DNA of 32,124 nucleotides from an uncultured Pelagibacteraceae bacterium (GTDB lineage: Bacteria; Pseudomonadota; Alphaproteobacteria; Pelagibacterales; Pelagibacteraceae). Made by a program: the position numbers and the translations under genes. The DNA is taken from positions 1 through 32,124 of the forward strand of contig CACOSU010000011.1 in the NCBI GenBank assembly GCA_902629935.1, in the 5' to 3' direction. Shown in pieces: positions 1 to 32,124 of the stretch. The notes under the pieces are model-generated. The model saw nothing but the letters and a program-made list of their open reading frames with translations. It did not search any database and had not been told where the DNA came from. The stretch's first letter is position 1. Each line of letters begins with the position of its first letter.

Positions 1-1402
1 GACTAATCAAAATAAAAAATTTTTTTTTCTTTATGGTTGGTTATTTGGCTTTGGTTATTTTATAAGTAATCTATTTTGGATATCAATATCATTAACTTTT
101 GACGAAAACTTTAAATTTTTAATACCCTTCGCAATAATTTTAGTACCAGGCTTCTTAGCTTTATTTTATGCTTTGGTTCCTTACTTATTTGTCTTATTCA
201 AACCAAAAAAAAAATTAAGTTCATTTTTTCTTTTTTCTTTAGTATTTGGAATGGTAGAATTTATTAGAGGATCAATACTTACTGGTTTTCCTTGGAACTT
301 AATTGCTTACAGCTTCTCTAATCAAATTGAAGTTTTAAATATAACATCAATTATTGGTACTTATAGCTTTAATATTTTCTGTATTTCACTTTTTACAAGT
401 CCATCTATATTTATTTTAAGAGATAATAAAAAAGATGTAAGTGTCTGCATTGCATTTATTATAACAATGATGTCTTTTTATGTTTTTGGTTCACAAAATA
501 TAGAAAAATTTTATAAAGAACCTTCAAAAAAGTTGGATTATAAAATAAGAATTATAAGTTCTAAAATAAACATAGACAGATTTTATAACAATATTGATCC
601 AGTTTTGACAATTGAAGAACTAATTGAAATCAGCTCACCTATAAAAGACGAAAAAATAATTTTTATTTGGCCAGAAGGTATAATCCCAGGTATTTCGCAA
701 GATCAACTTAAAAAATACAAATGGTTATTCGAAGATAAATTCAACGAGAATCATTTGTTAGCGATTGGAATAAACATTAAAGAGGATGTAAATAGTACTA
801 TCAAATATTTTAATTCTTTATCTATTTTTGACCATAATCTCAACATAGTTAACTCATATAAAAAAATTCACCTTGTTCCTTTTGGTGAATTTTTACCTTT
901 TGAAAAAACATTAAATAGTATTGGACTAAAGACTATCACAAATAGTTATCAGTCATATTCAAAAGGAAAACAAAGAGATGTAATTAATCTGAACTATAAG
1001 AATTTGTCAGTTAAAATATTACCTCTTATTTGTTATGAAATAATTTATTCAGGTAAAATTTTCAAAAAAAATGAATTTGATTATATTGTAAATATTTCTG
1101 AAGACGGTTGGTTTGGTAAATCAATTGGTCCACATCAACATTTTATTCATAGTGTTTTTAGAGCGATAGAAAGTGGAAAATATGTTTTGAGGTCTGCTAA
1201 CAATGGTACAACAGCAATTATCAGTCCACTCGGAATTATTGAACAAAAAGTTAGTTTAAATAAATCTGGTTATATAGATTTAAATGAAACAAGACAAATC
1301 AAAATTACTCTATTTGCAAAATATGGAAATAAAATTTTTGGATTAATAATTTTATTGTATATTTTTTTAATATTTTCATTTAAGAAACTTAGAAATGAGT
1401 AA
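1..1402 (+). CDS. lnt: Apolipoprotein N-acyltransferase, 5' end outside the window
   Basis: Inner-membrane enzyme that adds the third acyl chain to the N-terminal cysteine of lipoproteins. The reading frame is open from base 2, and the upstream residues ([12 protein letters not shown], then more hydrophobic segments) are typical Lnt N-terminal membrane helices, so the gene is cut by the window edge; the TTG at 173 is not the true start. The C-N hydrolase domain carries the Glu-Lys-Cys triad: Glu in WPEGIIPG (codon 674-676), Lys in [10 protein letters not shown] (863-865) and Cys in PLICYE (1031-1033). A C-terminal hydrophobic helix ends the protein. The stop overlaps the metK start by 8 bases, so the two are probably cotranscribed. 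Identification is firm. Confidence 0.95.
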
Positions 1403-2564
1403 TTTGAAAAATTATCTTTTCACAAGTGAATCTGTATCTGAAGGTCATCCGGACAAGGTTTCTGATAGAATTTCAGATATGGTTGTAGATAGTTTTATTT
1501 CTGAAGATCCGTATTCTAGAGTTGCTTGCGAAACTTTAACTACAACAAATAAAGTTGTTTTAGCAGGTGAAGTAAGAGGACCTGAAATTAAAAAAGATAA
1601 ATTAATTGAAAAAGTAAGAAATTGCATAAAAGATATTGGATATGATCAAGATGGATTTACCTGGAAAGAGGCTACAAAAATTGAAAGTCATCTTCATTCT
1701 CAATCAGCAGATATTGCTATGGGAGTAGATTCATTTGGCAATAAAGATGAAGGAGCTGGGGACCAAGGTATAATGTTTGGTTATGCATGTAACGAAACAG
1801 AAGTTTTAATGCCAGCACCAATTCATTACTCACATAAAATTTTAAGATTAATGGCAGAGGATAGAAAATCTGGAAAGTTAAAAAATATTGAACCAGATTC
1901 TAAAAGCCAAGTAACTTTTGAGTACATTGATGGAAAACCTTCAAGAGTTAAATCTGTAGTTATATCATCACAACATTCAAATGATGTTAATCAAGCTCAA
2001 GTTAGAGATTTGTTGAGACCTTACATGTTAAAGTCTATTCCAGAAAACTTTCTTCAGGATTTTAATGAGGATGAGTTTTATGTAAATCCAACTGGTAATT
2101 TTGTAATTGGTGGTCCTGATGGGGATTGTGGACTTACAGGAAGAAAAATCATTGTAGATACATATGGTGGAGCCGCACCTCATGGGGGTGGGGCTTTTTC
2201 TGGAAAGGACCCAACCAAAGTAGATAGGTCAGCAGCATACGCAGCAAGGTATATTGCTAAGAATGTTGTTGGTTCAAAGATAACAGATAAATGTTTAATT
2301 CAGTTAGCATACGCAATCGGTGTTTCAAAACCTTTATCAATATATGTAGATTTATTTGATAATGATTTAGATAAAAATAAATTTGTAATAGAAAAAATTA
2401 AAGAAAATTTTGATTTGAGCCCTAGAGGAATTAGGGAGATGTTAAATTTAAACAAACCTATATATGAAAAAACAGCTGCTTATGGCCATTTCGGTAGAAT
2501 GCCTGAAGAAAATGGTTCATTTTCTTGGGAAAAAACTGATAAAATTAGCATATTTTCTAAATAG
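1395..2564 (+). CDS. metK: S-adenosylmethionine synthetase
   Basis: Cytosolic enzyme making S-adenosylmethionine from methionine and ATP, the methyl donor for, among others, UbiE encoded later in this window. At 389 residues it is full length. Visible family motifs are [14 protein letters not shown] near residue 15-28 (ATP and metal binding), [12 protein letters not shown] around residue 120, and the glycine-rich phosphate-binding [17 protein letters not shown] around residue 263-280. The start overlaps the end of lnt by 8 bases. The gene is followed by an intrinsic-terminator-like hairpin before nusA. Confidence 0.98.
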
Positions 2565-2570
2565 TTTCTG

Positions 2571-2598
2571 TTGAATTAAACAAAATCTTTACTATATT
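2571..2598 (+). promoter_or_regulatory. Candidate sigma70 promoter upstream of nusA
   Basis: TTGAAT (2571-2576) is followed after 16 bases by TATATT (2593-2598), each one or two mismatches from the -35 and -10 consensus. It begins 7 bases after the metK stop. A start near 2605 would put the downstream hairpin (2622-2649) inside the nusA leader. In DNA this AT-rich, chance matches are common, so this is a candidate only. Confidence 0.4.
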
Positions 2599-2621
2599 GC
2601 CATTACATTATTGAATTTCAC

Positions 2622-2649
2622 AAAATGGGCTTTAGCCCATTTTTTTTTT
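2622..2649 (+). terminator. Intrinsic terminator / possible attenuator between metK and nusA
   Basis: A perfect 9-bp stem AAAATGGGC / GCCCATTTT closes a 4-base loop TTTA and runs into an uninterrupted T tract that ends at 2649. This is the form of a Rho-independent terminator. It sits 14 bases before the nusA ATG. It may simply end the lnt-metK transcript, or, if the promoter at 2571-2598 is real, act as an attenuator in the nusA leader. From memory, comparable GGGC/GCCC hairpins stand in front of rimP in other alphaproteobacteria. Confidence 0.85.
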
Positions 2650-2663
2650 GAATAAACAAAATT

Positions 2664-4217
2664 ATGTTAAATAAAAGAGCAGATAAACTTGAATTACTAA
2701 GAATTGCTGAGGCTGTAGCTTTAGAAAAATCTATAGATAAAGAACTTATAATAAGTTCTATGGAAACAGGTATTGCTAAAGCCGCAAAATCAAAGTTTGG
2801 TCAAGAAAATGAAATTAAAGTTTTTATAAATAGAGATAATGGAGATATTGAGCTTTTTAGGAAATTGATAATTTCTGAAAACCCAGAAAACTCAAATACT
2901 GAAATAAAACTGGAAGATGCAATAAGTCTGAATAAAACAAATAAAGACAAGTCTATTGGAGATGAAATTTTGCAACCACTTCCCTCTTTTGATTTTGGTC
3001 GAATAGCTGCTCAAACCGCAAAGCAAGTAATTAGTTTTAATGTTAGAGAGGCAGAGAGAGAAAGACAATTTAACGATTTCATTGATAAAAAAGATACAAT
3101 TTTAAGTGGTATTGTAAAAAGATTAGAATTTGGGAATGTTATTGTTGATTTGGGAAGAACAGAGGCGATTATTCAAAAAAATGAGCTAATTCCACGTGAA
3201 AATATTAAGGCTGGTGATCGAATTAAAGCTTATTGCTACGATGTAAGAAGAGAGCCAAGAGGTCAACAAATTTTTTTATCAAGAGCTCACCCTAAGTTTA
3301 TGGAAAAACTGTTTGTTCAAGAAGTGCCTGAAATTTATGATGGTCTAATTGAAATTAAATCTTCATCAAGAGACCCTGGAAGCAGAGCAAAAATATGTGT
3401 GAAGGCAGTTGATACTTCTTTGGATCCAGTTGGGGCATGTGTAGGTATGAGAGGTTCAAGAGTTCAGGCTGTTGTAAACGAACTTCAAGGTGAAAAAATT
3501 GATATTGTTAATTGGTCTGAAGATCCTGCAATTTTAGTTTCTAATGCATTATCACCTGCAGAAGTTCAAAGAGTTAATGTTGATACTGAAAGAAAGAAAC
3601 TTGATGTAATTCTTACTGAAGAAAATTTAAGTAAGGCAATAGGAAGAAGAGGTCAAAATGTTAGACTTGCAACAAAGTTATTAAATTATGAAATAAATAT
3701 TATGACGGATGCAGAGGACTCTGAAAGACGTCAATCTGAATTTAAAGAAAAAACTGAAAATTTCGTTAAAAATTTAGAATTAGATGAAACTTTAGGACAG
3801 CTACTAGTAGCAGAAGGTTTTTCGACAATTGATGATATAAAAGATACTACTGCTGAAAATCTTATGAAAATTGAAGGTATAGAGGAAGATACTGCTAAAG
3901 CTTTGATTGAGAGAGCTAAAGAATTTTATGAAAAGGATCAAGAAGATATTTCTCAAAGAATTAAAGAACTAGGTCTTCAGGATGCTTTGATCAATTTAAA
4001 GGGTTTAACACCAGGGATGTTGGTTACATTAGGAGAACAAAAAATCTTAACCTTAGAAGATTTTGCAGATTTAGCATCTGATGAATTAACAGGTGGTTAC
4101 GATGTAGTTAAAGGCGAGAGAGTTAAAATTCAAGGTTATCTCGAGGATTTTGCCCTATCTAAAGAAGAGGCAGATGATTTGATTATGTCTGCTAGAAATA
4201 TTGTTTATAAAGATTGA
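2664..4217 (+). CDS. nusA: Transcription termination/antitermination factor NusA
   Basis: RNA-polymerase-bound factor that modulates pausing, intrinsic termination and antitermination. The 517-residue protein shows the alphaproteobacterial layout: N-terminal polymerase-binding domain (about 1-130), S1 domain (about 135-200, with GIVKRLEFGNVIVDLG), two KH domains (about 230-345, including VGACVGMRGSRVQ and AIGRRGQNVRLA), and a C-terminal region with helix-hairpin-helix-like repeats (about 365-515). The ATG at 2664 follows the terminator-like hairpin. rimP, which normally precedes nusA, is not here, and infB starts 10 bases after the stop with no ylxR gene between them. Confidence 0.97.
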   Translation: MLNKRADKLELLRIAEAVALEKSIDKELIISSMETGIAKAAKSKFGQENEIKVFINRDNGDIELFRKLIISENPENSNTEIKLEDAISLNKTNKDKSIGDEILQPLPSFDFGRIAAQTAKQVISFNVREAERERQFNDFIDKKDTILSGIVKRLEFGNVIVDLGRTEAIIQKNELIPRENIKAGDRIKAYCYDVRREPRGQQIFLSRAHPKFMEKLFVQEVPEIYDGLIEIKSSSRDPGSRAKICVKAVDTSLDPVGACVGMRGSRVQAVVNELQGEKIDIVNWSEDPAILVSNALSPAEVQRVNVDTERKKLDVILTEENLSKAIGRRGQNVRLATKLLNYEINIMTDAEDSERRQSEFKEKTENFVKNLELDETLGQLLVAEGFSTIDDIKDTTAENLMKIEGIEEDTAKALIERAKEFYEKDQEDISQRIKELGLQDALINLKGLTPGMLVTLGEQKILTLEDFADLASDELTGGYDVVKGERVKIQGYLEDFALSKEEADDLIMSARNIVYKD

Positions 4218-4227
4218 GTAATGAAGT

Positions 4228-6447
4228 ATGGAGAAAAAAACAAAATTATCAATTTCTGGCTCAGCCAAAAAATCTATCAAGAATATTGAGATAGCAAAAA
4301 CTCAAGGAAAAAACTCTGTAGTAATTGAAAAACAAACTGGTAAGTTTACTGGTAGAGGTGGATCTTTTAGATCTAATACAAGTAAGCCAAAAATTACGTC
4401 ATCATTTAATAGAGGAGCTACTTTAAAACCCTCATTTAATCCAAAATCACCACTTATTACAAATGATTTTGAAAAGAGAAAATTAGCAGAACAAAGAGCA
4501 ACTAAAAGACTGAAAGGTGATAACGATAACAAAGATAAAAAAACATTAAAAACAGGATCAAAAAAAAGAGAATTAAAATTAACTGTATCAAGAGCTTTAA
4601 GTGATGAAATTGATGCAAAACAAAGAAGTTTAGCATCTGTTAAAAGAGCAAGACAAAAAGAAATTAAAAATTCAATAAAAGATGATTTTCAAGATAATTC
4701 TCAACCAATCAAACGAGATATTAATATTCCTGAAGCAATTACAGTAAGAGAACTTGCAAATAGAATGGCTGAGCAATCAAGTAATGTCATTAAGCATTTA
4801 TTTGGTATGGGTGTTACAGTTACTATTAATCAGACACTAGCTGCAGATACTGCAGAATATTTAGTTAAAGAATTTGGTCATAATCCTATTAGAGAGGAAA
4901 AAGCAGAGGAAATAATCCAAAAAATAAAAGCTTCAAGAACAGAAAATTTAAAAAATCGACCACCAATAGTTACTGTAATGGGACATGTTGATCATGGTAA
5001 AACTTCAGTTTTAGATGTGTTAAGAAGCGCGAATGTAGTATCTGGTGAGTTTGGTGGAATAACTCAACATATCGGCGCATATCAAATTGAAAGTCAGCAT
5101 AATAAGTTAACTTTTATCGATACACCTGGTCATGCTGCTTTCACAGAGATGAGAGCAAGAGGATCAAAGTTAACCGATGTGGTTGTTTTAGTTGTTGCAG
5201 CTGATGATGGAGTTAAACCTCAAACAATTGAATCTATCAAACATGCTAAAGCTGCAAATGTACCAATAGTTGTAGCTATAAACAAATGTGATTTACCAGA
5301 TGCTGATCCTCAGAAGATAAAAAATCAATTATTGGAGCATGAATTAATTGCTGAAGATTTATCAGGTGATACTTTAATGGTAGAAATTTCAACTAAAACA
5401 AAACAAAATTTAGATAAACTAGTTGAGTCTATAATTCTTCAAGCAGAAATATTGGATCTTAAAACAGACTATGAGTCTAAAGCTACAGGTATTGTACTAG
5501 AGTCTAAAATTGATGTTGGCAGAGGTCCTGTGGCAAACATAATAGTTACTACTGGAACACTAAAGAAAGGCGATTTTTTTGTTAGTGGTTTAAAATGGGG
5601 AAAAATTAGAGCTATTATTAATGATAAAGGCAAAAATATTAATGAAGCTTTGCCATCAACACCAGTTGAAATTCTAGGGATTAATGGTGCAGCTAAAGCT
5701 GGTGATGATTTTATTGTTCTTGATACAGAGAAAGAAGCTAAGATATTAAGCGAAAATAGAGCTCAAGAAAGTAAAGAAGGAAAAAATCCACTTACATTTG
5801 CAACCCAAGATTCTGCTTTTTCAGATAAATCTACAGAAGAATTAAATTTAATTATTAAATCAGATGTACATGGATCTTCAGAAGCAATTAAAAATGCAAT
5901 TAGTCAAATCAAACATGATGAAGTAAAACCGAAAATAATTTTAGCTGACATTGGTATGGTAACCGAAACAGATGTTACATTAGCCAAAGCATCAAATGCG
6001 GTATTAATTGCTTTTAATGTTAAACCTAGCAAGGAAGCAAAAAAACTTGCTGAAAACGAAAAGATAAAAATTTCATCATATAATATTATTTATGAAGTTT
6101 TAGATTATATTAAACAAAGAATGTCAGGACTATTAGCACCTGATGTTCAAGAGAAAATAATCGGTACTGCAAAAATTTTAGAAATATTTAAAGTTTCAGG
6201 TGCAGGTAAAGTTGCTGGATCAAAAGTAACAGAGGGTGAAATCAATAGTACGTCAGATGTAAGAATAATTAGAGATGGTGCAATAATATATACTGGAAAA
6301 GTTTCAACAATATTTAGAGAAAAAAACCAGGTAAAACAAGTTAGTGATGGTCAAGAATGTGGAATAACTGTTCAAGATTACATGGATTTTCAAAAAAATG
6401 ACACAATAGAGGCTTTTAATGTTACTTCTACTGAGAGGTCGATTTAA
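4228..6447 (+). CDS. infB: Translation initiation factor IF-2
   Basis: GTPase that delivers initiator tRNA to the 30S subunit and promotes subunit joining. The 739-residue protein has a Lys/Arg/Ser-rich, probably disordered N-terminal region (about 1-165), an IF2_N-type segment (ITVRELANRM, about 171-220), then the G domain with G1 GHVDHGKT (252-259), G3 DTPGH and G4 NKCD, followed by the beta-barrel and C-terminal domains. The start at 4228 is favoured by the MEKKTKLSIS beginning; another ATG at 4221 is out of frame. The stop codon shares bases with the rbfA start (TAATG), which implies translational coupling. Confidence 0.97.
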   Translation: MEKKTKLSISGSAKKSIKNIEIAKTQGKNSVVIEKQTGKFTGRGGSFRSNTSKPKITSSFNRGATLKPSFNPKSPLITNDFEKRKLAEQRATKRLKGDNDNKDKKTLKTGSKKRELKLTVSRALSDEIDAKQRSLASVKRARQKEIKNSIKDDFQDNSQPIKRDINIPEAITVRELANRMAEQSSNVIKHLFGMGVTVTINQTLAADTAEYLVKEFGHNPIREEKAEEIIQKIKASRTENLKNRPPIVTVMGHVDHGKTSVLDVLRSANVVSGEFGGITQHIGAYQIESQHNKLTFIDTPGHAAFTEMRARGSKLTDVVVLVVAADDGVKPQTIESIKHAKAANVPIVVAINKCDLPDADPQKIKNQLLEHELIAEDLSGDTLMVEISTKTKQNLDKLVESIILQAEILDLKTDYESKATGIVLESKIDVGRGPVANIIVTTGTLKKGDFFVSGLKWGKIRAIINDKGKNINEALPSTPVEILGINGAAKAGDDFIVLDTEKEAKILSENRAQESKEGKNPLTFATQDSAFSDKSTEELNLIIKSDVHGSSEAIKNAISQIKHDEVKPKIILADIGMVTETDVTLAKASNAVLIAFNVKPSKEAKKLAENEKIKISSYNIIYEVLDYIKQRMSGLLAPDVQEKIIGTAKILEIFKVSGAGKVAGSKVTEGEINSTSDVRIIRDGAIIYTGKVSTIFREKNQVKQVSDGQECGITVQDYMDFQKNDTIEAFNVTSTERSI

Positions 6448-6815
6448 TGGCGGATAGAATAGGAAAACCAGTATCTCAAAGACAGTTAAGAGTAGGGGAA
6501 ATGATTAAGCAGTCTTTAAGCATGATTTTTATAAGAAATGAGGCTAAGGTGCCGAATTTAGAGACAAACACTATAACTGTTACTGAGGTTAAAATGAGTC
6601 CAGATTTAAAAATTGCTAAAGCATATGTTCTTCCGTTAGGAGGAAAAGATGCAGAAGAAATAATAAGTGTTTTAAAAGAATACTCATTTTTAATTAGAAA
6701 AATTTTATCACAAAAAGTGGCTATGAAATTTTTACCAAAATTACTTTTTAGAAAAGATGAGTCTTTTGAGTATGCGGAAAAAATAGAAAACTTAATTAAA
6801 CAAACAAATAAATAG
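6447..6815 (+). CDS. rbfA: 30S ribosome-binding factor RbfA
   Basis: Cold-shock and ribosome maturation factor that binds the 30S subunit during late 16S rRNA processing. The 122-residue product is of normal size and shows the family start (RVGEMIKQSLSMIF) and the conserved ITVTEVKMSPDLKIAKAYV strand-helix region of the KH-like fold. It begins inside the infB stop (TAATG). Its TAG stop lies 12 bases before rpsO; truB, which usually stands between rbfA and rpsO, is absent here. Confidence 0.93.
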   Translation: MADRIGKPVSQRQLRVGEMIKQSLSMIFIRNEAKVPNLETNTITVTEVKMSPDLKIAKAYVLPLGGKDAEEIISVLKEYSFLIRKILSQKVAMKFLPKLLFRKDESFEYAEKIENLIKQTNK

Positions 6816-6827
6816 GAAAAAAGAGGC

Positions 6828-7076
6828 ATGAATAAAAAGGCACAAGAATTAGCAACGCACGATAAAGATACTGGATCCTCAGAGATACAGATTGCTTTGT
6901 TAACAGAGAAAATTGAAACTCTCTCTAAGCATATTAAGCAATTCAAAAAAGATAAACATTCATCTGTTGGATTGTTGAGAGCGGTAAATAGAAGAAAGAA
7001 ATTGTTAGAATACCTTAAGAAAAATAAAATGGATTCTTACAAAAATGTACTGTCGAAATTGAATTTAAGAAAATAG
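6828..7076 (+). CDS. rpsO: 30S ribosomal protein S15
   Basis: Primary 16S rRNA-binding protein of the small-subunit platform. The 82-residue product contains the S15 signature (DTGSSEIQIALLTEKI, then HSSVGLLRAVNRRKKLLEYL). It is about 7 residues shorter than the usual 89, all at the N terminus: only 14 residues precede DTGS. An in-frame TAG (the rbfA stop) lies four codons upstream of the ATG, so no longer start is available. GAGG a few bases before the ATG may be its ribosome binding site. It is followed by an unusual purine-rich spacer and pnp. Confidence 0.96.
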   Translation: MNKKAQELATHDKDTGSSEIQIALLTEKIETLSKHIKQFKKDKHSSVGLLRAVNRRKKLLEYLKKNKMDSYKNVLSKLNLRK

Positions 7077-7090
7077 AAATCAAAATAGAT

Positions 7091-7133
7091 AGAACGGAAT
7101 GGAACGAAACGAACGAAACGAAATGGAAATGAA
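7091..7133 (+). repeat. Purine-rich degenerate GGAAY/GAAAC repeat tract before pnp
   Basis: The last 43 bases before the pnp ATG consist of runs of three to five purines, each followed by a single C or T (for example GGAACGAAACGAACGAAACG at 7101-7120). No stem is possible within it because it is almost pure purine. It is more G-rich than other spacers in the window. It may be a degenerate microsatellite, an unstructured ribosome loading region, or a site for PNPase or RNase control. The function is unknown. Confidence 0.6.
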
Positions 7134-9206
7134 ATGTTTAAAGTATATAAGAAGGAAATTGAAGTAGCAGGAAAGAAGATAAGTTTAGAAACAGGTAAAG
7201 TAGCAAGACAGGCAGACGGCGCAATAATCGCAACATGTGGAGAGACAGTCGTACTAGCAACAGTAGTAGGAGCAAAAAAAGTAAATCCCGATATGGATTA
7301 CTTTCCATTATCTGTAAATTACCAAGAAAAATATTATGCAGCTGGAAAAATTCCAGGTGGGTATTTTAAAAGAGAAGCAAGACCAACTGAAAGCGAAACA
7401 TTAATCTCTAGATTAATTGATAGACCAATCAGACCTTTGTTTCCTGATGAATTTAAAAATGAAGTACAGTTATTACCAACAGTAATTTCATACGATAAAG
7501 AAAATGAACCAGATATTTTATCAATCACTGCATCATCAGCTGCATTAGCAATATCAGGAATGCCATTCATGGGACCTGTAGGAGCTTCAAGAGTTGGTTT
7601 TATTGATGGTAAATATGTTCTAAATCCATCTAAAGTAGAACTAGAAAAATCAAAATTAGATTTAGTTGTAGCAGGTACAAAAGATGCTGTGCTTATGGTT
7701 GAATCTGAAGCTAATGGTTTAACAGAAGAAGAAATGTTAAATGCAGTTAAATTTGGGCATGAAGGTTTTGTTCCAGTAATTGACATGATCGAGGAGCTTG
7801 CAAAAGAATGTAGAAAACCTGAGTGGACAGTTGAAAAGAAAGATCTATCAGAAGTTAAGAAAAAATTAGAAGAAACTTTTACGGAAGATCTTAAGAAAGC
7901 TTTTGCAACAAGAGATAAACAAGATAGATCAAATCAAATTTCAGAGATTACCGATAAAGCTAAAAAGCTTTATGAGGAAGATGAAAACTACACAGATCTT
8001 GATGTTAACAGTCAGTTAAAAAATCTTGAAAAATCAATTGTTAGAACTGATATTCTTAAAAACAAAAATAGAATTGATGGTAGAGGCTTATCAGATGTAA
8101 GACCAATTTCGTGTGAAGTTGGTGTTTTACCAAGAGCTCATGGTTCAGCTTTGTTTACTAGAGGGGAAACACAGGCGATTGTAGTTGCAACTTTAGGAAC
8201 ATCTGATGATGAACAAAGAATTGAAAGTTTAGATGGTCTTCAAAGAGAACGATTTATGCTTCACTACAACTTTCCTCCTTTTTCAGTCGGAGAAACTGGA
8301 AGAATTGGAACCGGGAGACGTGAAATTGGTCATGGTAAATTAGCATGGAGAGCTATTAATTCTTCATTACCAACAAAAGAAGCATTTCCATATACTTTTA
8401 GAGTAGTTTCAGAGATTACAGAGTCTAATGGTTCTTCTTCAATGGCTACCGTTTGTGGAACATCTTTAGCATTAATGGATGCTGGAGTACCAATAAAAGA
8501 GCCAGTTGCAGGTATTGCAATGGGATTAATTAAAGAAGGTGATGATTTTAGCGTCCTTTCAGACATTTTGGGTGATGAAGATCATCTTGGTGATATGGAC
8601 TTTAAAGTCGCTGGAACTAAAGATGGAATTACTTCTCTTCAAATGGATATCAAAATTACAGGTATTACTTTTGAAATTATGGAGCAGGCATTAAGCCAAG
8701 CTAAAGATGGAAGAGTTCATATCTTAGGAGAAATGAATAAAGCATTATCAGCTTCAAGATCTGATGTTGGAAAGCATACTCCAAAAATGGAACAAGTTAA
8801 TGTAGATAAAAAAGACATTGCTGCTGTTATTGGAAAAGGTGGTGCAACGATCAGAGAGATAGTTGAAAAATCAGGTGCAAAAGTAGATGTAAATGATGAA
8901 GGTGTAGTAACAGTTGCTGCCCCAGATGAAGAGTCTAGAAACATTGCGATGCAAATGATTAAAGACATCACCGCAAAAGCTGAATTAAACAAAATTTATT
9001 CAGGTAAAGTAATGAAGATTATGGAGTTTGGTGCATTTGTTAACTTTTTAGGAAAACAAGATGGACTTGTTCATATTTCAGAACTAGCAGATAAAAGAGT
9101 TGCAAAAGTAACTGATGTTGTCAAAGAAGGTGACGAAGTTAAAGTTAAAGTGATTGGTTTCGATAGAGGTAAAGTTAAACTATCTATGAAACAAGCTGCC
9201 GAATAA
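7134..9206 (+). CDS. pnp: Polyribonucleotide nucleotidyltransferase (PNPase)
   Basis: Phosphorolytic 3'-5' exoribonuclease of the RNA degradation machinery. The 690-residue protein has the full domain order: RNase PH-like domain 1 (about 1-140), an alpha-helical linker, RNase PH-like domain 2 (about 305-540), a KH domain with the GKGG loop ([14 protein letters not shown], about 562-575) and a C-terminal S1 domain (about 615-685). The usual rpsO-pnp pairing is kept. Oddity: codons 10-55 strongly prefer A-ending codons (GTA, GCA, ACA, ATA), continuing the purine/A richness of the leader, whereas the rest of the gene uses GTT/GCT-type codons like its neighbours. Confidence 0.97.
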
Positions 9207-9214
9207 AGAATTAA

Positions 9215-9243
9215 GGGGTGGCAGGTTTAAATCCTGTCGCCTC
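9215..9243. other. Strong hairpin with tRNA T-arm-like loop in the pnp/fabI convergent gap
   Basis: GGTGGCAGG (9217-9225) pairs with CCTGTCGCC (9233-9241) across a 7-base loop TTTAAAT. Counting G-T pairs the stem is 9 bp, extendable to 11. It is the most GC-rich spot nearby. It lacks a T tract on either side, so it is not a classical intrinsic terminator, but it may protect the 3' ends of both convergent transcripts. The 5-bp/7-base core resembles a tRNA T arm (GCAGG-TTTAAAT-CCTGT), but I could not build the other tRNA arms upstream. Confidence 0.55.
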
Positions 9244-9305
9244 GAGCATATGTATAATTTTGTCAAATTATTACGAATGTGAAGAAACTATATTTTAAAT
9301 AAATT

Positions 9306-10091
9306 TTAGCTAATATTTTTTGGATCTGGCATCCCAACTTTATTATACCCAGCATCTACATAGTGAATTTCACCAGTAACACCGTTTGCTAGGTCGCTTA
9401 ACAGATATAACGCAGAATTTCCAACATCATGGATATCTACATTTCTCTTTAGGAAAGAATGGTCTTCATTCCATTTATATAAGAATTTTGCGTCTCCAAT
9501 TGCAGAGGCAGCCAATGTCTTGATAGGTCCTGCACTAATAGCATTTACTCTCATACCTTTCGCTCCTAAATCTCTTGCAAGATACTTAACACTTGCTTCA
9601 AGAGCTGATTTACAAACGCCCATTACATTATAATTTGGAATTGCTTTAGTAGACTCATAAGTTAAAGTTAACAAACTTCCACCTTGTTTCATTACATTTG
9701 AAGCTTCTTTTGCTACTTCAGTAAATGAAAAGCACGAGATTAACATACTTCTTAAAAAGTTTTCTCTAGTCGTATTTAAATATTCACCTGATAACTCTGA
9801 TTTATCAGAGAAAGCAACTGCATGAACTACAAAATCAATTTCACCCCATTTAGATTTTATATCTTTAAATAATTTTACAACTTCTTCTTTTTTTTCAACA
9901 TCACAACTAAATGTCACTTTTGAATTTAATTTTTCTGCTAAAGGAACTACTCTTTTTTTTAAAGCATCACCCAAATAAGTAAATGCTAGTTCAGCTCCTG
10001 ATTCAGCAAGTTTTTGAGATATACCCCAGGCAATAGATCTTTCATTAGCGACACCCATGATTAATCCTTTTTTACCTTTCATTAAACTCAT
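9306..10091 (-). CDS. fabI: Enoyl-[acyl-carrier-protein] reductase (NADH)
   Basis: Last reductive step of each round of fatty-acid elongation (type II FAS, cytosol). The 261-residue short-chain dehydrogenase-like protein shows the FabI-specific cofactor loop MGVANERSIAWGI (12-24) and catalytic residues Tyr145, Tyr154 and Lys161 in YESTKA...YNVMGVCK. It is the third gene of fabA-fabB-fabI and starts 3 bases after fabB ends. Met4 is an alternative start. The same gene trio next to irr is known in rhizobia. Confidence 0.96.
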   Translation of the reverse strand: MSLMKGKKGLIMGVANERSIAWGISQKLAESGAELAFTYLGDALKKRVVPLAEKLNSKVTFSCDVEKKEEVVKLFKDIKSKWGEIDFVVHAVAFSDKSELSGEYLNTTRENFLRSMLISCFSFTEVAKEASNVMKQGGSLLTLTYESTKAIPNYNVMGVCKSALEASVKYLARDLGAKGMRVNAISAGPIKTLAASAIGDAKFLYKWNEDHSFLKRNVDIHDVGNSALYLLSDLANGVTGEIHYVDAGYNKVGMPDPKNIS

Positions 10092-10094
10092 AAA

Positions 10095-11306
10095 TTAAAC
10101 CTTTTCAAAAATTAAAGCTGCATTAGTTCCACCAAAACCAAAACTATTTGACATTACTGTATTTAAAGTTGCTCCCGTTTCAGTTTTTGAAACTATAGGA
10201 AATTTTTTAGCATCATCATCCATATCTGTAATATTTGCTGATCCTGTTATAAAATTATTTTTCATCATTATTAAACAATAGATGGCTTCATGTACTGAAG
10301 CTGCTCCCAAAGGATGACCTGATAAAGATTTTGTTGAACTTATTTTTGGGATTTCATCTCCAAAAGTTTCTTTAATAGCATTAAGTTCAGTTATATCTCC
10401 AACTGGAGTAGATGTTCCGTGGGTATTAATGTAATCAATTTTATTTTTAGCAGTTGTCATCGCCATTTTCATACATCTAACAGCACCTTCGCCAGATGGG
10501 GCTACCATATCGTACCCATCTGAAGTTGCTCCATAACCTGTTAATTCTGCGTATATTTTAGCCCCCCTTGATTTAGCATGTTCGTAATCCTCAAGCACTA
10601 AAACACCTGCTCCACCTGCAATTACAAATCCATCTCTTGTTTTGTCATATGCTCTTGATGCAGATTGTGGAGTATCATTATATTTTGAAGATAAGGCAGT
10701 CATAGCGTCAAACATCGCAGTCATCGCCCAATGAATCTCCTCACTTCCACCAGCAAAAACTATATCCTGTTTGCCCATTTGAATTAATTCCATAGAATTT
10801 CCAATACAGTGTCCACTGGTTGCACATGCAGAACTCATGGTATAATTCGTCCCTTTAATTTTAAAAGGGACAGCAAGTGTTGCAGAAGCTGTGCTCGCCA
10901 TAGTTCTTGGAACAATAAAAGGTCCCATAAGTTTTGGAGTTTTAGCTCTTGTTTTGTCTGCGGCTAGAATTACGTTTTCTATAGAGGGTCCTCCTGAACC
11001 CATTATAATACCAGTTTTGATGTTACTTACCTCATTTTCTTCCAATCCAGAATCTTCAATAGCTTCTTTCATTGCCACATAATTATAAGCTGAGCCTGAA
11101 CCCATAAATCTAATTGTCTTTCTGTCGATGTGATCTTCAAGCTTAATATTTGGTTTTCCATGAATATGACTTTTTAAATTATGCTCTTTATATTCCTTTG
11201 CGAAAGAGATTCCTGATTTTGAATGTAATAATGATTGATGAACTTCTTTCTGATTATTTCCCAAGCAAGAAACCACTCCTAATCCTGTAATAACTACTCT
11301 TCTCAT
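10095..11306 (-). CDS. fabB: Beta-ketoacyl-ACP synthase I
   Basis: Condensing enzyme of fatty-acid synthesis; next to FabA it supports the unsaturated branch. The 403-residue thiolase-fold protein has the Cys-His-His triad: Cys161 (SSACATSGH), His296 ([11 protein letters not shown]) and His331 ([10 protein letters not shown]), plus Lys326. The FabB rather than FabF assignment rests mainly on coupling to fabA. Its ATG shares a base with the fabA stop (TAATG), so the pair is likely translationally coupled. Confidence 0.94.
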
Positions 11307-11806
11307 TATTTAAATAATCCTACTTTTAAATTTTCTGCTGAATATATTTTTTTATTATCTGCAAGAACCATTCCATTTGCAAGCCCAACGGTTGTTCCTC
11401 CAGGAGACATAATTTTTTTCATATCTATTTCATATCTTACATTTTTCACACTTTGTAAAACTTCGCCTGTAAATTTTACTGTACCTACTCCTAAAGCTCG
11501 ACCTTTTCCTGGATTCCCAAGCCAACCAAGAAAAAATCCTACTAGTTGCCACATTGCATCTAAACCTAAGCATCCTGGCATAACTGGATCTTGTTTAAAA
11601 TGACAGTCAAAAAACCAAAGATCATTTTTAATATCCAATTCAGCCTTCAAAGAGCCTTTATTAAACGCTCCATTATTTTCATTTATTTCTGTTATTCTGT
11701 CAAACATTAGCATTGGTGGTAGGGGTAATTTAGCATTTCCAGGACCAAACAGCTCCCCATTTCCACATGTTATTAGATCATCATAAGAGTATGAGTTTTT
11801 TTTCAT
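11306..11806 (-). CDS. fabA: 3-hydroxydecanoyl-ACP dehydratase/isomerase
   Basis: Dehydrates 3-hydroxydecanoyl-ACP and isomerises trans-2 to cis-3-decenoyl-ACP, the entry point to anaerobic-type unsaturated fatty-acid synthesis. The 166-residue hot-dog-fold protein carries His69 ([14 protein letters not shown]) and Asp83 ([11 protein letters not shown]), matching the family catalytic pair. An AGGGAG Shine-Dalgarno (complement of 11815-11820) lies 8 bases before the ATG. It is the first gene of the fab operon, divergent from irr across only 72 bases, so its promoter probably lies in the region bearing the Irr-type box. Confidence 0.96.
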
Positions 11807-11841
11807 AATTTGAGCTCCCTTATTACTTGATTTAAGGCAAT

Positions 11842-11847
11842 TATAAT
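11842..11847 (+). promoter_or_regulatory. Candidate -10 element of irr
   Basis: A perfect TATAAT lies 31 bases before the irr ATG. No good -35 hexamer is present at 16-18 bases upstream (best TTATTA at 11820-11825, 16-base spacing). A start near 11854 would place the operator at 11858-11874 just downstream of +1, a position suited to repression. The match could be coincidental in AT-rich DNA. Confidence 0.4.
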
Positions 11848-11857
11848 ATAGAAATAG

Positions 11858-11874
11858 TTTAGAATAATTATAAT
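11858..11874. promoter_or_regulatory. Irr/PerR-type operator upstream of irr
   Basis: TTTAGAATAATTATAAT is an imperfect palindrome. Its 15-base core TTAGAATAATTATAA differs at one position from the PerR box TTATAATnATTATAA, and its left half is identical to the Irr iron-control-element half site TTTAGAA (both consensus forms from memory). It ends 4 bases before the irr ATG, which suggests autoregulation, and it lies in the shared irr/fabA spacer. Almost the same 17-mer lies on the katG promoter. Confidence 0.65.
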
Positions 11875-11878
11875 TAAC

Positions 11879-12289
11879 ATGTCAATTTTAAACAAATATA
11901 TCATAAAATTGAGAAATTCCGGTTTAAGACCCACAAAACAGAGAATAAAAATATGTGAAGTTTTGTTCGAAACAGATAAAACTTTTCATTTTACAATTAA
12001 CGATCTTACAAAAAAAATTCATTTACAAACGGATAAAAAAATATCAGTTGCTACAGTTTATAACACTGTTCATGCTTTTGAAAAAAAAGGTTATTTAAAA
12101 CAAATACCAATTAACTCAAGTCAGACATATTTTGATACAAATATAACTGCACACCATCATTTTTACGATATAAAAGCTGGAAAGTTAATTGATCTTGACA
12201 ATAAAGATGTTGGACCAATCAATATTCAAAAATCAATTCCTGGTAAAAAAATAAAATCCGTTGAAGTTCTTGTTAAATTAGAAGATTAA
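11879..12289 (+). CDS. irr: Fur-superfamily regulator, Irr type
   Basis: DNA-binding regulator of the Fur/Irr/PerR superfamily. The 136-residue protein has the winged-helix domain ([16 protein letters not shown], then [19 protein letters not shown], residues 15-75) and the His motif AHHHFYD (HHH at 92-94). It lacks the two CxxC zinc motifs of classic Fur and PerR, having a single Cys26, which fits Irr. It also lacks the N-terminal Cys-Pro heme motif known from Bradyrhizobium Irr. Divergent placement from fabA-fabB-fabI is the conserved alphaproteobacterial irr location. There is no Shine-Dalgarno; an Irr/PerR-type box ends 4 bases before the ATG. katG follows 94 bases downstream with its own promoter. 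PerR-like peroxide sensing remains possible. Confidence 0.85.
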
Positions 12290-12319
12290 TAAACATACAT
12301 TAAAATCATTCTAATCTAT

Positions 12320-12348
12320 TTGACATTCCTTTTTAGAATTATTATAAA
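12320..12348 (+). promoter_or_regulatory. katG sigma70 promoter
   Basis: A consensus -35 TTGACA (12320-12325) is followed after exactly 17 bases by TATAAA (12343-12348, one mismatch to TATAAT). This is the best promoter match I found in the window. The predicted start is near 12355, giving a leader of about 30 bases with a good AAGGAG ribosome binding site at 12374-12379. The promoter is overlaid by the operator at 12332-12348, so strong but repressible transcription is expected. Confidence 0.8.
12332..12348. promoter_or_regulatory. Irr/PerR-type operator on the katG promoter
   Basis: TTTAGAATTATTATAAA covers the spacer and the whole -10 hexamer of the katG promoter. The core TTAGAATTATTATAA differs at one position from the PerR box TTATAATnATTATAA, and the 17-mer differs at one specified position from an Irr iron-control-element consensus TTTAGAAYNRTTCYAAA (both from memory). 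Binding here would block RNA polymerase. It is nearly the same as the operator before irr (11858-11874). Confidence 0.7.
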
Positions 12349-12355
12349 CTAGATG

Positions 12356-12372
12356 TCTAGAATAATTATTTA
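12356..12372. promoter_or_regulatory. Second, weaker Irr/PerR-like half-site region in the katG leader
   Basis: TCTAGAATAATTATTTA shares TAGAATAATTAT with the operator before irr and lies 24 bases downstream of the first katG box. It matches 11 of 14 specified positions of the PerR box. It spans the predicted transcription start and reaches almost to the Shine-Dalgarno. It could be a second repressor site for cooperative binding. Confidence 0.45.
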
Positions 12373-12383
12373 AAAGGAGAAAA

Positions 12384-14621
12384 ATGAGTACTGAAAACTT
12401 TAAATCAAAATCTTTTAAGTCAAGTGAGCTAAGTAAATGTCCATTTACTGGAGCTGGTACTCCAGCCAAATTTACTGCAGGAAGAGGTCAAACAGCCAGA
12501 GATTTCTGGCCTAATAGTTTGAATTTAAAAATTCTTAGTCAGCATTCAAGTTTAACAAATCCTATGGATAAAAGTTTTAAGTACTCAAAAGAATTTAAAA
12601 AATTAAATTTTAAGTCACTTAAGAAAGATTTAAAAAAATTAATGACCAACTCTCAAGAGTGGTGGCCTGCGGATTATGGTCATTATGGACCATTATTTAT
12701 AAGATTAGCTTGGCATGCAGCAGGAACTTATAGAACGGGTGATGGAAGAGGTGGAGCTGGAACTGGAAATCAAAGATTTGCACCACTCAACTCATGGCCA
12801 GATAATGTTAATTTAGATAAGGCCAGACTTCTTTTATGGCCAATCAAAAAAAAATATGGAAAAAAAATATCTTGGGCAGATTTGTATATTTTAGTAGGAA
12901 ATGTAGCTCTAGAATCAATGGGCTTTAAAACTTTTGGATTCGGTGCTGGCAGAACAGATATTTGGGAGCCAGAGGATGATATTTATTGGGGTTCAGAAAA
13001 AGAGATGCTAGCTGTAAATAGATATAGTGGAAAAAGAGACTTAGAACAGCCTTTAGGAGCATCACACATGGGTCTAATTTATGTAAACCCACAAGGTCCT
13101 GATGCAAACCCAGATCCAAAACTTGCAGCTCATGATATTAGAGAAACTTTTGGTAGAATGGCTATGAATGATTACGAAACGGCTGCCCTAGTAGCTGGTG
13201 GACATACTTTTGGTAAATCACATGGTGCAGCTTCAGAAGATTTTAAAGGTCCTGATCCTGAAGGTTCAAAAATTCAAGATCAATCAACTGGTTGGAATAG
13301 CAGTTATAAATCAGGTAAAGGTGTTGACACTATTAGCAGTGGTATTGAGGGTGCCTGGACTCAAAACCCAACTAAATGGGATATGGGATATTTAGATTGT
13401 TTATACGATCATGAATGGGAGCTTACAAAAAGTCCTGCAGGCGCACATCAATGGACACCAAAGAAAAACGGACAAAAAATTAAAATGGTCCCTGATGCCC
13501 ATAATAAAGATGTGTTTCATCCTCCAATGATGCAGACAACAGACATTTCGATGAAAGTAGATCCAAGTTATGGACCGATAACAAAACATTTTCACGAAAA
13601 TCCAAAAGAATTTCATGATGCTTTTGCAAGAGCATGGTTTAAGTTGACTCATAGAGATATGGGGCCAAGAGTGTGTTATTTAGGAAGTGAAGTGCCTAAA
13701 GAGCAATTAATATGGCAAGATCCAATTGATAAACCAAATTATAAATTAAAATCAACAGACATAAAAAATTTAAAAAATATAATTTCAAAATCTAAAATAT
13801 CTATCTCAGACTTAGTTTCTACTGCATGGGCTTCAGCTTCAACTTTTAGAGGTTCGGATAAAAGAGGTGGTGCTAACGGTGCTAGAATTATGCTAGAGCC
13901 TCAAAAAAATTGGAAAGTAAATAATCCTAAAAAACTTAAAAAAATTTTAAAAACTTTAAGTAAAATTAAAAATAAATTTGATAATAAGAAAAAGAGTATA
14001 TCAATGGCTGATTTAATTGTATTAGCTGGCAATGTTGGCATTGAGATGGCAGCAAAAAAGGCTGGCCATAAAGTAAATGTTCCATTTTCTCCAGGACGGG
14101 GCGATGCAAGACAGGATCAGACAGAAATTCATTCATTTAATTTATTAGAGCCTCAAGCTGACGGTTTTAGAAATTATTTAAATGGAGGTGCTTCAATTGT
14201 ATCTGCAGAAGAAAAATTGTTAGACAAGGCTCAATTAATGGGGCTGTCTGCACCAGAAATGACTGTGCTTATAGGTGGAATGCGTGTCCTAGATACTAAT
14301 TATGATAATTCTAAAAGTGGTGTTTTCACAAAAAAACCTGGAGTACTTACAAACGATTACTTTGTAAACTTGTTAGATATGAATACTACTTGGAAGGAAG
14401 TTGATAGCTCTGAACAAACATTTATTGGTAAAGATAGAAAAACTGGAAAAAATAAATGGAAAGCAACAAGAGTAGATCTTATTTTTGGCTCAAATTCTCA
14501 ACTGAGGGCCTTAGCAGAAGTTTATGCCTATGAGGATTCAAAATCTAAATTTGTTAAGGACTTTATTTCTGCATGGGTCAAAGTTATGAATTCAGACAGA
14601 TTTGATTTGAAGTTAAACTAA
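12384..14621 (+). CDS. katG: Bifunctional catalase-peroxidase
   Basis: Heme enzyme that removes hydrogen peroxide. The 745-residue protein is full length with both the active N-terminal and the degenerate C-terminal peroxidase-like domains. Distal residues Arg107, Trp110 and His111 ([11 protein letters not shown]), proximal heme ligand His274 ([10 protein letters not shown]), and the Trp110-Tyr233-Met261 residues that form the covalent adduct needed for catalase activity are all present. There is no signal peptide, so it should be cytosolic. AAGGAG lies 5 bases before the ATG. A near-consensus promoter with an Irr/PerR-type operator precedes it, and a 2OG-oxygenase-like gene follows after 26 bases. 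Codon use looks like the neighbours, so recent transfer is not evident. Confidence 0.98.
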
Positions 14622-14647
14622 TCTTTTTAAAAAGAAAGATATCAATA

Positions 14648-15247
14648 ATGACAACTGTAAGTTTTGAAGATTTTTACAAAGTCCCAGATTTAAATTTTAA
14701 TATTTCTAGATTAAGACAGGACTTACAAAAAATACTAGAGCAAAAAAAATTTAAATCACCTGGAGTAACACATTTTGGGGCAATACCTGTTAATCAAATT
14801 CCAAATGACGAAAATTCTGTTAAAGGCAATAATATTAGAGGAAAATATTGGACTATAGCAGATGATACAGGCAAAGAGGTAGCTCGAGATATTGATATAG
14901 ATGAAAGCAAATATACTCAATTAGTTCCTGAGTTTGAAAAAACTTATTTTAAAGAAGTTTTTGAGGCATTGAGTTCAAGATTTAAGCTTGGAAGAGTAAG
15001 GCTTTTACTAAAAGAACCTAGATCCACTTTAAGTTGGCATAAAGATCCTGAGTGTAGGTTGCATGTACCAATTATAACCAACAAAGGTTGTTCTATGGTT
15101 ATAGAAAATGTTGCTAAACATTTACCCGCAGATGGTAATGTTTGGATAACAAACAATACAAAATATCATAATTTTTTTAATGGTGGTGAGCAAGCCAGAA
15201 TTCATCTTGTTGCTTGCGTGCTTGAGAGCCCTTTTAATAAAAAATAA
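14648..15247 (+). CDS. Aspartyl/asparaginyl beta-hydroxylase-like 2OG-Fe(II) oxygenase
   Basis: Predicted Fe(II)/2-oxoglutarate-dependent oxygenase of the Asp/Asn beta-hydroxylase-like cupin fold; its substrate is unknown. In this 199-residue protein I see the HxD facial-triad pair His131 and Asp133 (LSWHKDPECRLHVPI), the distal His174 (NTKYHNFFN) and a 2-oxoglutarate-binding candidate Arg184 (EQARIHLVA), in the order and spacing of that family. The N-terminal about 100 residues are not recognised. There is no signal peptide or membrane segment. It starts 26 bases after katG without a promoter of its own, so it is probably cotranscribed under the same operator. A link to iron or peroxide stress is inference. 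No member-specific gene symbol can be given. Confidence 0.7.
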   Translation: MTTVSFEDFYKVPDLNFNISRLRQDLQKILEQKKFKSPGVTHFGAIPVNQIPNDENSVKGNNIRGKYWTIADDTGKEVARDIDIDESKYTQLVPEFEKTYFKEVFEALSSRFKLGRVRLLLKEPRSTLSWHKDPECRLHVPIITNKGCSMVIENVAKHLPADGNVWITNNTKYHNFFNGGEQARIHLVACVLESPFNKK

Positions 15248-15279
15248 TTTTTTTATCTCAATTCATTAAAAAAAATATT

Positions 15280-15294
15280 TGATAATGATTACTA
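15280..15294. promoter_or_regulatory. Fur-like box upstream of the DUF2061-like gene
   Basis: TGATAATGATTACTA matches 12 of the 14 specified positions of the Fur 7-1-7 box TGATAATnATTATCA (from memory). A possible promoter, TTGATA (15279-15284) then CATTAT after 16 bases, would be overlapped by it; an alternative -10 TATAAA is at 15344-15349. It lies 73 bases before the DUF2061-like start. It could also serve a Mur-type manganese regulator. Confidence 0.55.
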
Positions 15295-15367
15295 TTAGCA
15301 CATTATTTTTTTGCTATTTATTAAACAATCTTTAATGATCAATTATAAATAAATTAAAATTTTAATT

Positions 15368-15610
15368 ATGCAACTATCAATAAATGTTTTTAAATATTTA
15401 GAAAATCTCTACAAAGAAAATAGAGGATCAATATTAAGAACAATAGTTTATACAATTGGACATTTTGCAATTGCCATAACTGTTTTAATGCTAATTGCAG
15501 ACGTTGCTTTTATGATTGCTTTAACAGATGCTATTGTCGAACCAATTGCCAACTCTGTTTGGTATTTTATTTTAGATAAATGGTGGGCAAGTAAAGTAAA
15601 ATCTACATAA
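15368..15610 (+). CDS. DUF2061-like small membrane protein
   Basis: An 80-residue protein with two hydrophobic segments (about 26-50 and 52-70) after a short polar N terminus, ending in a Trp-rich, basic tail (YFILDKWWASKV). The pattern RTIVYTIGHFAIAITVLMLI, then an acidic Glu before WYFIL and the terminal WW, resembles DUF2061 membrane proteins; the biochemical role of that family is unknown to me. There is no Shine-Dalgarno before the ATG. A Fur-like box stands upstream, and two more lie between it and the following Cys-rich gene, so it may be metal-responsive; that is inference. Confidence 0.65.
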   Translation: MQLSINVFKYLENLYKENRGSILRTIVYTIGHFAIAITVLMLIADVAFMIALTDAIVEPIANSVWYFILDKWWASKVKST

Positions 15611-15668
15611 GAAAAAAATTAAAATTTAAAAAGATCTTAATTAAAAAAATCTTATTAATTTAAGCGAG

Positions 15669-15683
15669 TGATAATCATTCGCA
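15669..15683. promoter_or_regulatory. Fur-like box 1 upstream of the Cys-rich gene
   Basis: TGATAATCATTCGCA matches 12 of the 14 specified positions of the Fur 7-1-7 box. The wider 19-mer GCGAGTGATAATCATTCGC (15664-15682) is an inverted repeat with 8 of 9 position pairs complementary. It lies exactly 30 bases before a second copy. Confidence 0.6.
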
Positions 15684-15698
15684 AAAAAAATATGTGAA

Positions 15699-15713
15699 TA
15701 GTAATCATTCTCA
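15699..15713. promoter_or_regulatory. Fur-like box 2 upstream of the Cys-rich gene
   Basis: TAGTAATCATTCTCA matches 11 of the 14 specified positions of the Fur 7-1-7 box and shares TAATCATTC with box 1. The 30-base centre-to-centre distance is close to three helical turns, so both would face the same side of the DNA. It lies 45 bases before the ATG of the 59-residue gene. I could not place a convincing -35/-10 pair here. Confidence 0.5.
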
Positions 15714-15758
15714 ATATTTTTTATTGAATTAACTTTTTTTATATTTCATTCTATTAGC

Positions 15759-15938
15759 ATGCAGATAGAAAATTATAGTTGCAAAAAATGTGGATTAACA
15801 ATTTCATCAACTTGTTCAAAGTGTGATAAAATTGTTGATATACAAGTTCTTGATGATGGTTGCATAGTCCAAAAAACAAAATGTTTAGACTGTGCTAATA
15901 CACCAGTAATTAAGGATGTTTGTGAACAAAAAAAATAG
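15759..15938 (+). CDS. Small Cys-rich putative metal-binding protein (59 residues)
   Basis: A short open frame, ATG at 15759 and TAG at 15936, giving a 59-residue product. It has eight cysteines: CxxC at 8/11, 19/22 and 42/45, plus Cys35 and Cys55, an arrangement typical of zinc-ribbon or other metal-knuckle proteins. It begins MQIENYSCKKCG. There is no signal peptide or membrane segment. There is no Shine-Dalgarno. Support for coding comes from the regular CxxC spacing, the fit to the space between its neighbours, and tandem Fur-like boxes just upstream. I do not recognise the family. It could bind zinc, or iron as in rubredoxin-like knuckles; metal storage or sensing is speculation. Confidence 0.7.
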   Translation: MQIENYSCKKCGLTISSTCSKCDKIVDIQVLDDGCIVQKTKCLDCANTPVIKDVCEQKK

Positions 15939-15978
15939 AAAGTTTTAATTAACTTAATGATGAATTGGTGGGTTTAAA

Positions 15979-16434
15979 TCAATTAAGACCCCATAAATTG
16001 TTGATTTTAACCCAACCCTCATACTCTTCAGCTATTATTTTACACCAAATATTTTCACATCTTTCTATTATTAGCATTCTGCCCTCTTTAATTTGTGCAA
16101 TTGGTTCTGCAAAAGATGTCGGTTTTTTGAATAATATTTTATCTTTAGTAGCTATAACTGAATTACTTTTTTTCAATTGAGAAATATGTATCCAACCACT
16201 ATTATTTTTAAAATCAATAATTCTTCTAAAATTTTCTTTTTTATCAATTTGTTTTAGAGGAAGGTTGATTTTTTTGTAAACATATTTGATATCCGACTCA
16301 AAGCTCGGTCCATATCGGACATTTACTTTATTTTTTTTAAGAGAGACAAATATTTCGTTAGCAAAAGAATTATGTATAAAAAAAAATAAAAAGAAAATTG
16401 TATAAATTTTTTTTGTTATTATTTGCATTTGCAC
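15979..16434 (-). CDS. Secreted bacterial SH3-domain protein
   Basis: A 151-residue protein with an N-terminal signal peptide (basic start, hydrophobic core 11-20, likely cleavage after SFA at residue 25), followed by two SH3-like repeats: VNVRYGPSFESDIKYV ... GWIHISQL and ILFKKPTSFAEPIAQI ... EGWVKINNLWG. Such domains bind cell-wall or other ligands in the periplasm; the actual partner is unknown. It is the last gene of the ubiE-to-SH3 operon. The ATG at 16434 overlaps the preceding moeB/thiF-like gene by 16 bases; Met3 (16428) is an alternative start. Confidence 0.8.
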   Translation of the reverse strand: MQMQIITKKIYTIFFLFFFIHNSFANEIFVSLKKNKVNVRYGPSFESDIKYVYKKINLPLKQIDKKENFRRIIDFKNNSGWIHISQLKKSNSVIATKDKILFKKPTSFAEPIAQIKEGRMLIIERCENIWCKIIAEEYEGWVKINNLWGLN

Positions 16435-17174
16435 TTTTTTCTTTTATTTATTTTTGCTTTTCTGAAATTTAAATTTAATAAATCTAAGATTAAAATAAAT
16501 CCATCTAAATTTTGTCCTACATTTAATATTTTTTTTAAAATTTCATTAGCTTGTAATGTGCCTACAATTCCAGCTACAGTTCCTAAAATTCCCTCAAATT
16601 CGCGATTTAATATTTCATCAGTAATTTTGTCTTCTTGATAAAAACATCTTAAACAAGGATTTTTTTTATTGGTGAAATTTAAAGTAAAAATATGTCCATC
16701 GAATTTACTTATAGCACCTGTAACTAGAAATTTTTTATATTTTAGACTTAAATCATTTATTAAAAATTTACTTTCAAAGTTATCAGTACCGTCAACAATA
16801 TAATCATAATTTTTAATAATCTCTTCAAATGCACTTTTATTTAATTTTAAATTAAAAATATTTATTTTTGTCTTCGAATTAATTTTTTTTAATTTTTTTT
16901 TTGCTATCTTTACTTTTGGTTTCTTTATATCTTTTTCATTATAAAGGGTTTGTCTATGAATATTAGAGAGACTTACTGAGTCATGATCTATAATTCCAAG
17001 CGTACCAATTCCAGCTCGTGTTAAAAATTCGGCTACTGGACAACCGAGACCACCCATTCCAATTATTAAAACTTTTGAGTTGAGAATTTTTTTTTGTCCT
17101 AACGGACCTATGTTTTTTAAAATTATTTGCCTCGAAAATTTATCTATTTCTTTTTTGCTTAAATCTTTACTCAT
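16419..17174 (-). CDS. E1-like adenylyltransferase, MoeB/ThiF/HesA family
   Basis: ATP-dependent activator of the C-terminal glycine of a ubiquitin-like sulfur carrier (MoaD or ThiS type). The 251-residue protein has the nucleotide loop GMGGLGCP (39-46), Arg74 (NIHRQ), and Asp130 (DGTDNFES). A Cys pair Cys174/Cys177 (PCLRC) is matched at the very C terminus by Cys248/Cys250, i.e. CxC rather than the usual CxxC of the zinc site. No rhodanese domain is fused, and no carrier protein or moa/thi gene is nearby, so MoeB versus ThiF cannot be decided. It starts inside the dut stop (ATGA). Confidence 0.88.
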   Translation of the reverse strand: MSKDLSKKEIDKFSRQIILKNIGPLGQKKILNSKVLIIGMGGLGCPVAEFLTRAGIGTLGIIDHDSVSLSNIHRQTLYNEKDIKKPKVKIAKKKLKKINSKTKINIFNLKLNKSAFEEIIKNYDYIVDGTDNFESKFLINDLSLKYKKFLVTGAISKFDGHIFTLNFTNKKNPCLRCFYQEDKITDEILNREFEGILGTVAGIVGTLQANEILKKILNVGQNLDGFILILDLLNLNFRKAKINKRKKCKCK

Positions 17175-17608
17175 TTTCCAGTCGAACCAAAACCACCCTC
17201 TCCTCTAACAGTTTCTGGAAGATTATCTGTTTCTTCAAATTCCATTTTAATTACAGGAGTTAAAATCATTTGCGCGACTCTATCTTTGTTGTTGATTAAA
17301 AAATCACTTTTTCCGTGATTAAAAAGTATTACTTTTATCTCTCCCCTGTAATCACTATCAATAGTTCCAGGTGTATTTAAAACAGTAATGCTGTTTTTTG
17401 CTGCTAAACCAGATCTCGGTCTAATTTGGATTTCAAAATCATTTGAAAATGCTACTGCAAGTCCTGTTGGAACTAAACATGAAGAGTTTGGTTTAAGATT
17501 TATAGGTTCTTTTACTAATGCCATTAAATCCATGCCTGATGCACCATCTGTTTTGTAAGCAGGTAATTCTACTGCAGGGTCTAACTTTTTGATAAGAACT
17601 TTAGCCAT
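17171..17608 (-). CDS. dut: Deoxyuridine 5'-triphosphate nucleotidohydrolase (dUTPase)
   Basis: Hydrolyses dUTP to dUMP and pyrophosphate, keeping uracil out of DNA and supplying dUMP for dTMP synthesis. The 145-residue trimeric dUTPase has all five motifs: DGASGMDL (21-28), PRSGLA (64-69), GTIDSDYRGE with catalytic Asp84 (81-90), DRVAQM (109-114) and the C-terminal RGEGGFGSTGK. Its ATG shares a base with the coaBC stop (TAATG), and its own stop overlaps the next gene by ATGA. Confidence 0.97.
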   Translation of the reverse strand: MAKVLIKKLDPAVELPAYKTDGASGMDLMALVKEPINLKPNSSCLVPTGLAVAFSNDFEIQIRPRSGLAAKNSITVLNTPGTIDSDYRGEIKVILFNHGKSDFLINNKDRVAQMILTPVIKMEFEETDNLPETVRGEGGFGSTGK

Positions 17609-18813
17609 TAATTTAATTGATCAATTATTCTATCAACTATTTCATCAGAAATTCCAGATTTTTTTTTGTACGAAAGTTTTTCTTTTTTAGCATCTCTATT
17701 TTTGTAATGAATTGTTACCTCATTATAATCAGAATTAAATCCTATATTTTTATTTGATACATCATTGGAAATTATCCAGTCACAATTCTTCTTATTTAAT
17801 TTTTCTTCTGCATTTTTATTGACCTCACTGGTTTCTGCTGCAAATCCAATGACAAGTTTAGGTCTCATAGAGTTATGGTTGGACACATAATTAAGAATAT
17901 CTATATTCTTTTCTAAATTTAACTTTAAGTTCTCTTGTTTCTTAATTTTATTTTCATACTTCTTATTAATTTTAAAATCAGCAACGGCAGCAGAAAAAAT
18001 TGCTACATCAACAGGTAAATTTTCTTGGGTGGCGACTAACATTTCATCTGCAGTTTCAACTTTTATAAGATTAATATCTTTAGTTATTTCAAGATTAGTT
18101 GGACCTGATATTAATGTTGTATCAAAACCTTTTTTGGATAATGATTTTGCTAATTCATATCCTTGTTTGCCACTTGATTTATTAGTAATAAAACGAACTG
18201 GATCTATGTACTCATTAGTTGGACCTGCTGTAACTAATGCTTTAAATTTTTTGTTATTTTTTTGAGTTAAGAAATATTTATCAATTTCTTCAGCAATTAC
18301 AAATGGGTCTGACATTTTACCCTCTCCATATTCACCACATGCCATATTACCAACCTCTGGTCCAATTAGTTTATATCCAAACTCTTTTAATTTTTTTATA
18401 TTTGCTTTTGTAGTTGGATGTTCCCACATTCTTACATTCATTGCTGGTGCTAAAATAATGTCTTTATCTGAGGCTAAAACCACAGTAGATGCTAGATCAT
18501 CAGTTGTTCCTTGAGCTAATTTTGAAATTGTATTTGCTGTTGCTGGTGCAATTACAACTAAATCTGCCCATCTTGAAAGTGAAATATGATCCATTTCAGA
18601 TTCATTTTCCACACTGAATAATTCGATATATACTTTACCTTGAGAAAGCGATGTTACTGAAAGTGGAGTTATAAATTCTTTTGCACTTGCAGTGAGAATA
18701 GTCTTTATTTCTGCTCCATTCTTTTTAAAAAGCCTAATTGTTTCTAGACTTTTGTAGGCAGATATTCCCCCGCAGATAATGAATAGTATTTTTTTATTTA
18801 ACAAATTTTTCAT
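17608..18813 (-). CDS. coaBC: Bifunctional phosphopantothenoylcysteine decarboxylase/synthetase
   Basis: Coenzyme A biosynthesis: CoaB joins cysteine to 4'-phosphopantothenate and CoaC decarboxylates the product, with FMN. The 401-residue protein shows the CoaC flavoprotein domain (about 1-180) with the catalytic His in DHISLSRWADLVVIAPATAN, the FMN-site APAMNVRMW, and the active-site Cys in MACGEYGEGKM. The CoaB domain (about 190-400) has DPVRFITNKSSGKQG. It starts 8 bases after ubiB ends and is coupled to dut by TAATG. Confidence 0.97.
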   Translation of the reverse strand: MKNLLNKKILFIICGGISAYKSLETIRLFKKNGAEIKTILTASAKEFITPLSVTSLSQGKVYIELFSVENESEMDHISLSRWADLVVIAPATANTISKLAQGTTDDLASTVVLASDKDIILAPAMNVRMWEHPTTKANIKKLKEFGYKLIGPEVGNMACGEYGEGKMSDPFVIAEEIDKYFLTQKNNKKFKALVTAGPTNEYIDPVRFITNKSSGKQGYELAKSLSKKGFDTTLISGPTNLEITKDINLIKVETADEMLVATQENLPVDVAIFSAAVADFKINKKYENKIKKQENLKLNLEKNIDILNYVSNHNSMRPKLVIGFAAETSEVNKNAEEKLNKKNCDWIISNDVSNKNIGFNSDYNEVTIHYKNRDAKKEKLSYKKKSGISDEIVDRIIDQLN

Positions 18814-18821
18814 TTGCGGAA

Positions 18822-20390
18822 TTAAAATACTATAAGGCCAAAAATTACAACAAGTAATAAACCAATAATAGATTGATTTCTAAATGCTATCATTTCTGAT
18901 TTCTTATCATTTAGAGCAGTATAAGAATTTGAATTTTGTGGAATTTGACCGCTAGCCAAAAACGTTAATGCTTGATTTGCTTTATCCATAATTTCAGGAA
19001 ATTCTGGTAAACGTTTAATAACTTCAGATGTATTTTTTAAAGTTTCATTTAAATTGTTAATTGGATCTTTTGTTTCTTTAAGCCAATTTTCTAGTACAGG
19101 CTTTGATGTTGTCCAAATATTTGTATTTGGATTTAATTTTCTTGCTACACCTTCGACCACTACCATAGTTTTTTGCAACATTAATAATTGAGGTTGAGTT
19201 TGCATATTAAACTTTTCTGTTACATCAAATAGTTGTTTAAGTAATTTCCCTCCCGAAATATCTTTTACTTCTTGACCGAAAATAGGCTCACCAATCGACC
19301 TCAAAGCTTGAGCCAGATCATCAATTGGTACTTCTTTAGGAACTAATCCAGCCACTAGGTGAACCTCAGCTACTTTGCGATAATCTCTTTGAATAAATCC
19401 AAATAAAATTTCTGCTAAAAACCTTTTACTAAGTTTATCTAATCTACCCATAATCCCAAAATCTATAGGTACTATTTGGCCACTATTATCAACAAAAATA
19501 TTTCCTTGATGCATGTCTGCATGAAAAAAACCATCTCTTACAGCATGTCTCAAAAAATGCTGAATAATATCTTCTGCTATTTTACTTGTATCTAAATTTC
19601 TTTTCTTTAACTCCTCAGCTTCTCTTATTGAAATTCCATCTATCCAATCTAAAGTCATTACATTTTCACTTGTAAAATTCCAGTAAATCTCTGGAACTTT
19701 GAACCCAGCATCATTTTTAGTATTTTCTGCATATTCATTTGCCGCAGCAGCTTCGAATCTTAAATCCATCTCAAGATTAGTTATTTCTTTAAGTAAAAAA
19801 ACAACTTCAACAAGTTTTAATCTTTTTGTTTTTTTTACAAATGACTCAATAATAAATGCAAATAACATCATCGCATCTATTTCTTCATTGAATATTTTTT
19901 TTATGTTTGGTCTTAAAATTTTAATAGCTACTTCTTTGATTGTTCCATTGTCATTTATTTTTGCTTTGTGGACTTGTGCAATTGATGCAGCAGCAACTGG
20001 TTCACTTAAATCTATTATTGAATTAAATGCATCAATTCCAAGATCTTCTTTAATAATTTCTTTTGCTTCATGAATTGAAAAAGGTGGTAATCGATCTTGA
20101 AGTTTTTCTAGCTTTAAAGATAATTCTTTTCCAATTATATCAGGTCTAGTGGCAAGAAATTGTCCAAGTTTAATAAAAGTTGTACCCATGGACTCTAATG
20201 ACCTAGATAGTTTTTCACCATCATCTTCAATTAAATTACTTTGTTCATTTTTTTTTAATGAAATGGATAAAATTTGAAATAATACTGTTAAAGCTAAAGG
20301 AGGTTTTTTAAATTTTGATGCAATTTTTATAATATCTGATTTTGCAATTTTTCTTCCTAATTTAAATAAAGTAATAAATTTTTTAATCAT
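18822..20390 (-). CDS. ubiB: UbiB/ABC1-ADCK family atypical kinase for ubiquinone synthesis
   Basis: Membrane-associated ATPase/kinase-like protein needed for aerobic ubiquinone biosynthesis. It shows the family hallmarks: KxGQ motif (FIKLGQFLATRPD), the Ala-rich loop AAASIAQVHKA, the HADMHQGNIF catalytic segment and the metal-binding DFG (IDFGIMGRLD), and a C-terminal hydrophobic helix. I prefer the start at 20390 (522 residues, MIKKFITLF), because it makes a TAATG junction with ubiE like four other junctions in this window; the ATG at 20402 would add four residues. Confidence 0.93.
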   Translation of the reverse strand: MIKKFITLFKLGRKIAKSDIIKIASKFKKPPLALTVLFQILSISLKKNEQSNLIEDDGEKLSRSLESMGTTFIKLGQFLATRPDIIGKELSLKLEKLQDRLPPFSIHEAKEIIKEDLGIDAFNSIIDLSEPVAAASIAQVHKAKINDNGTIKEVAIKILRPNIKKIFNEEIDAMMLFAFIIESFVKKTKRLKLVEVVFLLKEITNLEMDLRFEAAAANEYAENTKNDAGFKVPEIYWNFTSENVMTLDWIDGISIREAEELKKRNLDTSKIAEDIIQHFLRHAVRDGFFHADMHQGNIFVDNSGQIVPIDFGIMGRLDKLSKRFLAEILFGFIQRDYRKVAEVHLVAGLVPKEVPIDDLAQALRSIGEPIFGQEVKDISGGKLLKQLFDVTEKFNMQTQPQLLMLQKTMVVVEGVARKLNPNTNIWTTSKPVLENWLKETKDPINNLNETLKNTSEVIKRLPEFPEIMDKANQALTFLASGQIPQNSNSYTALNDKKSEMIAFRNQSIIGLLLVVIFGLIVF

Positions 20391-21091
20391 TAAATTTTCC
20401 AACCACTATGTATTGAAACAATACCACCAGAAAGATTTCTGTAAGAACATTTATGAAAATTATTTTTTTCCATTAATTCTATCAATTCGTCTTGATTGAT
20501 AAATTGTTCAATACTTTTGATTAAATATTCGTAAGGTTCTTTTTCTCCAATTACAAATTGACCAATAATAGGAATAAGTTTTGAATAATTTTTATATATA
20601 AAATCAAGATTTGAATTTTGAATCTTAGAAAATTCCAGACATAGATAGCGTCCGCCAGGCTTTAAAACTCTATAGGCTTCTGAAAGAGCTCTATTTAAAT
20701 TTTTTGTATTTCTTAGTCCAAAACTGATAGTGTAATAGTCAAATGAATTGTCTGCTACAGGTAAATTTTCTGCTGGGGAAATTACCCATTTTACATTTTT
20801 AAAATCGGATAATTTTTTTTTCCCTACACTAATCATCCCTTTATTGGGATCTACACAAGTAATTTCAGCTTCTTTATTAGTATCTAAAAATAATTTTCCA
20901 ATATCCCCTGTCCCGCACGCAACATCTATTAGTTTTCTGCTAAACCTAGGACTCATCAAGTTAATTAAACTTTTTTTCCAGTATCTATGTACACCCAAAG
21001 ACATAAAATCATTCATCAAGTCATATTTGTTGAAGACCTGATTAAACACATTTTCTACAAGTCCTTTTTTATTTTGAAGATTTTGTTGCAT
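20390..21091 (-). CDS. ubiE: Ubiquinone/menaquinone biosynthesis C-methyltransferase
   Basis: S-adenosylmethionine-dependent methylation of the benzoquinol ring in ubiquinone synthesis. The 233-residue Rossmann-fold protein shows SAM motif I LIDVACGTGD (54-63), the UbiE signature around YYTISFGLRNTKNLNRAL, and the post-motif VLKPGGRYLCLEFS. It is the first gene of the operon that runs to the SH3 gene and is divergent from mutM across just 29 bases. As this is an aerobic, Coq7-encoding genome, ubiquinone is the expected product. Confidence 0.96.
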   Translation of the reverse strand: MQQNLQNKKGLVENVFNQVFNKYDLMNDFMSLGVHRYWKKSLINLMSPRFSRKLIDVACGTGDIGKLFLDTNKEAEITCVDPNKGMISVGKKKLSDFKNVKWVISPAENLPVADNSFDYYTISFGLRNTKNLNRALSEAYRVLKPGGRYLCLEFSKIQNSNLDFIYKNYSKLIPIIGQFVIGEKEPYEYLIKSIEQFINQDELIELMEKNNFHKCSYRNLSGGIVSIHSGWKI

Positions 21092-21109
21092 AAAAAAATA
21101 TATATTGAA

Positions 21110-21115
21110 TATAGT
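21110..21115 (+). promoter_or_regulatory. Candidate -10 element giving a leaderless mutM mRNA
   Basis: TATAGT ends 5 bases before the mutM ATG, which would place the transcription start on or next to the A of the start codon. A weak -35 TTGCAT is at 21086-21091, 18 bases upstream and inside the ubiE start codon. The 29-base divergent gap leaves no room for a conventional leader and two separate promoters. Confidence 0.4.
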
Positions 21116-21120
21116 ATTAA

Positions 21121-21984
21121 ATGCCAGAATTACCAGAAGTAGAAATTGTTAGACAATCCCTTCATAAAAAGATCAAAAAAAAAAGCATAAAAAAAGTAAT
21201 AATTAGAAATAGGAATTTAAGGTTTAAAATACCAGGTGATTTTGAAAGTTTTATTAAAAATAAAAAAATAATCGAAGTTAGTAGATTTTCTAAATATTTA
21301 ATTATTCATTTTCAAAATGAGGAATATTTTTTAATTCATTTAGGAATGTCAGGAACAATCCATATCCTTGATAAGAAAAAACCCCTAAAATTTACAAATA
21401 CTAGTTTTTATCATTCACCCTTTTTACCTGAAAAACATAATCATGCAGAGTTTATATTTGATAATTTGAAAGTAATTTATAATGATCCAAGACGTTTTGG
21501 ATTTTTCGAAATAATAAAAAATCATCAAGATTTAAATAAAAGATTTAAATCCATGGGACCTGAACCATTTAGCGACAAATTTAAATTAAATTATGTAATT
21601 AATTATTTTAAGAATAAAAATAAAGATATAAAAAGTTTTTTACTTGATCAGAGATTTGTTTCTGGAATAGGTAATATTTATGCAAGTGAAATACTTTTTG
21701 CTAGTAAAATAAATCCTTTTAAAAAAGCGAAGCGACTCACTAAAAATGAATGTTTAAATATTATTTCAAATTCAAAAAAAATACTTGAACAGGCAATTAA
21801 TAAGGGGGGGTCAAGTATTAGAGATTTTACAAATGTCTCAGGTAACAAAGGTACCTTTCAAAAAGAGTTTAGAGTCTATCAGCAAGAGGGAGCGGTGTGT
21901 AAGCGACTTACCTGTAAGGGCATTATAAAAAAAAAAATAACGTCAAATAGGTCGACTTTTTTTTGTGTTTCTTGTCAAAAATAG
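21121..21984 (+). CDS. mutM: Formamidopyrimidine-DNA glycosylase
   Basis: Base-excision repair enzyme that removes 8-oxoguanine and formamidopyrimidines and cleaves the abasic site. The 287-residue protein starts MPELPEVEIV with catalytic Pro2 and Glu3, and has Lys58 (SRFSKYL) and the HLGMSG loop (73-78), a helix-two-turn-helix region (DQRFVSGIGNIYASE) and a C-terminal zinc finger. Oddity: the first zinc pair is Cys260/Cys265 (CX4C) instead of the usual CX2C, while the second, Cys282/Cys285, is normal. No Shine-Dalgarno is visible. Confidence 0.96.
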   Translation: MPELPEVEIVRQSLHKKIKKKSIKKVIIRNRNLRFKIPGDFESFIKNKKIIEVSRFSKYLIIHFQNEEYFLIHLGMSGTIHILDKKKPLKFTNTSFYHSPFLPEKHNHAEFIFDNLKVIYNDPRRFGFFEIIKNHQDLNKRFKSMGPEPFSDKFKLNYVINYFKNKNKDIKSFLLDQRFVSGIGNIYASEILFASKINPFKKAKRLTKNECLNIISNSKKILEQAINKGGSSIRDFTNVSGNKGTFQKEFRVYQQEGAVCKRLTCKGIIKKKITSNRSTFFCVSCQK

Positions 21985-22034
21985 TTAAATATTTAGTTGA
22001 CCACTATAAATTCTCAAGTTATACCCCTGCGCAG

Positions 22035-22295
22035 ATGGCAAACACAAAATCAGCAATTAAAAAAATTAGAAGAATTTCTAAACAAACTGAAGTAAATAAA
22101 GCAAGAAAGAGTCGGTTTAGAAATGCTCTCAAAAAAATGAATCTTTTGATAGATGATAAAAAAAAAGATGAAGCCTTAAAATTTTTACCAAAGTTAAACT
22201 CTGAGTTGATGAAAATTGCAAAAACAGGAATTATAAAAAAACAAAATGCTTCTAGAAATGTATCTAGAATAACAAAAAAAATCTCTGCAATCTAA
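22035..22295 (+). CDS. rpsT: 30S ribosomal protein S20
   Basis: Small-subunit protein that binds 16S rRNA. The start at 22035 gives an 86-residue protein beginning MANTKSAIKKIRRISK, the standard S20 N terminus; the frame is open further upstream to 21963, overlapping the end of mutM, but that extension has no S20 character. The basic three-helix composition and C-terminal KTGIIKKQNASRNVSRITKK are typical. There is no Shine-Dalgarno before the ATG. The rpsT-dnaA neighbourhood is common in alphaproteobacteria. Confidence 0.95.
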   Translation: MANTKSAIKKIRRISKQTEVNKARKSRFRNALKKMNLLIDDKKKDEALKFLPKLNSELMKIAKTGIIKKQNASRNVSRITKKISAI

Positions 22296-22579
22296 GCGTT
22301 AACCTTAAATTTTCTAACAACCTTTAGTACCCACACCATATATTCATGCATAACAACTAATTACTATATTTAGATTTAGTAAATATTTGAAAGGAAATTA
22401 TTCAATCAGTATTTGATTCAATCAGTATTTGATTCAATTTAAAATTTTAATTTTTAACTTTAAATTTTATTTTTTTAAAATCTAATATCACAATCATAGA
22501 TTTTATTTTTTTTTAAATTTTTTTATTAACTTGTTGCAAATTTTTTTAAATAGTTCTAACTGAGATCTCCCCTTAATTT
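22296..22579. other. 284-base non-coding region between rpsT and dnaA
   Basis: Very AT-rich spacer, the longest without a gene in the window. It contains a tandem repeat (22400-22440) and long A/T runs between 22438 and 22560. I found no TTATCCACA-type DnaA box on either strand; the nearest is a 7/9 match (complement of ATGCATAA near 22345). It probably holds the dnaA promoter and the rpsT 3' end, but I could not place either with confidence. The sequence does not support calling it oriC. Confidence 0.6.
22400..22440. repeat. 16-base tandem direct repeat upstream of dnaA, 2.5 copies
   Basis: ATTCAATCAGTATTTG occurs at 22400-22415 and again identically at 22416-22431, followed by a partial third copy ATTCAATTT. 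The unit is about 1.5 helical turns. It could be a replication-slippage product or a regulator binding array ahead of dnaA. Confidence 0.9.
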
Positions 22580-23998
22580 ATGAATAAATTAATAAATACA
22601 AAAAATATTAATAATTTTTCCTCTAATACCATCGAATGGAAGCAAGTACAGAATGAAATGAAAAACAAGCTAGGCTTAGAAGTTTATGAGAGCTGGTTAA
22701 AAAAAATTTCTTTCTTAGAAGAATTTAATAACTATTTATTATTATCAGTTCCAACAAGATTTATTAGAGATTGGATTACATCAAGATATTTAGATCAAAT
22801 ATTGCATATAGTTAAAACTTATAAAAAAGACATAATAAGAATTGAGTTTAAAATAGTTGAAAAAGTAGAAGACAACACTTTAGAAGAAAGTAGCATTAAA
22901 CAGAACAATATAAATAAAAACGTTTCATTTATTAAAGACTCTTACCTTCAGTATAATCGTATTGATCCAAACAAAAGATTTGATAATTTTATAATAGGAT
23001 CTAGCAACAAATTAGCATATGAAGCTTCTTTAAAAGTTTCAGAAAATATATCCCATTATAATCCACTTTATATTTATGGTGGAGTTGGGATGGGAAAAAC
23101 TCACTTACTGAATTCAATAGGTTTAGAGCTCAAAACAAATAATAAAGTAATGTTTATTTCTGCAGAACGTTTTATGTATCAGTTTGTAAAATCCATTAAA
23201 TCAAATGATATGGTTAAATTTAAAGAATATTTTAGAAATACAGATATTTTATTAATCGATGATATTCAGTTTATAAGCGGAAAAGAAGCTATGCAGGAAG
23301 AATTTTTTCATACATTTAATGCATTACTAGATAAAGGATCTCAAATAATTCTATCAGCTGATAGAGCACCAGGTAAATTGTCAAGGATCCAAGAAAGAAT
23401 TAAATCAAGATTTTCTGGTGGATTAGTTGTAGATATTCAAAAGCCAGATCTTGAGCTGAGAAAAAAAATAGTTGAAAAAAAAACAGACGAATTAAATGCT
23501 CTATATTCAAAAAAATTACAAGTTTCAAAAGAAATTCAAAATTTTATAAGTGATGAAATAACTGGAAGTATAAGAGAGTTAGTTGGCGCAATAAATAGAG
23601 TTGTTTCTTTTTCAAGAATTTACAACAAAGCACCAAACCTTGCTGAAACAAAAGTGGTCTTAAAAGATTTATTAAACCTGAGTGAAAATAAAGTTACAAT
23701 AGACTTAATTCAGACAATTGTTTGTAAGTTCTTCAAAATCAGTAAGAATGAAATGTTATCTTCTAGAAGATCAAGATACTTGGTAAGACCAAGACAAACA
23801 GCAATTTACTTAACCAAAATTTTGACTTCAAAGTCATTACCCGAAATTGGAAGAGAATTTTCTAACAGAGACCATACGACAATAATTCATTCAGTGAAAA
23901 CTATTGAAAAGATAAAAGAGAAAGATCTTGAAATGGTCGATAATATAAACAAATTAAAAAACCAAATATTATATAATAATAAAGAAAATGAAATTTAA
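22580..23998 (+). CDS. dnaA: Chromosomal replication initiator protein DnaA
   Basis: AAA+ ATPase that opens the replication origin. The 472-residue protein has the N-terminal interaction domain (about 18-95, WKQVQNEMKNKLGLEVYESWL), a short linker, the ATPase domain with Walker A GGVGMGKTH (167-175) and Walker B LLIDDIQF (224-231), and the C-terminal domain IV with the signature RDHTTIIHSVKTI (about 429-441). No Shine-Dalgarno is present before the ATG. It overlaps dnaN by 11 bases, so the two are cotranscribed. Confidence 0.97.
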   Translation: MNKLINTKNINNFSSNTIEWKQVQNEMKNKLGLEVYESWLKKISFLEEFNNYLLLSVPTRFIRDWITSRYLDQILHIVKTYKKDIIRIEFKIVEKVEDNTLEESSIKQNNINKNVSFIKDSYLQYNRIDPNKRFDNFIIGSSNKLAYEASLKVSENISHYNPLYIYGGVGMGKTHLLNSIGLELKTNNKVMFISAERFMYQFVKSIKSNDMVKFKEYFRNTDILLIDDIQFISGKEAMQEEFFHTFNALLDKGSQIILSADRAPGKLSRIQERIKSRFSGGLVVDIQKPDLELRKKIVEKKTDELNALYSKKLQVSKEIQNFISDEITGSIRELVGAINRVVSFSRIYNKAPNLAETKVVLKDLLNLSENKVTIDLIQTIVCKFFKISKNEMLSSRRSRYLVRPRQTAIYLTKILTSKSLPEIGREFSNRDHTTIIHSVKTIEKIKEKDLEMVDNINKLKNQILYNNKENEI

Positions 23999-25100
23999 CG
24001 TAAATCAACAAGACCTTCAGCAAGCATTAAATTATTGTCAGGGTGTTATTGAAAAAAGGAGCACACTTCCAATTCTCTCAAATATCCTACTTGATGCAAT
24101 TAATTCAAAACTTACTATAACAGCTACAGATCTTGATTTAATATTTATACATAAATTAGACAATGTTGAAATATTAGAGGAAGGAAAAACAACAACAGTG
24201 TCTTCTACTATTTATGATATAGTAAGAAAATTAAATTCAGGAAAAAAAATAAATTTGACTCTAAATGATACTAACAAGCTTCATTTAGAATCTGAAAAAT
24301 CAATTTTCAATTTAAACTGTCTTAGTGCATCAGAGTTTCCACTTACAGACGAAAACTTTAATGAAAATCAGTTTACAATTAAATCAAAACAACTTTTAAA
24401 ATTATTAAATAAGTGTAAGTTTTCCGTTTCCAATGATGAGACAAGACATTATTTAAGTGGAATTTATTTTCATCAAACAGAAGTTGAGGATAAAAACTAT
24501 TTAACAGCGGTTGCAACAGACAGCCACAGAATGTCTATTTCAAAAATTAGATTAGATGAAAAAATTGATTTTGATCCAATAATTTTACCAAAAAAAACGA
24601 TTTTTCAGCTCTGTTCTTTATTAGATAGTTATGATGGAGTTGTAAGGGTTTCGAATATGAAATCAAAAATTAAATTTGAATTAAATAATAGTATTTTAAT
24701 TTCAAAACTTATTGATGGAAAATTTCCAAATTACATTCAAGTTATTCCTAAAAATAATCAAAAAAAATTAGAAATAGATTTAAAGTTGTTTTTAAATTCT
24801 GTTGATAGGGTGGCGTCAGTTTCATTAGATAAAAAAGATGGTGTAAAATTTAACTTATCTAAAGATACTTTAAATTTATCAGTAAATAATACCAATAGTG
24901 GTGATGGTAAAGAAAGTTTAACTGTTAAATTTGATCATGACTTAGAAATAAGTTTTAATTCTAGATACTTGATAGATGTTGCATCACAATTAGATGGAGA
25001 TAAAGTTGAAATTTTCTTTAATGATACAGGTTCACCTGCGCTAATTAAAGATCCAGGGGATTTTGATAGTATTTTTGTTGTTATGCCTATGAAGGGCTAA
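23988..25100 (+). CDS. dnaN: DNA polymerase III beta sliding clamp
   Basis: Ring-shaped processivity clamp for DNA polymerase III. The 370-residue protein shows the start MKFNVNQQDLQQALNYCQGV, the RSTLPILSNILL segment, ATDSHRMS in the middle domain, and the C-terminal VVMPMKG, the normal clamp terminus. It begins inside the end of dnaA. Its TAA stop shares the tetranucleotide CTAA with the stop of the convergent plsC gene, leaving no room for a terminator. Confidence 0.97.
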   Translation: MKFNVNQQDLQQALNYCQGVIEKRSTLPILSNILLDAINSKLTITATDLDLIFIHKLDNVEILEEGKTTTVSSTIYDIVRKLNSGKKINLTLNDTNKLHLESEKSIFNLNCLSASEFPLTDENFNENQFTIKSKQLLKLLNKCKFSVSNDETRHYLSGIYFHQTEVEDKNYLTAVATDSHRMSISKIRLDEKIDFDPIILPKKTIFQLCSLLDSYDGVVRVSNMKSKIKFELNNSILISKLIDGKFPNYIQVIPKNNQKKLEIDLKLFLNSVDRVASVSLDKKDGVKFNLSKDTLNLSVNNTNSGDGKESLTVKFDHDLEISFNSRYLIDVASQLDGDKVEIFFNDTGSPALIKDPGDFDSIFVVMPMKG

Positions 25101-25807
25101 TTTATTGAATCTAACTCCGAATAAATATTTTTTTCAAGAATTTGAACGAAATTTTCTTTTGGTAATCCTGAAGGAATTGGTTTTAAAATAGAGATCGTTA
25201 TAGTTTTATTAGCTTTCTTCACACCTTTTTTTGGCCATACATATCCTGAATTAATTGCAACTGGCTGACATGTAACATTAAGCTGTTCATAAATTCTCGA
25301 AACACCTTTTTTAAATGGTGGTCTTTCTTCTGGAAGAACCCTAGTCCCTTGAGGAAATATAATTAAAGGTCTGTTTGAAGTAGCTATCATTTTTGAAATG
25401 TCATCAAAAAAGTCCAAGTTATCTTTTGTAACTTTATTTCTTTTTATCGATATTGATCCTATTTTTTTTAAGTACCAACCAAATATTGGAATTAATAATA
25501 ATTCTCTTTTAAGAATAAACACTGGTGAGTTAAAAATTGTTTGTAAATAAAAAGTTTCAAACATTGATTGATGAGATGCTGCAATAAAAAATTTTTCATT
25601 ATTAATAATATTTTCTCTTCCTTTAATAAAAATTTTTATTGATAATACAAACCTTAAACAGAAACTAGCCCAATAACCCATTAATTTTCCACCCAACATA
25701 ACAATCTGTTTAGGCAAAAAAAATGATGGTAAAAAAATTATTGAAATAGTAATAATTCCAGTGAAAAATAATATTGAAAATAAAAAGTTTCTTATCATTT
25801 TTATCAA
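25097..25807 (-). CDS. plsC: 1-acyl-sn-glycerol-3-phosphate acyltransferase
   Basis: Second acylation in phospholipid synthesis, forming phosphatidic acid at the inner membrane. The 236-residue protein has an N-terminal hydrophobic segment (about 8-32), the acyltransferase motif SHQSMFETF with His79 and Glu84 (HX4E in place of the textbook HX4D, a variant also seen in other proteobacterial PlsC proteins as HQSxWET), and the phosphate-binding FPQGTR (151-156). It lies 3 bases after lysA and is the last gene of the argH-lptM-lysA-plsC operon. Confidence 0.93.
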   Translation of the reverse strand: MIKMIRNFLFSILFFTGIITISIIFLPSFFLPKQIVMLGGKLMGYWASFCLRFVLSIKIFIKGRENIINNEKFFIAASHQSMFETFYLQTIFNSPVFILKRELLLIPIFGWYLKKIGSISIKRNKVTKDNLDFFDDISKMIATSNRPLIIFPQGTRVLPEERPPFKKGVSRIYEQLNVTCQPVAINSGYVWPKKGVKKANKTITISILKPIPSGLPKENFVQILEKNIYSELDSIN

Positions 25808-25810
25808 AAA

Positions 25811-27025
25811 CTAAATTATATCTTTATGCTTTTGTCTTTTTCTTATTACTTTAATTTTTGATCCCTTTATTAATAATTCTATTGGTTTAGGTCTTAAATT
25901 ATAATTTGAGCTAAGTGACATTCCATATGCTCCTACATCACATATTGCAATTAAATCTTTCTCTTTTAATTCCTGAAATTTTTTTATTGTAATAAATTTA
26001 TCTGTACTTTCACAAATAGGACCAACAAATTCATATGGCTTTTTTGATATTTTATTCGATTTTGTAACAGCCAAAGTTTTATGGACTGATCCATACAAAG
26101 CAGGTCTCATTAAATCGTTCATTGCAGCATCTAATATGATAAATTTTTTACTTCCACTATCTTTTATATAAATTATTTTTGATACTAATGTACCGGTATT
26201 GCCAATAATTGATCTACCTGGTTCAAATATAATTTTAACTCTATGTTTCCTTAAAAATTTAAGAATAGCTGTGTTGTATTTTTTATAATTAAGTTTTTTA
26301 TTTTTATCGGTGTAAGCAATGCCCATACCTCCACCTAAATCTATAAATTCAAATTTATGATTTGTTTTATTGAGAATTTGACTAACCACTTTAAGCATTT
26401 TTTCATAAGGTCTATGATCTAAAATTTGACTACCTATATGAACGCTTAGACATTTCAAATTAATATTTTTTGAATTTTTGCAATAGTTTATAATTTCATA
26501 GAATGTATTTTTATCTACACCAAATTTATTTTCTTTTTTCCCAGTGGATATTTGACTTAAGGTTTTTGCATCTGTGTTGGGGTTTAGCCTTACACCAATT
26601 TTTATTCTTTTATTTTTTGATTTTGCTATTCGATTTATTTCTTTTATTTCACTCAAAGACTCAGCGTTAATAAGCAAAATTTTTTTGTCAATAGCATAGC
26701 TTATTTCACTTGTTGTTTTACCAACACCAGAAAATACTATTTTGTTTGGGTTAATTCCTGCTTTTAGTGCTATCATTAATTCTCCTACTGAAACAACATC
26801 TGCACCTAATCCAAATTTCTTAATTTCTCTAATCAAATTAACATTTGTGTTGGATTTAACTGCAAAGCAGACAAGTGGTGAAAATGAACTGAAGTTTTTT
26901 TTAAAGTTATTAATATTTTCTTTTAATTTAAAATAGGAGTAAGAATAAAATGGAGTTCCAAATTTATTTGCAATTTTTTGAAAACTAATTTTTTCTATTG
27001 TTAATGTTTTGTTTATGTATTTCAT
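25811..27025 (-). CDS. lysA: Diaminopimelate decarboxylase
   Basis: PLP enzyme that decarboxylates meso-diaminopimelate to lysine. The 404-residue fold-type III protein has the PLP lysine Lys57 (FAVKSNTN), the SVHIGSQI loop, the phosphate-binding EPGRSIIGNTG, and the substrate-site residues CESTDKF and GAYGMSLSSNYN. Its ATG shares a base with the stop of the small lipoprotein gene (TAATG). Placement beside argH and lptM matches many proteobacteria. Confidence 0.96.
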   Translation of the reverse strand: MKYINKTLTIEKISFQKIANKFGTPFYSYSYFKLKENINNFKKNFSSFSPLVCFAVKSNTNVNLIREIKKFGLGADVVSVGELMIALKAGINPNKIVFSGVGKTTSEISYAIDKKILLINAESLSEIKEINRIAKSKNKRIKIGVRLNPNTDAKTLSQISTGKKENKFGVDKNTFYEIINYCKNSKNINLKCLSVHIGSQILDHRPYEKMLKVVSQILNKTNHKFEFIDLGGGMGIAYTDKNKKLNYKKYNTAILKFLRKHRVKIIFEPGRSIIGNTGTLVSKIIYIKDSGSKKFIILDAAMNDLMRPALYGSVHKTLAVTKSNKISKKPYEFVGPICESTDKFITIKKFQELKEKDLIAICDVGAYGMSLSSNYNLRPKPIELLIKGSKIKVIRKRQKHKDII

Positions 27026-27156
27026 TAAGCTAAGTAAATTGAAACTTCTTTTATTTCTGCTTTTTTATCTGGATCTTTGTATTCAGGATCACCTTTCTTT
27101 CCACAAGAAATAACAGCACAAAATAACAAAATAATTATAGTGAATTTTTTAATCAT
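27025..27156 (-). CDS. lptM: Small lipoprotein, LptM/YifL-like
   Basis: A 43-residue lipoprotein: basic start MIKK, hydrophobic core 5-16, lipobox AVISC with Cys18, then CGKKGDPEY. The Cys-Gly-x-Lys-Gly-x-x after the lipobox and the position directly upstream of lysA are the hallmarks of LptM (YifL), a short lipoprotein that in E. coli helps mature the LptD LPS-export translocon. The start overlaps the argH stop (ATGA) and the stop overlaps the lysA start (TAATG), which strongly supports it being a real gene despite its size. Function here is inferred from E. coli. Confidence 0.85.
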   Translation of the reverse strand: MIKKFTIIILLFCAVISCGKKGDPEYKDPDKKAEIKEVSIYLA

Positions 27157-28544
27157 TTTTCTTTTTTATATTTCATTATCATTTTTTTAATATTATCAAA
27201 AGAAGTTCCACCAAAAGATTTTTTCGAATTAATCGAATTTTTTAAATTAAATACTTTTAATACGTCATCTTTAAGTTTAGGTTCAATTTTTCTTAATTCC
27301 TCTAAAGTCAATTCATTTAATTTTTTTTTTCTTTTTTCAGCAAAATTTACTACAGCAGCAGTTTTTTGATATGCTTTTCTAAAAGTCATTGAGTGATTTT
27401 TCACAAGATAGTCAGCCAAATCAGTTGCTGTAATATATCCAGAATTAGCAAGTTCTAACATTTTGCTCTTATTTGGATTAAAATTTTTTAGTATTTCATC
27501 AAAAATTTTTAAACTATTATTTAGATTGTCACTCGACTTGAAAACAATCTCCTTGTCGTCTTGCAAATCTTTAAAATAAGACAATGGTAAGCCTTTTAAA
27601 ATAGTAAGCATAGAAAATAAATTTCCATAAGCGCTTCCTGATTTTCCACGTAAGTATTCTAAAAGATCAGGATTCTTCTTTTGTGGCATTATCGATGATC
27701 CAGTAACAACTTTATCAGTTAAATTGATCAAGTTAAAACCATCAGAATTCCAAATAATTAACTCTTCAGCAATTCTAGAAATATGCATAGCACACACAGA
27801 TGAAGCGTATAAAAAATCTAAAACAAAATCTCTATCAGAAACTGTATCAATAGAATTATTTGTAGGCATTTTAAAACCAAGTTTTTTGGTTGTATAATTT
27901 CTATCTATATTAAATGATGTTCCTGCTAAAGCTGCAACGCCTAAGGGATTTTCATTTAAACTGTCTAAATTATTAGAAAATCTCTTCTTGTCTCTATTAA
28001 ACATTTCTACATAAGACATTAAATAATGTGCAAAAGAGATGGCCTGGGCATTTTTAAGATGTGTAAATCCAGGCATAATAGTCTCAACATTTTTTTCAGC
28101 TAACTTAATTGTACTTTTAATAACTTTATTAATGTTATTATTTATTTCATTTGTTGAATTTTTAATCCAAATTTTAAAGTCAGTAATCACTTGATCATTT
28201 CTTGATCTTGCAGTGTGGACATAGCCAGCCTCCTCACCTATAATTTGAAAAAGTCTCTTTTCGATATTGATATGAATATCTTCATATTTTTTATTAAACT
28301 CAAATTTATTGTTTGTGATTTCCTTATCAACTTTTGTTAGTCCATAAATAATTTTATTTTTAATTTTAAATGAAATTATTTTTTGTTTAAAAAGCATTTC
28401 AACATGAGCAATTGATCCTTTGATGTCTTCTTTATAGAGTCTTCTATCAATATCTATTGAATTACCGACTTTTTGAAACAAACTTGATGCATTTTTTTTT
28501 ATCCGTGTGTTCCAGATTGCTTGGTTGTTTTTATTTTTTGCCAT
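27153..28544 (-). CDS. argH: Argininosuccinate lyase
   Basis: Last step of arginine biosynthesis: argininosuccinate to arginine and fumarate. The 463-residue fumarase/aspartase-superfamily protein has the signature GSSIMPQKKNPD (catalytic Ser loop), the N-terminal HTARSRNDQV region and TPGFTHLKNAQ-like segment (IMPGFTHLKNAQ). It is the first gene of the argH-lptM-lysA-plsC operon and is divergent from a tlpA-like gene across 24 bases. A -10 hexamer sits so close to the ATG that a leaderless mRNA is likely. Confidence 0.97.
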   Translation of the reverse strand: MAKNKNNQAIWNTRIKKNASSLFQKVGNSIDIDRRLYKEDIKGSIAHVEMLFKQKIISFKIKNKIIYGLTKVDKEITNNKFEFNKKYEDIHINIEKRLFQIIGEEAGYVHTARSRNDQVITDFKIWIKNSTNEINNNINKVIKSTIKLAEKNVETIMPGFTHLKNAQAISFAHYLMSYVEMFNRDKKRFSNNLDSLNENPLGVAALAGTSFNIDRNYTTKKLGFKMPTNNSIDTVSDRDFVLDFLYASSVCAMHISRIAEELIIWNSDGFNLINLTDKVVTGSSIMPQKKNPDLLEYLRGKSGSAYGNLFSMLTILKGLPLSYFKDLQDDKEIVFKSSDNLNNSLKIFDEILKNFNPNKSKMLELANSGYITATDLADYLVKNHSMTFRKAYQKTAAVVNFAEKRKKKLNELTLEELRKIEPKLKDDVLKVFNLKNSINSKKSFGGTSFDNIKKMIMKYKKEK

Positions 28545-28552
28545 GGTATTTA

Positions 28553-28581
28553 ATTATACCTTTTTAACATGAGATTTTTAA
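28553..28581 (-). promoter_or_regulatory. Candidate argH promoter implying a leaderless mRNA
   Basis: On the minus strand a perfect TATAAT (28558-28553) lies 8 bases before the argH ATG, with TTAAAA (28581-28576, 4 of 6 to TTGACA) 17 bases upstream, inside the start of the divergent tlpA-like gene. Transcription would begin within a base or two of the ATG. The -10 is also part of an inverted repeat GGTAT-6-ATACC (28545-28560). Confidence 0.5.
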
Positions 28582-29078
28582 TAATATTTATTTTTTTGAT
28601 AACAAATGTCGTAGCTGAGGAACTACCTCATATTAAAAATATTGTAATCCATAAAATACCAAAAACATATGATAATGTTATTTTTTTAGACAAAAAGGAT
28701 CAAAAAATTAATATCGATCAATATATGGGCAACTTATTGATATTGAATTTTTGGGCAACTTGGTGTGAACCATGTAAAGAAGAAATGCCATCTTTAGATA
28801 AAATCCAATCTAATCCAGATTTGGATAAAATAAAAATTTTTGCAATTAACATTGGTAAAGAAAATTTAGACAAAGTTAATAAATTTTTTGTAGATCTTAA
28901 AATTAAAAACTTTGAACCTTATTTCGATCCACCTACTACATTAGCAAAAATGTTTTCTTTAAGAGGTGTCCCTACATCAATTTTAATTAATAAAGAGGGC
29001 CAAGAATTTGCTAGGATAATAGGTTCAATTGATTTTGAAGATAAAAATTTTGTTAACTGGATAAAAAAATATAACTAA
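28569..29078 (+). CDS. TlpA-like periplasmic thioredoxin-fold oxidoreductase
   Basis: A 169-residue exported thiol-disulfide protein. It has an N-terminal signal sequence (about 1-16, ending VVA), then a TlpA/ResA-type thioredoxin domain with FWATWCEPCKEEMP (Cys66 and Cys69) and the cis-Pro loop RGVPTSILI. Such proteins reduce periplasmic thiols, often for cytochrome c or oxidase assembly; the target here is not evident. Divergence from argH is a common alphaproteobacterial arrangement. Its stop shares CTAA with the stop of the convergent twin-TM gene. Confidence 0.88.
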   Translation: MRFLIIFIFLITNVVAEELPHIKNIVIHKIPKTYDNVIFLDKKDQKINIDQYMGNLLILNFWATWCEPCKEEMPSLDKIQSNPDLDKIKIFAINIGKENLDKVNKFFVDLKIKNFEPYFDPPTTLAKMFSLRGVPTSILINKEGQEFARIIGSIDFEDKNFVNWIKKYN

Positions 29079-29278
29079 TCTTTAAAAAAATAAGCAAAGC
29101 CAACTAAAGCTATAATAGCAATAAATTGCAAAAGAACCCTTAATTGCATTAATTTATTTGAATATTTTTTACTAGTTTCACCACCTTTAAAAAGTGTACC
29201 TATACCTAAGATTAAAACTACTCCCACAGCTATCAAAAGAGCTATTGATAAAACTTTTACTAATATTCCTGAAATCAT
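29075..29278 (-). CDS. Twin transmembrane / HIG1-like small membrane protein
   Basis: A 67-residue protein with two hydrophobic helices (about 5-27 and 46-63) and a polar loop GGETSKKYSNKLMQLRVLLQ, the SNKLMxxRVLLQ motif of alphaproteobacterial twin-TM proteins related to the mitochondrial HIG1 domain, where relatives act with cytochrome oxidase. I chose the Met at 29278; the frame is open to 29395 but that extension overlaps the start of the divergent hydrolase and shows no family similarity. Convergent with the tlpA-like gene through CTAA. Confidence 0.8.
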   Translation of the reverse strand: MISGILVKVLSIALLIAVGVVLILGIGTLFKGGETSKKYSNKLMQLRVLLQFIAIIALVGFAYFFKD

Positions 29279-29327
29279 TTTTTTATTATAGATTGTGTTT
29301 TGACATAAAAAACATAATTTATCTACT

Positions 29328-29978
29328 ATGACATTTTGCCTAGATTCAATAATTATTAAACCAGAAAATGGTGTTGAAATCAAAAATGCAATCATTTTGC
29401 TTCATGGTTATGGAGGTGATGGAAAGGATATAAGCATGCTTTCCTTAAACTGGAAAAGACATATGCCTAATACAATCTTTATTTGTCCTAATGGTCACGA
29501 AACATGTGCTATAAATCCTTCAGGTTACCAATGGTTTGATTTAACTAAAGATGATTCTGACTACATACTAGAGCAATCAATTAAAGCTGAAGAAGTTTTA
29601 AAAAAATTTATTGATGAAATAAAACAAGAGTTTAAGTTATCAAATGATCAAATCTCTTTATCAGGTTTCAGTCAGGGATGTATGATGTCTTTAAATGTAG
29701 GTCTTACATCTGAAGAAAAATTTTTATGTATAGTTGGTTTTTCTGGAAAAATAATTAATCAAAAAGATTTGAAAAATAGAATCAAAAATAATACTGAAAT
29801 ATTACTTATACATGGTGAAGCAGATCAAATTGTCTCATCAACATATTTACTAGAAGCAAAAGATTTTTTAATTAGAAATAATGTTAAAGTTGATACATTA
29901 TTAATAAAAAATTGTGATCATCATATTCCTATTGAAGCATCAAGTACAGCTTTAAATTTTATCTTAAAAAAAATTTAA
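29328..29978 (+). CDS. Phospholipase/carboxylesterase-family alpha/beta hydrolase
   Basis: A 216-residue serine hydrolase of the Abhydrolase_2 (carboxylesterase/acyl-protein thioesterase-like) family. It has the oxyanion segment LLHGYGGDGKD (24-34), the nucleophile elbow GFSQG with Ser115, Asp166 (HGEADQIV) and His198 (CDHHIP). No signal peptide, so it is cytosolic. The physiological ester is unknown. Start at 29328 (MTFCLDS) is the first ATG in frame; there is no Shine-Dalgarno. Confidence 0.88.
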   Translation: MTFCLDSIIIKPENGVEIKNAIILLHGYGGDGKDISMLSLNWKRHMPNTIFICPNGHETCAINPSGYQWFDLTKDDSDYILEQSIKAEEVLKKFIDEIKQEFKLSNDQISLSGFSQGCMMSLNVGLTSEEKFLCIVGFSGKIINQKDLKNRIKNNTEILLIHGEADQIVSSTYLLEAKDFLIRNNVKVDTLLIKNCDHHIPIEASSTALNFILKKI

Positions 29979-29990
29979 CATCTCTTATTA

Positions 29991-30019
29991 TTGATAAATT
30001 TGTTTAACTAAGTTAAAAT
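29991..30019 (+). promoter_or_regulatory. Candidate promoter of the HNH gene, implying a leaderless mRNA
   Basis: TTGATA (29991-29996) and TAAAAT (30014-30019) are each one mismatch from consensus and are separated by exactly 17 bases. The predicted start, about 30026, coincides with the ATG at 30027, so the transcript would be leaderless. The spacer and -10 lie within a palindrome. Confidence 0.5.
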
Positions 30020-30027
30020 TAAACAAA
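29999..30027. promoter_or_regulatory. Nested inverted repeats over the HNH gene promoter and start codon
   Basis: TTTGTTTAA (29999-30007) and TTAAACAAA (30019-30027) are perfect 9-base inverted repeats; inside them TTTAAC-TAA-GTTAAA (30003-30017) is a second perfect one. The right outer arm includes the A of the ATG. Overlap with the -10 suggests an operator rather than an RNA structure, because a leaderless mRNA would not contain most of it. Confidence 0.5.
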
Positions 30028-30596
30028 TGAATAACTTTATTGAACAAAATGTTTCATTAGAAAAATGTCCAGCATTAGTACTTAATGCTGACTATAGACC
30101 TTTGAGTTATTACCCTTTATCTTTATGGTCATGGCAGGATACAGTTAAGTCAGTTTTTCTTGATCGTGTTATTATTGTCAGCAATTATGATAGAAATATA
30201 AGAAGTCCATCGTTCAATATGAAATTGCCAAGCGTGATAGCTCTAAAAGATTATATCGTTCCTCAAAGTAAGCCAAGTTTTACAAGATTTAATGTATTCT
30301 TAAGAGATAAATTTTCATGCCAATATTGTGGAAGTAATGAGGAGTTAACTTTTGATCATCTATTACCTAGATCCAAAGGAGGTGAAACTAATTGGGATAA
30401 TGTTGTAACAGCTTGTTCTGCGTGTAATGTAAAAAAAGGTGGAAAGTTGTTAAAATTTTCAGGTATGAAGTTGCATCAGTATCCTTACAGACCATCGACA
30501 GAGGATTTGCATAAAAATGGAAAAAATTTCCCACCAAATTTTTTACATAAAAGTTGGATGGATTATTTGTATTGGGATGTGGAGTTGGAGGCCTAA
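30027..30596 (+). CDS. HNH endonuclease family protein
   Basis: A 189-residue protein with an N-terminal region (LVLNADYRPLSYYPLSLWSW) characteristic of a stand-alone bacterial HNH family, then a zinc-stabilised HNH domain: CQYCG (98-102), FDHLLPRSKGGE with His111, NWDNVV, and CSACN (130-134). This family is widespread on alphaproteobacterial chromosomes and is not tied to phages or restriction systems; its role is unknown to me. Its stop shares CTAA with coq7. Confidence 0.9.
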   Translation: MNNFIEQNVSLEKCPALVLNADYRPLSYYPLSLWSWQDTVKSVFLDRVIIVSNYDRNIRSPSFNMKLPSVIALKDYIVPQSKPSFTRFNVFLRDKFSCQYCGSNEELTFDHLLPRSKGGETNWDNVVTACSACNVKKGGKLLKFSGMKLHQYPYRPSTEDLHKNGKNFPPNFLHKSWMDYLYWDVELEA

Positions 30597-31126
30597 ATTT
30601 TCTCAGATATGTTTATTGCAATTCTAGAGCCGGTCTTAATAATTTTGTCTAACAATAAATAGGGCCCCTTTTTTGTGGCACCTTCATCATAAGCGATATC
30701 TTTATGGTCTATTTCATCTTGTCTAAATTTTGTGATCTTTTTTTTTAAATCTTTTTCACTATTATCCAGCTGATTTATTTGATTCAAGTAATGCTCATCA
30801 ATAACCTCTTCAACAGATGCAGTGCATAGCATCGCAGCTTTTTTTCCAAGTAATGTTGTTCCAAAACCTAATCCAACACCTAACAAGTCCCATAACGGTA
30901 AAAATTTAGTAGGTTGTATGTTTCTTTTTTTAATTTCGTTTTCAAAAAATTCACAATGCTCTTTCTCATGAACCTTCATATCTTCAATTTTTCTTTTTAA
31001 ATCCTCATTTTTTACAAAAGTGTTTAGTGCGAGCAACTGTCCTTCATAAATCTTAACAGCTCCTCGTTCACCAGCGTGATCAACTCTTATAAATTCTTCA
31101 ACTCTTTTTTTATTTATTTTTGTCAT
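30593..31126 (-). CDS. coq7: Demethoxyubiquinone hydroxylase Coq7
   Basis: Di-iron monooxygenase that hydroxylates the ring of demethoxyubiquinone, a late step of aerobic ubiquinone synthesis that complements UbiE and UbiB in this window. The 177-residue protein has the ligands Glu20 (DHAGERGAVKIY), Glu54/His57 (EKEHCEFF), Glu106 (ASVEEVIDEHY) and Glu138/His141 (QDEIDHKD), the ferritin-like pattern of the family. Its start overlaps dsbB by 17 bases. Confidence 0.95.
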   Translation of the reverse strand: MTKINKKRVEEFIRVDHAGERGAVKIYEGQLLALNTFVKNEDLKRKIEDMKVHEKEHCEFFENEIKKRNIQPTKFLPLWDLLGVGLGFGTTLLGKKAAMLCTASVEEVIDEHYLNQINQLDNSEKDLKKKITKFRQDEIDHKDIAYDEGATKKGPYLLLDKIIKTGSRIAINISEKI

Positions 31127-31595
31127 AGTCTAAATAAATTTTTGCACTGCTAATACTTATCAGCAAACTAATAACGATATTATAACTTGTAAGTGATAAT
31201 CCCATAATTTTAAATGTCACATCTTTGCAGCTTATATTTTTTTCCTGCAATTGTTTTAATATATCCTCTTTTGATAATAAATCTGACCCTTTTTTTAAAT
31301 CACAAACTAATGATTCCTCAATAAAACCCTGTTCAATACTTAGATGATATAGAGACAAAATGGTAGCAGCTGAAAAAATTAAAATAAGCAACAGTATGAA
31401 ATATTTTTCTAGTTGAATAAATTTGTAATTTAACAAAATAATTATTAATGCTGATATGTATGGAATTCTTTCCAGTAAACACAGGTTACAAGGTTGATGA
31501 CCTAGAGCATATTCAATATAAAATGCTGAAGCTAGAGCAAGAATGCTAATTAAAAAAATTAATTTTAATGTAATTGTTTTATTAATCTCAACCAT
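31110..31595 (-). CDS. dsbB: Disulfide bond formation protein B (DsbB family)
   Basis: Inner-membrane protein that passes electrons from the periplasmic thiol oxidase DsbA to ubiquinone. The 161-residue protein has four predicted membrane helices (about 8-28, 45-57, 64-84, 138-155), the first-loop redox pair Cys36/Cys39 (HQPCNLCLLERIPY), and the second periplasmic-loop pair Cys97 and Cys122. It lies between coq7 and a DedA-like gene, overlapping both; DsbB uses the quinone that Coq7 helps make. Confidence 0.92.
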   Translation of the reverse strand: MVEINKTITLKLIFLISILALASAFYIEYALGHQPCNLCLLERIPYISALIIILLNYKFIQLEKYFILLLILIFSAATILSLYHLSIEQGFIEESLVCDLKKGSDLLSKEDILKQLQEKNISCKDVTFKIMGLSLTSYNIVISLLISISSAKIYLDYDKNK

Positions 31596-32124
31596 TAAAT
31601 TTAAAAAATAAATAAATAATAATAAATATTATAACTATAATAATTCCAATAATAGTGAACCATTTTGATCCATGTTTTTCCATGAAGTCTGTAAATAAAT
31701 CTCCAAATTTGTGAGATAAATAAGCAACTATAAAAAATCTCAGGCTTCTTGAAATTAAGCTAACAATTATAAAAATAGAAAGATTGAAAGCAATTAAACC
31801 ACTTGAAATTGTAAAGGCTTTATAAGGTAATGGTGTAAAGCCAGCTAAAAAAAGAATACTCAACCATGCGAGGTATCCACTGCCTTGAGACATGCTCAAT
31901 TTTAAATTTGCTACCTTATCTTGATAACCATAAAATTCGATTACATACATTGCTAAATCAATAAAAAAATAACCCATCAAATAGCCAAAAATTCCTCCAA
32001 GAACTGAAAATATTGATGCTATTAAAAATATTTTCAAATATTCTTTTTTTTTAGCAATAACCATTGGAATTATCATGGCGTCTGGAGGTATAGGAAAAAA
32101 AGAACTTTCTATAAAAGATATAAG
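31588..32124 (-). CDS. DedA/YqaA-like membrane protein, 5' end outside the window
   Basis: Inner-membrane protein of the SNARE-associated/DedA superfamily. The frame stays open from the ATG at 32076 to the window edge, and the extra residues read ESSFFPIPPDAMIIP, the conserved ExxFFPIPPD motif of YqaA-type members, so the gene begins beyond 32124. At least four hydrophobic segments follow, with the internal FLAGFTPLPYKAFTI motif. The family is linked to lipid and membrane homeostasis; the substrate here is unknown. The 3' end overlaps dsbB by 8 bases. Confidence 0.88.
   Translation of the reverse strand, partial: LISFIESSFFPIPPDAMIIPMVIAKKKEYLKIFLIASIFSVLGGIFGYLMGYFFIDLAMYVIEFYGYQDKVANLKLSMSQGSGYLAWLSILFLAGFTPLPYKAFTISSGLIAFNLSIFIIVSLISRSLRFFIVAYLSHKFGDLFTDFMEKHGSKWFTIIGIIIVIIFIIIYLFFKFNG

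Follow-up and report, generated by a model that had tools for sequence, protein, structure and literature searches.

Three Fur-like boxes lie close together in the genome of a SAR11 bacterium, a member of a group whose cells are some of the most abundant in the sea. They raise the question of which gene or genes they serve and in which direction they act when the supply of iron changes. The DNA analysed, hereafter the window, is the 32,124-bp contig C11 of a 1.2 Mb draft genome of an uncultured Pelagibacteraceae bacterium (37 contigs, 90% complete). A preliminary description of this DNA had treated the boxes as one group, set around a gene for a DUF2061 protein and a small Cys-rich gene, with sites of an Irr type nearby. 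According to PMC2864753, genes for both Fur and Irr, but none for ferritin or siderophore proteins, are present in Ca. P. ubique. PMC3090418 describes an earlier search of HTCC1062 that returned no classical Fur box. The answer that we reach here, with a probability of roughly 0.7 for the reading as a whole, is that two of the boxes form a tandem Fur operator at the Cys-rich gene, that this operator would repress the gene in iron-replete cells, and that the product is probably a small metal-binding protein.

Two operator types in one gene neighbourhood

Between 9.3 and 16.4 kb, the window holds fabI, fabB and fabA on the minus strand, followed on the plus strand by five genes ending in the 59-aa Cys-rich gene, which we call the mini-gene; the next gene, on the minus strand, encodes an SH3-domain protein. 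The plus-strand genes are, in order:

11879-12289, plus strand: irr-like gene for a Fur-family regulator (PF01475, 78 bits), preceded by TTAGAATAATTATAA at 11859
12384-14621, plus strand: katG, catalase-peroxidase (TIGR00198, 1121 bits), preceded by TTAGAATTATTATAA at 12333
14648-15247, plus strand: aspartyl/asparaginyl beta-hydroxylase-like gene (PF05118, E=8.6e-9), upstream of DUF2061
15368-15610, plus strand: DUF2061 gene, small membrane protein of 80 aa (PF09834, 24.6 bits, over the cut-off of 23.1)
15759-15938, plus strand: mini-gene, 59 aa with 8 invariant Cys, with orthologues in relatives and under purifying selection

The arrangement fabB-fabA / irr-katG-hydroxylase-DUF2061 is kept in 12/12 relatives, which had been picked for having DUF2061 or the mini-gene, and the hydroxylase gene adjoins DUF2061 in all 12.

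The Irr-type sites reported earlier are present as TTAGAATAATTATAA at 11859-11873 and TTAGAATTATTATAA at 12333-12347. The consensus half site is TTAGAAT for Irr and ATTATAA for PerR, and the two boxes look half Irr-type and half PerR-type. Boxes resembling TTAGAATnATTATAA precede irr in 10/12 and katG in 12/12 same-order relatives (counts without a chance control), and among the Fur-family models of NCBIfam the regulator encoded in the window is best matched by IrrA, at 120.4 bits, under the cut-off of 150. This pattern suggests that the Irr-like protein controls its own gene and katG. The claim that two Fur-family operator types occur within 4 kb is borne out, and this arrangement is conserved.

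On a recount, the three Fur-like boxes show the matches to the 7-1-7 consensus that had been claimed for them, namely 12/14 at 15280-15294, 12/14 at 15669-15683 and 11/14 at 15699-15713, the last two lying exactly 30 bp apart. Markov simulations of the window give a chance expectation per 32 kb of 0.8-1.6 matches at 12/14 and 9-11 at 11/14, and the observed numbers in the 32 kb window are 3 and 14, respectively; by consensus counting alone, the three boxes are not significant. These counts, which are near expectation, are what speaks for regarding the boxes as chance AT-rich matches without function. Since 7-1-7 counting cannot separate the boxes from chance, it was replaced by a matrix built from relatives, symmetric and 21 bp long, which was trained on 64 sites in 32 non-redundant upstream regions of the mini-gene. 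The window was scored with its own region left out of the matrix, and its two nearest relatives were likewise outside the training set. The three boxes are the top three sites of the 32 kb window under this matrix, and the fourth-best site scores 10.2 bits:

15280-15300: predicted third Fur operator, before DUF2061 (23.8 bits, the best site of the window)
15663-15683: predicted distal Fur operator of the mini-gene (22.5 bits; centre exactly 30 bp upstream of that of the proximal one)
15693-15713: predicted proximal Fur operator of the mini-gene (23.7 bits; centre at 15703, 56 bp before the ATG)

The scoring confirms the boxes, at the level of sequence, as real Fur-type operators. The positions of the earlier matches stand, but the frame of the first needs adjustment: its centre is 15290 and not 15287, a shift of 3 bp. 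Each of the three boxes also extends over more bases than had been given. The near-empty background of the matrix, together with the conservation of the boxes and their co-occurrence with the mini-gene described below, makes a chance origin scarcely credible; it is already contradicted for the pair, and for the 15280 box the support comes from the window and two related loci only.

The operator pair and the mini-gene

Comparison with relatives separates what the preliminary description had joined in one group. Of 61 genomes searched for DUF2061, 14 have it, and in the scanned flanks of these DUF2061 loci boxes are found in 7/7 with the mini-gene and in 0/7 without it. The same division appears in 12 longer stretches that keep this gene order, with the box pair in 10/10 that have the mini-gene and in neither of the two that lack it. 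Furthermore, the mini-gene is found in about seven gene neighbourhoods, and the boxes accompany it there too. By ORF reading, its alternative neighbours are a YjbQ-like gene with a photolyase gene, an SDR gene, dapB with dnaJ, and others; one such neighbourhood (L049) differs from that of the window on the upstream side only. The pair, in other words, tracks the mini-gene.

A matrix scan detects at least one box in 103/103 upstream regions of the mini-gene and two in 102/103, in a set that is redundant, with duplicates between two collections, and that includes the 32 training regions. Leave-one-out scoring of the 32 non-redundant regions gives one box in 32/32 and two in 31/32, with scores from 13.1 to 29.0 bits. 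The geometry is equally regular: the centre of the proximal box falls at -54 to -57 from the ATG in 102/103 upstream regions, and the two boxes nearest the gene are spaced by 30-31 bp in 93 of the 103 regions, by 50-51 bp in 4 and by 59-61 bp in 5. The exceptions are L059, with a single box, and L065, where the nearest box is at -76. The comparison supports the view that the pair at 15663-15713 serves, as a conserved Fur operator, the mini-gene and not DUF2061.

The box at 15280 behaves differently. A scan of named contigs returned 303 stretches encoding relatives of the mini-gene, of which the best 80, kept at up to 6.2 kb each, are all from Pelagibacteraceae or Pelagibacterales. Within these best 80 of 303 loci, the only sites of at least 11 bits lying more than 200 bp from the start of the mini-gene are homologues of the 15280 box. 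They occur in two loci (L073 and L074), both of the window's clade, and sit there in an intergenic stretch of ~120 bp. In 77 of the remaining 78 named loci, there is no gap between the hydroxylase gene and DUF2061, which are directly adjacent or overlap; in the sole other one (L112), DUF2061 was not recognised. On the evidence of the window and the two related loci, the 15280 box is a clade-specific extra, which may have put DUF2061 under Fur control in that clade alone.

DUF2061 was also considered as the common target of the boxes, and was dropped on two counts: 0/7 loci without the mini-gene have boxes, and the 15280 box recurs in 2/80 named loci. As a separate observation, 12 longer stretches of other genomes contain, at the same limits of 11 bits and 200 bp from the start of the mini-gene, one further site, of 12.0 bits, before katG in G034 (L244:3695); it is absent in the other 11.

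Fur regulon, promoter and direction of control

A search for a second Fur-family gene, which had been proposed earlier as a check, finds a strong Fur on contig C22 (PF01475, 132 bits), which among NCBIfam models comes closest to that of the ferric uptake regulator, at 99.7 bits and below the cut-off of 146. A Fur gene is present and the pair is conserved, these being the two points on which the preliminary description had let its claim stand or fall. A third Fur-family gene, which is Zur-like, lies on C8 and adjoins genes for an ABC-3 type transporter. Of 23 other SAR11 genomes that carry the mini-gene, 20 give a PF01475 match of more than 120 bits; the three without a strong Fur match (G008, G069 and G075) are 75-81% complete.

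The whole genome was searched for the 21-bp consensus with up to three mismatches, and the sites found were then scored with the matrix. With at most one mismatch, there are only two sites before sfu, which encodes a ferric-iron ABC transporter, one at the Fe-S operon suf, and the box at 15280. The sites with two mismatches are the other two boxes of the window and three more at -3.8 to 10.2 bits, and the 32 sites with three mismatches all score 15.8 bits or less. Thus, within three mismatches, the only sites above 20 bits in the genome are the three boxes of the window, the two before sfu and the one at suf. As to the lesser sites, the best with three mismatches (C15:9976, 15.8 bits) is in a 2.1-kb stretch with a single ORF of at least 60 aa, which ends ~200 bp before the site, one of 11.1 bits (C5:22516) directly follows the end of an ORF, and one of 12.7 bits (C22:3517) is within an ORF.

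The same operator recurs at sfu and suf in relatives. We examined sfuA loci in 30 of 50 matching genomes and suf loci in 30 of 43, and the matrix trained on the mini-gene (at least 8 bits) detects a box before sfuA in 29/30, the one miss (L205) being a locus where the upstream window fell inside coding sequence. At suf, it detects a box upstream of the Rrf2/IscR-like regulator in 23/24 loci of the same genus, about 120-140 bp before the ATG of the regulator gene, after which comes SufB; at the same threshold, 0/6 suf regulator loci of another family carry a Fur box. The iron-binding identity of the sfu protein rests on its similarity to ferric-iron-binding proteins of solved structure (best E=3.6e-88); NCBIfam gives it no name, its best match there being a phosphonate-binding protein below the cut-off. 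In Ca. P. ubique, iron limitation induces both operons, sfu and suf, which together account for two thirds of the transcripts that it raises, as PMC2864753 shows (Table 1 and the accompanying text). The comparison supports the proposal that the mini-gene, sfu and suf make up most of the recognisable Fur regulon in this SAR11 draft genome.

Some further features of these loci deserve to be recorded. The centres of the Fur boxes before sfuA are 22 bp apart in 23/30 loci (L178-L207), many of which also show TGCGACA just upstream. In the suf loci (L208-L231), a palindrome like TTGACTAnTTTAGTCAGG, which we take to resemble an IscR type-1 site, recurs before the gene of the IscR-like regulator. One genome of the same genus, G012, which is 100% complete in one contig, has no mini-gene and no Fur box at suf (L217), and has kept the box at sfu (L203).

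Fur and Mur are close relatives in Alphaproteobacteria, and this relationship is one reason to consider that the regulator senses manganese or zinc, as a Mur or Zur would, and not iron; another is that in one genome (G084, at L049) ORF reading places the mini-gene after a putative manganese transporter gene. However, the same matrix marks an iron uptake operon (sfu) and an Fe-S operon (suf), and C8, the contig of the Zur-like gene, is without any site of two or fewer mismatches. Because the matrix finds the sfu and suf sites in relatives, control by manganese is not needed to account for the boxes, and we regard a metal other than iron as very unlikely.

The direction of control depends on where the promoter of the mini-gene lies, and the upstream regions point to the following elements:

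15724-15729, plus strand: TTGAAT, the -35-like hexamer of the promoter predicted for the mini-gene; its first base is 21 bp downstream of the centre of the proximal box
15747-15752, plus strand: weak -10-like element CATTCT, matching TATAAT at 3 of 6 positions and placed by comparison with relatives

In 102/103 upstream regions, the motif TTGWW has its first base between -33 and -37 relative to the ATG, against a background of 0.7% per position with six positions looked at. In 23 orthologues, there is an A at -11 in 22 and a T at -7 in 23; the match of the window itself to a -10 is poor at this place. A Shine-Dalgarno (SD)-like 4-mer within 20 nt of the ATG is found in 0/103 leaders of the mini-gene and in 17/23 sfuA leaders tested (23 of the 30 loci), an absence that is only suggestive because the irr, hydroxylase and DUF2061 genes of the window are likewise without one. 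From the conserved -35 and -10 positions and the lack of SD-like 4-mers, we predict that the mRNA of the mini-gene is leaderless, with the operators just upstream of the -35. A scan for RNA families at 14600-16500 gave none at E<=0.5.

The promoter could also be imagined within the operators: the distal box would supply a -35 (TTCGCA/TTCTCA) and the proximal box a -10 (nATAAT), with 16 bp between them. The sequences of the boxes permit this placement, which would itself explain why the boxes are 30 bp apart and would make the repression an ordinary steric one. It is impossible in the regions with a spacing of 59-61 bp (5 of 103) or 50-51 bp (4) or with a single box (1), the downstream TTGWW is kept in 102/103 regardless, and the scarcity of SD-like 4-mers relative to sfuA fits the leaderless start. 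We consider an embedded promoter rather improbable.

With the predicted promoter, the boxes lie upstream of the -35 and not over it, an arrangement that is unusual for plain repression. Fur might instead activate the mini-gene when iron is plentiful, by way of two dimers on the same face, centred about 56 and 86 bp before the start, that either touch RNA polymerase or push a silencer aside. The near-fixed place of the proximal box upstream of the promoter and the spacings close to whole multiples of 10 bp (30/31, 50/51 and 59-61) would suit activation, as would the Fur-activated genes of Neisseria and Vibrio, whose boxes are found some 90-100 bp ahead of the start, whereas boxes of Fur-repressed genes overlap the polymerase site (according to a review, PMC3788343). 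On the other hand, sfu and suf, the sister targets marked by the same matrix, are those induced by iron limitation in the Ca. P. ubique work cited above (PMC2864753). The suf box is also far upstream, at about -120 from the ATG of the suf regulator, so that position alone does not give the direction. Moreover, most known Fur sites repress, and activation appears unlikely to us. The spacings near whole helical turns may reflect cooperative binding on one face, which fits repression or activation alike. A leaderless promoter with helically phased tandem Fur operators could even constitute, unlike sfu, an activating or looping switch of a dedicated SAR11 iron-response protein, a minority view that we think unlikely.

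Repression by iron-loaded Fur, the reading that we prefer, would proceed as follows. The pair at 15663-15713 would be a tandem operator controlling one gene, the mini-gene at 15759-15938. Fe-loaded Fur dimers would bind the two palindromes of 19-21 bp just upstream of the -35, where both probably face the same side of the helix, and would most likely close the promoter when iron is plentiful, and iron shortage would allow the mini-protein to be made from a leaderless mRNA. The product would then be a cytosolic, zinc-ribbon-like metal-binding protein that may aid metal or Fe-S handling during the shortage, which is the weakest step of the scheme.

The mini-protein and known iron-response systems

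Orthologues of the mini-gene are found in 23/101 genomes searched, the genome of the window included, and four further matches belong to a divergent family. An alignment of 20 mini-protein sequences has 26 invariant columns, among them all 8 Cys, and pN/pS relative to the window is 0-0.34 in 13 pairs, with synonymous sites partly saturated; the gene is under purifying selection. From the cysteine pattern, and as there is no obvious signal sequence, we infer a cytosolic, metal-binding protein. No family model matches it above the cut-off; the zinc ribbon DZR (PF12773) gives 18.7 bits, below its cut-off of 27.3, and is to be read as a resemblance only. AlphaFold2 models are poor (pLDDT 59 and 64), a Foldseek search of the PDB returned nothing at E<=0.001, and the sequence itself compared with solved structures gave best matches of E>=0.28 only. 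The protein is absent from phage records at E<=0.01, and from viral contigs.

Outside SAR11, a search of 385 genomes at the level of the class recovers an orthologue in only two genomes of one other family (G359 and G437, E about 1e-22). Such Fur boxes are missing upstream of both (-7.1 and -5.7 bits), and their Fur-family matches are weak, at best 51-53 bits. These two genomes are without the boxes but also without a strong Fur, and they limit the reading to SAR11 without contradicting it. The upstream regions of these other-family orthologues (L154 and L155) have a common, different element, roughly TTTTTAGGAATnnATTnCATTnTTCATC.

The divergent family, with the pattern YxCxxCGMxVNATC...KIKSPxCCGxDM, is like the mini-protein over about residues 3-46, with the CxxC..CxxC half in common and 30-36% identity in 9 members, and unlike it in the C-terminal half and in the order of the cysteines. 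No Fur boxes are seen upstream of the 10 members checked (best scores -15.6 to 0.4 bits), from which L161, a weak match inside a 356-aa frame, was excluded. Members of this CxxCGMxVNATCxKC...KIKSPxCCGxDM type (L069-L072, L156-L160 and L162) come from several families of the class; the one member tested matches no family model over the cut-off, and the family is not seen in plasmids at E<=0.001.

The sections consulted of PMC4771312, PMC3090418 and PMC2864753 make no mention of the mini-gene, and a search of a limited literature collection returned no small Cys-rich protein linked with SAR11 and iron and no zinc ribbon linked with Pelagibacter and iron limitation. The recognisable Fur sites of this 90%-complete draft are those of sfu, suf, the mini-gene and, locally, DUF2061, and the 21-bp motif offers a usable Fur matrix for SAR11. 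The mini-gene has the same operator as genes of iron uptake and of Fe-S assembly, and its small, uncharacterised product is likely to be a part of the answer to iron scarcity; the gene is a candidate iron-stress marker alongside sfuC, and the pair points to an unstudied part of the small iron-shortage response of SAR11.

Small Fur-regulated proteins have parallels elsewhere. Bfd, the bacterioferritin-associated ferredoxin, is tiny, Cys-rich and Fur-controlled in other bacteria, and the mini-protein is like it in these respects. The cysteine pattern of Bfd is unlike that of the mini-protein, with its 8 Cys largely in CxxC pairs, and the BFD domain is not among the Pfam matches of the mini-protein at E<=1. 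FbpA, FbpB and FbpC of Bacillus are small Fur-regulated proteins of the iron-sparing response, like the mini-protein by description in size and probable control, and they are basic. The closest system is the Fur regulon of SAR11 itself (sfu, suf and FTR1), where Fur boxes, when found, precede components of Fe3+ ABC transporters and FTR1, as reported by Hogle et al. 2016 (PMC4771312). The mini-gene has the same operator, a 7-1-7/19-bp palindrome, but differs in that it does not encode a transporter, that the spacing of its boxes is mostly 30 bp against the 22 bp usual at sfu, and that these boxes lie upstream of the predicted -35 of a leaderless-looking gene.
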